Positions 1 to 64,000 of a DNA stretch of 64,000 nucleotides are shown one piece after another. The stretch's first letter is position 1. The number at the start of each line of letters is the position of its first letter. The notes under the pieces are model-generated. The model was given only the letters and a program-made list of their open reading frames with translations. It searched no databases and was not told the origin of the DNA. This DNA is from Pseudomonas putida (GTDB lineage: Bacteria; Pseudomonadota; Gammaproteobacteria; Pseudomonadales; Pseudomonadaceae), in contig NZ_CP011789.1 of NCBI RefSeq assembly GCF_001636055.1, forward strand, positions 496,001 through 560,000. Reading direction: 5' to 3'. The translations under genes and the position numbers were made by a program.

Positions 1-1824
<1,824 letters not shown>

Positions 1825-1839
1825 TTACGCGCTTCAGCT

Positions 1840-1880
1840 ACGAAAAAGCCAAGGCCTGTCGCCTTGGCTTTTTCGTTTTC
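1840..1880. terminator. Bidirectional Rho-independent terminator after gyrB
   Basis: A perfect 16-bp inverted repeat (1840-1855 and 1861-1876) with a 5-base loop. Its arms begin with A-rich and end with T-rich runs, so it can work on both strands: for gyrB on the plus strand and for the regulator gene arriving from the right on the minus strand. Confidence 0.9.
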
Positions 1881-1898
1881 CGAGACGCGAAACACAAA

Positions 1899-1914
1899 TG
1901 TTCCACGTGAAACA
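1899..1914. other. parS-type centromere site (ParB binding site)
   Basis: The 16-mer TGTTCCACGTGAAACA fits the broadly conserved bacterial parS consensus TGTTNCACGTGAAACA at every position. It is almost palindromic around CACGTG. It lies in the short intergenic space between the gyrB terminator and the convergent regulator gene. Chromosomal parS sites cluster near oriC, which fits the gyrB neighbourhood. I saw no second copy in the window. Confidence 0.85.
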
Positions 1915-1928
1915 CTGTTCGAATGGCG

Positions 1929-3233
1929 TCAGGCTTCAAGGTCCTTGAGCCTTCGGTACAAGGTGCGTTCACTCATCCCCAGCTGTTTGGCCAGCTCGCG
2001 TCGCGACCCCTGAAAGCTGTCCAGCGCTTGCGCCAGCGCTCTCAATTCATGCAACTCGCGTGACTGCTGTCTCGCCGGTGAATCAGCCCCAGTGTCTTCG
2101 AGCAGATGCTCACTGCGAATCAAACCATCATCGGCGAACAACCAAGCCCGCTCCAGCATGTTACGCAGCTCACGAATATTTCCCGGAAACGGATGCAGGT
2201 TGAGGCGCTCGAGTGCGTCATGGCTGATTCGAGGTGCGCCGTTGCCCGCGATGCGCTGCAACAGACTCTCAATCAGCAGCGGCAAGTCTTCGACACGCTC
2301 ACGCAGTGCCGGCAGACGAATCGGAAATCCGCTGATGCGGTAATACAGGTCTTCACGGAAGGCGCCCTGCGCGACCATTGCCTTGAGCGGCTTGTGTGTC
2401 GCCGACACCAGGCGGAAATCCGAGTGTACGGTGCGCAGGCTGCCCACCGGGCGAAAACTACCGGTCTCGATCAAGCGCAGCAGTTTGACCTGCATGGCCA
2501 GCGGCACTTCACCGATCTCGTCCAGGAACAGGGTGCCGCCATGCGCCGCCTCGGCCAGACCGACCTTGCGTTGGGTCGCGCCGGTGAACGCGCCCTTCTC
2601 GTAACCAAACAGCTCACTCTCGAACAGCGACTCGGTGAGACCGGTGCAATCGACGACCACCAGCGGGCCGTTGGCGCGTGGGCTACCCAGGTGCAGAGCG
2701 CGGGCGAACAGCTCCTTGCCCGTTCCTGACTCACCTTGGAGCAGCACCGGAATTTGAGCCGGAGCAGCCCGTCGAAGGCTGGCGAGTGCTGACTTGAAAG
2801 CCGGAGACTGCCCGACCAGCCCCTGCTGCTGAGGTTGTGCGGAGGCCAGGGTGATGCTGGTCAGCCGTTCGACGAATGCCACCACCCTGCCCTGCTCGTC
2901 GAGGATCGGGCGCAGTTCGACGTCCACATGCTCCGGCCCGCGCGGGGTGTGATGAATGTGCAGCACGCGCTCCGGAACCTTGCTGTCCCATGCCTTGCGC
3001 AGCGGACAATGCTCCCCCGCCTGATCGCAGGGCACGGCGTAATGGTGCGAAACCCTGTGGCACTTCTCCCCCAGGGGGGCGCGATCCTGTGTGGCGAACT
3101 GGCGTCGATACGCCGCGTTGGCGGCAAGAATGTTGTAGTCGGTATCGAGCACGATGGCGGGCAGCACATCGTGTTCGAGGTAGGACACCAGCGCGAGGAT
3201 GGCAGGATGGGTTGCAGCGGGAAGCTCGGACAT
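1929..3233 (-). CDS. fisR: Sigma54-dependent FisR-type sulfane-sulfur-sensing activator
   Basis: A 434-residue activator: an N-terminal PAS-like sensor (about 1-125), a central AAA+ sigma54-interaction domain with the GAFTGA loop, and a C-terminal Fis-type helix-turn-helix ([20 protein letters not shown]). The sensor has Cys58, Cys69 and Cys76. Their spacing (11 and 7) equals that of Cys53/Cys64/Cys71 in Cupriavidus FisR, which detects polysulfide. The gene diverges from a persulfide dioxygenase and sulfide:quinone reductase operon, the same partners as in Cupriavidus. Known family role: reaction with sulfane sulfur activates transcription from an RpoN promoter. That it controls this operon is inference, supported by the promoter and palindromes at 3272-3400. 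No good ribosome-binding site is visible at this start. Confidence 0.88.
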
Positions 3234-3271
3234 GGGGGCACCGGCAAAAACTACCCGGCGAGGTTAACAAG

Positions 3272-3325
3272 GACTGCCAATCACTGCCAGCAGCTGTCAG
3301 ATGACTGCCAATCTTCCTGGCAGTC
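3272..3325. promoter_or_regulatory. Probable FisR upstream activating sequences
   Basis: A perfect inverted repeat GACTGCCA-N7-TGGCAGTC lies at 3303-3325. An additional GACTGCCA half-site lies at 3272-3279, and an imperfect pair CTGCCA-N5-TGTCAG at about 3284-3300. They sit 60-115 bp upstream of the -24/-12 element at 3385-3400, a normal distance for enhancer sites of a sigma54 activator. Binding by the divergent FisR is inferred from position. Confidence 0.65.
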
Positions 3326-3384
3326 TTTAACTATTGTGTTGGTACAACGCCCGCAAATGCGGGACTTATCCGCCAGAAATGGCC

Positions 3385-3400
3385 TGGCATGCATCTTGAT
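3385..3400 (+). promoter_or_regulatory. Sigma54 (-24/-12) promoter of the sulfide operon
   Basis: TGGCATG-N4-TTGAT matches the consensus TGGCACG-N4-TTGCW with correct spacing. The -24 GG is intact; the -12 GC reads GA. It lies about 60 bp upstream of the dioxygenase start and downstream of palindromes expected for a sigma54 activator. Confidence 0.6.
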
Positions 3401-3459
3401 AAAGCGTCTGTTCCTGCCGATGCCTCTGTTCAAGCTGCGGCAGCGTTATGGAGACTGTG

Positions 3460-4344
3460 ATGATCATTGGCAACAACCTTCATGTGGAAGCCCTGTTCGA
3501 CCCGGCGACTTCGACCATCAGCTACCTGCTCATGGACCGTGAAACACGGCACTGCGCATTGATAGACAGCGTGCTGGATTACGATCCGAAGTCAGGCCGT
3601 ACCAGCCACGCATCTGCCGACAGGTTGATCTCACAGGTCGAGGCGTTGGGCGCCAAGGTGCAGTGGATTCTTGAAACCCACGTGCATGCGGACCACCTTT
3701 CGGCAGCGGCCTACCTCAAGCAACGGCTGGGCGGCCAGATTGCCATTGGCGCCCACATCACCCAGGTACAGAAAACCTTCGGTTCGCTGTTCAACGCCGA
3801 GCCTGGTTTTGCCCGTGACGGTAGCCAGTTCGACGTGTTGTTCGAGGATGAGGAAGGGTTTCGCATCGGCAACCTGCATGCCCGAGCCCTGCACACGCCC
3901 GGGCACACCCCCGCGTGCATGAGCTACATGATCGAGGATGCGGGCGAGACTGCCGTGTTTGTCGGCGACACACTGTTCATGCCTGACTACGGCACTGCCC
4001 GTTGCGATTTCCCCGGCGCCAGCGCTCGCACACTGTATCGCTCGATCCGTCGCTTGCTGGCCTTCCCTGACCAGACCCATTTGTTCATGTGCCATGACTA
4101 CCTCCCCGGTGGCCGCGAACTGCGTTACGTGACCACGGTTGCCGAGCAGCGCGCCAGCAACATCCACATTCACCAGGGCATCAGTGAAGACAGCTTTGTC
4201 GAGATGCGCGAAGCCCGAGACAAGACCCTCGACATGCCGGTGCTGATCCTGCCGTCGGTGCAGGTCAACATGCGCAGCGGCCAGTTGCCTGAGCCGGAAG
4301 ACAACGGCGTGCGCTACCTGAAGATCCCGCTGAACCTGTTCTGA
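3460..4344 (+). CDS. pdo: Persulfide dioxygenase (metallo-beta-lactamase fold, ETHE1/Blh type)
   Basis: A 294-residue metallo-beta-lactamase-fold protein. It carries the metal motif THVHADH (His74, His76, Asp78, His79), later the HTPGHTP and GDTLF blocks, and a C-terminal LPSVQVNMRSG segment typical of the ETHE1/Blh branch. Family role: iron-dependent oxidation of glutathione persulfide to sulfite in the cytoplasm. I place the start at ATG 3460 because GGAG lies 6 bases upstream. An in-frame ATG at 3448 would add four residues. It is first in an operon with sulfide:quinone reductase (38-base gap), so it would remove the sulfane sulfur that enzyme makes. Probably RpoN/FisR-controlled. Confidence 0.9.
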   Translation: MIIGNNLHVEALFDPATSTISYLLMDRETRHCALIDSVLDYDPKSGRTSHASADRLISQVEALGAKVQWILETHVHADHLSAAAYLKQRLGGQIAIGAHITQVQKTFGSLFNAEPGFARDGSQFDVLFEDEEGFRIGNLHARALHTPGHTPACMSYMIEDAGETAVFVGDTLFMPDYGTARCDFPGASARTLYRSIRRLLAFPDQTHLFMCHDYLPGGRELRYVTTVAEQRASNIHIHQGISEDSFVEMREARDKTLDMPVLILPSVQVNMRSGQLPEPEDNGVRYLKIPLNLF

Positions 4345-4382
4345 GCCATTCGGCTCTCTGACCAATATTCAAAGGAAATACC

Positions 4383-5663
4383 ATGTCTGCCTTGCTGTCC
4401 CCTGCCGTTGCGCCCGGTACCGAACACCACAAGGTGTTGATCGTGGGCGCCGGAGCCGCCGGTATCGCAACGGCGTCGAGCCTGATCAAACGCGATCCGT
4501 CGCTGGACATCGCCCTGATCGATCCTTCAGAGGTTCATTACTACCAGCCTGGCTGGACCATGGTGGGGGCCGGTGTGTTCACCGCGTCGTCCACCGCTCG
4601 AACCACGGCGTCAACCCTGCCACGGGGTGTGCAGTGGGTAAAGGCACGAGTGGTGGGCTTCGATCCACAGGCGCAAACGGTCATGCTGGAGGATGGGCGA
4701 GCCGTCAGTTACGAACAATTGGTGGTCTGCCCTGGCCTCAAACTCGACTGGGCGGCCATCGACGGCCTGGAGGAGACCCTTGGGCGCAACGGTGTGACCT
4801 CCAACTACCGCTATGACCTGGCCCCCTACACCTGGGAGCTGGTGCAGACGCTCAAGCAGGGCCGCGCACTGTTCAGCCAACCGCCGATGCCGATCAAGTG
4901 TGCCGGTGCCCCACAGAAGGCCTTGTACCTGTCCTGTGATCACTGGCTGCGCGCGGGCCGGCTGGGCGCCATCAAGCCCGCGTTCTTCAACGCCGGAGCC
5001 GTGCTGTTCGGTGTTGCCGACTACGTGCCGGCACTGATGAGCTACATCGACAAGTACGGTGTCGACCTCAACTACGGCCAGCGCCTGGTGGCGGTCGATG
5101 GCCCGAATCAACAGGCGACCTTCGTGCGAACCCTCGCCGACGGCAGCAGCGAAACGTGTACCGAAGCGTTCGACATGCTGCACGTGGTGCCGCCCCAGGT
5201 CGCCCCGGATTTCATCCGGCAAAGCCCATTGGCTGATGCTTCCGGATGGGTGGATGTCGATCCGCACAGCTTGCGCCACCGCCAGTTCGCCAACATTCAT
5301 GCCCTGGGTGACGTGATCAACACCAGCAATGCCAAGACCGCAGCGGCAGCACGCAAGCAGGCACCGGTGGTGGCCAATAATGTACTGGTGGCGCTTGGGC
5401 GCTTGCCGACACCGGTCGCCTACGACGGCTATGGCTCCTGCCCGTTGACCGTGGAACGCGGCAAGATCGTGCTGGCCGAGTTCACCTATGGCGGCAAGCT
5501 GGCACCGAGTTTTCCACGTTGGTTGCTCGATGGACGCAAGCCTACACGCTTGGCCTGGCTGCTCAAGGCACGGGTGCTGCCGCCGCTTTACTGGCAGGCG
5601 ATGCTCAAGGGCCGGGAATGGTTGGCCCGGCCTCAGCCGTTAGCCGCTGAGACGTCGAAGTGA
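4383..5663 (+). CDS. sqr: Sulfide:quinone oxidoreductase, human-SQR-like type
   Basis: A 426-residue FAD enzyme of the pyridine-nucleotide-disulfide oxidoreductase fold, with the dinucleotide motif GAGAAGIATASSL near residue 22. The pair needed for sulfide oxidation can be placed: Cys173 in IKCAGAPQK and Cys353 in YDGYGSCPL, matching Cys201 and Cys379 of human SQR as I recall that sequence. It oxidises H2S, passes electrons to quinone and makes persulfide, probably on the inner face of the membrane. The upstream dioxygenase then consumes the persulfide. The stop overlaps the following exporter start (GTGA), so the two are translationally coupled. AAAGGAAAT precedes the start. Confidence 0.92.
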   Translation: MSALLSPAVAPGTEHHKVLIVGAGAAGIATASSLIKRDPSLDIALIDPSEVHYYQPGWTMVGAGVFTASSTARTTASTLPRGVQWVKARVVGFDPQAQTVMLEDGRAVSYEQLVVCPGLKLDWAAIDGLEETLGRNGVTSNYRYDLAPYTWELVQTLKQGRALFSQPPMPIKCAGAPQKALYLSCDHWLRAGRLGAIKPAFFNAGAVLFGVADYVPALMSYIDKYGVDLNYGQRLVAVDGPNQQATFVRTLADGSSETCTEAFDMLHVVPPQVAPDFIRQSPLADASGWVDVDPHSLRHRQFANIHALGDVINTSNAKTAAAARKQAPVVANNVLVALGRLPTPVAYDGYGSCPLTVERGKIVLAEFTYGGKLAPSFPRWLLDGRKPTRLAWLLKARVLPPLYWQAMLKGREWLARPQPLAAETSK

Positions 5664-6478
5664 TCGAGCATCAGTTTCTCGGCGCCGGGTTGGGCGCGAT
5701 CATTGGTGCTGTGCTGGCACTGACAGGTGCAGGAGGCGGGATTCTCGCGGTGCCGCTTCTGGTCTTCGGCCTGGGGCTGTCGATGGTCGAGGCGGCGCCG
5801 ATCGGTTTGCTGGCGGTCGGCCTGGCGGCTGCCGTGGGCGCCGGGTTGGGCCTGCGGCAAGGGCTGGTGCGTTATCGCGCAGCGTTGTTCATTGCGGCAA
5901 TCGGTATCGTCTGTGCGCCTTTCGGCCTGATGCTGGCGCACCGTTTACCGAATACACCGCTGGCGTTGGTCTTCGCCTGCGTGCTGATGTATGCCTGCCT
6001 GCGCATCTGGCGCAAGGCGGCGCGTGAGCTGCGCGGCGAATCGCCATGCGGTGAGCGACAAATCATGCCTTGCGTGCTCAACCCCTTGCAGGGGCGCCTG
6101 CGCTGGACCCTCCCCTGTGCCCGCGCCCTGGCGTTCACCGGCATGTTGTCCGGGCTGCTGTCCGGCCTACTGGGCGTCGGTGGCGGATTCGTCATCATCC
6201 CGGCCTTGAACCGCTATACCAATCTGGACATGAAAAGCATCGTTGCCACATCGCTGGCGGTGATCGCGTTGGTGTCCACCGGCAGTGTGGTGAGTGCGAG
6301 CCTGGGAGGGGTGATGCACTGGCAGGTTGGTGCGCCGTTCGCCTTCGGCGCGGTGCTCGGGTTGCTGGCAACTCGCCCGCTGGCCGGCAAGTTGGCAGGG
6401 CCGCGTCTGCAGCAACTGTTCGTGGTGGTGGGGATCGGGGCTGCGCTCTCGCTGGCGGTCAAGGCGCTACTCGGCTAG
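5660..6478 (+). CDS. TauE/SafE-family sulfite/anion exporter
   Basis: A 272-residue polytopic membrane protein with the two-fold repeat of the TauE/SafE family. Each half begins with a glycine-rich segment (GAIIGAVLALTGAGGGI and GLLSGLLGVGGGFVIIPAL). The GTG start overlaps the sqr stop by 4 bases. Sulfite is a product of the persulfide dioxygenase reaction, so export of sulfite or a related sulfur anion is the likely job. That substrate is inferred from context. The 3' end overlaps the convergent LysR gene by 12 bases. Confidence 0.85.
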   Translation: MIEHQFLGAGLGAIIGAVLALTGAGGGILAVPLLVFGLGLSMVEAAPIGLLAVGLAAAVGAGLGLRQGLVRYRAALFIAAIGIVCAPFGLMLAHRLPNTPLALVFACVLMYACLRIWRKAARELRGESPCGERQIMPCVLNPLQGRLRWTLPCARALAFTGMLSGLLSGLLGVGGGFVIIPALNRYTNLDMKSIVATSLAVIALVSTGSVVSASLGGVMHWQVGAPFAFGAVLGLLATRPLAGKLAGPRLQQLFVVVGIGAALSLAVKALLG

Positions 6479-7354
6479 CAACTCGTGCTGCTGTTCGGCA
6501 CAGAGCTTGAGCAGGTAATCCCAGACCACCCGCAGGCGTACCGACTTGTGCAGCTCGCGACGTGTGCAGATCCAATAGCTGCGCTGGATGGTCTCGCTAG
6601 GCAGCACGCGCACCAGGCCTGGGTCGTGGCGACCCATGTAGTTGGGCAGCACGGCGATGCCCAGGCCGGCGCGCGCGGCCTGCTGCTGGGCGATCACGCT
6701 GGTGCTGCGGAATATCACGTTTGGCGCGCGGCAGAAGCTGTTGAGGAACAACAGTTCCTGGCTGAAGATCAGGTCGTCCACGTAACCGATCCAATTGTGC
6801 CGGGCCAGGTCATCGCGGTTGCGCAGCGGCGGTGCACGGTCGAGATAGTACTGGCTGGCGTAGAGGGCCAGGCGGTAGTCGGTGAGCTTGCGGGTGATCA
6901 GCAGGTCGGCATTGGGGCGTTCCAGGTGAATGCTGATTTCGGCTTCGCGGTTGAGAATGCTGACGAAGCGCGGCACCGCCACCAGTTCGACTTCAAGCCC
7001 CGGATAGCGCTCGAACAGGGCCCCCAGGCGCGGGGTGAAGAACATGATGCCGATGCCTTCGGTAACGCCCAGGCGTATCTTGCCCAGCGGCGTGATGGCC
7101 TGGGTGATTTCCTCCTGCGCCAGCAGGGCGACGTTTTCCATGGCCTCGGCGTGCTTGAGCAGTGCCTGGCCCGAGGGGGTGAGCTCGTACCCTTGGGCAT
7201 GCTGGACGAACAGCGCGGTACCCAGGCTTTTCTCGATGTTCTCGATATGGCGGGCAACGGTGCTGTGGGTCGTGTTGAGGCGCTTGGCCGCTGTGAGCAG
7301 GCGGCCGCTGCGCTGCAACTCGAGGAAAAACCGCAGATCGTTCCAGTCGAACAT
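6467..7354 (-). CDS. LysR-family transcriptional regulator
   Basis: A 295-residue LysR-type regulator. Its N-terminal winged helix-turn-helix starts MFDWNDLRFFLELQRSGRL and includes the NTTHSTVARHIENIEKSLG recognition segment; a periplasmic-binding-protein-like effector domain follows. The frame stays open a further 35 codons upstream, but those codons run through a REP element, so I place the start at the ATG at 7352-7354. It diverges from the GMC oxidoreductase gene and probably controls it and the transporter behind it. The effector is unknown. Confidence 0.88.
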   Translation of the reverse strand: MFDWNDLRFFLELQRSGRLLTAAKRLNTTHSTVARHIENIEKSLGTALFVQHAQGYELTPSGQALLKHAEAMENVALLAQEEITQAITPLGKIRLGVTEGIGIMFFTPRLGALFERYPGLEVELVAVPRFVSILNREAEISIHLERPNADLLITRKLTDYRLALYASQYYLDRAPPLRNRDDLARHNWIGYVDDLIFSQELLFLNSFCRAPNVIFRSTSVIAQQQAARAGLGIAVLPNYMGRHDPGLVRVLPSETIQRSYWICTRRELHKSVRLRVVWDYLLKLCAEQQHELLAE

Positions 7355-7383
7355 GCTGATCCTTTCGGTTGTTCTGGCGGTCT

Positions 7384-7412
7384 GTTCGCGGGCAAGCCCG
7401 CTCCTACAGGCG
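7384..7412. repeat. REP element (single)
   Basis: One copy of the P. putida-type REP palindrome (core TTCGCGGGCAAGCCCGC followed by TCCTACAGG). It lies between the divergent LysR and GMC genes. Confidence 0.85.
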
Positions 7413-7535
7413 GCGGATAAAGACCTACCGTTGTGAAAAAACGCACAACGGCTGCGCAAAATCTCGTGTTTCCACCGCGAAATTAATCAATAAGATGGGT
7501 AGGGACAAGAATAATAATCAGGCGCGAGGTTTCAC

Positions 7536-9185
7536 ATGCCATCTGCCGATTCTGTCTTCGATTACGTGGTCGTAGGGGCCGGTCCCGCCGGATGCCTGCT
7601 GGCCAATCGATTGTCTGCAGACCCTGCCTGCCGCGTCCTGCTGCTCGAGGCAGGCGGGCGCGACAACTACCCCTGGATTCACGTCCCCGTCGGTTACCTC
7701 TACTGCATCGGCAATCCCCGCACCGACTGGTGCTTCAAGACCGAAGCCCAGCCTGGGCTGGACGGTCGCAGCCTCGGCTATCCGCGAGGGAAGGTGCTGG
7801 GCGGTTGTTCCTCCATCAACGGCATGATCTACATGCGTGGCCAGGCTGCGGACTATGACCGCTGGGCCGAGCAAGGCAACGACGGCTGGAGCTGGAACGA
7901 TGTACTGCCGTTGTTCAAGGCCAGTGAAAGCCACTTCGCTGGCGCCAGCGAGAGCCATGGTGCCGACGGCGAATGGCGGGTCGAGCAGCAGCGCTACAGC
8001 TGGCCGATCCTCGACGCCTTCCGCGATGCCGCCGAACAGAGCGGTATCGGCAAGGTCGGTGACTTCAATACCGGCGACAACCAAGGCTGTGGATACTTTC
8101 AGGTCAACCAGCGCAGTGGTGTGCGCTGGAATGCCTCGAAGGCTTTCTTGCGGCCCGTCCAGTCTCGCCCGAACCTCACTGTGCTCACCGATGTTCAGGT
8201 TGACCAGGTCGTGCTCGACCACGCCCGCGCCACTGCTGTGAAGGCACGCTGGCAAGGGGCCTGGCATGAGTTTCGTGCCCGGCGCGAGATCGTCCTGTGC
8301 GCAGGCTCCGTCGGTTCGCCTGGCATCCTGCAGCGTTCGGGCATCGGCCCGCGCAAGCTGCTCGAAGACCTGGGGATAACGGTGCGTCACGAATTGCCAG
8401 GCGTGGGCGGAAACTTGCAGGACCACCTGCAATTGCGCCTGATTTACCAGATCCAGAACACCCGCACGCTCAACCAGATGGCCAACAGTCTGTGGGGCAA
8501 GCTGGGCATGGGCCTGCGCTATCTCTACGACCGCAGCGGGCCGCTGGCCATGGCGCCGAGCCAGTTGGGCGCATTCGTGCGCTCGAGCCCGGAGCAGGCC
8601 ACCGCCAACCTGCAGTATCACGTGCAGCCGTTGTCGCTCGAGCGTTTCGGCGAGCCGTTACACCGCTTCCCTGCCTTCACGGCTTCGGTGTGCAACCTGC
8701 GCCCAGCCAGCCGCGGGCGTATCGACATCCGCTCGGCAGACATGAATGCAGCGCCGCTGATCGACCCCAACTACCTCAGCGACCCACAGGACCTGCAGGT
8801 CGCCGCCGATGCGATTCGCATCACCCGACGCATCGTCCAGGCCCCTGCCCTGGCCGCGTTCGAACCCAAGGAATACCTGCCGGGTCCTTCGCTGCAGACC
8901 GAGCAACAACTGCACGAGGCCGCCGGCAAGATCGGCACCACCATCTTCCACCCGGTCGGCACTTGCCGCATGGGCAATGGGCCGCTGGACGTTGTGGATA
9001 AACAGCTGCGCGTCCATGGCATACCTGGCCTGCGCATCGCCGATGCCTCGATCATGCCGCAGATCGTCTCCGGCAATACCTGTTCACCCACATTGATGAT
9101 CGCCGAGAAGGCGGCACAACTGATTCTCAAGGGGGCCCCAAGCCACAGCAACCTCAGCGACACCAGCGCGATACCGACGCCCTGA
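7536..9185 (+). CDS. GMC-family FAD oxidoreductase (choline dehydrogenase-like)
   Basis: A 549-residue glucose-methanol-choline oxidoreductase. It has the N-terminal FAD motif VVGAGPAGCLLANRL, the GMC signature region (GKVLGGCSSINGMIYMRG), and the C-terminal catalytic part with FHPVGTCRMG and ISGN-like VSGNTCSPTLMIAEKA. It oxidises an alcohol to an aldehyde; the substrate cannot be read from sequence. It is not linked to betB/betI/choline transport here, so calling it BetA would be unsafe. GAGG at 7526 supports the start. It is followed after 96 bases by an MHS-type transporter, suggesting that uptake and oxidation of one compound are paired under the divergent LysR regulator. Confidence 0.88.
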   Translation: MPSADSVFDYVVVGAGPAGCLLANRLSADPACRVLLLEAGGRDNYPWIHVPVGYLYCIGNPRTDWCFKTEAQPGLDGRSLGYPRGKVLGGCSSINGMIYMRGQAADYDRWAEQGNDGWSWNDVLPLFKASESHFAGASESHGADGEWRVEQQRYSWPILDAFRDAAEQSGIGKVGDFNTGDNQGCGYFQVNQRSGVRWNASKAFLRPVQSRPNLTVLTDVQVDQVVLDHARATAVKARWQGAWHEFRARREIVLCAGSVGSPGILQRSGIGPRKLLEDLGITVRHELPGVGGNLQDHLQLRLIYQIQNTRTLNQMANSLWGKLGMGLRYLYDRSGPLAMAPSQLGAFVRSSPEQATANLQYHVQPLSLERFGEPLHRFPAFTASVCNLRPASRGRIDIRSADMNAAPLIDPNYLSDPQDLQVAADAIRITRRIVQAPALAAFEPKEYLPGPSLQTEQQLHEAAGKIGTTIFHPVGTCRMGNGPLDVVDKQLRVHGIPGLRIADASIMPQIVSGNTCSPTLMIAEKAAQLILKGAPSHSNLSDTSAIPTP

Positions 9186-9281
9186 CCGGGTGCGTGCAAC
9201 ACCGGCAGCTTGCGGTCGATGGCTGCCGACAGTGGAACAAGAAAAATAATCACTGTGGCCTGCGGGCCGAGGACAGCAACG

Positions 9282-10901
9282 ATGTCGGATTACATTCAAG
9301 AGCAGGGCGCGGCAGCCACCAGCGGCAGCCGGCGTGAGGAACGCAAGATCATTTTCGCGTCATCCCTCGGGACGGTGTTCGAGTGGTATGACTTCTTTCT
9401 CTATGGCGCGCTGGCGGCGGTGATCAGCAAGCAGTTCTTTGCCGGGGTCAACGACACCACCGCTTTCATCTTTGCCTTGATGGCCTTTGCCGCAGGCTTC
9501 CTCGTGCGGCCTTTCGGTGCCTTGGTATTCGGGCGCCTGGGCGACATGATCGGGCGCAAGTACACCTTCCTGGTGACCATCGTGCTGATGGGCCTGTCGA
9601 CCTTCGCGGTCGGCCTGTTGCCTACCTACGCCAGCATCGGCATCGCCGCACCGATCATCCTGGTGATCCTGCGCATGCTCCAGGGCCTGGCCCTGGGCGG
9701 CGAATACGGTGGTGCGGCCACTTACGTGGCCGAGCATGCCCCGCCTGGCAAGCGCGGGTTCCACACCGGCTTCATTCAGTCCACTGCCACCCTCGGCTTG
9801 CTGCTGTCACTGATTGTTGTGCTGGGCAGCCGTTACATCAGTGGCGACCAGTTCGAGACCTGGGGCTGGCGCCTGCCGTTCCTGCTGTCGATCGTGCTGC
9901 TGGGTATCTCCACCTGGATTCGCATGAGCATGCACGAGTCGCCAGCCTTCGTGAAAATGAAGGCCCAGGGCAAGATCAGCAAGTCGCCGATCCGCGAGTC
10001 GTTCACCTCCTGGCCCAACCTCAAGGTGGTGCTCACCGCCCTGTTCAGCATCAACGCCGGCCAGGCCGTGACCTTCTACACCGCCCAGTTCTACGTGCTG
10101 TTCTTCATGACCCAGATGCTCAAGATGGACCCGGCCCAGGCCAATACCCTGCTGATCATCAGCGTGGTGATCGGTGCGCCGTTCTTCGTGTTCTTTGGTT
10201 GGCTGTCGGATCGTGTGGGACGCAAACCTATCCTGATGATCGGCCTGCTGCTGGCGACCGTGTGCTACTTCCCGATGTTCAAGGCGCTCAGCCACTACGC
10301 CAATCCGCAGATCGACGCCGCCAGCCGGCAGTCGCCGATCGTGGTCAGTGCCGACCCGCAAGGCTGCACCTTCCAGTTCGATCCGGTGGGCAAGGCACGC
10401 TTCGACAGCCCCTGCGACAAGGTCAAGACGTTCCTGGTCAAGCAGGGCCTGCCCTACAGCTCGGTTGCTGCAACGGGCAGCGACGTTTCTGTGAGCATCG
10501 GCGACAAGACCATCAACGGCTTCGATGAAGTCGCGATGCGCACGGCTATCGAGCAGGCGGGCTATCCAGCCAAGGCCGACCCTGCCCATGTGAACCAGGT
10601 GATGGTGGTGGTGCTGATCGTGGCGATGATCCTGATCGCGACCATGACCTACGGACCACTGGCAGCGGTAATGGTCGAGCTGTTCCCCACACGCATCCGC
10701 TACACCTCGATGTCGCTGCCCTATCACATCGGTAACGGCTGGTTCGGTGGCTTCCTGCCGACGGTGTCGTTCGCGCTGGTGGTGTACACCGGAGATATCT
10801 TCTATGGGCTGTGGTACCCGGTATTGATCACCGGCATCAGCCTGGTGGTGGGGATCTTCTGCCTTAAAGAGACCAAGGATGTGGACATCGACAAGGTGTA
10901 G
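9282..10901 (+). CDS. MHS-family MFS metabolite:proton symporter with periplasmic insert
   Basis: A 539-residue, 12-helix major-facilitator protein of the metabolite:H+ symporter branch (ProP/ShiA/KgtP-like). Visible features are the FEWYDFFLYG motif in helix 1, GRLGDMIGRK between helices 2 and 3, LQGLALGGEYGG, and a second DRVGRKP loop. The start is ATG 9282 behind GAGGA; the open frame extends to 9210 without support. Unusually, about 100 hydrophilic residues (about 337-438) sit between predicted helices 9 and 10, on the periplasmic side, and contain two cysteines. The substrate is unknown, probably shared with the preceding GMC oxidoreductase. Confidence 0.87.
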   Translation: MSDYIQEQGAAATSGSRREERKIIFASSLGTVFEWYDFFLYGALAAVISKQFFAGVNDTTAFIFALMAFAAGFLVRPFGALVFGRLGDMIGRKYTFLVTIVLMGLSTFAVGLLPTYASIGIAAPIILVILRMLQGLALGGEYGGAATYVAEHAPPGKRGFHTGFIQSTATLGLLLSLIVVLGSRYISGDQFETWGWRLPFLLSIVLLGISTWIRMSMHESPAFVKMKAQGKISKSPIRESFTSWPNLKVVLTALFSINAGQAVTFYTAQFYVLFFMTQMLKMDPAQANTLLIISVVIGAPFFVFFGWLSDRVGRKPILMIGLLLATVCYFPMFKALSHYANPQIDAASRQSPIVVSADPQGCTFQFDPVGKARFDSPCDKVKTFLVKQGLPYSSVAATGSDVSVSIGDKTINGFDEVAMRTAIEQAGYPAKADPAHVNQVMVVVLIVAMILIATMTYGPLAAVMVELFPTRIRYTSMSLPYHIGNGWFGGFLPTVSFALVVYTGDIFYGLWYPVLITGISLVVGIFCLKETKDVDIDKV

Positions 10902-10940
10902 CAGCGGGTTGACCCGCGACGCAGACACCTCCGTTGCCCA

Positions 10941-10980
10941 GGCATAAAAAAACCGGCGTAAAAGCCGGTTTTTTTATGCC
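10941..10980. terminator. Bidirectional terminator between MHS transporter and plsC
   Basis: A perfect 17-bp inverted repeat (10941-10957 and 10964-10980), GC core CCGGC, flanked by A7 on one arm and T7 on the other. It can terminate transcription from both convergent sides. Confidence 0.92.
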
Positions 10981-11090
10981 TCGAAAAAACTTATGCACGA
11001 TTTTCGAAAAAACGTCATACAGAGAAATAAATAGCTAATTCAATAGCTTATCTACGATCCGAAAGCATTAATCCAAAAATTGCTAACACC

Positions 11091-11099
11091 TTATCCACA
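11091..11099 (+). other. Perfect DnaA box between terminator and plsC 3' end
   Basis: TTATCCACA in an AT-rich stretch (10981-11104) that holds no gene. It is one of the clustered DnaA boxes in this part of the window. Confidence 0.6.
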
Positions 11100-11104
11100 G
11101 ATCG

Positions 11105-11875
11105 TCAGGCGATTGGCTCGGTGACGTTTTCTTCTGCTGGTGGCAAAGATCCCATGGCCCGCTGCGTCGCTTCGTTCCACGCCTGAGCGCGATCGTTGAG
11201 TTCGGCGATGGCACGTGGCCCGGTGCCGTTGGCATACATCGGCTCGCCAATCACCACCTCGATGGTGCCCGAACGCTTGCCCCAGCCAGCCTTAGGCCAG
11301 AACTTGCCAGCGTTGTGCGCGATCGGCAGCACCGGCAGGCCGGCGTTCACCGCCAGGGCGGTACCGCCGCGGGAGAACTTGCCGACCTGACCATAGGGCA
11401 CGCGGGTACCCTCGGGGAAAATCAGCACCCAGACGCCCTGCTTGAGCAGTTCGTCGCCCTTGCTCGCCACGTGGCGCAGGGCTTCCTTGGGGTTGTTGCG
11501 GTCGATGGCAATCGGCCGCAGCATCGCCATTGCCCAGCCGAAGAACGGCACGTACAACAGCTCACGCTTGAGCACCTGGCTCAGTGGCGAGAAGTACGCC
11601 GAGAGGAAGAAAGTCTCCCAGGTGCTCTGGTGGTTGGACAGGATCACGCAGGGCTCTTTGGGCACGTTCTCGGCGCCGGTGATCTTGTAGTCAATGCCCA
11701 GGATGGTGCGGCTCAGGAACACCGCGCAGCGGCACCAGTACACGTTGATGAATTTGTAGCGCTTGGGAAATGGCAGGAAAGGCGCGACAAAGAAGCTCAG
11801 TGAGCACCACAGCAGCGAACTGGTGCCCAACAGCAGGTAAAAAAGAAAGATTCTGATCGCCTGCAGGATCGACAT
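11105..11875 (-). CDS. plsC: 1-acyl-sn-glycerol-3-phosphate acyltransferase (PlsC/HdtS family)
   Basis: A 256-residue membrane acyltransferase. It has an N-terminal hydrophobic segment, then the acyltransferase motifs LSNHQSTWE (HX4E, catalytic), FPEGTRVPYG and the IGEPM region. It transfers an acyl group to lysophosphatidic acid, making phosphatidic acid at the inner membrane. The start is taken at the ATG giving MSILQAIRIF; the longer frame adds 16 unlikely residues. It is last in the glyQ-glyS-gmhB-plsC run. The P. fluorescens relative HdtS was reported to affect acyl-homoserine lactone production; whether that applies here is unknown. Confidence 0.9.
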   Translation of the reverse strand: MSILQAIRIFLFYLLLGTSSLLWCSLSFFVAPFLPFPKRYKFINVYWCRCAVFLSRTILGIDYKITGAENVPKEPCVILSNHQSTWETFFLSAYFSPLSQVLKRELLYVPFFGWAMAMLRPIAIDRNNPKEALRHVASKGDELLKQGVWVLIFPEGTRVPYGQVGKFSRGGTALAVNAGLPVLPIAHNAGKFWPKAGWGKRSGTIEVVIGEPMYANGTGPRAIAELNDRAQAWNEATQRAMGSLPPAEENVTEPIA

Positions 11876-11936
11876 AGTGGCATGTACCGTTGCGGGGCGC
11901 GCCCGCCTGAGGAAGTGCGCCAAACAGGCGCACTCT

Positions 11937-12464
11937 TTAAATAAGTTCTCTGGCGATGGCTGCCAGATCGTCGAAAATCAAGGTTTTTTCAGGGATGCCC
12001 GTTTTAAGGGTCTTCTCCCCCTTACCGGTTTTCACCAGCACGGGTTGTGCTCCGACGGCCAGGGCGGCCTCCAGGTCACCTGTGCTGTCGCCGACGAACC
12101 ATACACCGCGCAGGTCGACTTGGTAATACTCGGCGATTGCCTGCAGCATACCGGGCTTGGGCTTGCGGCACTCGCAGCCTTCGTCCGGGCCATGCGGGCA
12201 ATAGACGATATGCCCGACCTCGCCACCCTGCTCGGCGACCAGCTCGCGCAGACGCGCGTGCATGGCTTCGAGCGTGGACAGGGGGTAGTAGCCGCGGGCA
12301 ATGCCGGACTGGTTGGTGGCCACGGCCACCGTCCAGCCCGCCTTGCTCAACTGCGCAATGGCCTCGATCGAGCCGGGAATGGGGATCCACTCTTCCAGCG
12401 ACTTGATGTAGGCGTCGGAGTCGTGATTGATCACTCCGTCTCGATCGAGAATCAGCAGTTTCAA
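11937..12464 (-). CDS. gmhB: D-glycero-beta-D-manno-heptose 1,7-bisphosphate 7-phosphatase
   Basis: A 175-residue HAD-family phosphatase. The N-terminal nucleophile motif is ILDRDGVIN. The zinc-binding loop with three cysteines and a histidine (CPHGPDEGCECRKPKPG) is diagnostic for GmhB. The VGDST motif near residue 130 gives the acidic magnesium ligand. It removes the 7-phosphate during ADP-heptose synthesis for the lipopolysaccharide inner core. It begins 3 bases after glyS ends and lies upstream of plsC, so it is probably co-transcribed with the glycyl-tRNA synthetase genes, as in other pseudomonads. Confidence 0.93.
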   Translation of the reverse strand: MKLLILDRDGVINHDSDAYIKSLEEWIPIPGSIEAIAQLSKAGWTVAVATNQSGIARGYYPLSTLEAMHARLRELVAEQGGEVGHIVYCPHGPDEGCECRKPKPGMLQAIAEYYQVDLRGVWFVGDSTGDLEAALAVGAQPVLVKTGKGEKTLKTGIPEKTLIFDDLAAIARELI

Positions 12465-12467
12465 GGC

Positions 12468-14522
12468 TTACCCCAGCAGCGAGATGTCGGCCACGCCCAG
12501 GAACAGACCGCGCAGGCGGCTGAGCAGGGCATAACGGTTGGCGCGTACCTTGGCGTCTTCGGCGTTCACCATGACTGCCTCGAAGAAGGCGTCGACCGGA
12601 TCGCGCAGGGCTGCCAGGCGTGCCAGCGATTCGCTGTATTGGCGTGCGGCAGCCATTGGCTGCACGGCCTGGTCGGCCTGCTGGATCGCCGAGTACAGGG
12701 AGAACTCGTTGGCATTGTCGAAGTACTTCGGCTCGACCTGGTCGGCGATGGCGCCTTCGGCCTTGCTCAGCAGGTTCGAAACACGCTTGTTCACCGCCGC
12801 CAGGGCCTCGGCTTCCGGCAGCTTGCGGAAGGCCTGCACGGCCTGCACGCGCTGATCGAAGTCCAGGGCCGAAGCCGGCTTCAGGGCACGTACCGACAGG
12901 TAGGTGGCCACATCGACGCCTTCGTCTTCATAGCGTGCACGCAGGCGATCGAAGATGAACTCCAGCACCTGGTCAGCCAGGCCTGCAGCCTTGACCTTGG
13001 CGCCGTACTGCTTGACCGCGAACTCGACCGCAGAGGTCAGGTCCAGGTCCAGCTGCTTCTCGATCAGGATGCGCAGCACGCCGAGGGCGGCGCGGCGCAG
13101 TGCGTACGGGTCCTTGCTACCGGTCGGCAGCATGCCGATGCCGAAGATGCCGACCAGGGTGTCGAGCTTGTCGGCGATGGCCACGGCGGCGCCGGTGAGG
13201 GTTTCCGGCAACTCAGCGCCAGCACCGCGCGGCATGTACTGCTCGTTCAGTGCCAGGGCGACGTCTTGTGGCTCGCCATCGTTGACGGCGTAGTAGTAGC
13301 CAGCGATGCCCTGCATTTCAGGGAATTCGCCGACCATTTCGGTGGCCAGGTCGCATTTGGACAGCAGGCCGGCGCGGCCGGCGTTGGCTGCACTGCCGCC
13401 GATGAACGGGGCAATGTAGGCGGCCAGCCTGGAGACACGCTCGGCCTTGTCGAACACCGTACCCAGCTGGGCCTGGAACACCACGTTCTTCAGGCGTTCG
13501 TTGAAGGTTTCCAGAGGCTGCTTCTTGTCTTGCTTGAAGAAGAACTCGGCGTCGGTCAGGCGCGGACGCACGACCTTCTCGTTACCCTCGACGATCTGCT
13601 TCGGATCGAGGCTCTCGACGTTGGCCACGGTGATGAAGCGCGGCAGCAACTTGCCTTCGCTGTCGAGCAGGCAGAAGTACTTCTGGTTGTCCTGCATGGT
13701 GGTGATCAGGGCTTCCTGCGGCACTTCCAGGAAGCGCTCCTCGAACGAGCACACCAGCGGCACCGGCCATTCGACCAGCGCGGTCACTTCATCCAGCAGC
13801 GCCGGCGGCACGATGGCGCTGCCTTCCTGCTGCAGGGCCAGCTCTGCGGTGCGCTTGGCGATCAGCTCGCGGCGCTCGGCGAAGTCGGCCAGTACATGGG
13901 CCTTGCGCAGGTCTTCGACATAGTTGGCCGGGGTGGTGATCAGCACGTTTTCCGGGTGGTGGAAGCGGTGGCCGCGCGATTCGCGGCCGGCTTTCTGCGA
14001 GAGGATGGTGCAGTCGACGACCTGGTCGCCCAGCAACATCACCAGCCACTGGGTGGGGCGCACGAACTCTTCACGGCTCGCGGCCCAGCGCATGCGCTTG
14101 GGGATCGGCAGGTCGTTGAGCGAGTCCTCGACGATGGTTGGCAGCAGGCTGATGGTGGCCTTGCCCGGAATGTGCTGTGAGAAGCGCAGCTTGGCGCCGC
14201 TCTGGTCGATGTCCGACAGCTCCACGCCACACTTCTTGGCGAAGCCCAGTGCAGCCTGGGTCGGGTTGCCATCGGCGTCGAAGGCAGCCTGGCGGGGCGG
14301 GCCGTCGATGTTGATGCTGCGATCAGGCTGTTGCACGTCCAGTTGGCGGATCAGCACGGCCAGGCGACGCGGCGCGGCATAGACCGACTTGCCGGTGTAG
14401 TTCAGGCCAGCGGCCTGCAGGCCTTTCTCGATGCCGGCCAGGAATGCATCGCCCAGCGAGGCCAGGGCTTTGGGGGGCAGCTCTTCGGTGCCCAGTTCAA
14501 CCAGGAAATCTTGCGCACTCAT
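12468..14522 (-). CDS. glyS: Glycine--tRNA ligase, beta subunit
   Basis: A 684-residue protein, the normal length for the beta chain of the alpha2beta2 glycyl-tRNA synthetase. It begins [20 protein letters not shown] and contains the family blocks [26 protein letters not shown] and the HD-like region, with a C-terminal anticodon-binding DALR-type domain. It recognises tRNA-Gly while the alpha chain activates glycine. Its ATG overlaps the glyQ stop by 4 bases (ATGA), giving coupled translation of the two subunits. Confidence 0.97.
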
Positions 14523-15466
14523 TGTGCAGCCTCCAGCTTGGCCAGTACTTCATCACGCAGTTCGGGGGTGGCCATCGGGAAGCCCAGGCGTGCGCGGGCT
14601 TGCAGATAGCTTTGCGCCACGTCGCGGGCCAGGGTGCGCACGCGCAGGATGTAGCGCTGGCGCTCGGTCACCGAGATGGCGCGGCGGGCGTCGAGCAGGT
14701 TGAAGGTGTGCGAAGCCTTCAGGACCATTTCGTAGGTCGGCAGCGGCAGGTCCAGCTTGATCAGGCGGTTGGCTTCGCTTTCGTAGAAGTCGAACAGCTC
14801 GAACAGTTTCTCGACGTTGGCGTGCTCGAAGTTGTAGGTCGACTGCTCCACTTCGTTCTGGTGGAACACATCGCCATAGGTGACCTTGCCGAACGGGCCG
14901 TCGGCCCAGACCAGGTCATACACCGAATCGACACCCTGGATATACATGGCCAGACGCTCCAGGCCATAGGTGATCTCGCCGGTGACCGGGTAGCACTCGA
15001 TACCGCCAACCTGCTGGAAGTAGGTGAACTGGGTCACTTCCATCCCGTTCAGCCAGATTTCCCAACCCAGGCCCCAGGCACCCAGGGTCGGCGATTCCCA
15101 GTTGTCTTCGACGAAGCGGATGTCGTGGACCAGCGGGTCCAGGCCGATTGCTTTCAGCGAGCCCAGGTACAGCTCCTGGAAGTTGGCCGGGTTCGGCTTG
15201 AGCACCACCTGGAACTGGTAGTAGTGCTGCAGGCGGTTGGGGTTTTCGCCATACCGTCCGTCGGCAGGGCGACGGCTAGGCTGCACGTAGGCAGCGTTCC
15301 AGGTCTCCGGGCCGACGGCGCGCAGGAAGGTGGCGGTGTGGAAAGTGCCGGCGCCTACTTCCATATCGTAGGGCTGAAGTACCACACAACCTTGCTCGGC
15401 CCAGTAGTTCTGCAGGGCGAGGATCAGGTCTTGGAAGGTACGCACGGCTGGCGTAGGCTGGCTCAC
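14519..15466 (-). CDS. glyQ: Glycine--tRNA ligase, alpha subunit
   Basis: 315 residues from a GTG start at 15464-15466. AGGTGA stands 6 bases upstream of that codon, and the product [13 protein letters not shown] matches known GlyQ N-termini. An upstream ATG three codons away overlaps the ribosome-binding site and is less likely. The catalytic class II core is clear: [21 protein letters not shown], then [20 protein letters not shown]. It activates glycine and works only with the beta subunit. First gene of a minus-strand operon with glyS, gmhB and plsC. It diverges from tag, with 84 bases between the starts. Confidence 0.96.
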
Positions 15467-15550
15467 GAAATTCACCTGTATCTGGGGATGCGGATGTAAA
15501 GAGCGGGAGTATAACCCGATTCGCCTCGCCCTCTACGTAATTGGAGCCTT

Positions 15551-16102
15551 ATGCCACGCTGCTTTTGGTGTACCGACGATCCCTTGTATCAGGCCTACCA
15601 TGACCAGGAATGGGGAACCCCACAGCGCGACCCGGCGTTGCTCTTCGAGATGCTTTTGCTCGAAGGGTTCCAGGCGGGCCTTTCGTGGATCACCGTGCTG
15701 AAGAAACGCGAGCGCTATCGCCAGGTGCTGCAAGGCTTCGACCCGGTGCAACTGGCCGAGATGAGCGACGAGCGCATAGAAGAGCTGATGCTCGATCCCG
15801 GCATCATCCGCAACCGCCTCAAGCTCAATGCCGTGCGCCGCAACGCGCGCGCCTGGCTGGCGCTGGAAAACCCCGGCGAGTGGCTGTGGTCGTTCGTCGG
15901 CGGCGAGCCGAAGATCAACCATTACCAGGGGCGCGCCGATATCCCGGCGATCACCGACGAAGCCAAGGCGATGAGCAAGGCCCTGCAGAAAAAGGGCTTC
16001 ACCTTTGTCGGTCCGACCATTTGCTACGCCTTCATGCAGGCGACCGGCATGGTCATGGACCACACCACCGATTGCGATCGCTACGCCGCGCTGGTGCGTT
16101 GA
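15551..16102 (+). CDS. tag: DNA-3-methyladenine glycosylase I
   Basis: A 183-residue base-excision repair enzyme. The zinc-knuckle ligands of the Tag family are present: Cys4 and His17 near the N-terminus (MPRCFWC, YH) and the HTTDC pair near the C-terminus. The helix-hairpin-helix core contains EGFQAGLSWITVLKKRE and the AYAFMQATG-like YAFMQATGMVMDH segment. It removes 3-methyladenine from DNA. Its 3' end is followed 41 bases later by the lipid A acyltransferase gene, so the two may be co-transcribed. Confidence 0.95.
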   Translation: MPRCFWCTDDPLYQAYHDQEWGTPQRDPALLFEMLLLEGFQAGLSWITVLKKRERYRQVLQGFDPVQLAEMSDERIEELMLDPGIIRNRLKLNAVRRNARAWLALENPGEWLWSFVGGEPKINHYQGRADIPAITDEAKAMSKALQKKGFTFVGPTICYAFMQATGMVMDHTTDCDRYAALVR

Positions 16103-16143
16103 GGCGTTACAATGCGCGCCTTGCAGAAATAAGGAATTGGCCT

Positions 16144-17031
16144 GTGGAAAAGTTCAAGGGCGCCCTGATGGTCGGGGTGCTGCGCCTGTTCGCCAAACTG
16201 CCCTGGGGCGCGGTGCAGCGCGTCGGTGCCGGTATCGGCTGGCTGATGTGGAAAATCCCCAACGGGTCGCGCAACGTGGTGCGGATCAACCTCGCCAAGT
16301 GCTTCCCCGAGATGAACCCTGCCGAGCGTGAGCAGTTGGTGGGGCGTGCGTTGAAGGATATCGGCAAGTCTTTCGTCGAAAGCGCCTGGGCCTGGATCCG
16401 CCCGCCTCAGCAGTCGCTGGAGCTGGTCAAGGAAGTGCACGGCCTGGAAGTGCTCGAGCAAGCCCTGGCCACTGGCAAAGGGGTGGTCGGCATCACCAGC
16501 CACCTGGGCAACTGGGAGGTGCTCAACCACTTCTATTGCAACCAGTGCAAGCCGATCATCTTCTACCGTCCGCCCAAGCTGAAGGCCGTGGATGACCTGC
16601 TGCGCGAGCAGCGCGTGCAGATGGGCAACCGCGTGGCGCCTTCGACCAAGGAAGGCATTCTCAGCGTGATCAAGGAAGTGCGTCGCGGCGGGCAGGTGGG
16701 CATTCCTGCCGACCCTGAGCCGGCCGAGTCGGCGGGAGTGTTCGTGCCCTTCCTCGGCACCCAGGCGCTGACCAGCAAGTTCGTGCCCAACATGCTCGCT
16801 GGCGGCAAGGCGGTGGGTGTGTTCCTGCATGCCCTGCGTCTGCCGGATGGCTCCGGCTTCAAGGTGTTCCTTGAGGCGGCGCCCGAAGAGATGTACAGCG
16901 CGGATGTGGCTGTGGCTGCGGCGGCCATGAGCCGTGTGGTCGAGCGCTATGTGCGCGAGTACCCGAGCCAGTACATGTGGAGCATGAAGCGCTTCAAGAA
17001 GCGCCCGGCCGGCGAGCCGCGCTGGTACTGA
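16144..17031 (+). CDS. lpxL: Lipid A biosynthesis lauroyl acyltransferase (LpxL/HtrB family)
   Basis: A 295-residue inner-membrane acyltransferase of the LpxL/LpxM (HtrB) family, with the catalytic HX4E motif in SHLGNWE and the downstream RRGGQVGIPADPEPAESAG segment. It adds a secondary acyl chain to Kdo-lipid A or its precursor. The start is GTG 16144 (VEKFKGALMVG), with AAGGAAT upstream. The open frame continues far upstream only as an out-of-frame shadow of tag. Which secondary chain it adds cannot be read from sequence. A REP-type hairpin follows. Confidence 0.92.
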   Translation: MEKFKGALMVGVLRLFAKLPWGAVQRVGAGIGWLMWKIPNGSRNVVRINLAKCFPEMNPAEREQLVGRALKDIGKSFVESAWAWIRPPQQSLELVKEVHGLEVLEQALATGKGVVGITSHLGNWEVLNHFYCNQCKPIIFYRPPKLKAVDDLLREQRVQMGNRVAPSTKEGILSVIKEVRRGGQVGIPADPEPAESAGVFVPFLGTQALTSKFVPNMLAGGKAVGVFLHALRLPDGSGFKVFLEAAPEEMYSADVAVAAAAMSRVVERYVREYPSQYMWSMKRFKKRPAGEPRWY

Positions 17032-17032
17032 G

Positions 17033-17041
17033 TTATCCACA
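17033..17041 (+). other. Perfect DnaA box after lpxL
   Basis: TTATCCACA starting 2 bases after the acyltransferase stop codon, outside any gene. Confidence 0.6.
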
Positions 17042-17044
17042 CTC

Positions 17045-17190
17045 TGTAGGAGCGGGCTTGTCCCGCGATCGGGCGCGAAGCGGCCGCAACCTCGGCAACC
17101 GAGATTTTCCTGATAGATCTCGGCGTCTGGTTTTACGGCCGCTTCGCGCCCGATCGCGGGACAAGTCGCAGCGGCGAACCGCCGCTCCTA
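17045..17190. repeat. REP pair forming a 30-bp perfect inverted repeat
   Basis: Two inverted REP copies. The arms 17057-17086 and 17136-17165 are exact reverse complements over 30 bases, separated by 49 bases. The palindrome extends beyond the usual REP core into a shared CGATCGGGCGCGAAGCGGCC block. It lies between convergent genes and may act as a transcription barrier from both sides. Confidence 0.88.
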
Positions 17191-17208
17191 CAAGGACCGC
17201 GGCGTCTG

Positions 17209-17517
17209 TCAGGCCTTGTTGAGTTTCTTCAGGAACACGGTCATCTCTTTCTCGGCCTGCTTGTCGCCATGCGTCTGCGCCGCGACGATCCCCTCTTCCC
17301 AGGCCTTACGCGCCGCAGCGATGTCGCCTTCAAGCTGATACGCCTTGCCCAGCAGCTTCCACGCTGCCGAGTATTTCGGATCCTGCTGCACACAACTGGC
17401 CAGGTGCACCGCGGCTTCGGCGCCCTTGCCTTCATCCAGCCAGGCCTTGCCCAGGCCGAACCTCAGCAGCGGGTTATCCACACCCTTGGCCAGCATCTTT
17501 TCCAGCGAATCGCGCAT
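17209..17517 (-). CDS. Small tetratricopeptide-repeat protein
   Basis: A 102-residue protein made almost entirely of TPR helices. Repeats can be seen at about 17-50 (FGLGKAWLDEGKGAEAAVHL) and 51-85 (SAAWKLLGKAYQLEGDIAAARKAW), ending in a lysine-rich helix. There is no signal peptide. TPR proteins mediate protein contacts; the partner is not known. It starts 11 bases after the trkA stop and is probably co-transcribed with trkA and the rsmB genes upstream. Confidence 0.82.
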   Translation of the reverse strand: MRDSLEKMLAKGVDNPLLRFGLGKAWLDEGKGAEAAVHLASCVQQDPKYSAAWKLLGKAYQLEGDIAAARKAWEEGIVAAQTHGDKQAEKEMTVFLKKLNKA

Positions 17518-17528
17518 GCCGTCTTCTC

Positions 17529-18902
17529 CTAGAAGAAACTCAAGCCGACGTGGAACAGCTTCTCCACATCGCGAATGTGCTTTTTATCCACAACGAACAG
17601 GATCACATGGTCACCCGCCTCGATCACCGTGTCGTCGTGGGCAATCAGCACCCCCTCGTCGCGGATGATCGCGCCGATGGTGGTGCCAGGTGGCAAGGCG
17701 ATGTCTTCGATGGCCTTGCCGATCACCTTGCTCGATTTCGAATCGCCATGGGCGACTGCCTCGATGGCTTCCGCTGCACCGCGCCGCAGCGAGTGCACGC
17801 TGACGATATCGCCACGGCGCACATGGGCCAGCAGCGTGCCGATGGTCGCCAGCTGCGGGCTGATGGCGATGTCGATATCGCCGCCCTGCACCAGGTCGAC
17901 GTAGGCCGGGTTGTTGATCAGCGTCATCACCTTGCGTGCGCCCAGGCGCTTGGCCAGCAGCGACGACATGATGTTGGCCTCGTCGTCGTTGGTCAGGGCC
18001 AGGAAGATATCGGCTTCGGCGATGTTTTCTTCGAGCATCAGGTCTTTGTCCGATGCGCTGCCCTGCAGCACCACGGTGCTTTCGAGGTTGTCCGAAAGAT
18101 GCCGGCAGCGTGCCGGGCTCATCTCGATGATCTTCACCTGGTAGCGGCTTTCGATGGCTTCGGCCAGACGCTCGCCGATCTGCCCGCCGCCGGCGATGAC
18201 CACCCGCTTGTTGGTCTCGTCGATACGCCGCAGCTCGCCCATCACCGCACGGATATCCTTCTTCGCGGCGATGAAGAACACTTCGTCGTCAGCCTCGATC
18301 ACTGTGTCGCCATGGGGCTTGATCGGCCGGTCGCGGCGGAAGATCGCGGCCACGCGGGTATCGACATTGGGCATGTGCGCGCGGATCTGGCGCAGTTGCT
18401 GACCCACCAGCGGGCCGCCGTAGTAGGCCTTGACCGCCACCAATTGGGCTTTGCCCTCGGCGAAGTCGATCACCTGCAGGGCGCCGGGGTGTTCGATCAG
18501 GCGCTTGATGTAGTTGGTCACCACCTGCTCGGGGCTGATCAGCACGTCCACCGGAATGTGGTCGTTGTCGAACAGCTCCTCGCGGCTGAGGTAGGACGAC
18601 TCGCGCACCCGGGCGATCTTGGTCGGGGTGTGGAACAGCGAATAGGCCACCTGGCAGGCGACCATGTTGGTCTCGTCGCTGTTGGTCACTGCCACCAGCA
18701 TGTCGGCATCATCGGCGCCGGCCTGGCGCAGTACCGTGGGCAGCGAGGCGCGGCCCTGCACGGTGCGGATGTCGAGGCGGTCGCCCAGGTCACGCAAGCG
18801 CTCGCCATCGGTGTCGACCACCGTGATGTCGTTGGCTTCGCTCGCCAGGTGTTCGGCCAGCGTACCGCCTACCTGGCCTGCGCCGAGGATGATGATCTTC
18901 AT
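17529..18902 (-). CDS. trkA: Trk potassium-uptake regulatory protein TrkA
   Basis: A 457-residue cytoplasmic peripheral protein with two RCK units, each a Rossmann NAD-binding domain followed by an RCK_C domain. The two dinucleotide motifs are [13 protein letters not shown] (start) and [13 protein letters not shown] (about residue 240). TrkA binds NAD(H) and gates the TrkH/TrkG potassium channel subunits, which are not in this window. The gene lies 23 bases downstream of rsmB, the normal order in Pseudomonas. Confidence 0.96.
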
Positions 18903-18925
18903 CCGCTACTCCCTACCTTTCGTTC

Positions 18926-20236
18926 TTATCCGCGCGAGGCGGCGATCTTGATCAGCTTGGCATAGTAGAAGCCGTCATGGCCGCCTTCCTGGGCCAGTAG
19001 CTGGCGGCCGTGGGGCTGGCGCAGACCGGCCTCGGTTGCCAGGTCGAGCTCACGGGCACCGGGGGTGCGGGCGAGGAAGGCGTCGATCACGTCGGTGTTC
19101 TCGGTCGGCAGGCTCGAGCAGGTGGCATAGAGCAGCATGCCGCCGACTTCGAGTGTCGGCCACAGCGCATCGAGCAGCTCACCCTGGAGTGCGGCCAGGG
19201 CCGGGATGTCCTCGGCCTGACGGGTCAGCTTGATGTCCGGGTGGCGGCGGATCACGCCGGTCGCCGAGCATGGGGCGTCGAGCAGGATGCGCTGGAACGG
19301 CTTGCCGTCCCACCAACTGGCGGTATCGCGAGCATCACAGGCGATCAGCTCGGCATCGAGCTTCAGCCGGTCGAGGTTCTCGCGCACCCGCGCCAGGCGC
19401 TTGGCCTCCAGGTCGATGGCGACCATCTGCGCCAGGCCCGGCTCGGCTTCGAGCAGATGGCAGGTCTTGCCGCCGGGGGCGCAGCAGGCATCGAGCACGC
19501 GTTGGCCGGGGGCCAGTTCCAGTAGGTCGGCCGACAGCTGTGCAGCTTCGTCCTGCACGCTGATCCAGCCGTCGGCGAAGCCCGGCAGGCTGCGCACGTC
19601 GCAGGCCTCGGCCAGCACGATGCCGTCACGGCTGAACGTGCAGGCGCTGGCGCCGATACCAGCCTCGGCCAGCAGCGCCAGATACGCATCACGGCTGTGA
19701 TGACGGCGGTTGACCCGCAGGATCATCGGCGGGTGGGCGTTGTTGGCGGCGCAGATGGCTTCCCATTGCTCCGGCCAGAACGCCTTGAGCGACTTCTGCA
19801 GCCAGCGCGGGTGGGCGGTGCGGACCACCGGGTCGCGCTCCATGCCGGCGAGCAGTTCCTCGCCCTCGCGCTGGGCGCGGCGCAGCACGGCGTTGAGCAG
19901 GCCCTTGGCCCATGGCTTCTTGAGCTTGTCGGCGCAGCCGACGGTTTCGCCGATGGCGGCGTGGGCCGGAATGCGTGTGTAGAACAGCTGGTACAGGCCG
20001 ACCAGCAGCAGCGCCTGCACATCGGCGTCGGCGGCTTTGAACGGCTTCTGCAGCAGTTGCGCGGCAAGCAGGTCCAGGCGCGGCTGCCAGCGGGCGGTGC
20101 CGAAGGCCAGGTCCTGAGTCAGGCCGCGGTCGCGCTCCTCGACCTTGTCCAGTTGCGCGGGCAGCGAGCTGTTCAGCGAGGCCTTGCCGCTGAGGACGGC
20201 GGCCAGGGCGCGGGCGGCGGCCAGGCGTGGGTTCAT
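18926..20236 (-). CDS. rsmB: 16S rRNA (cytosine-967-C5)-methyltransferase
   Basis: 436 residues. The N-terminal NusB-like RNA-binding domain (about 1-145) is followed by the SAM-dependent methyltransferase with [15 protein letters not shown] (SAM site), the catalytic DAPCSATG motif and the second cysteine in [10 protein letters not shown]. It methylates C967 of 16S rRNA using SAM. The start overlaps the fmt stop by 4 bases, giving the common fmt-rsmB-trkA order. Confidence 0.95.
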
Positions 20237-21165
20237 TGGCCGAGCACCTTGCCGCTTGCGAACTTCTCGCGGCGGCTGTTGAACAGGTCGCTGAAGGCCA
20301 GGGCCTTGCCACCGGGCAGTTGCAGGCGGGTCAGGCTCAGGGCGCCGTCAGCGCAGGCGACCACCAGGCCGTCCTTGCTGGCACTGAGGATCTCGCCTGG
20401 CTCACCTTTGCCTGTGGACAAGTTCGCGCCCAGCACCTTCACGGTTTCGCCGTCGAGGGTGCTGTGGCATACCGGCCACGGGTTGAAGGCGCGGATCAGG
20501 CGTTCCAGCTCCACGGCCGGGCGGCTCCAGTCCAGACGCGCCTCATCCTTGTTCAGCTTGTGTGCATAGGTGGCCAGGGCGTCGTCCTGCACCTCGCCCT
20601 GCAGGCTGCCGTCGGCAAGGCCGGCGATGGCTTGCACCACGGCGCCAGGGCCCAGCTGGGCGAGGCGGTCGTGCAGGCTGCCGCCGGTGTCGTCGGCGCT
20701 GATCGGTGTGGTGACCTTGAGCAGCATGGGGCCGGTGTCCAGGCCCGCTTCCATGCGCATCACGGTTACGCCGCTCTCGGCATCACCGGCCTCGACGGCG
20801 CGCTGGATCGGCGCCGCACCGCGCCAGCGTGGCAGCAGGGAGGCGTGGCTGTTGATGCAGCCAAGGCGCGGGATATCCAGCACCGCCTGCGGCAGGATCA
20901 GGCCGTAGGCGACCACCACCATCAGGTCCGGTTTCAGTGCGGCGAGTTCAGCCTGCGCGTCGGCATTGCGCAGGGTCTGTGGCTGGTACACCGGTATGTC
21001 ATGGGCCAATGCCAGGGCTTTGACCGCGCTCGGCATAAGCTTCTGGCCCCGGCCGGCGGGACGGTCGGGCTGGGTGTAGACAGCCACGATTTCGTAAGGG
21101 CTGTCGAGCAGGGCCTTGAGGTGTTCGGCGGCAAACTCTGGGGTGCCTGCGAAGACGATGCGCAT
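20233..21165 (-). CDS. fmt: Methionyl-tRNA formyltransferase
   Basis: 310 residues. The N-terminal formyltransferase domain has the SLLPRWRG signature ([17 protein letters not shown]), and a C-terminal OB-like tRNA-binding domain follows. It transfers formyl from 10-formyl-tetrahydrofolate to Met-tRNAi. It is downstream of def, whose product later removes the formyl group. A terminator-like hairpin sits just upstream of this start (21181-21212), which may reduce or regulate read-through from def. Confidence 0.96.
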
Positions 21166-21180
21166 GGAGTTCTCGCTTCA

Positions 21181-21212
21181 AAAAAGAAAAAGGCTTGCCG
21201 GAGCAAGCCTTC
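21181..21212 (-). terminator. Intrinsic terminator between def and fmt
   Basis: On the minus strand: hairpin arms AAGGCTTGC and GCAAGCCTT around a 4-base loop, followed by a T-rich tract (T5-C-T6). It ends 15 bases before the fmt start codon, so it lies inside what is otherwise a def-fmt operon. Confidence 0.75.
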
Positions 21213-21225
21213 TGGAAGGTGGGGA

Positions 21226-21732
21226 TCAGGCTTGCTGGCGGTGCTGCTTTTCCAGCTTCTTCTTGATCCGGTCGCGTTTGAGCTGAGACAGGTAGTCGAC
21301 GAACAGCTTGCCGTTGAGGTGATCGAACTCGTGCTGCACGCACACCGCCAGCAGGCCCTCGGCCTCGAGCTCGTAGGGCTTGCCGTCGCGATCCTGGGCC
21401 TTGACCCGCACGCGCAGCGGGCGGTCGACGTTCTCATAGAAGCCTGGCACCGACAGGCAGCCTTCCTGGTACTGCCCCATGTCGTGGGTCAGCTCTTCGA
21501 CGCTGGGGTTGATGAACACTCGCGGTTCGCTGCGATCTTCGGAAAGATCCATCACCACGACCTGCTTGTGCACGTTGACCTGGGTCGCGGCCAGGCCGAT
21601 GCCGGGCGCTTCGTACATGGTTTCAAACATGTCGTCGATCAGCTGCTGCAGGGCGTCGTCGAACTCCGTTACCGGTTTGGCGAGGGTGCGCAGGCGCGGG
21701 TCGGGGAATTCGAGGATGTTCAAGATGGCCAT
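21226..21732 (-). CDS. def: Peptide deformylase
   Basis: A 168-residue metalloenzyme with all three family motifs: GIGLAATQ (motif 1), EGCLSVPG (motif 2, cysteine metal ligand) and QHEFDHLNG (motif 3, HEXXH metal site). It removes the formyl group from nascent polypeptides. It is first of the def-fmt-rsmB-trkA minus-strand run. The region upstream, shared with dprA, contains two DnaA-box-like sequences. Confidence 0.96.
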
Positions 21733-21873
21733 AGGGTCAGGCAGTCACTGTGCGTTTGGTTGAAAACTGAGCACACATAATAAAGGGAAATGGAGCGTTC
21801 GGCACCTGTGAAGCTTGGCTAGGGTCTCTATGGGCTTGATAGCTGCCGTTTTGATCGACAGCTTTTCAAAGTG

Positions 21874-21894
21874 TTATTCACAAAGTTATCCACA
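21874..21894 (+). promoter_or_regulatory. Tandem DnaA boxes in the def-dprA divergent region
   Basis: TTATTCACA (21874-21882, one mismatch) and TTATCCACA (21886-21894, perfect) lie in the same orientation with starts 12 bases apart. They are 46 bases upstream of dprA, an arrangement like that seen in bacterial origins and DnaA-controlled promoters. Function is inferred. Confidence 0.6.
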
Positions 21895-21940
21895 GGATGT
21901 GCCGCTTCATTGGCCTCCTGCCGATCAAGGACGATCCACC

Positions 21941-23038
21941 ATGAACCCATCCCGCTCGTCGCCTTGCACTCCGGCGGAACTGGAGGCGCGGCTGCGTCTG
22001 CATCGCCTTCCCGATATTGGCTTGCGTCGTTTCCATACCCTCATCGAAGCATTCGGCAGCGCCTCTTCGGCACTCAGTGCCCCGGCCAGCGCGTGGCGTG
22101 CTCTAGGCCTGAAGGCTTCCAGTATAGACGCCCGGCGTAGTGCGCAAGTACGCGATGGCGCATTGGCTGCAATGGCCTGGCTAGAGCGTCCGGGCCAGTG
22201 TTTACTGATGTGGGACGGCCCTGGATACCCGGCATTGCTGGCCGAGATAGACGATCCGCCGCCTTTGCTTTTCGTGGCCGGCGACCCTGCCCTGCTCGAA
22301 CGGCCGCAGTTGGCGATCGTGGGGAGCAGGCGTGCTTCACCCCCGGCGCTGGATACGGCCGGTGCGTTTTCCCGTTGCCTGGCTCACGCCGGGTTCACCA
22401 TCACCAGCGGCTTGGCACTGGGTATCGACGGCGCCGCTCATCGGGCTGCGTTGAACGCTGGCGGCCACACGATCGGGGTGCTCGGCACAGGGTTGCAAAA
22501 ACTTTATCCACAGCGCCATCGCGACTTGGCACGGGCCATGATCGACAGCGGCAGCGCGCTGGTTTCGGAGTACCCGCTGGACGCCGGACCACTGGCCGGT
22601 AACTTCCCGCGGCGCAACCGGATCATCAGCGGCCTGTCCCTCGGCGTGCTGGTCGTGGAGGCCAGCCTGGCCAGCGGCTCGTTGATCACCGCCCGGCTGG
22701 CTGCCGAACAGGGACGGGAGGTGTACGCGATTCCCGGCTCCATTCACCACCCGGGCGCCAAGGGCTGCCATCAACTGATTCGCGATGGTGCGCTGCTGGT
22801 GGAGAGTGTCGGGCAGATCCTCGACAGCCTGCGCGGTTGGCAGAACCTGCCTCCCGCGTCTGCGGAGAAACCGGGTCATCCACTGCTGGCGTTGCTGCAT
22901 GCCGCTCCGCAGACCAGCGAGGGCCTGGCCCACAGCAGCGGGCTGCCATTGGCCCAGGTACTGGCCAGTCTGACCGAGCTCGAACTCGAAGGACGGGTCA
23001 GCAGCGAAGCCGGACGTTGGTTTGCCCGTTCCGCCTAA
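21941..23038 (+). CDS. dprA: DNA-processing protein DprA/Smf
   Basis: 365 residues. It has an N-terminal SAM/HhH-like region (LRLHRLPDIGLRRFHTL), the Rossmann-like DprA core with IVGSRRASPPALDTA, TSGLALGIDGAAH and FPRRNRIISGLS, and a C-terminal winged-helix domain. In competent bacteria DprA loads RecA on incoming single-stranded DNA. Here its role is otherwise uncertain. The start is the ATG at 21941 behind AAGGA; the frame is open upstream but without support. Confidence 0.94.
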   Translation: MNPSRSSPCTPAELEARLRLHRLPDIGLRRFHTLIEAFGSASSALSAPASAWRALGLKASSIDARRSAQVRDGALAAMAWLERPGQCLLMWDGPGYPALLAEIDDPPPLLFVAGDPALLERPQLAIVGSRRASPPALDTAGAFSRCLAHAGFTITSGLALGIDGAAHRAALNAGGHTIGVLGTGLQKLYPQRHRDLARAMIDSGSALVSEYPLDAGPLAGNFPRRNRIISGLSLGVLVVEASLASGSLITARLAAEQGREVYAIPGSIHHPGAKGCHQLIRDGALLVESVGQILDSLRGWQNLPPASAEKPGHPLLALLHAAPQTSEGLAHSSGLPLAQVLASLTELELEGRVSSEAGRWFARSA

Positions 23039-23075
23039 GTACACTGCGCATCAGGCTTAAAGCGGAGAGACAGCA

Positions 23076-23633
23076 ATGGTGAGCAGTTGGCGTGTGCAAC
23101 AAGCCGCGCGTGAGGTGAAGGCGGGTGCGGTGATCGCCTATCCAACGGAAGCGGTCTGGGGCCTGGGCTGCGACCCGTGGAACGAAGACGCGGTGTACCG
23201 CCTGTTGGCGCTCAAGTCACGCCCTGTGGATAAGGGCCTGATCCTGGTCGCCGACAACATCCGCCAGTTCGACTTCCTGTTCGAGGATTTCCCCGAAGAC
23301 TGGATCGACCGCATGGGCAGCACCTGGCCGGGCCCGAACACCTGGCTGGTGCCGCACCAGGACCTGTTGCCCGAATGGGTGACCGGTCAGCACGATACGG
23401 TGGCGCTGCGGGTCAGCGATCATCCGCAGGTGCGTGAGCTGTGCGCGCTGGTCGGGCCGCTGATCTCCACCTCCGCCAACCCGGCCGGGCGGCCGGCGGC
23501 CAAGAGCCGGTTGCGGGTCGAGCAGTATTTCCACAACCAGCTGGACCTGGTGCTCGGCGGCGCGCTGGGCGGACGCAGGAATCCGAGTGTGATTCGCGAT
23601 CTGGTCACGGGCGAAGTCGTGCGGCCGGGGTGA
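23076..23633 (+). CDS. tsaC: Threonylcarbamoyl-AMP synthase (TsaC/YrdC family)
   Basis: A 185-residue YrdC-domain protein. The KxR-S/TxN type binding residues are found in [28 protein letters not shown] and [12 protein letters not shown]. It makes threonylcarbamoyl-AMP from threonine, bicarbonate and ATP for t6A modification of ANN-decoding tRNAs. It follows dprA by 37 bases, the usual pairing, and is probably co-transcribed with it. Confidence 0.94.
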
Positions 23634-23644
23634 TTGTTCGACAC

Positions 23645-23735
23645 TTGTAGGAGCGGGCTTGCCCGCGAAAAGGCCACCGCGGTGCATGGCACCGGCTCTG
23701 CCGGTGTTCGCGGGACAAGCCCGCTCCCACAGGGG
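23645..23735. repeat. REP pair (BIME-like)
   Basis: Two inverted REP copies: 23645-23675 (GTAGGAGCGGGCTTGCCCGC) and 23707-23735 (TTCGCGGGACAAGCCCGCTC), with a small ACCGGCTCTGCCGGT hairpin between them. It lies just after tsaC. Confidence 0.87.
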
Positions 23736-23910
23736 ATTGGGCTGACCTTTAGATTTTGAGCAAGACAGTTGCTCCTACAAGGGAGAGAGGCACCGCTCAT
23801 CAGGGTTTTCTGATTCTGATCCTCAAGACTGCACATTTCTGACTTAGGGAAATATCCTACGCAGCCTGTCGACCGCCATTACCTTCTCAGTGGGAACGTC
23901 TACCTCTAGG
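23736..23910. other. Gene-free stretch between REP pair and structured leader
   Basis: About 175 bases with no supported ORF. It probably contains the promoter of the small gene at 24107, but I cannot place -35/-10 elements with confidence. Confidence 0.4.
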
Positions 23911-23916
23911 CTCCAG

Positions 23917-24106
23917 ACCGTCGCCGAACAAACTTGGCGATCGGGTGTGGTAACCCGGTGTTTCTGGGGCAATGCCGCTTATGGCGGCTGTGCGCGGGAG
24001 GCTTTTGCCTGCCGGAAATGCCTCCAGTCCGGTTTACCACTCCGCGTACAGCTGCCACCCAACCGTGTGGCAACGAAAGGGTGTCAGCTCCATCACTGGA
24101 GCAATT
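23917..24106 (+). ncRNA. Structured 5' leader of the DUF3077-type gene (candidate cis-regulatory RNA)
   Basis: Pairings read from the sequence: TCGCC/GGCGA (23921-23925 with 23936-23940). A long stem GTGGTAACCCGG/CCGGTTTACCAC (23947-23958 with 24029-24040; 11 pairs, 1 mismatch) encloses two hairpins, GCCGC/GCGGC (23974-23978 with 23984-23988) and GGAGGC/GCCTCC (23997-24002 with 24020-24025). TGCCAC/GTGGCA follows (24053-24058 with 24067-24072). The last hairpin GCTCCA/TGGAGC (24087-24092 with 24097-24102) contains the GGAG ribosome-binding site of the gene. This suggests translation controlled by RNA folding. Promoter and ligand are unknown. Confidence 0.6.
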
Positions 24107-24406
24107 ATGAAGAAGCTAGTCCCCGATCCACCACTCCCCAAAACCACCGCCCACCCCTTCGGCCGCTGCGACGCCGGCCATCCCCCTCTCTTCACCGTCA
24201 ACCCCGACATCGAACCCCACGACGCCTTGGTCCACGTCGCCCTCTACCTACGCTGTGCCTACGACACTGGCATCAAAGCCGTTGACCACCTGAGCGACGG
24301 CGGTCGGGGCATGTTCTGGTCGAGCCTGCATGCCATCGAGCTGGCAGAGGGCCTGGTCGAAGCGATGCTGGATGGGATCGAGTCTGCGGGTAGCCCCCAA
24401 GCCTGA
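24107..24406 (+). CDS. DUF3077-type small protein
   Basis: A 99-residue protein starting MKKLVPDPPLPK, an N-terminus typical of a Pseudomonas small-protein family (DUF3077 or a near relative) that often has many copies per genome. No signal peptide or membrane helix is visible; the C-terminal half is helical (FWSSLHAIELAEGLVEAML). The start is ATG 24107 with GGAG 5 bases upstream. The frame is open to 23972, but that part is the structured leader. The function is unknown. REP clusters flank it on both sides. Confidence 0.75.
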   Translation: MKKLVPDPPLPKTTAHPFGRCDAGHPPLFTVNPDIEPHDALVHVALYLRCAYDTGIKAVDHLSDGGRGMFWSSLHAIELAEGLVEAMLDGIESAGSPQA

Positions 24407-24426
24407 TGACTTGAGCAGAGCCCTCG

Positions 24427-24552
24427 GTGGGAGCGGGCTTGTCGGGGCGACGAACCGCGGTGTGCTTTTCGCGGGCAAGCCCGCTCCTACAGGAACCGCG
24501 CGGCACGCATGAACGGCGCTGAACCTGTAGGAGCGGGCTTGTCCCGCGATGG
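24427..24552. repeat. Cluster of three REP elements
   Basis: REP copies at about 24427-24450 (degenerate, GTCGGGGCGAC), 24467-24492 (TTCGCGGGCAAGCCCGCTCC) and 24525-24552 (GTAGGAGCGGGCTTGTCCCG). They lie between the small DUF3077-type gene and qor, whose 3' end is at 24558. Confidence 0.85.
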
Positions 24553-24557
24553 GGCCC

Positions 24558-25535
24558 TCAGGGCAACAGCACCGTCGACCCCACCGTCTGGCGCGCCGAC
24601 AAGGCCTCCTGCGCTTTCGCCGCCTCGCTCAGCGGATAGCGCTGCTGGATATCCACCACCAGCTTGCCACTGGCAATCATCGCGAACAGGTCATCGGCCA
24701 TGGCCTGGGTGTTCTCGGCGTTATTGGCGTAGCTGGCCAGGGTCGGTCGGGTCACGTACAGCGAGCCCTTCTGCGACAGAATTCCCAGATTCACGCCACT
24801 CACCGCGCCGGAGGCATTGCCGAAGCTCACCATCAAGCCACGCGGGCGCAGGCAGTCGAGCGAAGTCAGCCAGGTGTCGGCACCTACGCCGTCATACACC
24901 ACCGCGCACTTCTTGCCTTCGGTCAGCTCCAGCACACGCTTGGCCACGTCTTCATGGCTGTAGTCGATGGTCGCCCAGGCCCCCAGCGCCTTGGCGCGTT
25001 CGGCTTTTTCGGGCGAGCTGACAGTGCCGATCAGCTTGGCGCCCAAGGCCTTGGCCCATTGGCAAGCCAGCGAGCCGACGCCACCTGCTGCGGCGTGGAA
25101 CAGAATGAAGTCGCCGGGCTGCACCGCGTAGGTCTGCTTGAGCAGGTACTGGGTGGTCAGGCCCTTGAGCATCACGGCCGCAGCCTGCTCGAAGCTGATG
25201 CTGTCAGGCAGCTTCACCAGGTTCGCTTCCGGCAGGGTGTGGTATTCGCCATAGGCGCCCAGCGGCCCGCCGCCGTAGCCGACGCGGTCGCCGACCTTCA
25301 AGCGGGTGACGCCCTCGCCCACCGCATCGACCACACCCGCACCTTCGGTGCCCAGGCCTGAAGGCAGTGATGGCGGCGCGTAGAGCCCGCCACGGAAATA
25401 GGTATCGATGAAATTCAGACCGATCGCATGGTTGCGCACGCGCACCTGCTGCGGGCCGGGCGGTGTCGGTTCGAAGTCCACGAGCTGCAGGACTTCCGGG
25501 CCGCCATGCTGGCTGAACTGAATACGCTTGGCCAT
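24558..25535 (-). CDS. qor: NADPH:quinone oxidoreductase (zinc-independent MDR family)
   Basis: A 325-residue medium-chain dehydrogenase/reductase of the quinone oxidoreductase branch. It has the GroES-like N-terminal domain (HAIGLNFIDTYFRGGLY) and the NADPH motif HAAAGGVGSLACQWAKALGAK; zinc ligands are absent. It catalyses one-electron reduction of quinones with NADPH. The start is the ATG at 25533-25535 with AGGAG 6 bases upstream; a GTG one codon earlier is less likely. It diverges from hemF (133 bases between starts). Confidence 0.93.
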   Translation of the reverse strand: MAKRIQFSQHGGPEVLQLVDFEPTPPGPQQVRVRNHAIGLNFIDTYFRGGLYAPPSLPSGLGTEGAGVVDAVGEGVTRLKVGDRVGYGGGPLGAYGEYHTLPEANLVKLPDSISFEQAAAVMLKGLTTQYLLKQTYAVQPGDFILFHAAAGGVGSLACQWAKALGAKLIGTVSSPEKAERAKALGAWATIDYSHEDVAKRVLELTEGKKCAVVYDGVGADTWLTSLDCLRPRGLMVSFGNASGAVSGVNLGILSQKGSLYVTRPTLASYANNAENTQAMADDLFAMIASGKLVVDIQQRYPLSEAAKAQEALSARQTVGSTVLLP

Positions 25536-25590
25536 CACACACTCCTGTTGTCGTCATCGCAAAGGCCCTCTATCGGACGCCTTTGCTTGA

Positions 25591-26580
<990 letters not shown>

Positions 26581-26583
26581 ATC

Positions 26584-26592
26584 TGTGGATAA
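26584..26592 (-). other. Perfect DnaA box between hemF and aroE
   Basis: TGTGGATAA (TTATCCACA on the minus strand) in the 25-base gap, just before the aroE ribosome-binding site. Confidence 0.55.
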
Positions 26593-26605
26593 CCGAGGAT
26601 TTCCC

Positions 26606-27430
26606 ATGGACCAGTACGTCGTTTTCGGTAACCCCATCGGCCACAGCAAGTCGCCGCTGATCCACCGCCTGTTCGCCGAGCAGACCGGCCAGGATCTGGA
26701 ATACAGCACCCTGCTGGCGCCGCTGGACGAGTTCAGCGACTGCGCCCGCGGCTTCTTCAAGCAGGGCAGCGGCGCCAACGTGACCGTGCCGTTCAAGGAA
26801 GAGGCGTACCGCCTGTGCGACAGCCTCACGCCACGGGCGCAACGCGCGGGCGCGGTCAACACGCTGACCTTGTTGGCCGATGGCACGTTGCAGGGCGACA
26901 ACACCGATGGCGCAGGCCTTGTGCGCGACCTGACGGTGAATGCCGGGGTCACGCTGGCGGGCAAGCGCATCCTGATTCTCGGCGCCGGTGGTGCGGTGCG
27001 TGGCGTGCTGGAGCCGATCCTGGCGCATAAGCCGCAATCGCTGGTGATCGCCAATCGTACGGTGGAAAAGGCCGAGCAGCTGGCGCGCGAGTTCGATGAA
27101 CTCGGGCCGGTGGTCGCCAGCGGTTTTGCCTGGCTGCAGGAGCCGGTGGACGTGATCATCAACGCCACTTCGGCGAGCCTTTCGGGGGAGTTGCCGCCGA
27201 TCGCCGAGAGTCTGGTCGAGGCCGGTCGCACCGTGTGCTACGACATGATGTATGGCAAGGAGCCGACGCCGTTCTGCCAGTGGGCGACGAAGCTTGGGGC
27301 GGCGAAAGTGCTGGATGGGCTGGGAATGCTCGCCGAGCAGGCGGCCGAGGCGTTTTACGTCTGGCGCGGGATTCGGCCTGACACCGGGCCGGTGCTGGAT
27401 GAATTGCGGAGGCAGTTGGCGCGGGGGTAG
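26606..27430 (+). CDS. aroE: Shikimate dehydrogenase (NADP+)
   Basis: 274 residues. The N-terminal substrate domain has [12 protein letters not shown], the catalytic lysine in [10 protein letters not shown] and the aspartate in [10 protein letters not shown]. The NADP-binding domain has [15 protein letters not shown] and [11 protein letters not shown]. It reduces 3-dehydroshikimate to shikimate. The start is ATG 26606 (MDQYVVFGN), with GAGGAT upstream. Its 3' end converges on the SulP gene with a 3-base gap. Confidence 0.96.
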
Positions 27431-27433
27431 AGA

Positions 27434-28999
27434 TTACTCCTCGAACCTGATCGGACACCCGTCGATCCCCTCCAGCTTCTGCAACTCCTCCACCACCTGG
27501 GGCCTGGCCCGATGCAGGGTCAGGCTGCCGCCATTGCGCGCCAGCCGGCGCGCCTCGCGATGCAACATATCCACACCCGAATAGTCGATGAAGTTGATCT
27601 GCCGCGCGTCGATCACCACATGCGGCCCTTGGCAGCGCTGCAGGCGTACCTGCAGATAATGCGCGGCACCGAAGAAGATCGAGCCACCGACCCGCAGCAC
27701 GTCCGCCTCCCCTTCACGGCTCTGCTGCACCCGTGGCCGCGAGGTGCGCTTGAGGTAGAAGAACAGCGACGCCAGCACTCCCGCGTAGATCGCCGTCTGC
27801 AACTCCAGTAACAGGGTTGCCGCCGCGGTCAGCGCCATCACCAGGAACTCCGAACGGCTGACGCGGAACAGCGCGCGAATCGCCTTGTGATCCACCAGTC
27901 CCCAACAAATCAGCAGGATGCTGCCGGCCATCGCCGGGATCGGCAGGTGAGCGATGAGCCCGGCACCGGCCACGGCGAACAGCGCCACCCACAGCGCCGA
28001 GAACACCCCGGCCATAGGGGAGCGGGCGCCCGCCTCGAAGCTCAGTCCGGAGCGGGTGAACGAACCAGACGACAGGTAACCCGAGAAAAACGCCCCGACC
28101 ATGTTGGAAAAACCCTGGGCGCGAATCTCCTGGTCGGCGTCGATCAGTTGTTCGGAACGTGCTGACAACGAGCGGGCGATCGACAGGCTGGTGACCAGCC
28201 CGAGCATGCCCACCGCCACGGCGCTGGGCAGCAGGCGCAGGATCAGGTCCAGGTCGAGCAACGGCAGCGGGCTCAGGGGCGGCAGATGGCCGCTGAACGC
28301 GGGAACGCGGGGCACGTGAGCGAAGTATCCGGGCAGCAGCCACGCCACCAGGCTCACCAGTACCAGGCTTATCAACAGCGCCGGCCAGCGCGGGCGCAAG
28401 AGCTTGATGGCGATGCCGATCAGCAAGGTGGCCAGGCCCAGCCCCAGCGAGGGCACGTCCACTTCGCGGGCATGGGCGAACAGGTCCTGGGCCGTCTTGA
28501 GTGCCGTGGCCTGGCTGGGCAAGTCGATGCCCATCAGGTTCGGCAACTGGCCAAGGGCAATGACGATGGCGGCGCCCAGGGTGAAGCCGAGCACCACTGA
28601 ATGGGAGACGAAGTTGACCAGCGTGCCGAAGCGCAGCAGCCCGAGCAGCAGCTGGAACACCCCGCCAAGAAAGGTCAGCAGCAGGACGAGGGTCACGTAG
28701 TCGCTGCTGCCGGCCACGGCCAGCGGGCTGATGCTGGCGTAGAGGACGATGGAGATGGCGGCGGTGGGACCGCAGATCAGGTGCCACGACGACCCCCACA
28801 GGCAGGCGATCAGTACCGGCACGATGGCCGCATACAGGCCGTACTCGGCGGGCAGGCCGGCAATCAACGCATAGGCGATGGACTGCGGCAGGGCGAGAAT
28901 CGCGCCGCTCAGACCCACCAGTAGGTCCTGGCGCAGGCTGCGGCGCGATTGCCGGGGAAGCCAGGTCAGGAAGGGCAGCAGCTGGGTCAGGCGGGGCAT
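27434..28999 (-). CDS. SulP-family anion transporter with STAS domain
   Basis: 521 residues: a 14-helix-type SulP membrane domain (starting QDLLVGLSGAILALPQSIAYALIAGLP, the family signature region) and a C-terminal STAS domain from about residue 430 (HVVIDARQINFIDYSGVDMLHREAR). It is probably a sulfate or bicarbonate symporter. The neighbouring genes deal with choline-O-sulfate and its binding protein, so sulfate is plausible, but the substrate is not shown by sequence. Confidence 0.88.
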   Translation of the reverse strand: MPRLTQLLPFLTWLPRQSRRSLRQDLLVGLSGAILALPQSIAYALIAGLPAEYGLYAAIVPVLIACLWGSSWHLICGPTAAISIVLYASISPLAVAGSSDYVTLVLLLTFLGGVFQLLLGLLRFGTLVNFVSHSVVLGFTLGAAIVIALGQLPNLMGIDLPSQATALKTAQDLFAHAREVDVPSLGLGLATLLIGIAIKLLRPRWPALLISLVLVSLVAWLLPGYFAHVPRVPAFSGHLPPLSPLPLLDLDLILRLLPSAVAVGMLGLVTSLSIARSLSARSEQLIDADQEIRAQGFSNMVGAFFSGYLSSGSFTRSGLSFEAGARSPMAGVFSALWVALFAVAGAGLIAHLPIPAMAGSILLICWGLVDHKAIRALFRVSRSEFLVMALTAAATLLLELQTAIYAGVLASLFFYLKRTSRPRVQQSREGEADVLRVGGSIFFGAAHYLQVRLQRCQGPHVVIDARQINFIDYSGVDMLHREARRLARNGGSLTLHRARPQVVEELQKLEGIDGCPIRFEE

Positions 29000-29067
29000 G
29001 GGTTATTCACAGTCCTGAGTTTTGCCCCTTTCTGGAGCGGATTCATACCCACCGCGGCAGCGGGCAA

Positions 29068-29997
29068 TCAGAGTTTGGCCTTGACGGCCTCCAGTGCATC
29101 ACCGCCAGCCTTGCTGCTCACGCCGGCGAGCCACGCCTCCAGGACTTGTGGATGCGCCTTCACCCACGCTTTGGCTGCCTGGTCGAAACTGACCTTCTTG
29201 TCCACGACCTCGGCCATGATGGCGTTCTCCATATCCAGGGTAAATGCCAGGTTGCCCAGCAGTTTCGCGGCATTCGGGCAGGCCTGTGGATAACCGTTGC
29301 GCACCAGGGTGAACACCTCGCCCTTGCTGCCGAACCATTTCTCGCCACCGGTGAGGTAGTGCATCTTCAGCTTCACGTTCATCGGGTGCGGTGTCCAGCC
29401 GAGGAAGGTGATGAACTGGTTCTTCTTCACGGCGCGGTCGACCTGCGCCAGCATCGCCTGCTCGCTGGACTCGATCAGCTTCCACTGCCCGAGGTTGAAC
29501 TCATTCTTGTCGATGATTTCCTTGAGCGACAGGTTGGCCGGCGCGCCGGAGCCGATGCCGTAGAGCTTCTTGTCGAACTGCTCGGCGTGTTTCTGCAGGT
29601 CGGCGAAGTCCTTGATACCGGCATTCCACACGTAGTCGGGCACTGCCAGGGTGAACTCGGTGCCTTCGAGGTTGCGCGACAATTGTTTCACGTCGCCGGT
29701 GGCGATGAACTTGTCATGAAAGCCCTGCTGCGCTGGCATCCAGTTGCCGAGGAAGGCGTCCACGCGGCCGTCTTTCAGGCCGCCGTAGATGATCGGTACA
29801 GCAAGGCTGTCGATCTTCACCTGGTAACCCAGGCTTTCGAGCAACAGGCGGGTGATGGCGTTGGTGGAGGCGATATCGCTCCAGCCGGGGTCAGCCAGTT
29901 TGACGGTGCTGCATTGCGTGTCGCTGTCGGCCGCTTGGGCGGTCAAGGTGCTCAGGCCCAGGGCCAGGGCGATCACGGCGGTGGAGAACTTCTGCAT
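29068..29997 (-). CDS. choX: Choline/betaine ABC transporter periplasmic binding protein (ChoX type)
   Basis: 309 residues with a classic signal peptide (MQKFSTAVIALALGLSTLTAQA) and then an OpuAC-type binding domain (VKLADPGWSDIASTNAITRLLLESLGY; the aromatic residues of WMPAQQGF fit a quaternary-amine cage). It follows the choline sulfatase gene by 14 bases, which points to choline or choline-O-sulfate. No permease or ATPase lies beside it, so it must dock with a transporter encoded elsewhere, as known for Pseudomonas BetX/CbcX-type orphan binding proteins. The start is placed at MQKF; six upstream codons lack support. Confidence 0.85.
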   Translation of the reverse strand: MQKFSTAVIALALGLSTLTAQAADSDTQCSTVKLADPGWSDIASTNAITRLLLESLGYQVKIDSLAVPIIYGGLKDGRVDAFLGNWMPAQQGFHDKFIATGDVKQLSRNLEGTEFTLAVPDYVWNAGIKDFADLQKHAEQFDKKLYGIGSGAPANLSLKEIIDKNEFNLGQWKLIESSEQAMLAQVDRAVKKNQFITFLGWTPHPMNVKLKMHYLTGGEKWFGSKGEVFTLVRNGYPQACPNAAKLLGNLAFTLDMENAIMAEVVDKKVSFDQAAKAWVKAHPQVLEAWLAGVSSKAGGDALEAVKAKL

Positions 29998-30011
29998 GGC
30001 GGCCTCTCTTC

Positions 30012-31529
30012 TCAATCCATGGGTGCGGGCTGTGGATAACGTGCCTTGCGCTCGAGGTCATCGAGATCGATATGGTTGCGCATGTACTGTTGGCTGGCGT
30101 CGACCAAGGGTTGGTGATCCCAGCTTTTCAGTTTGCCGATGGCCAGGGCCTCGGCCACCAGACGGCGGCGGCGTTGGCTGGCCAGCACCTGCTGGCGCAG
30201 GCTGGAAACGTCCCAGCGTTGCCTGGCTTCATCGACAAATGCCTGCAGCAAGCCCTGGTGATCCGGGCTGCCGGTGAGGTTCTCCCGCTCGTGCGGGTCG
30301 CGGCTCAGGTCGTAGAGTAGGCACGGGTCGTCTTCGCTGTACACGAACTTGTACGCGCCACGCCGAATCATCATCAGCGGCCCGACCGTACCCTCGGCCA
30401 TGTATTCGCCAATCACCTCGTCGTGCCCGCCCTGCCCTTGCAGGTGGCCGAGCAGCGAGCGGCCGTCCAGGTGCAGGCTGTTATCCACAGCCCCGCCCGC
30501 CAGCTCGACCAGGGTCGGCAGCAGGTCACAGGTGGACACGCTGGCGCTGACCCGCGCCGCGGCGAAACGCTTGGGCGCATGCACCAGCAATGGCACCCGC
30601 GCCGACATCTCGAACCAGTGCATCTTGTACCAGAGCCCGCGCTCGCCAAGCATGTCGCCATGATCGCCGGAGAACACGATCAGCGTGTCGTCGGCCAGGC
30701 CGCAATCCTTGAGGGTCTGCAGCAGCCTGCCGATGTTGTCGTCGATGTAGCTGCAGGCGCCGAAGTAGGCGCGTCGCGCGTCGCGGATCTTGTCCACAGG
30801 CAGCGGCTTGTTCCACAGGTCGTAGACCTTTAGCAGGCGCTGCGAGTGAGGGTCTTGCTGATCCTGGGTGATTTCGTCGCGTGGCAGGGGGATATCCACA
30901 GACTCGTAGAGATCCCAGTAGCGCCGCGGGATGGTGTAGGGGTCGTGCGGGTGGGTCATCGAGACGGTCAGGCAGAACGGGCGACCGTCATCCTCGCGAA
31001 CGTGGTCGTACAGGTACTGCTGCGCCTTGAACACCACTTCCTCGTCGAAATCCAGCTGGTTGGTGCGCACGCACGGCCCGGCCTGCAGCACCGAGGACAT
31101 GTTGTGGTACCAGCTCGGGCGCACGTCGGGGGCGTCCCAGTTCACCGCCCAGCCGTAATCGGCGGGATAGATGTCGCTGGTCAGGCGCTCTTCATAGCCG
31201 TGCAACTGGTCAGGGCCGCAGAAGTGCATCTTGCCCGACAGCGCGGTGCGGTAGCCGAGGCGGCGCAGGTAGTGGGCGTACGTGGGGATGTCGGCGGGAA
31301 AGTCGGCGGCGTTGTCGTAGGCGCCGATACGGCTGGGCAACTGGCCGCTGACCAGGGTGAAGCGCGACGGCGCGCACAGCGGGCTGTTGCAGTAGGCAGA
31401 GTCGAAGACCACTGCCTGTTCGGCGAGGCGGGCGAGGTTGGGCATCCTGATCGGCGAGGGGTTGTAGATCGGCAGCATGGGCGCGGCCATCTGGTCGGCC
31501 ATGATGAACAGGATATTGGGTTGCTTCAT
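30012..31529 (-). CDS. betC: Choline-sulfatase
   Basis: A 505-residue type I sulfatase of the alkaline phosphatase superfamily. Metal ligands begin in FIMADQMAAPML; the formylglycine motif is CAPSR (Cys52 modified). FSGDHGDMLGERGLWYK is the second metal-binding block. The C-terminal extension with RYPQPAP resembles choline-sulfatase. It hydrolyses choline-O-sulfate to choline and sulfate in the cytoplasm. The start is taken at MKQPNILF; an upstream in-frame ATG adds five residues. A LysR regulator diverges from it and the choline-binding protein follows, the usual betC neighbourhood. Confidence 0.93.
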   Translation of the reverse strand: MKQPNILFIMADQMAAPMLPIYNPSPIRMPNLARLAEQAVVFDSAYCNSPLCAPSRFTLVSGQLPSRIGAYDNAADFPADIPTYAHYLRRLGYRTALSGKMHFCGPDQLHGYEERLTSDIYPADYGWAVNWDAPDVRPSWYHNMSSVLQAGPCVRTNQLDFDEEVVFKAQQYLYDHVREDDGRPFCLTVSMTHPHDPYTIPRRYWDLYESVDIPLPRDEITQDQQDPHSQRLLKVYDLWNKPLPVDKIRDARRAYFGACSYIDDNIGRLLQTLKDCGLADDTLIVFSGDHGDMLGERGLWYKMHWFEMSARVPLLVHAPKRFAAARVSASVSTCDLLPTLVELAGGAVDNSLHLDGRSLLGHLQGQGGHDEVIGEYMAEGTVGPLMMIRRGAYKFVYSEDDPCLLYDLSRDPHERENLTGSPDHQGLLQAFVDEARQRWDVSSLRQQVLASQRRRRLVAEALAIGKLKSWDHQPLVDASQQYMRNHIDLDDLERKARYPQPAPMD

Positions 31530-31585
31530 GAAGTGCCCTTCCATCGTCGAACGTTATGTGAATTGCTTGCGATCGAGGATGCGAC

Positions 31586-31594
31586 TGTGGATAA
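31586..31594 (-). other. Perfect DnaA box in the betC-betR divergent region
   Basis: TGTGGATAA (TTATCCACA on the minus strand) near the middle of the 111-base intergenic space that must hold both promoters. Confidence 0.55.
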
Positions 31595-31640
31595 CATGGG
31601 TAAAGCCCATGGCGGGCAATGACTGGGATTAGCTGAGCTT

Positions 31641-32543
31641 ATGTTTGAGCACCTTGCGGGCATGTCACTGGAAAGCTTGCGCGTGTTTGAGGCGGCGGCG
31701 CGTCTGCGCGGTTTTACGGCGGCGGCACTGGAGCTGGGCACCACCCAGCCGGCTGTGAGCCAGCAGGTCAAGCGGCTTGAGGCGCAGCTGGGCACGCGCC
31801 TGTTCGACCGGATCTACCGGGGTATCGCGCTGACGGATGCGGGCCAGTCGCTGTTCGAGCAGGTCCACCAGGGTTTGCAGGCGATGGATGAAGGCATTGC
31901 CGAGGCCAGCGGTCGTGGGCAGCGCGAGGTGCTGCAGGTGGCCACCGACTTCGCCTTTGCCGCTTTCTGGCTGATGCCCCGGCTGCAGCGTTTTCACGAG
32001 GCTTATCCACAGGTGGACGTGAGCCTGGTGACCGGCGAGCGCAGCCAGGGGATGTTGCGCCCCGATATCGATGTGGCCGTGCTGTTTGGCGACGGGCGCT
32101 TTCATCAGGGCGAAAGCCGCTGGTTGTTCGATGAAGAGGTCTTTCCGGTTTGCAGCCCTCGGCTGACTGATGGCAAACCCTTGTCAGCCGTGGCTTTGCA
32201 ACGCTTGCCGTTGTTGCATTTGCGCGGTGAGCAGGCCAGCCGCTGGTTCGATTGGGCCGGAGTGTTTCGTGGCTTTGGCCTGGCGAGCCCGCCGCCACCG
32301 GGGCAGCTGCGGTTCGACAACTACACCCTGCTGATCCAGGCGGCAATCGCCGGGCAAGGTGTCGGGATTGGCTGGGGGCATCTGGTCGATGGGCTGGTCG
32401 AGCAGGGATTGCTGTGCCGGCCGGTGGAAGGGAGTTTGCGTTCGTCGCGTGGGTATTACGTGGTGTTGCCCCCGCGCAAGCGGCGTGGGGCGTTGATCGA
32501 ACGGTTCGTGGAGTGGCTGGAGCGCGAGCGAGGGACTCAGTGA
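31641..32543 (+). CDS. LysR-type regulator of choline-sulfate use
   Basis: 300 residues: N-terminal LysR helix-turn-helix (ESLRVFEAAARLRGFTAAALELGTTQPAVSQQVKRLE) and an effector-binding domain with the late GCVA-like segment (AAIAGQGVGIGWGHLVDGLVEQG). It is transcribed away from betC, the arrangement of the choline-sulfate utilisation regulator (often called BetR or ChoR). Control of betC/choX is inferred from that position. ATG 31662 (MSLESLRVF) is an equally reasonable start; neither has a strong ribosome-binding site. Confidence 0.85.
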   Translation: MFEHLAGMSLESLRVFEAAARLRGFTAAALELGTTQPAVSQQVKRLEAQLGTRLFDRIYRGIALTDAGQSLFEQVHQGLQAMDEGIAEASGRGQREVLQVATDFAFAAFWLMPRLQRFHEAYPQVDVSLVTGERSQGMLRPDIDVAVLFGDGRFHQGESRWLFDEEVFPVCSPRLTDGKPLSAVALQRLPLLHLRGEQASRWFDWAGVFRGFGLASPPPPGQLRFDNYTLLIQAAIAGQGVGIGWGHLVDGLVEQGLLCRPVEGSLRSSRGYYVVLPPRKRRGALIERFVEWLERERGTQ

Positions 32544-32622
32544 TGCCGTCACGGAGCAGGCCCGCGACGAGGCCCTCCGGCGTATAGTCCTACCCGCAAC
32601 CCCCCGCATTTCAGGAGCTATC

Positions 32623-32955
32623 GTGCAAAGGATCAAGGGCTACCATGCCCACGTGTACTACGACGCCTCGACCCAGGAACAAGCCCGGCAACTGTGCGAA
32701 GAGGCGGCTCGGCTGTTCCCCGTGACCATGGGCCGCATGCACCAGAAACCGGTCGGCCCGCACCCGGACTGGAGTTGCCAACTGGCCTTCGGGCCGGAGG
32801 TGGTGGGTGTGGTGTTGCCGTGGCTGGCGCTGTATCGCAGGGGCTTGGTGGTGTTTTTGCATCCACTGACCGGCGATGAGCTGGCGGACCATCGCGATCA
32901 TGCGATCTGGATGGGGGCGATCAGGCCATTGGACCTGTCGATCTTCAAGCAATAG
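32623..32955 (+). CDS. DOPA 4,5-dioxygenase family protein
   Basis: A 110-residue protein of the small DOPA 4,5-dioxygenase family, with the YHAHVYYDA N-terminus and HPLTGDELADHRDHAIWMG near the C-terminus. The histidines in these segments are likely metal ligands. Plant and fungal relatives cleave DOPA; for bacterial copies the substrate is unknown. The start is GTG 32623 with AGGAG 6 bases upstream. It is 79 bases downstream of the LysR gene on the same strand, with no evident functional tie to choline sulfate. Confidence 0.85.
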   Translation: MQRIKGYHAHVYYDASTQEQARQLCEEAARLFPVTMGRMHQKPVGPHPDWSCQLAFGPEVVGVVLPWLALYRRGLVVFLHPLTGDELADHRDHAIWMGAIRPLDLSIFKQ

Positions 32956-32965
32956 CGGTGATCGA

Positions 32966-33032
32966 TTCGCCGGTGAACCCGCTCCCACAGGGTTCGGTGT
33001 CATTCCTGTGGGAGCGGGTTCACCCGCGAAGA
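32966..33032. repeat. REP pair after the DOPA-dioxygenase-like gene
   Basis: Inverted copies at 32966-32990 (GGTGAACCCGCTCCCACAG) and 33006-33030 (CTGTGGGAGCGGGTTCACCC). They lie between convergent genes and may also stop transcription. Confidence 0.87.
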
Positions 33033-33045
33033 AAGCGCTACCGGA

Positions 33046-33855
33046 TCAGCGGCGAGCGCCGCGCACCCCTTCAGCCAGCGCCGAGCACAGGCTCAGTACA
33101 TCGCTCACAGCCTGCTCGGGTGACTTGGCCTGGGCGATCTTGTCGACCAGTGCCGAGCCCACCACCACGCCGTCGGACAGCTTGGCGATCGCTGCAGCCT
33201 GCTCCGGCGTGCGGATGCCGAAACCGACGCTGATCGGCAGGTCGGTATGGCGACGCAGGCGGGTGATGGCCTCCTTGACGTGCTCGGTGGTCGCCGAGCC
33301 CGCACCGGTTACACCCGCCACCGACACGTAGTAGACGAAACCCGAGCTGCGCTCGAGCACACGTGGCAGACGCACGTCGTCGGTAGTCGGGGTGGTCAGG
33401 CGGATGAAGTCGATGCCCGCGGCCTGGGCCGGGGTTGCCAGCTCGGCGTCGTGCTCTGGTGGCAGGTCGACGATGATCAGGCCATCGACGCCAACGGCCT
33501 TCGCCTCGGCGACGAACTGTTCCACGCCAAAGCGATGGATCGGGTTGTAGTAGCCCATCAGCACGATCGGCGTGGTCTGGTTGCCGACGCGGAATTCGCG
33601 GACCATCTCCAGGGTTTTCGCCAGGGTCTGGCCGGCTTCCAGGGCGCGCAGGGTGGCGAGCTGGATCGCCACGCCGTCGGCCATCGGGTCGGTGAAGGGC
33701 ATGCCCAGCTCGATCACGTCGGCGCCGGCGTCGGGCAGGCCCTTGAGGATTTCCAGCGAGGCCTGGTAGCCAGGGTCGCCTGCGGTGATGAAGGTGACCA
33801 GCGCCGAGCGGCCTTCGGCCTTCAGGTCGGCGAAACGTTGTTCAAGACGGCTCAT
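33046..33855 (-). CDS. trpA: Tryptophan synthase, alpha chain
   Basis: A 269-residue TIM-barrel protein. The catalytic residues of the family are present: the glutamate in [16 protein letters not shown] and its aspartate (PFTDPMADG), plus the [13 protein letters not shown] phosphate-binding loop. It cleaves indole-3-glycerol phosphate to indole, which passes to the beta chain. The start ATG overlaps the trpB stop by 4 bases. A much longer open frame upstream is a shadow of trpB in another frame. Confidence 0.97.
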
Positions 33856-35069
33856 GCCTGTTTCTCCTGGGCAGCCATGTGGTTCATCACGGTTTGCATG
33901 TCTTTGTCGCCGCGGCCGGACAGGCACACGACCATCAAGTGATCCTTGGGCAGGCTCGGGGCGCGCTTGATCGCCTCGGCCAGGGCGTGGGAGCTCTCCA
34001 GCGCCGGGATGATGCCTTCGAGGCGGCAGGTGGCGTGGAAGGCGTCCAGGGCCTCGTCGTCGGTGATGCTGACGTATTCGACCCGCTTCACTTCGTGCAG
34101 GTAGGCGTGCTCGGGGCCGATGCCGGGGTAGTCCAGGCCTGCGGAAATCGAGTGGGCATCGGTGATCTGGCCATCGTCGTCCTGCAGCAGGTAGGTGCGG
34201 TTGCCGTGCAGTACGCCAGGGACTCCACCATTGAGGCTGGCGGCATGCTTGTCGGTGTGCACACCATGGCCACCGGCTTCGACGCCGATGATCTGCACGC
34301 TTTCGTCTTCGAGGAAGTTGTGGAACAGGCCCATGGCGTTGGAGCCGCCGCCGACGCAGGCGACCAGGCTGTCCGGCAGGCGGCCTTCCTTCTCGTGCAA
34401 CTGGGCGCGGGTTTCCTTGCCGATGATCGACTGGAAGTCGCGAACCATCGCCGGGTAAGGGTGCGGGCCGGCCACGGTGCCGATCAGGTAGAAGGTGTCT
34501 TCGACGTTGGTGACCCAGTCGCGCAGGGCCTCGTTCATGGCGTCTTTCAGGGTGCCGGTGCCGGCGGTGACCGGAACGATCTCGGCGCCCAGCAGCTTCA
34601 TGCGGAACACGTTGGCCTGCTGGCGCTCGATGTCGGTGGCGCCCATGTAGATCACGCAAGGCAGGCCGAAGCGCGCAGCGACGGTGGCGGTGGCCACGCC
34701 GTGCATGCCGGCGCCGGTCTCGGCGATCAGGCGCTTCTTGCCCATGCGCTTGGCCAGCAACACTTGGCCGATGCAGTTGTTCACCTTGTGCGCGCCGGTG
34801 TGGTTGAGTTCTTCACGCTTGAAGAAGATCTTCGCGCCGCCGCAGTGCTCGGTCAGGCGCTCGGCGAAGTACAGCGGGTTGGGGCGGCCGATGTAGTCGC
34901 GCTGGAAGTAGGCGAGTTGCTCGAGGAACTCGGGGTCGGCCTTGGCCGCTTCATATTCGCGGGCCAGGTCCAGGACCAGGGGCATCAGGGTTTCGGCTAC
35001 GTAGCGGCCGCCGAACGAGCCGAACAGGCCATTGGCGTCAGGGCCGGGGCGGTATTGGGACTGGGACAT
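33852..35069 (-). CDS. trpB: Tryptophan synthase, beta chain
   Basis: A 405-residue PLP enzyme. The PLP lysine is in [12 protein letters not shown] and the phosphate-binding loop in [10 protein letters not shown]. It condenses indole with serine to tryptophan. The start is [11 protein letters not shown] at 35069, with GGAG 6 bases upstream; longer frames run into a REP pair. It is transcribed with trpA and diverges from trpI, the known Pseudomonas arrangement in which TrpI activates trpBA with indoleglycerol phosphate. Confidence 0.97.
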
Positions 35070-35109
35070 GGGGCGCTCCATAGGGGTCTGGATTGGATAT
35101 CGTGTTGCC

Positions 35110-35199
35110 TTCTTCGCGGGCAAGCCCGCTCCCACAGAAACGGTGTGATGCTCAATACGGCACTGCACTTGTGGGAGCGGGCTTGCCCGCGAAGAGGCC
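35110..35199. repeat. REP pair inside the trpI-trpB intergenic region
   Basis: Inverted copies at 35110-35137 and 35169-35199, both with the GCGGGCAAGCCCGC-type core. They lie between the trpB start (35069) and the probable TrpI operator region near trpI, thus probably in the trpB 5' untranslated region or promoter. Confidence 0.87.
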
Positions 35200-35290
35200 A
35201 CCACTGATCGATGGGCCTACTCTACCCAGCGCAACGTCCCCTGAAAACCGATAAGATTGCGACAACTCGTCAGGAAAACTCACAAGTCAA

Positions 35291-36184
35291 ATGCCCCAGG
35301 ACCTCCCACCCCTCAATGCCCTGCGCGCCTTCGAGGCCACTGCCCGGCTGAACAGCGTCAGCCAGGCCGCCGAACAGCTGCACGTGACACATGGCGCGGT
35401 GAGCCGGCAGATCAAGGTGCTCGAGGAGCATTTGGGCGTTGCCCTGTTCGTCAAGGATGGGCGTGGCGTCAAACTCACAGATGCCGGGGCTCGCCTGCGT
35501 GATGCCAGCTTCGATGCCTTCGATCGCCTGCGCAGTGTGTGCGCCGAACTCAGCCGCGATGTCAGCGATGCGCCCTTCGTACTGGGGTGCTCCGGCAGCC
35601 TGTTGGCGCGGTGGTTCATTCCTCGCCTCGGGCGTTTGAAGGCCGATCTGCCTGAGCTGCGCCTGCACTTGTCGGCCGGAGAGGGGGATCTCGATCCGCG
35701 CCGCCCAGGGTTGGATGCATTGCTGGTGTATGCCGAGCCGCCGTGGCCCGCGGACATGCAGGTGCATGTGCTGGCCGAGGAACGTATCGGGCCGGTGCTC
35801 AGCCCGCACTTTCCCGGCTTCGAGCGTCTGCACCAGGCCCCTGCGCGTGCCCTGTTGGGCGAGGCCCTGCTGCACACCACCTCGCGCCCTCAGGCGTGGC
35901 CGACCTGGGCTGCGCAGCAAGGGTTGGATGCCAGTGCGCTGACCTTCGGCCAGGCATTCGAGCACCTGTACTACCTGCTGGAGGCAGCGGTGGCCGGTTT
36001 GGGGGTGGCGATCGCGCCGCAACCGCTGGTGGCGGACGACCTGCGAGCGGGACGCCTGGCGGCGCCGTGGGGGTTTTCGCCGACGCCGGCGGCGTTGGCG
36101 CTATGGGTGCCGCGGCGCGCCGCAGATGGGCGCGCCGAGCAGTTGGCGCAGTGGTTGCGCCGGGAGTTGCAGGCGCAGGGTTAG
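35291..36184 (+). CDS. trpI: LysR-type activator of trpBA (TrpI)
   Basis: 297 residues. The N-terminal helix-turn-helix reads [45 protein letters not shown], close to the GcvA/TrpI branch. It is followed by the effector domain with the [21 protein letters not shown] segment. It is transcribed divergently from trpBA, which it activates in Pseudomonas when indoleglycerol phosphate accumulates. Its stop overlaps the convergent DUF883 gene by 4 bases. Confidence 0.93.
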
Positions 36185-36504
36185 TTGCGACGGCACAGCA
36201 GGTAGGCGGCGAGCAGACCCAATGCGCCAACGGCCACGCCAGCCGTGGTCCAGGGGTGTTCCTGGGCGTAGTCACGGGTGGCGATGCCGGTTTCCCGGGT
36301 GCGGGTCTTCACTTCTTCGTAGGCGTCGGTCAGCAGGCTGCGCGAATGCTTGAGAGCGTTCTGGGCGTTGCCGCGCAGCGCCTTCATGGTTTTCTGCGTT
36401 TCTTCCGAAGCATCGCCTTTGAGGTCTTCCAGCGTCTTGAGCAGGCTTTCGATCTCAGCTTCCATGCTTTCCAGTGAGGTCTTGCGCAGTGCGTTACGGG
36501 CCAT
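36181..36504 (-). CDS. DUF883/ElaB-YqjD-family membrane-anchored protein
   Basis: A 107-residue protein: a long charged helical region ([29 protein letters not shown], likely coiled coil) and one C-terminal membrane helix ([23 protein letters not shown]), the layout of the ElaB/YqjD/YgaM family. Some members bind ribosomes at the inner membrane in stationary phase; that is family knowledge only. The start is the ATG at 36502-36504 with AAGGAGA upstream; the longer open frame upstream has no support. Confidence 0.88.
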
Positions 36505-36655
36505 GTGGACTCTCCTTCGCTGAGTAGGGTGTAAAGAGTGCGACTGCGCGATGTGGCGAAAGTGCGATCGAACTTTCACCCGAGGCGATGGCTCGCAGGT
36601 AAACCGGGCCTGCGCTGCTAGGCTCAATCCAGCACATCATTCAAGGAGAGCGCTC

Positions 36656-36871
36656 ATGTCCGATCATCACACCTACAAGAAGATTGAACTCGTCGGTTCC
36701 TCGCCCACGAGTATCGAAGATGCGATCAACAATGCCCTCGCCGAAGCCGGCAAGAGCATCAAGCACCTGGAGTGGTTCGAGGTGGTCGAAACTCGTGGTC
36801 ACATCCGTGACAACAAGGCCGCGCATTTCCAGGTCACGCTCAAGGTCGGGTTCCGCATCGCCAACAGTTGA
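36656..36871 (+). CDS. Dodecin flavin-binding protein
   Basis: A 71-residue dodecin ([17 protein letters not shown], then [17 protein letters not shown] with the flavin-stacking tryptophan, ending [11 protein letters not shown]). Dodecins assemble into 12-mers that store flavin or CoA. AAGGAGAG lies before the start. A terminator follows, so it is probably its own transcription unit. Confidence 0.93.
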
Positions 36872-36919
36872 AACAGTGCGGGGATAGCCTGTTCCTGCTT
36901 TATGGCGTATGACTTCCAG

Positions 36920-36958
36920 GGGGCACCGGTACATGCCGGCGCCCTATTCTGCTTTTTT
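36920..36958 (+). terminator. Terminator after dodecin gene
   Basis: Stem GGGCACCGG / CCGGCGCCC (36921-36929 with 36936-36944; one mismatch) with a 6-base loop, followed at 36953 by T6. Confidence 0.7.
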
Positions 36959-36981
36959 GATCCGCATAAGGAACGGTAACG

Positions 36982-37203
36982 ATGAAGAAAGTGTTTCTGG
37001 CAGTGGGCCTGATGATGCTGGCCGGTGGTGCCATGGCGGCAGGCAAGCCGTGCGAGGAGCTCAAGAGCGAAATTGCAGCCAAGCTCGATGCCAAGGGCGT
37101 TCAGGGGTATACGCTGGAGATCGTCGACAAGGGCACGCCGGCCGGCAAGGTGATTGGCAGTTGCGAGGCCGGGACCAAGGAAATCGTCTATCGCCGGGGT
37201 TGA
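36982..37203 (+). CDS. DUF1161 periplasmic protein (copy 1)
   Basis: A 73-residue protein with a signal peptide (MKKVFLAVGLMMLAGGAMAA), then KPCEELKSEI, a YTLEIVDKG strand and IGSCEAGTKEIVY, giving two cysteines that probably form a disulfide. It belongs to the DUF1161 family of small exported proteins of unknown function. A paralogue lies at 38981. A good ribosome-binding site (AAGGAACG) precedes the ATG. Confidence 0.88.
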   Translation: MKKVFLAVGLMMLAGGAMAAGKPCEELKSEIAAKLDAKGVQGYTLEIVDKGTPAGKVIGSCEAGTKEIVYRRG

Positions 37204-37234
37204 GGCGACGCTGAGCTCAACCGAACGCTGTAAG

Positions 37235-37320
37235 TGTGGGAGCGGGTTTACCCGCGAAAAAGACACCGCGTTGCCTTGTACAGGCTACACGTTTTTTTCG
37301 CGGCGCACGCCCTCCCACAG
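37235..37320. repeat. REP pair after DUF1161 copy 1
   Basis: Inverted REP copies at 37235-37261 (GTGGGAGCGGGTTTACCCGC) and 37292-37320 (degenerate, TTTCGCGGCGCACGCCCTCC). They lie between convergent genes. Confidence 0.8.
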
Positions 37321-37327
37321 GTGGCAT

Positions 37328-38332
37328 TTACTCGCCCTTCAACGCCTGCGCCAGCAGCTCGTACGAGCGTAGCCGGTCCGCATGTTCATACAAGTCGCAG
37401 GTAAAGATCAGCTCATCTGCGCCTGTCTGCTCCAGCAGCACCTCCACCTTCGCCCGCACCTTCTGCGGGCTACCGATCATCGCCAGCCCGAGGAAGCTCC
37501 CCACCGCATCACGCTCATGGGGCAGCCACAGCCCGTCCATGCTTTGCACGGGTGGGCGCTGCATCAGGCTCTGGCCGCGGATCAGCGCGAGGATGCGCTG
37601 GTAGACCGAGGTCGCCAGGTATTCGGCCTTCTCGTCGCTGTCCGCCACCACCATCGGGATACCCAACATCACGTAGGGTTTGTCCAGCGTCGTCGATGGC
37701 TTGAAATGGTCGCGGTAGATGCGGATCGCCTCGTGCATGTAGCGCGGCGCAAAATGCGAGGCGAAGGCGTAGGGCATGCCACGCATGCCGGCCAGTTGCG
37801 CGCTGAACAGGCTCGAACCCAGCAGCCACATCGGTACTTCGGTGTCATAGCCGGGCACGGCGATGACTTTCTGATCGTCGGTGCGCGGGCCGAGGTAGCG
37901 CGACAGTTCTTCGACATCATCGGGGAAGTCGTCGGCGCTGCCAGAGCGCTCGCGGCGCAGGGCGCGGGCGGTCATCTGGTCGGAGCCGGGCGCGCGGCCC
38001 AGGCCGAGGTCGATGCGACCGGGGTAGAGGCTGGCCAGGGTGCCGAACTGCTCGGCGATCACCAGCGGCGCATGGTTGGGCAGCATCACCCCGCCCGAGC
38101 CGATGCGGATGCGCGAGGTCCCGCCGGCGAGATAGCCCATCAGCACCGAGGTCGCCGAGCTGGCGATGCCGTCCATGTTGTGGTGCTCGGCCACCCAGAA
38201 TCGGTTGTAGCCCAAACGCTCCACATGCTGCGCCAGGTCCAGCGAGTTGCGTAGCGACTGGGCTGGGCCGGCATCGGCGCGCACGGGCACCAGGTCGAGG
38301 GTGGATATCTTCAGGTCGCGCAGCTGCGTCAT
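37328..38332 (-). CDS. LLM-class (luciferase-like) flavin-dependent oxidoreductase
   Basis: 334 residues of the bacterial luciferase-like monooxygenase fold: [17 protein letters not shown] start, [50 protein letters not shown] and [13 protein letters not shown], typical of the YhbW-like group. It uses FMNH2 with O2; the substrate is unknown. The start is set at the ATG at 38330-38332 with GGAGG upstream; the longer frame is unsupported. It diverges from an OsmC protein. Confidence 0.9.
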
Positions 38333-38489
38333 CGGAGCCTCCGCAGGAAAGTGATTGGCCAAGGGCCTTTGTGACTCTGTATGGGCACCCGGCGATGGAT
38401 TCAATGGTTGGCTATGGATTGATCTGAACTTGCTGTAGGCAGTGTCCTCAGAATCCGTAGTGACACCCACTGAACAACCAGGAGGCATC

Positions 38490-38915
38490 ATGAAAAAGAC
38501 AGCATCGGCGATCTGGCAGGGAGGGCTCAAGGATGGCAAGGGCCTGCTGTCCACCGAGAGTGGCGCCCTCAAGCAGAATCCCTATGGCTTCAATACCCGC
38601 TTCGAAGGATCGCCTGGGACCAACCCCGAAGAGCTGATCGGCGCGGCCCACGCGGGCTGCTTCTCGATGGCGCTATCGATGATGCTGGGTGAGGCCGGGC
38701 TGACGCCCGAGCGCATCGACACCATCGCTGAAGTCACCCTCGACAAGCAGTCCGATGGCTTTGCCATCACCGCCGTGCACCTCACCCTCAAGGCCAAGGT
38801 GCCTGGTGCCAGTGAGGCGCAGTTCCAGGAGATCGCCAACAAGGCCAAGGCGGGATGTCCGGTGTCCAAAGTGCTCAACGCGACGATCAGCCTGGATGCG
38901 ACGCTGCTCTCGTAG
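38490..38915 (+). CDS. OsmC/Ohr-family peroxiredoxin-like protein
   Basis: A 141-residue OsmC protein. The two redox cysteines are in [11 protein letters not shown] (about 60) and [10 protein letters not shown] (about 125). OsmC/Ohr proteins reduce organic hydroperoxides; this one is closest to the OsmC branch (starts [18 protein letters not shown]). The start is ATG 38490 behind GGAGG. It is divergent from the luciferase-like gene, with 157 bases between. Confidence 0.92.
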
Positions 38916-38980
38916 GTGAGGCGTTGCTTGCTGTAGTCTGGAAGGGTCGGCAGCTTGCCTGCCCTTTGAGGAGCCGTTCC

Positions 38981-39214
38981 ATGATCCGCGTAGCATTCGC
39001 CGTGCTGGCTTCGTTGCTGGCCACCTCCGCGCTGGCGGCAGTCAAGCCGTGCGAGGAGCTCAAGACCGAGATCGAGGCGAAGATCCAGGCGGCTGGGGTG
39101 CCTTCCTACACCCTGGAAATCGTACCGAACAGCGAAGTCAGTGATCAGAACATGGTCGTTGGCAGCTGCGATGGCGGGACCAAGAAGATCATCTACCAGA
39201 AGAACGACCAATAG
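38981..39214 (+). CDS. DUF1161 periplasmic protein (copy 2)
   Basis: A 77-residue paralogue of the protein at 36982: signal peptide (MIRVAFAVLASLLATSALAA), the same KPCEELKTEI and YTLEIV blocks, and a second cysteine in VVGSCDGGTKKIIY. It differs mainly by a few extra residues before the second cysteine. It follows the OsmC gene by 65 bases. The function is unknown. Confidence 0.88.
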   Translation: MIRVAFAVLASLLATSALAAVKPCEELKTEIEAKIQAAGVPSYTLEIVPNSEVSDQNMVVGSCDGGTKKIIYQKNDQ

Positions 39215-39226
39215 CGGTCGTTGCAG

Positions 39227-39250
39227 CGGGGTCGCAGTGCGACCCCGTTG
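39227..39250. terminator. Hairpin between convergent DUF1161 copy 2 and lipoprotein gene
   Basis: A perfect 9-bp stem CGGGGTCGC / GCGACCCCG with a 3-base loop. The T-run is weak, so its use as a terminator is likely but not certain. Confidence 0.6.
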
Positions 39251-39251
39251 T

Positions 39252-39665
39252 TCATGGAATGCAGAAGATGTTGCTTGGCTCGTCCACGAGCACCTGGCGA
39301 TTGGCGTCGTACAGGTATACCTGCGGCTGCATCGCCGGGGCCCGGGCTTCGAGGCGATAGCGTTCGCCGGCCTTGAAGTTGTCGAAGCGCACGGTCAGGT
39401 AGCAGGTGCGCTCGGTCGGGCTGGTGGTGAAGAGCCCGGCAGTCAGCTCGTAGTCGAAGCGCACCACCAGTTCGTGGCGGCCCGGCGTGATTTGGAAGTA
39501 ACGGCCGTCGTCGAGGCGTTTGCCATCGAGCTTGTCGGCCATGATGGTGCGACCGGGGGTGACGGTGTAGAGATCGACCCAGGCCTGGGCCGGGTCTTTG
39601 GGTGGCAAGGGGCTGGCGCAAGCCCCCAGTGCACTGAGGGCGATCAGCATCATGGGCTGGCGCAT
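39252..39665 (-). CDS. Small lipoprotein of unknown function (tandem copy A)
   Basis: About 137 residues from MRQPMMLIALSALGAC. The lipobox LGAC predicts a lipid-anchored protein. The mature part has KDPAQAWVDLYTVTPG, DDGRYFQITPGRHELVVRFDYEL and a C-terminal YLYDANRQVL segment. The downstream-encoded neighbour at 39711 shares the QAWIDL, RYFEVPPGSHELTVRY and RYSLQA blocks, so the two are tandem duplicates. They are probably beta-sandwich envelope proteins; the function is unknown. Confidence 0.82.
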   Translation of the reverse strand: MRQPMMLIALSALGACASPLPPKDPAQAWVDLYTVTPGRTIMADKLDGKRLDDGRYFQITPGRHELVVRFDYELTAGLFTTSPTERTCYLTVRFDNFKAGERYRLEARAPAMQPQVYLYDANRQVLVDEPSNIFCIP

Positions 39666-39710
39666 GACGAAACTCCGCTTGCGGGTCACAGGTTACAAGC
39701 ATAGCGCTGA

Positions 39711-40124
39711 TCAGGTGCGCTGACAGCCTGCTGGCAGGCCCTGGCCGATCAGTTTCTGCTGTCCGTCATAGAGTTTCACCCAAGGGCGCAAGCCAATGCT
39801 GCCGGCTTGCAGGCTGTAGCGCTGGCCGGCGCTGAAATCCTTGAAGGTCAGGTTCAGTTGGCAGTCGCGCCACAGTGGCTCGTCGACCGGGCCGATATTG
39901 CTCGGGGAGACTGGAAACTGGTAACGCACCGTCAGTTCATGGCTACCTGGCGGCACTTCGAAATAGCGGTTGTCGGCCCAGTCGCGCTCGTCCACCTGCA
40001 CGGCGTGCAGCGAGGTGTCGTCGTCGCGGGCGAGGTCGATCCAGGCCTGGTTGGGATCGGGGTCGGGCAAGGTGGAGCAGGCGCTCAGCAGCCCGAAGGT
40101 GCCGACGGCAAACAGTGTACGCAT
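39711..40124 (-). CDS. Small lipoprotein of unknown function (tandem copy B)
   Basis: About 137 residues from MRTLFAVGTFGLLSAC. The lipobox LSAC predicts lipid modification. Blocks NQAWIDLARDDD, NRYFEVPPGSHELTVRYQF and GQRYSLQAGSIG match copy A. AGGGGA lies upstream of the chosen start; 13 additional upstream codons are unsupported. The pair is probably co-transcribed and diverges from the aminopeptidase gene at 40191. Confidence 0.82.
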   Translation of the reverse strand: MRTLFAVGTFGLLSACSTLPDPDPNQAWIDLARDDDTSLHAVQVDERDWADNRYFEVPPGSHELTVRYQFPVSPSNIGPVDEPLWRDCQLNLTFKDFSAGQRYSLQAGSIGLRPWVKLYDGQQKLIGQGLPAGCQRT

Positions 40125-40190
40125 GGCGAAAGGGTCCCCTGGCGAGATAGTCTTGGAACGCACAGGCCTTGAGCGGGATGAACAGCCCTG

Positions 40191-41282
40191 ATGTTTCGAC
40201 TTTTTCTGCTACAGCGCTCAGGCCACCGGGCTCTCGACCGCGTTTTCAGCCCTTTTGTTCCGCTGCTGGCCGCGCTCCTGCTGAGCGGTTGCGGCAGCCT
40301 CGGCTACTACGGCCAACTGGCCGAAGGGCAATGGCAACTGCTGCGTGCACGCCAGCCGGTGGAGCGCATGCTGGCCGATCCTGCGACTGACGAACGGCTG
40401 CGCCAGCGCCTGCTGCATGCCGAACAGGCCCGCACCTTCGCCAGCGAGCACCTGAAGCTGCCGGACAACCGTAGCTACCGGGTGTACGCCGATCTTGGCC
40501 GGCCTTATGTGGTGTGGAATGTGTTCGCCACGCCGGAGTTGTCGCTGCAGCCGGTCACTCACTGCTTCCCCATCGCCGGTTGCGTCGCCTACCGCGGCTA
40601 CTACCGCCAGGGTGCGGCGCGCGGCGCGGCAACGCTGATGCGCGAGGAGGGGCTGGATGTGTACGTCGGGGGTGTCGAGGCTTACTCGACCCTGGGCTGG
40701 TTCGACGATCCGATCCTCTCGTCGATGGTGGGCTGGGGCGAGGAGCGCCTGGCCACGCTGATCTTTCACGAGCTGGCGCACCAGCGCTTCTACGTGAAGG
40801 ACGACACCGAATTCAACGAGTCCTTCGCCACCTTCGTCGAACAGGAGGGCACGCGGCAATGGCGCATGGCGCGCGGGCTTGCGGCGGCTCACGAGGATGG
40901 GGCGCGGCAGCGTGAACAGTTCATCCGCCTGGTGCTGGCGAGTCGCGAGCGCCTGCAGGCGATCTATGCCGGGACGCTTGCTGATGCCGACAAGCGGGTG
41001 GCCAAGCAGGCCGAGTTCGCGCGATTGCGACGTGAATACCGCGAGCTGCGCGATCGGGACTGGGCCGGTGATCGCCGTTATGACGCCTGGGTGTATGGGC
41101 CGATGAGCAACGCCAAGCTGCTGCCGTTCGGCCTGTATGACCAGTGGGTGCCGGCGTTTGCGGCGTTGTTTCGTGAGGCAGGCGGGGACTGGACGCTGTT
41201 CTATCAGCGGGTCGAGCACTTGGGGCAGCAGCCGATCGATCAGCGAAAAGCGGCCTTGCAGCGGTTGATGGCACAGCCTTGA
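40191..41282 (+). CDS. Predicted zinc-dependent aminopeptidase lipoprotein (COG4324 type)
   Basis: A 363-residue protein. After about 20 polar residues, a hydrophobic segment ends in LLLSGC (lipobox cysteine 34). The metal motif HELAHQ (His193, Glu194, His197) and the downstream FNESFATFVEQEG (third ligand glutamate) fit the COG4324 predicted aminopeptidase family. It is probably anchored to the outer membrane facing the periplasm. The substrate is unknown. Confidence 0.85.
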   Translation: MFRLFLLQRSGHRALDRVFSPFVPLLAALLLSGCGSLGYYGQLAEGQWQLLRARQPVERMLADPATDERLRQRLLHAEQARTFASEHLKLPDNRSYRVYADLGRPYVVWNVFATPELSLQPVTHCFPIAGCVAYRGYYRQGAARGAATLMREEGLDVYVGGVEAYSTLGWFDDPILSSMVGWGEERLATLIFHELAHQRFYVKDDTEFNESFATFVEQEGTRQWRMARGLAAAHEDGARQREQFIRLVLASRERLQAIYAGTLADADKRVAKQAEFARLRREYRELRDRDWAGDRRYDAWVYGPMSNAKLLPFGLYDQWVPAFAALFREAGGDWTLFYQRVEHLGQQPIDQRKAALQRLMAQP

Positions 41283-41287
41283 TATGC

Positions 41288-41307
41288 CGGGGCCGCGCGC
41301 GGCCCCG
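41288..41307. terminator. GC-rich palindrome between convergent genes
   Basis: CGGGGCCGCGCGCGGCCCCG, a perfect 20-base palindrome, lies in the 31-base gap between the aminopeptidase and the HAD phosphatase. There is no T-run, so an intrinsic-terminator role is uncertain. Confidence 0.5.
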
Positions 41308-41313
41308 TGGCCA

Positions 41314-41964
41314 TCAAGCCTTGATGAACGCCCGGTGCAAATCTGCCACCGTGTCGAAATGAAACTCCGGCGCCTCGGCCACCAGCTCTTCGCGGCTGCC
41401 GAACCCGTAGCCCACCGCTACAGCCTGCAGGCCATTGCTGCGGGCGCCGATCAGGTCGTGCTTGCGGTCGCCGATCATCAGGGTCTGCGCCGGGTCCAGG
41501 CGTTCTTCGTCCAGCAGATGGCGGATCAGCTCGACCTTGTTGGTGCGGGTGCCATCCAGCTCACTGCCGTAGATCACCTTGAAATGCCGGTCGAAGGCGA
41601 AATGGCGGGCGATCTCGCGGGCGAACTCCCAAGGCTTGGAGGTTGCGACGTAGAGGGTGCGGCCCTGGCCATTGAGCGCTTGCAGCAGTTCCGGCACACC
41701 GTCGAACACCAGGTTCTCGTACAGGCCGGTGACCCGGAAACGCTCGCGGTAGAAGTTGACCGCCTCCCAGGCCTTGGCCTCGTCGAAGCCGTAGAACTGC
41801 ATGAAGGCCTGCAGCAAGGGCGGGCCGATGAAGTGCTCGAGGCGGGTCAGGTCGGGCTCGTCGATACCCAGCTTGGCCAGGGCGTACTGGATCGAGCGGG
41901 TGATGCCCAGGCGGGGGTCGGTAAGGGTGCCGTCAAGGTCGAAGAGAATGTTTTGCTGGTGCAT
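41314..41964 (-). CDS. HAD-family hydrolase (phosphoglycolate phosphatase-like)
   Basis: 216 residues of the HAD superfamily: nucleophile motif FDLDGTLTDPRLGI, motif II in VATSKPWEF, and acidic motif IV in MIGDRKHDLIGAR. The Gph-like cap lies between residues about 15 and 85. A Pseudomonas Gph is normally found elsewhere with trp genes, so I leave the symbol empty. The start is set at MHQQNILFDLDG; the longer frame enters a REP element. Confidence 0.88.
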   Translation of the reverse strand: MHQQNILFDLDGTLTDPRLGITRSIQYALAKLGIDEPDLTRLEHFIGPPLLQAFMQFYGFDEAKAWEAVNFYRERFRVTGLYENLVFDGVPELLQALNGQGRTLYVATSKPWEFAREIARHFAFDRHFKVIYGSELDGTRTNKVELIRHLLDEERLDPAQTLMIGDRKHDLIGARSNGLQAVAVGYGFGSREELVAEAPEFHFDTVADLHRAFIKA

Positions 41965-41998
41965 GTATGCGGTTCCACTCAAGTCTTGCGTCGACTGC

Positions 41999-42062
41999 TT
42001 CGCGGGCAAGCCCGCTCCTACAGGATCATCACAGAGCCTGTGGGAGCGGGCTTGCCCGCGAA
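41999..42062. repeat. REP pair upstream of the HAD gene
   Basis: Inverted copies at about 41999-42023 and 42038-42062 (cores CGCGGGCAAGCCCGCTCC and GGAGCGGGCTTGCCCGCG), between two genes on the minus strand. Confidence 0.88.
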
Positions 42063-42066
42063 TGCG

Positions 42067-42615
42067 TCATTCCGGTTGATCGTAGCCTTCGGCCAGGTGC
42101 TGGTCCTTGAGCTTCACGTAGTTGCTGGCGCTGTAGGGGAAGAACGCGCGTTCCTTTTCGTTCAGCGGCCGGGCCTGCCTTACCGGGCTGCCGACATACA
42201 GGTAGCCGCTCTCCAGGCGCTTGCCGGGCGGTACCAGGCTGCCTGCGCCGATGATCACCTCGTCCTCGACGATGGCGCCATCCATGATAGTGCTGCCCAT
42301 GCCGACCAGGATCCGGTTGCCCAGTGTGCAGCCGTGCAGCATCACCTTGTGACCGATGGTCACTTCGTCGCCGATGATCAGCGGGAAGCCGTCCGGGTTG
42401 AAGGGGCCGGCGTGGGTGATGTGCAGCACGCTGCCATCCTGCACGCTGGTGCGCGCGCCGATGCGGATGCGGTGCATGTCGCCGCGCACCACGGTCAGCG
42501 GCCAGACCGAGCTGTCTTCACCGATCTGCACGTCGCCGATCACCACCGCCGAACGGTCGACGAAGGCGCGTGGGCCGACTTTCGGCGTGTGTTCCCGGAA
42601 GGTCCGGATGGCCAT
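42067..42615 (-). CDS. Gamma-carbonic anhydrase-like hexapeptide-repeat protein
   Basis: 182 residues with a left-handed beta-helix of hexapeptide repeats (AVVIGDVQIGEDSSVWPLTVVRGD, and later VTIGHKVMLHGCTLGNRILVGMGS). The histidines in HKVMLHG and the earlier VLHITH are in the positions of the gamma-CA metal ligands. Relatives include YrdA/PaaY; activity on CO2 is not certain. The start is MAIRTF at 42615. A huge open frame continuing upstream is only a shadow of prlC. Confidence 0.9.
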   Translation of the reverse strand: MAIRTFREHTPKVGPRAFVDRSAVVIGDVQIGEDSSVWPLTVVRGDMHRIRIGARTSVQDGSVLHITHAGPFNPDGFPLIIGDEVTIGHKVMLHGCTLGNRILVGMGSTIMDGAIVEDEVIIGAGSLVPPGKRLESGYLYVGSPVRQARPLNEKERAFFPYSASNYVKLKDQHLAEGYDQPE

Positions 42616-42717
42616 GATAGTGTCCCTCTGCAATGCCGATAGGCAGGCTGCCTGCTGCGGTCGGCGTCGATTGTAATTAAGATGGTCCCGTGTTTCTCCT
42701 GCCAAGGTATCCAAACC

Positions 42718-44769
42718 GTGAGTGCGAACAACCCGCTTCTGCAGTCCCACGACCTGCCACCCTTCTCCGCAATCCGCGCCGAACACGTGCTGCCGGCGAT
42801 CGAGCAGATCCTGGCCGACAACCGCAAGGCCATCGCCGATATCCTCGCGCAGCAGGGCAAGAATCCCTCCTGGGCCGGCCTGGTGCTGGCGATGGACGAA
42901 CTCAACGACCGCCTGGGCGCGGCCTGGAGCCCGGTCAGCCACCTCAATGCGGTGTGCAACAGCAAGGAACTGCGCGAGGCCTACGAGTCGTGCCTGCCGG
43001 CGCTGAGCGCCTATTCCACCGAGATGGGGCAGAACCGCGCCCTGTTCGATGCCTACCAGGCGCTGGCCAACAGCGCCGAGGCCGCCAGTTTCGACGTGGC
43101 GCAGAAGACTATTCTCGAGCACGCCCTGCGTGACTTCCGTCTGTCGGGCATCGACCTGCCGGCCGACAAGCAGCAGCGCTACGCCGAAGTGCAGAGCAAG
43201 CTCAGCGAACTGGGCAGCCGCTTCTCCAACCAGTTGCTCGACGCCACCCAGGCCTGGACCAAGCACGTCACCGACGAAGCCGCGCTGGACGGCCTGACCG
43301 AATCGGCCAAGGCGCAGATGGCCGCCGCTGCCCAGGCCAAAGGCCTCGACGGCTGGCTGATCACGCTGGAATTCCCCAGCTACTACGCGGTGATGACCTA
43401 CGCCAGCGACCGCGCGCTGCGCGAAGAACTGTACGCCGCCTACTGCACCCGCGCGTCCGACCAGGGCCCGAACGCTGGGCAGTTCGACAACGGCCCGGTG
43501 ATGGCCGAGATCCTCGACCTGCGTCAGGAACTGGCCGCGCTGCTGGGCTACGCCAACTACGCCGAGCTGAGCCTGGCCACCAAGATGGCCGAATCCAGCG
43601 ACCAGGTGCTGAGCTTCCTGCGTGACCTGGCCAAGCGCTCCAAGCCGTTCGCGGCCCAGGACCTGGAGCAGCTCAAGGCCTACGCCGCCGAGCAGGGCAC
43701 CCCGGAGCTGGCCAGTTGGGACGCCGGCTATTACGGCGAGAAGCTGCGTGAGCAGCGCTACAGCGTGTCGCAGGAAACCCTGCGTGCCTACTTCCCGATC
43801 GACAAGGTGCTGAGCGGCCTGTTCAGCATCGTCCAACGCCTCTACGGCATCGAAATCGCCGAACTCAAGGGCTTCGACGCCTGGCACCCGGATGTGCGCC
43901 TGTTCGAGATCAAGGAGAACGGCCAGCACGTCGGGCGCTTCTTCTTCGACCTCTACGCCCGTGCCAACAAGCGCGGCGGCGCCTGGATGGACGGTGCCCG
44001 CGATCGTCGCCGCACCGCGGCAGGCGCCTTGCAGAGCCCGGTGGCCAACCTGGTGTGCAACTTCACCCCGGCTGCACCGGGCAAGCCGGCGCTGCTCACC
44101 CACGACGAAGTCACCACGCTGTTCCACGAGTTCGGCCACGGCCTGCACCACCTGCTCACCCGCATCGAGCATGCCGGTGTGTCGGGCATCAACGGTGTGG
44201 CCTGGGACGCGGTCGAGCTGCCGAGCCAGTTCATGGAGAACTGGTGCTGGGAGCCTGAAGGCCTGGCGCTGATTTCTGGCCACTACGAGACCGGCGAGCC
44301 GTTGCCCCAGGACCTGCTGGACAAGATGCTGGCGGCGAAGAACTTCCAGTCCGGGATGATGATGGTGCGCCAGCTGGAGTTCTCGCTGTTCGACTTCGAG
44401 CTGCACGCCACCCATGGCGACGGCCGCAGTGTGCTGCAGGTGCTCGAGGGCGTGCGCGATGAGGTCACGGTGATGCGTCCGCCGGCCTATAACCGCTTCC
44501 CCAACAGCTTTGCGCACATCTTCGCTGGCGGCTATGCGGCGGGCTACTACAGCTACAAGTGGGCCGAAGTGCTGTCGGCCGACGCCTTCTCGCGCTTCGA
44601 GGAAGAAGGCGTGCTCAATGCCGAGACCGGCCGCGCGTTCCGCGAGGCGATCCTGGCCCGGGGCGGTTCGCGCGAGCCAATGGTGCTGTTCGTCGATTTC
44701 CGTGGTCGTGAGCCTTCCATCGATGCGCTGCTGCGTCATAGTGGCCTGACCGAGGATGCGGCGGCATGA
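42718..44769 (+). CDS. prlC: Oligopeptidase A
   Basis: A 683-residue M3 zinc metallopeptidase. The active site is TLFHEFGHGLHHLL (HEXXH), with the third ligand in VELPSQFMENWCWE. It degrades short peptides, including cleaved signal peptides, in the cytoplasm. The start is GTG 42718 (VSANNPLLQSHD), 9 bases after AAGGT; an ATG 12 codons earlier exists but lacks a ribosome-binding site. The stop overlaps the YheV start (ATGA). Confidence 0.95.
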   Translation: MSANNPLLQSHDLPPFSAIRAEHVLPAIEQILADNRKAIADILAQQGKNPSWAGLVLAMDELNDRLGAAWSPVSHLNAVCNSKELREAYESCLPALSAYSTEMGQNRALFDAYQALANSAEAASFDVAQKTILEHALRDFRLSGIDLPADKQQRYAEVQSKLSELGSRFSNQLLDATQAWTKHVTDEAALDGLTESAKAQMAAAAQAKGLDGWLITLEFPSYYAVMTYASDRALREELYAAYCTRASDQGPNAGQFDNGPVMAEILDLRQELAALLGYANYAELSLATKMAESSDQVLSFLRDLAKRSKPFAAQDLEQLKAYAAEQGTPELASWDAGYYGEKLREQRYSVSQETLRAYFPIDKVLSGLFSIVQRLYGIEIAELKGFDAWHPDVRLFEIKENGQHVGRFFFDLYARANKRGGAWMDGARDRRRTAAGALQSPVANLVCNFTPAAPGKPALLTHDEVTTLFHEFGHGLHHLLTRIEHAGVSGINGVAWDAVELPSQFMENWCWEPEGLALISGHYETGEPLPQDLLDKMLAAKNFQSGMMMVRQLEFSLFDFELHATHGDGRSVLQVLEGVRDEVTVMRPPAYNRFPNSFAHIFAGGYAAGYYSYKWAEVLSADAFSRFEEEGVLNAETGRAFREAILARGGSREPMVLFVDFRGREPSIDALLRHSGLTEDAAA

Positions 44770-45044
44770 GTGAGGGCGTCGTGATCAAGACCAAGAAACG
44801 CTTTATCGCCGGGGCGGTATGCCCGGCGTGCAGCGAGCCCGACAAGTTGATGATGTGGAACGAAGACGGCGTGCCACACCGCGAGTGTGTGGCCTGCGGC
44901 TTCACCGACACCCTCAACGAGCAGGGCTTGTCGGTGCCCAAGGAGCTCGGTACCCGGGTAAACCAGCAGGCGGTCAAGGCCGAGCCGGTAAAGGTGCAGA
45001 CGGTTCAGTTCTTCCCGAATCCGAAACTCAAGAAGCCGGATTGA
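44766..45044 (+). CDS. YheV-family putative zinc-ribbon protein
   Basis: A 92-residue protein with two cysteine pairs, CPAC (about 19-22) and CVAC (about 41-44), forming a zinc ribbon, and a lysine-rich start. This matches the YheV (DUF2387) family, which is found beside prlC in enterics and pseudomonads. The start overlaps the prlC stop by 4 bases, so translation is coupled. The function is unknown. Confidence 0.9.
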   Translation: MSEGVVIKTKKRFIAGAVCPACSEPDKLMMWNEDGVPHRECVACGFTDTLNEQGLSVPKELGTRVNQQAVKAEPVKVQTVQFFPNPKLKKPD

Positions 45045-45081
45045 CCCTGTCCGCCTGACGGCACTGGTCTTCTGAGCAAAC

Positions 45082-45117
45082 CCGGATTACTGTATTCATA
45101 TACAGTAATCCGGGTTT
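45082..45117. terminator. Terminator-like long palindrome containing a LexA box
   Basis: The region 45080-45117 consists of two 16-base arms that are exact reverse complements, around a 6-base centre, followed by a T4 run. It lies between yheV and the radical SAM gene and could form a stable hairpin stopping yheV transcription. Confidence 0.6.
45088..45107. promoter_or_regulatory. LexA (SOS) box upstream of the radical SAM gene
   Basis: TACTGTATTCATATACAGTA has the CTG-N10-CAG LexA core with an AT-rich palindromic centre, very close to the gammaproteobacterial consensus TACTGTATATATATACAGTA. It ends 16 bases before the ATG of the radical SAM gene. I recall the P. aeruginosa homologue PA0069 as a LexA-regulon member. 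Confidence 0.85.
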
Positions 45118-45123
45118 TCCACC

Positions 45124-46179
45124 ATGAAACCAACCCCAGTCCGTGGTCGCGGTACTGCCACCAACCCCCACAACCGCTTCGCCCCCAGCCATTCGGTGGT
45201 CGAGGACGACGGCTGGCACCAGGAAGTCCCACTCACCCAGGGCACCGAGGTGCGGATCGAAACCGCCAAGACCATCATCGCCCGCAACACCTCGCCCGAC
45301 CTGCCCTTCGACCGTTCGATCAACCCCTACCGCGGTTGTGAACACGGCTGCATCTATTGCTACGCCCGGCCCAGCCACGCCTATTGGGACCTCTCCCCCG
45401 GCCTCGACTTCGAGACCAAGCTCATCGCCAAGACCAATGCCGCCGAGGTGCTCGAACAGCAGTTGAGCAAGCCGGGCTATGTCTGCGCCCCGATCAACCT
45501 CGGCGCCAACACCGACCCTTACCAGCCCATAGAGCGCGAGCATCAGTTGACCCGTCGCCTGCTCGAGGTGCTGCTGCGCTACCGGCACCCGGTGACCATC
45601 GTCACCAAGGGCTCGCTGGTGCTACGAGATCTGGACATCTTGAGCGAACTGGCCAGCCAGCGCCTGGCGCGGGTGATGATCAGCCTGACCACCCTCGACG
45701 ACGAACTCAAACGCACCCTCGAGCCCCGCGCGGCGGCACCCAAGGCGCGCCTGCGGGCGATCCGCGTGTTGCGCGAGGCGGGTGTGCCGGTGGGGGTGCT
45801 GTGTTCGCCGATGATCCCGATGATCAACGACAGCGAACTGGAGCACCTTCTGCAGGCCGCCAGGGAGGCTGGCGCGCAGAGCGCCGCCTACATGATGCTG
45901 CGCCTGCCGCTGGAGGTGGCGCCGTTGTTCGAACAGTGGTTGCAGGACCATTATCCGCAGCGTGCGGCCCACGTGCTCAGCCTGATTCGTCAGAGCCGGG
46001 GTGGTGAGCTGTATGACAGCCGCTTTGGCGCGCGGATGCGGGGTGAAGGAGTCTTTGCCGAGCTGCTGGCGCAGCGTTTTCGCAAGGCTTCGCGGCAGTT
46101 GGGTTTTGAAGGGCGGGAGGGGCTGGCTCTGGATTGCACGTTGTTCTGCCCACCTGGGGAGCAGATGGCGTTGTTTTGA
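45124..46179 (+). CDS. PA0069-type radical SAM protein, SOS-controlled
   Basis: 351 residues with an Elp3/MiaB-like radical SAM core. The 4Fe-4S motif is CEHGCIYC (Cys72, Cys76, Cys79, a CX3CX2C arrangement). It is followed by YARPSHAYWDLSPGLDFETK and VTKGSLVLRDLDIL. It resembles spore photoproduct lyase-related proteins, and a role in repair of damaged nucleic acid is plausible because of the LexA box directly upstream. The reaction is unknown. No clear Shine-Dalgarno is visible before the ATG. Confidence 0.9.
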   Translation: MKPTPVRGRGTATNPHNRFAPSHSVVEDDGWHQEVPLTQGTEVRIETAKTIIARNTSPDLPFDRSINPYRGCEHGCIYCYARPSHAYWDLSPGLDFETKLIAKTNAAEVLEQQLSKPGYVCAPINLGANTDPYQPIEREHQLTRRLLEVLLRYRHPVTIVTKGSLVLRDLDILSELASQRLARVMISLTTLDDELKRTLEPRAAAPKARLRAIRVLREAGVPVGVLCSPMIPMINDSELEHLLQAAREAGAQSAAYMMLRLPLEVAPLFEQWLQDHYPQRAAHVLSLIRQSRGGELYDSRFGARMRGEGVFAELLAQRFRKASRQLGFEGREGLALDCTLFCPPGEQMALF

Positions 46180-46515
46180 GACGCTGAAGGTTTTGTGGAA
46201 ACGGGTTCACCCACGAAGAACCCCCACCGTACAGTTCCACTACCCTGTAACCTGACTCATACCTACCAATAATTTCATTGGAGGGTATTGGCGGCTGATG
46301 CTTTTTTGCTATTATCCAAGTCTCCCCTCGAAAACCTGGAACGCCCGTTCTAGAGCCTCCGAATTCAGTTTCAGTTAAGTTTTCTCCGCTAGCGTAGGAA
46401 GTCAGTCCACAGCGACTGTGATTTATTACCTGTGCGCGTCATCTAATTCTCCGCATAGCCAGAATCTTTCCCCGGTAAAATGGAACTTACCTACAAACCG
46501 TCAAGAGGATGAATC
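46180..46515. other. Gene-free AT-rich region upstream of carbonic anhydrase
   Basis: 336 bases without a supported gene. The left edge has a degenerate REP half-copy (46193-46223). A possible sigma70 promoter is TTGGCG (46288-46293) and TATTAT (46310-46315) with a 16-base spacer, which would give a leader of about 190 bases for the carbonic anhydrase. The rest is AT-rich without clear hairpins. Confidence 0.45.
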
Positions 46516-47235
46516 ATGCCCGTCAAGGACCCATCCAAGCCCGTTCCGGCCGCTCCCGCCGAGAGCGCCGATGCCGCCCTGAAGCACATCGTCGACGGCT
46601 TCCTGAAGTTTCACCATGACGTTTTCCCCGAGCAGCAGGAGCTGTTCAAGAAGCTCGCCACCGCGCAGAAGCCGCGCGCGATGTTCATCACCTGCGCCGA
46701 CTCGCGCATCGTGCCTGAACTGATCACCCAGAGCTCGCCGGGCGATCTGTTCGTGACCCGTAACGTCGGCAACGTGGTACCGCCCTACGGGCAGATGAAC
46801 GGCGGTGTTTCCAGCGCCATCGAATACGCTGTGTTGGCCTTGGGCGTTCACCACATCATCGTCTGCGGCCACTCCGACTGCGGTGCGATGCGCGCGGTGC
46901 TCAACCCGCAGTCGCTGATCAAGATGCCGACCGTTTCCGCCTGGCTGCGCCACGCCGAAGTGGCCCGTACCGTGGTCGAGAGCAACTGCTCGTGCGAAAC
47001 GGAACACGAGAGCATGCAGGTGCTGACCAAGGAAAACGTCATCGCTCAGCTGCATCACCTGCGCACCCACCCTTCGGTCGCCTCGCGCCTGGCGGCCGGA
47101 CAGCTCTACATTCACGGCTGGATCTACGATATCGAAACCAGCCGCATCGAAGCCTACGACGCCGCGAGCGACAGCTTCCTGCCCCTGGCTGCTGGCGAGC
47201 CAGTGCCGTGCGCAACTCCGAGAGGCCGCTACTAA
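46516..47235 (+). CDS. Beta-class carbonic anhydrase
   Basis: 239 residues with all zinc-site elements: CADSR (Cys60, with the Asp62/Arg64 dyad) and HSDCGAM (His119, Cys122). It interconverts CO2 and bicarbonate. AAGAGG lies upstream of the start. The next gene encodes a SulP transporter, suggesting bicarbonate uptake and conversion as one function; P. aeruginosa has the same pairing next to the cox genes. The N-terminus (MPVKDPSKPVPAAPAES) is low-complexity, probably a flexible extension. Confidence 0.94.
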   Translation: MPVKDPSKPVPAAPAESADAALKHIVDGFLKFHHDVFPEQQELFKKLATAQKPRAMFITCADSRIVPELITQSSPGDLFVTRNVGNVVPPYGQMNGGVSSAIEYAVLALGVHHIIVCGHSDCGAMRAVLNPQSLIKMPTVSAWLRHAEVARTVVESNCSCETEHESMQVLTKENVIAQLHHLRTHPSVASRLAAGQLYIHGWIYDIETSRIEAYDAASDSFLPLAAGEPVPCATPRGRY

Positions 47236-47422
47236 GCGACCCCAACACCTGAAGAAACCTTGATAGCCGGCTGCGCCCACCAGGCGCGGCAGGGCTTTCT
47301 GCTGCCTTGAATTTCCCTGACCTACTGGCCGGCAATCCTGCTGGCGGCCCGCGCCTGCGCGCGATTCAGGGATCCCCGTGCCGTCGGCCAGTGGAATGGC
47401 CGTGAATCAGAAAAGGAGCGTT

Positions 47423-48952
47423 ATGGTGAACATGACACAGATAAAAGCGGCCTTGCCGCGAGAGTTGCTGGCTTCGGTCGTGGTGTTCCTGGTGGCCCTG
47501 CCGCTGTGCATGGGCATCGCGATCGCCTCGGGCATGCCGCCCGCCAAAGGGCTGATCACCGGGATCATCGGTGGCATCGTCGTGGGCTTCCTGGCCGGCT
47601 CGCCCCTGCAGGTCAGCGGCCCGGCCGCAGGCCTTGCGGTGTTGGTGTTCGAGCTGGTGCGCCAGCATGGCGTGGCCATGCTCGGGCCGATCCTGCTGCT
47701 GGCAGGCCTGTTGCAGTTGCTGGCCGGGCGGCTGCGCCTGGGCTGCTGGTTTCGCGTCACTGCACCGGCGGTGGTGTACGGCATGCTGGCCGGTATCGGC
47801 GTGCTGATCGTGCTGTCGCAGGTGCATGTCATGTTCGACAGCGCGCCACAGCCCTCGGGGGTCGAGAACCTGCTGGGCTTCCCCGCGACCCTGGCCTCGG
47901 CATTACCGTTTGAAGCCGCCGGCAATGGCTGGCAGGCCGGCGCTTTGGGCCTGGGCACCATTGCGATGATGTGGGGCTGGGAACGCTGGCGCCCGCAGCG
48001 CCTGCGCTTCATCCCCGGTGCCTTGCTGGGCGTGGCGACAATGACCGCGATCAGCATCTGGCTGGCGCTGCCGGTCAACCGTGTGCAGGTGCCTGCAGAC
48101 CTGTCGGAGGCGATTGACTGGATCCGTCCGGACGACCTGCTCAAACTGGCCGATCCAACCTTGCTGGTGGCCGCCTTCGCCCTGGCCTTCATCGCCAGCG
48201 CCGAGACGCTGCTGTCGGCTGCGGCGGTGGATCGCATGCACAACGGCCAGCGTTCGGATTTCGACCGGGAGCTGTCGGCGCAAGGTATCGGCAACATGCT
48301 GTGCGGTGTGCTGGGGGCATTGCCGATGACCGGCGTGATCGTGCGCAGTTCGGCCAACGTTCAGGCCGGTGCAAAGACTCGCGCCTCGGCGATCCTGCAT
48401 GGCCTGTGGTTGCTGGCGTTCGTGGTGGTGCTGAGCAGCGTGCTGCAGCAGATTCCGGTGGCAAGCCTGGCGGGCGTGCTGGTGTACACCGGTATCAAGC
48501 TGGTCGATTTCAAGGCCTTCCGCGGCCTCGGGCGCTATGGCCGGATGCCGATGTTCACCTACGCCGCCACGGCGCTGGCGATCATCTTCACCGACCTGCT
48601 GACCGGGGTGCTGCTGGGCTTTGCCCTGACCTTGCTCAAGCTGGCGTTCAAGGCTGCGCGCCTCAAGATCAACCTGGTCGAGCTGCCGCGCCATGGGCAC
48701 ATGGAGCTGCGCCTGAGCGGTGCGGCCACCTTTCTCAAGGTGCCTGCCCTGACCCAGGTGCTGGAAAGCGTGCCTGCCGGAACGCATCTGCATGTACCGC
48801 TGGCGAACCTGAGCTACATCGACCACTCGGTGCTGGAGCTGCTCGAGGACTGGGGGCGCGCGAGCCGCGCCGCCGGCTCACGTCTGTCCATCGAGCAGCG
48901 CGGGCTCAAGCGGCGCATCGAGGGCCGCTTGCGACGCAGCGTGCAAGTCTGA
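47423..48952 (+). CDS. SulP-family anion (probably bicarbonate) transporter
   Basis: 509 residues: a SulP membrane domain (ELLASVVVFLVALPLCMGIAIASGMPPAKGLITGIIGG) with the typical early signature, and a C-terminal STAS-like part from about residue 410 (MELRLSGAATFLKVPALTQVLESV). It follows a beta-carbonic anhydrase, and BicA-type SulP proteins carry bicarbonate, so that is the likely substrate by context. The start is ATG 47423 with AAGGAG upstream; the frame opened at 47378 is unsupported. Confidence 0.88.
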   Translation: MVNMTQIKAALPRELLASVVVFLVALPLCMGIAIASGMPPAKGLITGIIGGIVVGFLAGSPLQVSGPAAGLAVLVFELVRQHGVAMLGPILLLAGLLQLLAGRLRLGCWFRVTAPAVVYGMLAGIGVLIVLSQVHVMFDSAPQPSGVENLLGFPATLASALPFEAAGNGWQAGALGLGTIAMMWGWERWRPQRLRFIPGALLGVATMTAISIWLALPVNRVQVPADLSEAIDWIRPDDLLKLADPTLLVAAFALAFIASAETLLSAAAVDRMHNGQRSDFDRELSAQGIGNMLCGVLGALPMTGVIVRSSANVQAGAKTRASAILHGLWLLAFVVVLSSVLQQIPVASLAGVLVYTGIKLVDFKAFRGLGRYGRMPMFTYAATALAIIFTDLLTGVLLGFALTLLKLAFKAARLKINLVELPRHGHMELRLSGAATFLKVPALTQVLESVPAGTHLHVPLANLSYIDHSVLELLEDWGRASRAAGSRLSIEQRGLKRRIEGRLRRSVQV

Positions 48953-48971
48953 GGCGTCGTGTGCCCAGGTC

Positions 48972-50549
48972 TCAGGCCGACTTGGGCACCAGCTTGCGGC
49001 AGCCTTCTTTACGGCTGGGGTACTGCTCGCATTTGCGCAGTACCTGCTTTACCTGGTCATCGGCCTGGAGTTGACGATTGGCCAGCAGCTTCTCGGTGAT
49101 GAACAACTCCTCTGAGCCCAGGTTCTGTTCGGCCTTGTCGATCATCCCCAACGCTGCCTGGGGATCGCGGTTGCGCAGGTGATGACCGATGATCAAGTCA
49201 TAGACCATCGGGCTTGCCAGCGACCAGTCCTGGATGCCCTGCAGGTCAGCGAGGGCCGCGCGGCCGTTGCCCTGCGCCGAATGCACGGCGAAAGCCGCAC
49301 GCCGGATGCCTGGCTGGTTACCGACAGGAGACGCCAGCGCACGGCTGACGAAGGCCTCGGCTTCGCGGGTCTTCTTCTGCTCCAGTGCAGCGGTGGCTGC
49401 GTAGGCGTCCCGGTAAGCCTGCAGCGAACGCTGCACCGTCGCCGAATCGCGCACCTGCGGCCAGGTGCGACGGTTTACCCGCGCCTGGGTCTGTTGCTGG
49501 TATTCGCGGTCCAGATACTGGCGCAGCTCTTCGTCTCGCTGGATCGGCGACATGTGCGAGCGGGTCAGGTACTGGCCGGTGGCGTTCAATGCCGTGCCCA
49601 AGCCCTGGTTGAGCAGGGTCTGAAGTTCCTGGGTGGTGCGGTTGAGGTCGAGTTTTTTCAGCGAGTCGGTCATCGCCGTCTGGCGCTCTTGCAGGAAGCT
49701 TGCGAGCAAAGGCTTCTGCTTGCCCTGGAAGTCTTCCAGGCGTTGCAGGCTGACACTCGAGGCCCGCGGCGCGTAGCCGGCGCGGATCATCAGGTCGGCG
49801 CCGAGCAGGTCAGCCTGGTCTTCCTGGGTGCGGCCCCAGGCGGTGCTCCAGACATTGTCCGAGAAGCTGTTGGCCAGCGAGGTGTAGAGCACGGTATTCC
49901 CGATGGCCTTCTGCGTACCCACCGGGTCCTTGCTGAACAGCGCGCCGGTCTGCTTGTTGCGTCCGGTATTCTTTGCCACGGTTGCGATCACCACCGTGGT
50001 GGTGATGTTGGTGAGCAACTGTTTCTGCTCCTGGAACGCTGCGCGACGATCATGATGGCGCAGCAGCACATGGCTCATCTCGTGGCCGAGCATGGCCGCG
50101 ATTTCATCCTCGCTCTCGACGTTGTCGAGCATGCCCAGCGGCACGAACAGGTTGCCGTAGGGGTCGGCCGAGGGGCCGAAGGCGTAGCTGTCGACGATGC
50201 GTACCTGCAGGTTCGGTGCCTGCCCCGGCCAGCCTTTGGCCAGGCGGTTGACGATACCTTGCAGGTAGCTTTCCAGGGCCGGGATGCGCACCAGGTTCTG
50301 CTGGCGGATCTCGTCGGCGGGAATCGCCCGGCCGTCGAAGCTCAAGCGCAGTTGCTGGGTTTTCTGTGGGTCGAGCCGATAATACGAACGCACGTCCTGA
50401 TGATCGACATAACGCCCGTCCAGCCGCGACTGGGTCGAGGGGCCGACCAGGTTCTGCAAGGCGTCGTTGGCCCCGTTGAGCGTGTTGCAGCCGCCGAGCA
50501 TTGCCAGCGACAGGGCGGCAGCGACGCCCTTGAGCTTGCCCGTACTCAT
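48972..50549 (-). CDS. M48-family metalloprotease lipoprotein with C-terminal helical repeats
   Basis: 525 residues. The signal peptide ends in the lipobox LGGC (Cys21). The protease domain carries HEMSH (His156, Glu157, His160), with the downstream third-ligand region AWGRTQEDQADLLGADLM. The C-terminal half is helical and TPR-like, as in BepA/YfgC, which trims outer-membrane assembly intermediates. The start at MSTGKLKG overlaps the stop of the small gene upstream (ATGA), so it is coupled to the CHASE2 trio. The substrate is unknown. Confidence 0.88.
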   Translation of the reverse strand: MSTGKLKGVAAALSLAMLGGCNTLNGANDALQNLVGPSTQSRLDGRYVDHQDVRSYYRLDPQKTQQLRLSFDGRAIPADEIRQQNLVRIPALESYLQGIVNRLAKGWPGQAPNLQVRIVDSYAFGPSADPYGNLFVPLGMLDNVESEDEIAAMLGHEMSHVLLRHHDRRAAFQEQKQLLTNITTTVVIATVAKNTGRNKQTGALFSKDPVGTQKAIGNTVLYTSLANSFSDNVWSTAWGRTQEDQADLLGADLMIRAGYAPRASSVSLQRLEDFQGKQKPLLASFLQERQTAMTDSLKKLDLNRTTQELQTLLNQGLGTALNATGQYLTRSHMSPIQRDEELRQYLDREYQQQTQARVNRRTWPQVRDSATVQRSLQAYRDAYAATAALEQKKTREAEAFVSRALASPVGNQPGIRRAAFAVHSAQGNGRAALADLQGIQDWSLASPMVYDLIIGHHLRNRDPQAALGMIDKAEQNLGSEELFITEKLLANRQLQADDQVKQVLRKCEQYPSRKEGCRKLVPKSA

Positions 50550-50911
50550 TTCTTGCACCCGGCGCCGTAGCCGATGGTCGAGTTGTTCTGGTGGTCGTCG
50601 GAATAGCCGCTTTGCAGGGTCTGGCAGGGGAACTTGACGATGTTCAACGGCGGGTTTACCCGCACCGCCATGGTGTCCATCCAGACGTTACCCTCGGGCA
50701 GTCCTACCTGGATGATGTCCAGCTCCTTGTTGTACTGCAGCACCTTGGGCGCTTTTGGCAGGCTGCTGCTGTCGACCTGGCGCAGCGATTTGCCCTGGTC
50801 GTCCAGCACTGCCACCGACTTGCGCAGCCAGGCTTCGACTACCGGCTCGGGGGTGGCCATCACGCTCTGGCTGACCAGCAGCGACAGCAGCAATAGGGAG
50901 CTCTTGATCAT
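50546..50911 (-). CDS. Small secreted protein of unknown function
   Basis: A 121-residue protein with a clear signal peptide (MIKSSLLLLSLLVSQSVMA). The mature part has SVAVLDDQGKSLRQVD, VGLPEGNVWMDTMAVRV and two cysteines (VKFPCQTL, GAGCKK). I recognise no family for certain; the strand pattern is compatible with a small beta fold (SH3-like). It lies between the CHASE2 membrane protein (33-base gap) and the M48 protease (4-base overlap), so a shared envelope role is likely. Confidence 0.8.
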   Translation of the reverse strand: MIKSSLLLLSLLVSQSVMATPEPVVEAWLRKSVAVLDDQGKSLRQVDSSSLPKAPKVLQYNKELDIIQVGLPEGNVWMDTMAVRVNPPLNIVKFPCQTLQSGYSDDHQNNSTIGYGAGCKK

Positions 50912-50944
50912 CTCTGGGGTCCTTTGATAGAGAAATTCCGGGTG

Positions 50945-52285
50945 TCAGGCCCTGTTGGCGAACAGGGCCTGGATCCTTGCGCTGAACAACGTGAGCGACA
51001 ACAGCAACAGGCCGAGCACGTTGGCCGGCGTGTAGTTGTAGTACCAAAGCCCGCAACTGAGCAGGACGATGGCGGCGAGTACCAAGGCCCAGGCAGCCAG
51101 TGGCCGCAGCCTTGGGCGACGCCGTTGGATGAACAGCGCGCGGGTGAACAGCGGGGCGTCCAGGCTGCCCTTGAGCAGGGTGATGCCGCCCAGCAGGAGC
51201 AGTTCGAGGATATCCAGTACATCGACGGAGCCTGCCGGAATGCCGAGGTCGGCGAGGCTGGGCGTGGCCCGGTAGTAGTTCATGCCCCAGTTGATCAGGT
51301 TGTCCAGGGCCATGGCATGCCAGTAGACGCCGGGAATCTTGCCGTGCAGCGCAGATTGGGTGAGGTCGCCGGTGCCAGCGATCTGCGCGCCGACCAGGAC
51401 CAGCTTCCCGCGCAGCAGTGATTCGAGCAGCTTGCGGTCGTCCGGGTCGGTGACCTCAAGGTCGGTAGGCGACAGCGTCAGGGTGTACGCGCAGGTCGCC
51501 CGTGCCTGTTTGCCCAGCTTCCAGAACACCGCCTGCTTCAGTTGCTCGAACAATCCCGGAATATCGCAGGTGCTGACATCGGCGACCTTTTCCTGCTCGG
51601 GCGAGCGGTACACGCCCCATTGCACGGTCATCGGAGCAAGCTCGGCAGCGCTGGCGGGGTCTGCGGGCAGGTCTGTGCATGCCTGGTGGCGGCAATAGTC
51701 GCGGTAGAGCCGCAGGGCCGGAGTTTCCAGCGTGCCCAAGGGCGTCTTCACGGCGAGCGGGTACTGGTTGCCGAAGTCGCTCCAGCTCACCAGCGCTGGT
51801 GTGCTGACCTCGGCCAGGCGCGGCAGGGTGTTGACCGCGCCTTCGCTTGCCCGCGGCAGGCCGGTATCGGCCAGGTACAGCGGGATATCCTGCTGGCGAT
51901 AGCGTTCGAACACATTGGCCAGCAGCTGGCTTTCCATGCGCGGGGGCTGCCCGGGGATTTCACGCGAGTGGTCGTGGCTGTAGAGCAGGTCGACGAACAC
52001 TGCCGCCGGCTCATAGGCCAGCAGGCGCTTGAACAGCTTGCTCTGCTCGTTGTACGGCAGCGGCCAGTAGGTGTCGTTGCGCAGCAGATAGTCATCGTCG
52101 ATCAAGACCACCACGACCTGTTGCTGGCCCTTGTCGGCGTAGGTAGCTGCCAACAGGCGGTTGAGCCAGCGCGACGAGGCATCGTCGGTCGAGCTGGCGA
52201 TACCGAAGGGGTCGAGCAACGCGATCAGTACGACTGACAGGCCGAACAGCGCCTGGCGCAGGGAAAAAAGGGAGGGCTTCAGCAT
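50945..52285 (-). CDS. CHASE2-domain membrane protein without output domain
   Basis: 446 residues: N-terminal membrane helix (LRQALFGLSVVLIALLDPF), a long extracytoplasmic CHASE2 region (VVVVLIDDDYLLRNDTYWPLPYNEQSKLFKRLL; KLVLVGAQIAGTGD; PGVYWHAMALDNLI), then three C-terminal helices. In most CHASE2 proteins a kinase, cyclase or GGDEF domain follows the helices; here the protein ends after them. It probably works with the secreted protein and M48 protease downstream. The start at MLKPSLFSLRQ has GAGG upstream. Confidence 0.82.
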   Translation of the reverse strand: MLKPSLFSLRQALFGLSVVLIALLDPFGIASSTDDASSRWLNRLLAATYADKGQQQVVVVLIDDDYLLRNDTYWPLPYNEQSKLFKRLLAYEPAAVFVDLLYSHDHSREIPGQPPRMESQLLANVFERYRQQDIPLYLADTGLPRASEGAVNTLPRLAEVSTPALVSWSDFGNQYPLAVKTPLGTLETPALRLYRDYCRHQACTDLPADPASAAELAPMTVQWGVYRSPEQEKVADVSTCDIPGLFEQLKQAVFWKLGKQARATCAYTLTLSPTDLEVTDPDDRKLLESLLRGKLVLVGAQIAGTGDLTQSALHGKIPGVYWHAMALDNLINWGMNYYRATPSLADLGIPAGSVDVLDILELLLLGGITLLKGSLDAPLFTRALFIQRRRPRLRPLAAWALVLAAIVLLSCGLWYYNYTPANVLGLLLLSLTLFSARIQALFANRA

Positions 52286-52358
52286 CCATGCCTCAAACAA
52301 GGGGTTGAGGCATTTTGCCACTATTGGCGATCGATCCGAAAGCGCCCGCAACCATCAA

Positions 52359-52375
52359 GGGGCGCATTGCGCCCC
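52359..52375 (-). terminator. Hairpin after the 52397 gene
   Basis: A perfect 7-bp stem GGGGCGC / GCGCCCC with a 3-base loop in the 111-base gap between two minus-strand genes. It is probably the end of the right-hand transcript, but the T-run is weak. Confidence 0.55.
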
Positions 52376-52396
52376 GTCAATGATCGAATCGTCGTG

Positions 52397-53032
52397 TTAC
52401 AGCGCCAGCTCCACACTCAATTGGCGCGACAGGCACGGCCAGCGCTTCCAGGCTGCGCCGGTCTCGGGGCTGCTGAGGGTGTTGCGATAGGCTTCGACCG
52501 ACTCCACGGCAAAGCTTTCGTCATCGAGCATTTCTTCGACCGAGTGATGCACCACTTCATCCAGCTGGTTGGCGAAGTCCTCGCCGATCAACTGGTGGGC
52601 GATGAGGTTGGCCACGGTGGTGTCCACCGGAATCAGCGGCTGCTGGAAGTGGCGGATATACAGGTCGTTGACCTCCTCGACCAGACGATGGGCCAGATAG
52701 GCTTCATCGAGCAGGCAATCCAGGCCGACGTGTCCCTGCATCACCTCCGGGGGCTGCAGGAAATAGGCTTCGGCGATTTTCAGCACTGGCTTGATCTGCG
52801 ACTCGATGCCGGCCTCGCGGGCGACGGCGTTGGCCGCTTCGAGCAACTCCGGAACCTGGTCGATGTAGGCGCGGACGAAACGCGTCAAGGTACCCTGGGC
52901 GTCCTGCGGGGGCAGTTGAATCGAAGGATGCAGGTGAGGCAGTTGTTGTTCGAGGCGTTGCTTCAGTTGGCCTGTGCGGCTCTCATGTTGATGGGCGTTT
53001 TCGATCTGCTCGCGTACAGCTGCGATGTTCAT
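52397..53032 (-). CDS. Conserved hypothetical protein beside the cox locus (PA0104-like)
   Basis: A 211-residue soluble, helical, acidic protein with no signal peptide (IENAHQHESRTGQLKQRLEQQL; NDLYIRHFQQPLIPVD; ANLIAHQLIGEDFANQLDEVVHH). It is conserved at this place next to coxB in pseudomonads as I recall (PA0104 in P. aeruginosa). The function is unknown. It is transcribed away from coxB, with a 382-base divergent region. Confidence 0.82.
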   Translation of the reverse strand: MNIAAVREQIENAHQHESRTGQLKQRLEQQLPHLHPSIQLPPQDAQGTLTRFVRAYIDQVPELLEAANAVAREAGIESQIKPVLKIAEAYFLQPPEVMQGHVGLDCLLDEAYLAHRLVEEVNDLYIRHFQQPLIPVDTTVANLIAHQLIGEDFANQLDEVVHHSVEEMLDDESFAVESVEAYRNTLSSPETGAAWKRWPCLSRQLSVELAL

Positions 53033-53414
53033 GACAACTCCAGGGACAAGGCGTTACAAACGGAAGACACTAAGTTAGCTCGGCTGCGTAGATTGCTAAG
53101 ACGCATTTGTTATAACAACAAGGCACTTGTTCCGCTGGGTTATATCAATGTGCCACTATTGTGCCCCGAACGCTCTGGAATAATCCTTTCAGCAATTTCA
53201 GCCAGTGCGTGAAGTTGTTTTCACATCACGCGTTGCGTGCCATTGGCCGCTGTCTATACTCCGCTTGAACGTGATTCGTTGATGAGGCCCGACTGCCGTT
53301 TGCAGGGGGCTCGGTCGTCGAAGCCAGGCAGTCTTGACCCCCGTTCCCCCCCTTATGTCGTAGAAAACGTCGTCCACGCCTCCGGGACTACAAGAACGAT
53401 AAGGGGAACCCGCA
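53033..53414. promoter_or_regulatory. Divergent promoter region of the aa3 oxidase operon
   Basis: 382 bases without a gene. A plausible sigma70 promoter for coxB is TTGCGT (53233-53238) and TATACT (53255-53260) with a 16-base spacer, giving a leader of about 150 bases. A perfect 12-base palindrome TTGTTATAACAA lies at 53107-53118 and could be an operator for a dimeric regulator. It is not an ANR-type TTGAT-N4-ATCAA box. Confidence 0.5.
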
Positions 53415-54542
53415 ATGATGCGACATCCACATGTCTGGATGGGCCTCCTGTTGTGGACGGTGTTCGGTCAGGCACACGCTGCCTGGACCGTGAACATGGC
53501 TCCGGGGGCGACGGAAGTCTCCCACGCCGTGTTCGACCTGCACATGACCATCTTCTGGATCTGCGTGGTCATCGGCGTCGTGGTGTTCGGCGCGATGTTC
53601 TGGTCGATGGTCATCCATCGCCGTTCCACCGGGCAGCAGCCTGCGCATTTCCACGAGCACACCTGGGTCGAGATCATGTGGACGGTCGTCCCGTTCCTCA
53701 TCCTCGTCGCCATGGCCATCCCGGCCACCAAGACCCTGATCGACATCTACGACGCCAGCGAGTCGGACATCGATATCCAGGTCACCGGCTACCAGTGGAA
53801 ATGGCACTACAAATACCTGGGCCAGGACGTCGAATTCTTCAGCAACCTCGCCACCCCGTCCGAGCAGATCCGCAACCAGGCGCCCAAGGACGAGCATTAC
53901 CTGCTCGAGGTCGATCAGCCGCTGGTGTTGCCGGTCGGGGCCAAGGTGCGTTTCCTGGTGACCGCCGCCGACGTGATCCATTCCTGGTGGGTGCCGGCCT
54001 TTGCGGTCAAGCGTGATGCCATTCCCGGTTTCGTCAACGAAGCCTGGACGCGCATCGAGAAGCCGGGCATCTACCGCGGCCAGTGCACCGAGCTGTGCGG
54101 CAAGGACCACGGCTTCATGCCCGTGGTGGTCGAGGTGAAGTCCAAGGCCGACTACGACACCTGGCTCGGCGAGCGCAAGGCCGAAGCGGCCAAGCTCAAG
54201 GAGCTGACCAGCAAGGAGTGGACGCTCGAAGAGCTGGTCGAGCGCGGCGACAAGGTCTACCACACCACCTGCGTGGCCTGTCACCAGGCCGAAGGCCAGG
54301 GCTTGCCGCCGATGTTCCCGGCGCTCAAGGGCTCGAAGATCGCCACCGGGCCCAAGGAAGCGCACCTGGGCATCGTCTTCCATGGTAAGCCCGGCACCGC
54401 CATGGCGGCGTTCGGCAAGCAACTGTCGGAGGTCGATATCGCCGCGGTGGTCACCTACGAACGCAACGCCTGGGGCAACAACAAGGGCGACATGGTCACG
54501 CCGAAGGACGTACTGGCGCTCAAGCAGGCGGACGCGCAATGA
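53415..54542 (+). CDS. coxB: Cytochrome c oxidase subunit II (CuA, with fused cytochrome c)
   Basis: 375 residues. The signal peptide (MMRHPHVWMGLLLWTVFGQAHA) is followed by two membrane helices, then the CuA domain with GQCTELCGKDHGFM (two Cys, His, Met) and earlier HSWWVPAF. A C-terminal cytochrome c domain is fused, with CVACH (heme c) near residue 290. It accepts electrons from soluble or membrane cytochrome c and passes them to subunit I. It is first of an aa3-oxidase operon running to 61836. Confidence 0.96.
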   Translation: MMRHPHVWMGLLLWTVFGQAHAAWTVNMAPGATEVSHAVFDLHMTIFWICVVIGVVVFGAMFWSMVIHRRSTGQQPAHFHEHTWVEIMWTVVPFLILVAMAIPATKTLIDIYDASESDIDIQVTGYQWKWHYKYLGQDVEFFSNLATPSEQIRNQAPKDEHYLLEVDQPLVLPVGAKVRFLVTAADVIHSWWVPAFAVKRDAIPGFVNEAWTRIEKPGIYRGQCTELCGKDHGFMPVVVEVKSKADYDTWLGERKAEAAKLKELTSKEWTLEELVERGDKVYHTTCVACHQAEGQGLPPMFPALKGSKIATGPKEAHLGIVFHGKPGTAMAAFGKQLSEVDIAAVVTYERNAWGNNKGDMVTPKDVLALKQADAQ

Positions 54543-54585
54543 ACCGGGTTAGCCGTGGCAATCAGCGGATTGCAGGAGACAGGAC

Positions 54586-56169
<1,584 letters not shown>

Positions 56170-56181
56170 GAGACTGACGCG

Positions 56182-56748
56182 ATGACCGGCCTGTCGCTCA
56201 AACGCCTGGTGCTGCGCCTGTTGATGCTGACGGTGGTGATGTTCGCCTTCGGCTTTGCCCTGGTGCCGATCTACGACGTGATGTGCAAGGCCTTCGGTAT
56301 CAACGGCAAGACGGGCGGGCAGTACGAGGGCAGCCAGGTCAGCGACCCCTCGCGCACGGTGCGGGTGCAGTTCATGTCGACCAACGCGAGCGACATGGTC
56401 TGGGACTTCTACTCCACCGCTGACCAGCTCGAAGTGAATCCGGGTGCGGTGAACCAGATGGTGTTCGTCGCGCACAACCCGACCGACCGGCCGATGAGTG
56501 CGCAGGCCGTTCCTAGCATCACCCCGGCCGAAGCGGCCGCGTATTTCCACAAGACCGAGTGCTTCTGTTTCACCCAGCAGGTGCTGCAGCCCGGCGAGCG
56601 CATCGAGATGCCGGTGCGCTTCATCGTCGACCGCGACCTGCCGGGCAATGTGAAGCACCTGACCCTGGCCTACACCTTGTTCGACATCACTGCGCGTCAC
56701 CCGCCGGTCGCCCATGCCGCGGTACAGGACGTTCAGGGCGCCCGCTGA
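56182..56748 (+). CDS. ctaG: Cytochrome c oxidase assembly protein CtaG/Cox11 (CuB insertion)
   Basis: A 188-residue protein: one N-terminal membrane helix, then a periplasmic domain with the copper-binding TECFCFTQQ (CFCF) motif at about 130-138 that is diagnostic of Cox11/CtaG. It delivers copper to the CuB site of subunit I. It starts 12 bases after coxA, with AGGAGACTG upstream. Confidence 0.96.
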   Translation: MTGLSLKRLVLRLLMLTVVMFAFGFALVPIYDVMCKAFGINGKTGGQYEGSQVSDPSRTVRVQFMSTNASDMVWDFYSTADQLEVNPGAVNQMVFVAHNPTDRPMSAQAVPSITPAEAAAYFHKTECFCFTQQVLQPGERIEMPVRFIVDRDLPGNVKHLTLAYTLFDITARHPPVAHAAVQDVQGAR

Positions 56749-56764
56749 GGGAAGGAGAACAGCA

Positions 56765-57652
56765 ATGGCAAGTCATGAGCACTACTACGTTCCGGCGCAG
56801 AGCAAGTGGCCGATCATCGCCACTATCGGGCTGTTCATCACGGTGTTCGGCCTGGGTACCTGGTTCAACGACCTCAAGGCCGGACATCCGGAATCCCACG
56901 GGCCGCTGATCTTCTTCGTCGGTGCGCTGTTTCTGGCCTACATGTTGTTCGGCTGGTTCGGTGCGGTGGTCAAGGAGAGCCATGCCGGGCTGTATAGCGC
57001 GCAGATGGACCGCTCGTTCCGCTGGGGCATGAGCTGGTTCATCTTCTCGGAGGTGATGTTCTTCATGGCCTTCTTCGGGGCGCTGTTCTATGTGCGGGTG
57101 CTGGCCGGACCCTGGATCGGCGGCGAAGGGGCCAAGGGCGTGACGCACATGCTCTGGCCCAGCTTCGAGTTCGTCTGGCCGCTGCTGCACACGCCCGATC
57201 CGAAGCTGTTCCCGCCGCCCAAGGACATCATCAACCCCTGGCACCTGCCGCTGATCAACACCCTCCTGCTGGTCAGCTCCAGCGTCACCATCACCATCGC
57301 CCATCATGCCCTGCGCAAGGGCCATCGCGGCGCGCTGAAACTGTGGCTGGGGCTGACCATCCTGCTGGGGCTATCGTTCCTGGCGCTGCAGGCCTACGAA
57401 TACTACGAGGCCTACGTGCACCTTGGCCTGACCCTGGGCTCGGGAATCTACGGCGCGACCTTCTTCATGCTCACCGGTTTTCATGGTGCGCACGTCACGC
57501 TCGGCACCTTGATCCTGATCGTGATGTTCGTGCGCGTGCTGCGCGGGCATTTCAACCCGGACAAGCATTTCGGGTTCGAGGCGGCCAGCTGGTACTGGCA
57601 CTTCGTGGATGTGGTGTGGGTGGGGTTGTTCATCTTTGTGTATGTGCTTTAG
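56765..57652 (+). CDS. coxC: Cytochrome c oxidase subunit III
   Basis: 295 residues with seven membrane helices. MASHEHYYVPAQSKWPI start, WGMSWFIFSEVMFFMAFFGALF (helix III with the conserved glutamate), AYEYYEAYVHLGLTLGSGIYGATFFMLTGFHGAHVTLG and the last YWHFVDVVWVGLFIFVYVL helix are all typical. It stabilises subunit I and helps proton uptake. The start is ATG 56765 behind GGAAGGAGA; the longer frame has no support. Confidence 0.96.
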   Translation: MASHEHYYVPAQSKWPIIATIGLFITVFGLGTWFNDLKAGHPESHGPLIFFVGALFLAYMLFGWFGAVVKESHAGLYSAQMDRSFRWGMSWFIFSEVMFFMAFFGALFYVRVLAGPWIGGEGAKGVTHMLWPSFEFVWPLLHTPDPKLFPPPKDIINPWHLPLINTLLLVSSSVTITIAHHALRKGHRGALKLWLGLTILLGLSFLALQAYEYYEAYVHLGLTLGSGIYGATFFMLTGFHGAHVTLGTLILIVMFVRVLRGHFNPDKHFGFEAASWYWHFVDVVWVGLFIFVYVL

Positions 57653-57682
57653 CCGCAAGGTGGACCCTGTGGGTGGGGCAAT

Positions 57683-57886
57683 TCAGAACGGCGCTTGCGA
57701 AACCAGCTGCCCGCTGATGAAACCCCAGGCCACCAGGCCGACGGTCAGGGCGGCCAGGATCACGCGCACGGTCAGGGCCTTGAGCAAGCGGGTCGACTGG
57801 TCATCGTCCTTGACCAGGAACACCAGGCCACTGAACAGGCTGGCGATAGTGGCCAACAGCATCAGGACAATCGCGGCCTTGAGCAT
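57683..57886 (-). CDS. Twin-transmembrane small protein in the cox locus (DUF2909-like)
   Basis: A 67-residue protein with two membrane helices (MLKAAIVLMLLATIASLFSGLVFLV and VRVILAALTVGLVAWGFIS) linked by a polar DDDQSTRLLKAL turn. It fits the DUF2909 twin-TM family seen beside SURF1 in Pseudomonas cox clusters. It is the only minus-strand gene inside the oxidase operon. A 369-residue frame overlapping it is a shadow of SURF1. The function is unknown. Confidence 0.8.
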   Translation of the reverse strand: MLKAAIVLMLLATIASLFSGLVFLVKDDDQSTRLLKALTVRVILAALTVGLVAWGFISGQLVSQAPF

Positions 57887-57949
57887 GGCGAAACTCCGGG
57901 GGGATGCAGTGATGTGGACAAGTATAGCGATCGACAGGGCGAGGCCGCG

Positions 57950-58693
57950 GTGAGGCCATTTCGCCCAGGGCTGGTCCCGACCCTGGTGGTGTTCGCACTG
58001 CTGCCGGGGCTGATCGCGCTTGGCTGCTGGCAACTGCGTCGGGCCGAAGAAAAGCGCCAACTGCTCGACAGCTACGCCGAGCGGCGCATCGAGGCACCGG
58101 TGGCCGTAGCGCAGCTTGTGCAACTGCCTGAGCCGGCCTTCTACCGTGTGCGCCTGTTCGGTCAGTTCGACCCCGAGCACAGCCTGCTGCTGGACAACCG
58201 CCTGCGCGACGGCCAGGCCGGTGTCGAGCTGCTGCAACCCTTCCACGACCAGGCCAGCGGCCAGTGGTTGCTGGTCAATCGCGGCTGGTTGCCCTGGCCG
58301 GACCGCCGCGTGCCTGTGCGTTTCGACACCCCGGCCCAGCCCCTGGCGTTGCATGCCACGGTCTATGTGCCGCCAGGCAGCACCTTTCAGCTGCACCCCG
58401 ACCCGCCCGGCGGCCAGTGGCCGCACCTGCTGACCGCTGTCGATCCCGCGCAGCTCTGGCAGCAGCTGGCGCGCGAAGGCTTCGCCCATGAACTGCGCCT
58501 GGAACCAGGCCCTGCCAGCTATCGGCTGGATTGGCCGGTCGTTGCCATGGGCCCGGAAAAACACCTCGGCTATGCCGTGCAGTGGTTCGCCCTGAGCACG
58601 GCGCTGGTGCTGCTGTACCTGTATTTCGGCTGGCACAACGACAACAAGGAGAAACGCCATGGCCGCCGCCACGAGTCCACTGGACGTGCCTGA
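57950..58693 (+). CDS. SURF1-family cytochrome oxidase biogenesis protein
   Basis: 247 residues: N-terminal helix (LVPTLVVFALLPGLIALGCWQLRRAEEK), a periplasmic domain with LLDNRLRDGQAGVELLQPF and LVNRGWLPWPDRR (SURF1 blocks), and a C-terminal helix ending in the GYAVQWFAL motif. SURF1 helps deliver heme a to subunit I. The start is GTG 57950 with GAGG upstream. The 3' end overlaps the following gene by 35 bases. Confidence 0.92.
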   Translation: MRPFRPGLVPTLVVFALLPGLIALGCWQLRRAEEKRQLLDSYAERRIEAPVAVAQLVQLPEPAFYRVRLFGQFDPEHSLLLDNRLRDGQAGVELLQPFHDQASGQWLLVNRGWLPWPDRRVPVRFDTPAQPLALHATVYVPPGSTFQLHPDPPGGQWPHLLTAVDPAQLWQQLAREGFAHELRLEPGPASYRLDWPVVAMGPEKHLGYAVQWFALSTALVLLYLYFGWHNDNKEKRHGRRHESTGRA

Positions 58694-59243
58694 AGGGCGC
58701 AAGTCCCGCACCCGCGGGCGCTTGCAGCTGATCCTGATCCTGCTGGTGACCCTCGGTCCGATGATCCTCGCCACCAGCATGTACAAGCTCAAGTTTTGGG
58801 TGCCGGAGGGGCGCAGCTACCATGGCGTGATGATCGGCAATGGCCAAAGCCGCGCCGATATCGGCATCCAGGCTCAGGACGAGCGCTGGCAACTGCTGGT
58901 CAGCACGCCCGATGCCTGCACCGAGGACTGCCAGCAACTGGTCTACCTCGCCCGACAGATCCAGGTCGGCCTTGGCCGCGATGCCAGCCGCGCCAGCCAT
59001 GCGCTGGCAACCGCGACGCCCGTGAGTGGCGACTACCAGGCGCTGCTCGAGCGCGAGTATCCGCAACTGCAGCGCTATCCGCTGGATGCCGACCGCTATC
59101 GCACAAAGGTCGTCGAGCCCGGCGCGCAACTGTGGATCGTCGATCCCCACGGCAACCTGGTGCTGCGCTACGACGCCAAGGTCAAGGGCAAGCATGTGCT
59201 CGACGACCTGCGCCACCTGCTCAAGCTGTCCAACATCGGCTAG
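58659..59243 (+). CDS. Cox-operon thioredoxin-like protein with CX3C motif
   Basis: A 194-residue protein: N-terminal membrane anchor (LQLILILLVTLGPMILATSMY) and an exported thioredoxin-like domain. It carries Cys87 and Cys91 (CTEDC), the same CX3C arrangement as the copper pair of SCO proteins, and His164 in IVDPHGNLVLR, near the SCO histidine position. It may deliver copper or reduce CuA cysteines, but this is inference; it is usually annotated as hypothetical. The start overlaps the SURF1 end by 35 bases and has a strong AAGGAG. Confidence 0.85.
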   Translation: MAAATSPLDVPEGRKSRTRGRLQLILILLVTLGPMILATSMYKLKFWVPEGRSYHGVMIGNGQSRADIGIQAQDERWQLLVSTPDACTEDCQQLVYLARQIQVGLGRDASRASHALATATPVSGDYQALLEREYPQLQRYPLDADRYRTKVVEPGAQLWIVDPHGNLVLRYDAKVKGKHVLDDLRHLLKLSNIG

Positions 59244-59252
59244 GAGGCCAGC

Positions 59253-60323
59253 ATGGCCAGACCCGGTTACCGACTCGCTGTGTTCGCCACCCTGCTGGCA
59301 CTGGTCGTCGTGCTGCTCGGCGCCTACACGCGCCTGACTCACGCCGGCCTCGGCTGCCCCGACTGGCCCGGCTGCTATGGCTTCATTGGGGTGCCCAAGA
59401 CCGATGCGCAACTGGCCCATGCCGAGTTGCACTTCCCCGAGCATCCAGTGGAAGAAGCCAAGGGCTGGGCGGAGATGGTGCATCGTTATTTCGCCGGCAC
59501 CCTGGCGCTGGTCATCGCTTGGCTGGCGATAGGTGCGGTACGTCGTCATGGCCGCGACGGCGGTCCCTACCGGTTGCCGGTGCTGCTGCTGGCCGTGGTG
59601 CTGGCACAGGCAGCGTTCGGCATGTGGACGGTGACCCTCAAACTCTGGCCGCAGGTGGTCACGGCGCATCTACTCGGAGGCTTCACCACCCTGAGCTTGC
59701 TGTTCCTGTTATCCCTGCGTCTATCCCGGGCCTTTGCGCCACCGCCCAAGCTGCCGTTGAGCCTGCGTCGGGTGGCTGCGCTGGCACTGCTGGTGGTGAT
59801 TGGGCAGATCGCCCTGGGCGGGTGGGTGAGTGCCAACTACGCGGCAGTCGCCTGCATCGACTTGCCGACCTGCCATGGTCAATGGTGGCCTGCGGCAGAC
59901 TTCAGCAACGGTTTCCATCTCACCCAGCACGTCGGCCCCAACTACCTGGGTGGGCAGCTCGACAGTGACGCGCGTACGGCCATCCACATCAGCCATCGCC
60001 TGGGCGCGTTGATGGTCGTGGCAGTGCTGTTGATGCTGAGCTGGAAGCTGCACCGCAATGGCCTGTCCGGCCTGGCCCGGCTGGTGCTTGCTGCCCTGGC
60101 GCTGCAGGTGGGGTTGGGAATCAGCAACGTGCTGCTGCACCTGCCGCTGGGGGTGGCTGTGGCGCACAACGCCGGGGGCGCCCTGCTGCTGCTGACCATG
60201 GTGCTGGTGAACTACCGCATTCGGGTGGTCGACAAGGTGCGTGTCGGCCTGGGCTGGCGCCTGCGGCCGGTCACGCCTGGCGTTTCCCATCACCTGAGGA
60301 ACGACACGTGGCGACGGTTCTGA
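59253..60323 (+). CDS. ctaA: Heme A synthase
   Basis: A 356-residue protein with eight helices in two pseudo-repeats. It has the heme-binding glutamate and histidines in EMVHRYFAGTLAL and ISHRLGALMVV, a conserved GGWVSANYAAVACIDLPTCHGQW loop and an early RLTHAGLGCPDWPGCYG. It converts heme O to heme A with O2. It is 9 bases downstream of the SCO-like gene and overlaps cyoE by 16 bases. Confidence 0.95.
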   Translation: MARPGYRLAVFATLLALVVVLLGAYTRLTHAGLGCPDWPGCYGFIGVPKTDAQLAHAELHFPEHPVEEAKGWAEMVHRYFAGTLALVIAWLAIGAVRRHGRDGGPYRLPVLLLAVVLAQAAFGMWTVTLKLWPQVVTAHLLGGFTTLSLLFLLSLRLSRAFAPPPKLPLSLRRVAALALLVVIGQIALGGWVSANYAAVACIDLPTCHGQWWPAADFSNGFHLTQHVGPNYLGGQLDSDARTAIHISHRLGALMVVAVLLMLSWKLHRNGLSGLARLVLAALALQVGLGISNVLLHLPLGVAVAHNAGGALLLLTMVLVNYRIRVVDKVRVGLGWRLRPVTPGVSHHLRNDTWRRF

Positions 60324-61207
60324 GCCAAGGGCGGCAGCGCGCCGGCTGGCGCGACTACCTGGAGCTGACCAAGCCCAAGGTGGTGGTGCTGATGCTGATC
60401 ACCTCGCTGGTAGGCATGTTCCTCGCCACCCGCGCGGGTGTGCCGTGGACGGTGCTGCTGTTCGGCAATTTGGGCATCGCCCTGTGCGCCGGTGGCGCGG
60501 CGGTGGTCAACCATGTGCTGGACCGGCGCATCGACGCCTTGATGGCCCGCACCTGCAAGCGGCCGGTGGCCAAGGGACGGGTTGCGCCCCTGCCGGCGCT
60601 GGCGTTCGCCCTGGCCTTGGCAATCGCCGGGATGGCGTTGCTGCTGGCCTTCACCAATCCGCTCACAGCCTGGCTCACGCTCGCCTCCCTGTTGGGCTAT
60701 GCGGTCGTCTACACCGGCTTTCTCAAGCGCGCCACGCCGCAGAACATCGTGATCGGCGGCCTGGCGGGCGCCGCCCCGCCGTTGCTGGGTTGGGTCGCGG
60801 TCAGCGGCCACCTGAGCGCGGAGCCGCTGTTGCTGGTGCTGATCATCTTTGCCTGGACGCCACCGCACTTCTGGGCCCTGGCCATCCACCGCAAGGAGGA
60901 ATACGCCAAGGCCGAGATACCCATGCTGCCGGTGACCCACGGCGAGCACTACACCAAGCTGCACATCCTGCTCTACAGCCTGGTGCTGCTGGCGGTGAGC
61001 CTGCTGCCCTACGCCATCCACATGAGCGGCCCGCTCTACCTGGCCTGCGCCCTGTTGCTGGGGCTGCGCTTTGTCCAGTGGGCCTGGGTGTTGTACCGTG
61101 GCACCCGGCCGCACGCGGCGATCGGCACCTTCAAGTACTCTATCGCGTACCTGTTCCTGCTGTTCATCGCCCTGCTCGTTGACCACTACCTGTTGCTGAA
61201 CCTATGA
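60308..61207 (+). CDS. cyoE: Protoheme IX farnesyltransferase (heme O synthase)
   Basis: A 299-residue UbiA-family prenyltransferase with nine helices. The aspartate-rich motif is NHVLDRRIDALMARTCKRP and the second is found near LAIHRKEEYAKAEIPMLP. It adds farnesyl to protoheme to make heme O, the substrate of CtaA. The GTG start has GAGGAA upstream and overlaps ctaA. The stop overlaps the SCO gene by 4 bases. Confidence 0.95.
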   Translation: MATVLSQGRQRAGWRDYLELTKPKVVVLMLITSLVGMFLATRAGVPWTVLLFGNLGIALCAGGAAVVNHVLDRRIDALMARTCKRPVAKGRVAPLPALAFALALAIAGMALLLAFTNPLTAWLTLASLLGYAVVYTGFLKRATPQNIVIGGLAGAAPPLLGWVAVSGHLSAEPLLLVLIIFAWTPPHFWALAIHRKEEYAKAEIPMLPVTHGEHYTKLHILLYSLVLLAVSLLPYAIHMSGPLYLACALLLGLRFVQWAWVLYRGTRPHAAIGTFKYSIAYLFLLFIALLVDHYLLLNL

Positions 61208-61836
61208 CCCGAACCCAGAAAACCGTCTTCATCCTCGTTGCCCTGGTCGCGCTGATCATGGGCTTGACCGTCAACAAGGTGCTCAATGGCCGTAGCGAGG
61301 CCAACCCGGCCGAGCTGATCGATGCCGGCATCATCCTCCTGCCGCAGAGCCGCAGCGTGCCGGATGTGACCATGAACGACCAGAACGGCCAGCCAGTGGC
61401 GCTGGATCAGTTGAAGGGCAAGTGGTCGTTGCTGTTCTTCGGCTACACCTACTGCCCGGACATCTGCCCAACCACGTTGGCGCAGTTGCGCCAGGTGAAG
61501 AGCGAGTTGCCCAAGGAGGCAATCGACCGTTTGCAGGTGGTACTGGTAAGCGTCGACCCGAACCGCGACACGGCTCAGCAGCTCAAGCAGTACCTGGGCT
61601 ATTTCGACAAGGATTTCGTGGGGCTGGCAGGTTCCATCGAGGATACCCAGAAGCTGGCCAATGCCCTGAGCATTCCGTTCATCCCGGCGGACACCAGCAA
61701 GCCAGGGTACACCGTCGATCACAGTGGCAACCTGGCGGTGGTCGGGCCGGACGGGCGTCAGCGCGGGTTCATTCGTGCGCCGTTCAACAACCAGAAGCTG
61801 GTGGCGCAGTTGCCGGGGCTGGTCAAGCGGGATTGA
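61204..61836 (+). CDS. SCO1/SenC-family copper chaperone
   Basis: A 210-residue protein: N-terminal membrane helix (VFILVALVALIMGLTV) and a thioredoxin-like domain with the copper pair in YTYCPDICPTTL (Cys84, Cys88) and the third ligand in TVDHSGNL (His173). SCO proteins load the CuA centre of subunit II. It is last of the cox operon, and its ATG overlaps the cyoE stop (ATGA). Confidence 0.95.
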   Translation: MTRTQKTVFILVALVALIMGLTVNKVLNGRSEANPAELIDAGIILLPQSRSVPDVTMNDQNGQPVALDQLKGKWSLLFFGYTYCPDICPTTLAQLRQVKSELPKEAIDRLQVVLVSVDPNRDTAQQLKQYLGYFDKDFVGLAGSIEDTQKLANALSIPFIPADTSKPGYTVDHSGNLAVVGPDGRQRGFIRAPFNNQKLVAQLPGLVKRD

Positions 61837-61850
61837 TGGCCCCCAAAAGC

Positions 61851-61886
61851 TTCGCGGGCAAGTCGGCGTTCCGGCTTGCCCGCGAA
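61851..61886. repeat. REP-derived inverted repeat / terminator between convergent SCO and metQ
   Basis: Perfect 12-base arms TTCGCGGGCAAG (61851-61862) and CTTGCCCGCGAA (61875-61886) separated by 12 bases. It probably serves as a transcription barrier between the converging cox and met units. Confidence 0.75.
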
Positions 61887-61909
61887 AAAATCCAGCGCGA
61901 TCGTTCGGC

Positions 61910-62683
61910 TTAGAACGCCGGCACCACGGCGCCCTTGTACTTCTCGTTGATGAACTGCTTCACCTCAGGCGAGTGCAGAGCCTGCACCAGCTTCTTCACC
62001 GCGTCCGCGTCCTTGTTGTCCTCACGGGTCACCAGGATGTTCACGTACGGCGAGTCGCTGCCTTCGATGGCCAGGGCGTCCTTCTCTGGATTGAGCTTGG
62101 CTTCCAGGGCGTAGTTGGTGTTGATCAGCGCTGCATCGACCTGGGTCAGCACGCGCGGGATGGTGGCCGCTTCCAGTTCGCGGAATTTCACACCCTTCGG
62201 ATTTTCAGCCACATCCTTCACGGTGGACAGGATGTTGGTGTTGTCCTTGAGCTTGATCACGCCAGCCTTGTCCAGCAGCAGCAGAGCGCGGCCGCCGTTG
62301 GTGGCGTCATTGGGGATGACCACGGTGGCGCCCGATGGCAGTTCATCGAGCTTCTTGATCTTGGCCGAGTAGATGCCCAGTGGCTCGATGTGCACGCCGG
62401 CAACGCTGACCAGCTTGGTGCCCTTGGCCTTGTTGAATTCATCCAGGTAAGGCTGGTGCTGGAAGAAGTTGGCGTCCAGGCGTTTTTCCGCGACCTGCAC
62501 GTTCGGTTGAATGTAGTCGGTGAACTCCTTGACCTTCAGCTCCACGCCTTCCTTCGCCAGCTGTGGTTTGACGAAGTTGAGGATCTCGGCGTGCGGCACC
62601 GGGGTGGCGGCGACGGTCAGGGTTTCGGCGGCATTGGCCGAGAAGGCCGCGACGGCGGCGACGACAGCGAACAGCTTTTTCAT
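61910..62683 (-). CDS. metQ: Methionine ABC transporter substrate-binding protein
   Basis: 257 residues of the NlpA/MetQ family. The signal peptide MKKLFAVVAAVAAFSANAAET has no lipobox cysteine, so this copy appears to be a soluble periplasmic form. TVAATPVPHAEILNFVKP and the methionine-site block DANFFQHQPYLDEFN are characteristic. It binds D- or L-methionine for MetNI. It is third in the metN-metI-metQ order. Confidence 0.94.
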   Translation of the reverse strand: MKKLFAVVAAVAAFSANAAETLTVAATPVPHAEILNFVKPQLAKEGVELKVKEFTDYIQPNVQVAEKRLDANFFQHQPYLDEFNKAKGTKLVSVAGVHIEPLGIYSAKIKKLDELPSGATVVIPNDATNGGRALLLLDKAGVIKLKDNTNILSTVKDVAENPKGVKFRELEAATIPRVLTQVDAALINTNYALEAKLNPEKDALAIEGSDSPYVNILVTREDNKDADAVKKLVQALHSPEVKQFINEKYKGAVVPAF

Positions 62684-62747
62684 CGATCACTCCTTGTGAG
62701 GGCCGCGACGGCCCCCGAACGGGACGGCCGGGCCGACCCTGTTAGGC

Positions 62748-63419
62748 TTACTTACGGGAAAAATGTACGACCAGCTTGTCGCCGACGCTCTGCAGAATCT
62801 GCACCAGTACCAACAGCAGTACCACCGTGACGATCATCACGTCGGTCTGGAAACGCTGGTAGCCGAAGCGGATGGCCAGGTCGCCGAGGCCGCCCGCGCC
62901 CACCACACCGGCCATCGCGGTGTAGGACACCAGGGTGATGGCGGTGACGGTGATGGCCGCGAAGATGCCCGGACGGGCCTCCGGCAGCAAGGCGTTGGTG
63001 ATGATCTGGCGGGTGGTGGCGCCCATCGACTGGGTGGCTTCGATGATGCCGCGGTCCACCTCGCGCAGTGCGGTCTCGACCAGGCGCGCGAAGAATGGCG
63101 TGGCGCCCACGACCAGTGGCGGAATGGCACCGGCCACGCCCAGCGAGGTACCGGTGATCAGCACGGTGATCGGAATCATCACGATCAACAGGATGATGAA
63201 CGGCAGCGAACGCAGGATGTTGACGATCAGCGACAGCAGCGCGTAGACGCCCTTCTGCTCGAACATCTGCCGGGGCCCGCAGAGGAACAGCAGCACGCCC
63301 AGTGGCAGGCCGAGCAGCACCGTGAACAGCAGCGAGCCGAACAGCATGATCAGGGTGTCGCCGGTGGCGAGGGAAATCTCGGCCCAGTCGACGTTGGCGA
63401 AGAAATTCAGGGCGTCCAT
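62748..63419 (-). CDS. metI: Methionine ABC transporter permease
   Basis: A 223-residue inner-membrane protein. The five-helix MetI fold includes VNILRSLPFIILLIVMIPITVLITG. The ATPase-contact EAA loop lies at about 136 (REVDRGIIEATQSMGATTRQII). The start overlaps the metN stop by 1 base. Confidence 0.95.
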   Translation of the reverse strand: MDALNFFANVDWAEISLATGDTLIMLFGSLLFTVLLGLPLGVLLFLCGPRQMFEQKGVYALLSLIVNILRSLPFIILLIVMIPITVLITGTSLGVAGAIPPLVVGATPFFARLVETALREVDRGIIEATQSMGATTRQIITNALLPEARPGIFAAITVTAITLVSYTAMAGVVGAGGLGDLAIRFGYQRFQTDVMIVTVVLLLVLVQILQSVGDKLVVHFSRK

Positions 63420-64000
63420 CAGCGCAGGACCTCCATGTGTACGTCAGCCGCCTTGAAGCGGTCAAACGCTGCGTCGATGTTGCCGCCGGTGACGGCGAGA
63501 GTCAGTTGGCCGTAGGGGACATCCTTGATGCGGTCGATACGGCCGGCCAGGATGCTGTAGTCCACCCCGGTCTCCCGGGCCACGGTACCCAGCAGCGGCG
63601 CGTAGGTGGCGTCGCCCTGGAACGTCAGGCGCACGATGCGGCCCGGCACGTGGGCGAAGTCGTCGCGCTGCTCGCCCTCGTCGACCTGCTCGTCTTCCTG
63701 GACGAAGCGCTTGGTGGTCGGGTGTTGCGGGTGCAGGAACACGTCCGCCACCGGCCCCTGCTCGACGATCACCCCGGCGTCCATCACCGCCACGCGGTCG
63801 CAGACTCGGCGGATCACATCCATCTCGTGGGTGATCAGCACGATGGTGAGCTTCAGCTCGCGGTTGATCTCGGCCAGCAGTTGCAGCACCGAGGCGGTGG
63901 TCTGCGGGTCGAGGGCGCTGGTGGCCTCGTCACACAGCAGGATCTTCGGGTTGGTCGACAGCGCCCGGGCGATGCCCACGCGTTGTTTCTGGCCGCCCGA
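63419..64000 (-). CDS. metN: Methionine ABC transporter ATP-binding protein, 3' part (5' end outside window)
   Basis: The frame is open to the window edge, giving 193 residues. The first visible part is the ABC signature [14 protein letters not shown], then Walker [15 protein letters not shown] and the switch histidine in [20 protein letters not shown]. The C-terminal NIL domain (about the last 75 residues) is the site of methionine feedback in MetN. Walker A lies beyond the window. It is first of metN-metI-metQ. Confidence 0.95.

Follow-up and report, generated by a model that had tools for sequence, protein, structure and literature searches.

A C4-type antisense RNA flanked by two target copies in the leader of a Pseudomonas putida DUF6124 gene, one of many chromosomal units whose seeds and targets vary

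The C4 genes of phages P1 and P7 stand in the order c4-icd-ant. In these phages the C4 antisense RNA keeps the antirepressor gene off, as passages of PMC12197685 and PMC5320573 describe. According to the relevant passages of PMC5320573, Acinetobacter baumannii AB5075 has 21 C4-like Group 1 sRNAs, which are apparently processed and of which six are 5'-truncated, and a phage-targeting role is suggested for such RNAs; hence, multicopy chromosomal C4 is not new. Salmonella IsrK acts on its own longer transcript, with a small upstream RNA as activator, and in isrK-orf45-anrP of Gifsy-1 the upstream RNA and the downstream ribosome-binding site (RBS) region share complementary sequence, with a small frame before the antirepressor gene (passages of PMC4825925). 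Parts of the same source describe the P4 CI RNA as a processed antisense RNA between two complementary sites, seqA and seqC. Burkholderia has C4 and isrK in one transcription unit (a passage of PMC4603805), and C4 and c4-a1b1 are both listed in an excerpt of PMC2864571.

We analysed a structured leader and its gene within a window of Pseudomonas putida DNA, by which we mean the whole stretch of 64,000 nucleotides (64 kb). The flanking genes are, as we take them from their sequences, tsaC and a quinone oxidoreductase gene (qor). The leader contains a member of the C4 family (Table 1), the only Rfam match above cut-off in the whole 64-kb window, so an element that the sequence-only reading had taken to be possibly undescribed in fact belongs to RF01695. 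Like the C4 of P1/P7, it scores over the RF01695 cut-off, folds into three stems and has a' and b' segments complementary to sites near the downstream RBS and to an upstream copy. The P1/P7 RNA, however, precedes icd/ant, whereas the window C4 is chromosomal, lies at tsaC-qor before a DUF6124 gene and has many copies per genome. Acinetobacter Group 1 and Pseudomonas both have many chromosomal C4-like RNAs with variable loops, but the variable part is the a' loop in Acinetobacter and the b' seed in the tsaC-qor units, and the passages of PMC5320573 give no downstream target genes or paired sites for the former. Compared with isrK (RF01394), the window leader differs in scoring only 26.4 bits against a cut-off of 50 and in having no terminator-like site after this match within 23600-24600. 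The P4 CI RNA acts by transcription termination and is likened to our unit by description, not by sequence. In kind, the window unit is an ordinary C4 RNA; what sets it apart is the scale, the gene content and the behaviour of the seed.

Table 1. Features of the C4 unit, in window coordinates
Feature	Position	Strand	Remark
Conserved upstream box, GGGAAATATCCTACGC	23847..23862	+	16 bases; probable regulator site
First target copy, c4-a1b1 like, with a1 hairpin	23906..23961	+	RF03163 below cut-off; kept in syntenic orthologues
a1	23947..23958	+	11/12 bases complementary to a'
b1, CTGGGG	23964..23969	+	complementary to b', one G-U pair
C4 antisense RNA	23977..24062	+	RF01695, 62.1 bits, cut-off 45
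C4 main stem	23982-23998 with 24041-24057	+	fold of C4 alone
C4 hairpin 1	23999-24010	+	fold of C4 alone
C4 hairpin 2	24011-24033	+	fold of C4 alone
b', seed GCCTCCAG in C4 hairpin 2	24020..24027	+	CTCCAG end pairs with CTGGAG of SD region
a', CCGGTTTACCAC	24029..24040	+	3' part of hairpin 2 plus linker
a2, GTGGCAA	24067..24073	+	second a target; one mismatch to a'
cis hairpin GCTCCA/TGGAGC around SD	24087..24102 (24087-24092 with 24097-24102)	+	fold; varies in family
b2, CTGGAG	24096..24101	+	overlaps Shine-Dalgarno; b' target
Small gene, 99 aa, MKKLVPDPP..., DUF6124	24107..24406	+	ATG at 24107; PF19619

The predicted RNA fold of 23900-24125 reaches –98 kcal/mol, while 200 dinucleotide shuffles have a mean of –80.0 (sd 4.5; z –4.0) and none of them folds as well; the earlier impression of several hairpins and far more structure than in an ordinary leader is therefore borne out. 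The long-range stem around two hairpins is present too, with 16 pairs when the whole leader is folded and 17 when only the C4 is, instead of the 11 counted by eye. In an alignment of 66 C4s, 17 of the 22 RNAalifold pairs carry at least one double-sided, pair-keeping change, so the proposed main stem, which encloses the two hairpins, covaries (hairpin 2, whose loop varies in length, is missing from the RNAalifold consensus). Within the predicted fold of the whole leader the C4 forms a closed domain. CCACC falls inside the last 10 nt of 55 of the 66 C4s, and CCA in 63, a 3' end that would be compatible with an RNase P substrate.

Both target regions of a C4 RNA can be recognized around it. As in P1/P7, b' is complementary to the downstream RBS and a' to a site upstream of it, with one mismatch in a2; the a2 site reads mostly GTGGTAA or GTGGTAG in syntenic orthologues. 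The duplex of the b' seed with b2 (–12.2 kcal/mol) spans positions –13 to –3 relative to the start codon. The upstream copy scores 31.5 bits for RF03163 (c4-a1b1) in a permissive scan of 23800-24450, below the cut-off of 46.7; in position and complementarity it fits a site that works like c4-a1b1. Because the leader carries the antisense RNA itself as well as both target copies, the earlier guess of an sRNA target is half right.

The final GCTCCA/TGGAGC stem-loop noticed in the sequence-only reading does exist and holds GGAG, but on its own it does not exceed chance (z –1.45 for the 47 nt of 24063-24109; 15 of 200 shuffles fold as well) and it is inconstant in the family. We compared it with the seed duplex in 42 entries (31 syntenic units and the 11 of the window's genome, the window unit being counted twice), 31 of which have a Shine-Dalgarno sequence (SD) by our rule. 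Cis pairing takes up most of the SD in 20 of these 31, and the best seed duplex overlaps the SD in 26.

The window's genome has 11 C4s above cut-off, nine of which are followed by a frame starting M[KL]K.VPDPP. We paired the b' or a' of each unit with the target regions of all units, both for these 11 and for 55 units of a second genome (G049). Binding of b' to the SD region is much stronger within units than between them (mean –13.95 versus –7.10 kcal/mol, 0 of 20000 permutations); every one of the 11 C4s finds its best or a tied match in its own SD region (11/11 rows, 10/11 columns). The same pairing in G049 gives z-scores of –17.6 (dG) and –21.0 (perfect run), although by dG no more than 28 of the 55 rows there have the own SD target as their best or tied match, so cross-talk is possible. 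Pairing of b' with the upstream region is also specific to the unit, both in the window's genome (z –4.3 for dG and –5.5 for run; 1 and 0 of 20000 permutations) and in G049 (–11.4 and –15.2). The corresponding values for a' are –4.4 and –6.0 (11 units) and –11.9 and –20.2 (G049) with a2, and –6.1 and –5.8 and then –15.4 and –16.6 with the upstream region. Overall, for all four antisense-target combinations in both genomes the observed sum was reached by at most 1 of 20000 permutations. With a longer antisense segment, the downstream target of the window unit came only third among the 11 for its own C4, although the whole set exceeded 100000 permutations.

Orthologous units at the same chromosomal site allow the pairing parts to be followed through change. 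In a scan of named genomes the protein has 139 relatives; of the best 80 loci, 32 carry a homologue of tsaC or qor in their fetched flank. One of the 32 (L258), with whole flanks, a qor-like match only and a 34% identical gene, was set aside by judgement. The 31 loci kept include 27 with both neighbours, three with tsaC only (L206, L209, L210) and one with qor only (L207), these four lying on loci truncated at a contig end. Together with the window they make an alignment of 32 loci, or 31 units once L204 is removed, since the part downstream of its C4 was not recovered. In the 31 units the mean majority-base frequency is 0.97 for the a1 part, 0.90 and 0.94 for the C4 arms and 0.85 for a2, versus 0.63 for b1, 0.62 for the seed and 0.66 for b2. 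There are 21 distinct seed strings. Seeds pair with b1 and b2 of their own unit to an extent that, on either measure, 0 of 50000 permutations reached (z from –7.3 to –9.1, uncorrected for kinship among the units). Similarity among many of the seeds explains why the own target is best or tied in only 7 to 17 of the 21 rows, depending on the measure. When each seed class is represented by a single unit, the observed arrangement ranks first among 720 in each of the four tests; the six automatic classes are crude, and one lumps clearly different seeds. Low conservation of b', b1 and b2 combined with own-unit pairing means that the mutually pairing parts change together between orthologues, while the remaining leader scaffold is conserved.

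Taken as a whole, the C4 loop very probably covers the SD by antisense pairing, in cis or in trans, and the earlier view that the leader hides a ribosome-binding site holds in that the RBS is covered. We suggest that one transcript, from a putative promoter, would carry in order the target a1-b1, the C4 RNA, the target a2-b2 and the small DUF6124 gene. C4 would fold as its own domain, with b' pairing with b2 in the SD region and a' with a2, so that the gene is left untranslated. By analogy with P1/P7, C4 may be excised by RNase P and would then target full-length transcripts in trans; the first target copy, a1-b1, may serve as a decoy or a second control site. The pairing evidence is equally compatible with cis and trans action, as all pairings are possible within one molecule. 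It is this that leaves room for an IsrK-type switch in cis, in which C4 stays in the mRNA and shuts its own RBS while a separate short a1b1 RNA activates in trans; Salmonella IsrK, acting on its own longer transcript, is a precedent (passages of PMC4825925), and the leader has a weak isrK match at 23920-23991 in the permissive scan of 23800-24450. Against it, no terminator-like site lies between a1b1 and C4, the C4 is a closed domain in the predicted whole-leader fold, and the C4-like RNAs of A. baumannii appear to be processed (in the passages of PMC5320573). We consider such a switch possible, albeit rather unlikely.

The downstream gene had been called DUF3077-type. It scores better as DUF6124 (PF19619), whose cut-off of 27 it just passes with 27.6 bits, than as DUF3077 (PF11275; 16.7 bits, cut-off 21). 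The 99-aa protein has 68 homologues at E ≤ 0.001 and no match in NCBIfam or PHROGs. Its AlphaFold2 model (mean pLDDT 79, pTM 0.61) has two helices after an N-terminal part of low confidence, and a search of the PDB with this predicted fold returned 294 matches at E ≤ 10, none of them at E ≤ 0.001.

A widespread, multi-copy element had been expected, and this is what we found. In 59 Pseudomonas genomes (at most 61 candidates scored per genome) C4 occurs at E ≤ 0.001 in 54 and over cut-off in 53, with 997 matches, a median of 14 and a maximum of 54 per genome. In other genomes of the class, with 15 candidates scored per genome, C4 was found in 17 of 273, in at least 1-6 copies, these figures being lower bounds. 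DUF6124 is present in 47 of the 59 Pseudomonas genomes, and the C4 and DUF6124 counts are correlated (rho 0.88 over 59 genomes, uncorrected for kinship); in detail the window's genome is an exception, with 11 C4s yet 2 DUF6124 matches. Six of its seven DUF3077 places lie 179-381 nt downstream of a C4 on the same strand, while the seventh (L003) has no C4 over cut-off nearby. G049 has 55 C4s, 52 of them over cut-off. There 35 of 41 DUF6124 and 5 of 6 DUF3077 places are preceded on their own strand by a C4 no more than 1.5 kb away (chance ∼0.6% per gene), which associates C4 with both families. Conversely, 40 of the 55 C4s have such a gene and 15 do not. Three of the latter units (L057, L086 and L106, the last with a C4 below cut-off) encode Bro-N proteins, and the one scanned, L057, matches antirepressor families in PHROGs. 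The L086 protein starts with MIKVTPNPP, resembling G049 DUF6124 proteins, and continues into a Bro-N domain, as would be expected if the leader and the first codons could be exchanged together as a module. In L065, L066 and L094, and similarly in L062, L069 and L103, the C4 is followed by another type of small protein, in which a stretch resembles L[FI][IV][DN]T; L065, L066 and L094 were scanned and match no Pfam family.

The unit is also gained and lost. Among the best 30 of 116 qor loci, 25 include tsaC; the gene is present in 6 of these 25 (partial in L165) and absent from 19, in which the tsaC-qor spacer measures 2-177 nt (13 loci) or 262-541 nt (6 loci). It is present in 3 of the 5 qor loci of this set that lack tsaC. 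Such turnover at the tsaC-qor site, along with small proteins under antisense control in many copies with different seeds, could also be read as a type I toxin-antitoxin-like role: a harmful small protein would be countered by C4 as antitoxin RNA, so that seeds diversify and addiction maintains the copies. The proposal concerns the role of the unit and not the RNA mechanism; the predicted two-helix fold, with no PDB match at E ≤ 0.001, speaks against it, and we regard it as improbable.

Decay is seen as well: the window's genome has a decayed C4 unit (L309), the gene in L165 is partial, and the a1b1 score below cut-off together with the a2 mismatch suggests drift in the window unit itself. That the unit is the decaying remnant of a phage switch and no longer has any function is nonetheless very unlikely, considering that pairing is maintained through seed changes in orthologues, the open frame of the gene is retained in aligned relatives and the stems show compensatory changes. 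A riboswitch or RNA thermosensor, as proposed in the sequence-only reading and as an SD inside a hairpin might suggest, is made extremely improbable by the covariation, C4 being the only Rfam match over cut-off, no riboswitch family of Rfam 15 exceeding its curated cut-off in the 64-kb window, the SD hairpin being inconstant and the variable parts being those that pair with each other.

The upstream box pattern, GGGAANTAYCCTACGC, has five exact places in the genome (the window unit, L012, L013, L016 and L018), all 127-130 nt before a C4. Up to two mismatches give 14 places, versus 8 for the reversed control; one of the eight two-mismatch places belongs to L014, and the single one-mismatch place is the decayed unit L309 (G000:C1 near 5436303, minus strand), which retains this box together with a1-like and C4 3'-end-like remnants. 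Unrelated sequence separates these two remnants. A second form of the box, TAGTCC[AG]TTTCCCAAA, stands upstream of L009, L011 and L015, and neither form is found at L008 and L010. The box may be the site of a regulator dedicated to the nine VPDPP units. A search of 23600-24600 revealed neither a sigma-70 promoter-like nor a terminator-like site. On both sides of the unit (23650-23740 and 24430-24550) there are several copies of GTAGGAGCGGGCTTGCCCGCG-like repeats. We presume that these are REP-type repeats.

Phage links were sought at several levels. A prophage context for the window unit was considered and rejected, its flanks being the presumed tsaC and quinone oxidoreductase genes. Among 50,697 phage records none matches the window protein; the leader has a single phage match, vB_Pae_U10. 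In this 10-kb record (L268; also L108) leader-like sequence lies near 2275-2379 between integrase and primase genes, an arrangement that resembles the element around L008 of the window's genome. L008 is near Toprim, DUF3631 and phage-integrase genes; the other C4s of this genome were viewed through mechanical ORF lists. A stretch of one G049 unit (L058) has no match in phages. Viral contigs, which may include host flanks, contain 40 stretches with the C4 core pattern; a scan of three proteins encoded downstream assigned two to DUF3077 and the third to DUF6124. The unit probably goes back to a switch of phages or satellites whose copies became numerous in Pseudomonas chromosomes, every one of them having a separate seed.

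We also compared chromosomal seeds with the targets of the 40 viral C4 units, using as control a single-base shuffle, which destroys the SD bias common to targets. Perfect complements of 7 bases exist for 27 of 66 seeds (shuffled mean 17.1, max 27), of 8 bases for 14 of 66 (4.9, max 12) and of 9 bases for 4 of 66 (1.3, max 6). One could imagine the C4 repertoire as an inherited, sequence-specific RNA immunity, its seeds under diversifying selection because each C4 RNA would also silence invading phages or satellites that share its seed, with DUF6124/DUF3077 proteins released once C4 is titrated away. We offer this as speculation that is probably wrong.

In a literature search made mostly of titles and abstracts, with few subscription journals, we found no report of a C4 expansion in Pseudomonas, of a link to DUF6124/DUF3077 or of joint seed-target change; the passages of PMC4666395, PMC12189769, PMC6978653 and PMC9810633 that bear on the subject do not describe the expansion. 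If our reading is correct, a phage regulator would have given rise to numerous antisense switches on the chromosomes of bacteria, with up to 54 C4 matches per genome in the survey of 59, and two protein families without known function would gain a defined mode of control. The C4 units offer many natural antisense-target pairs for reporter tests, and a single locus at which a seed and two targets switch specificity jointly would amount to a natural experiment on the evolution of antisense specificity.
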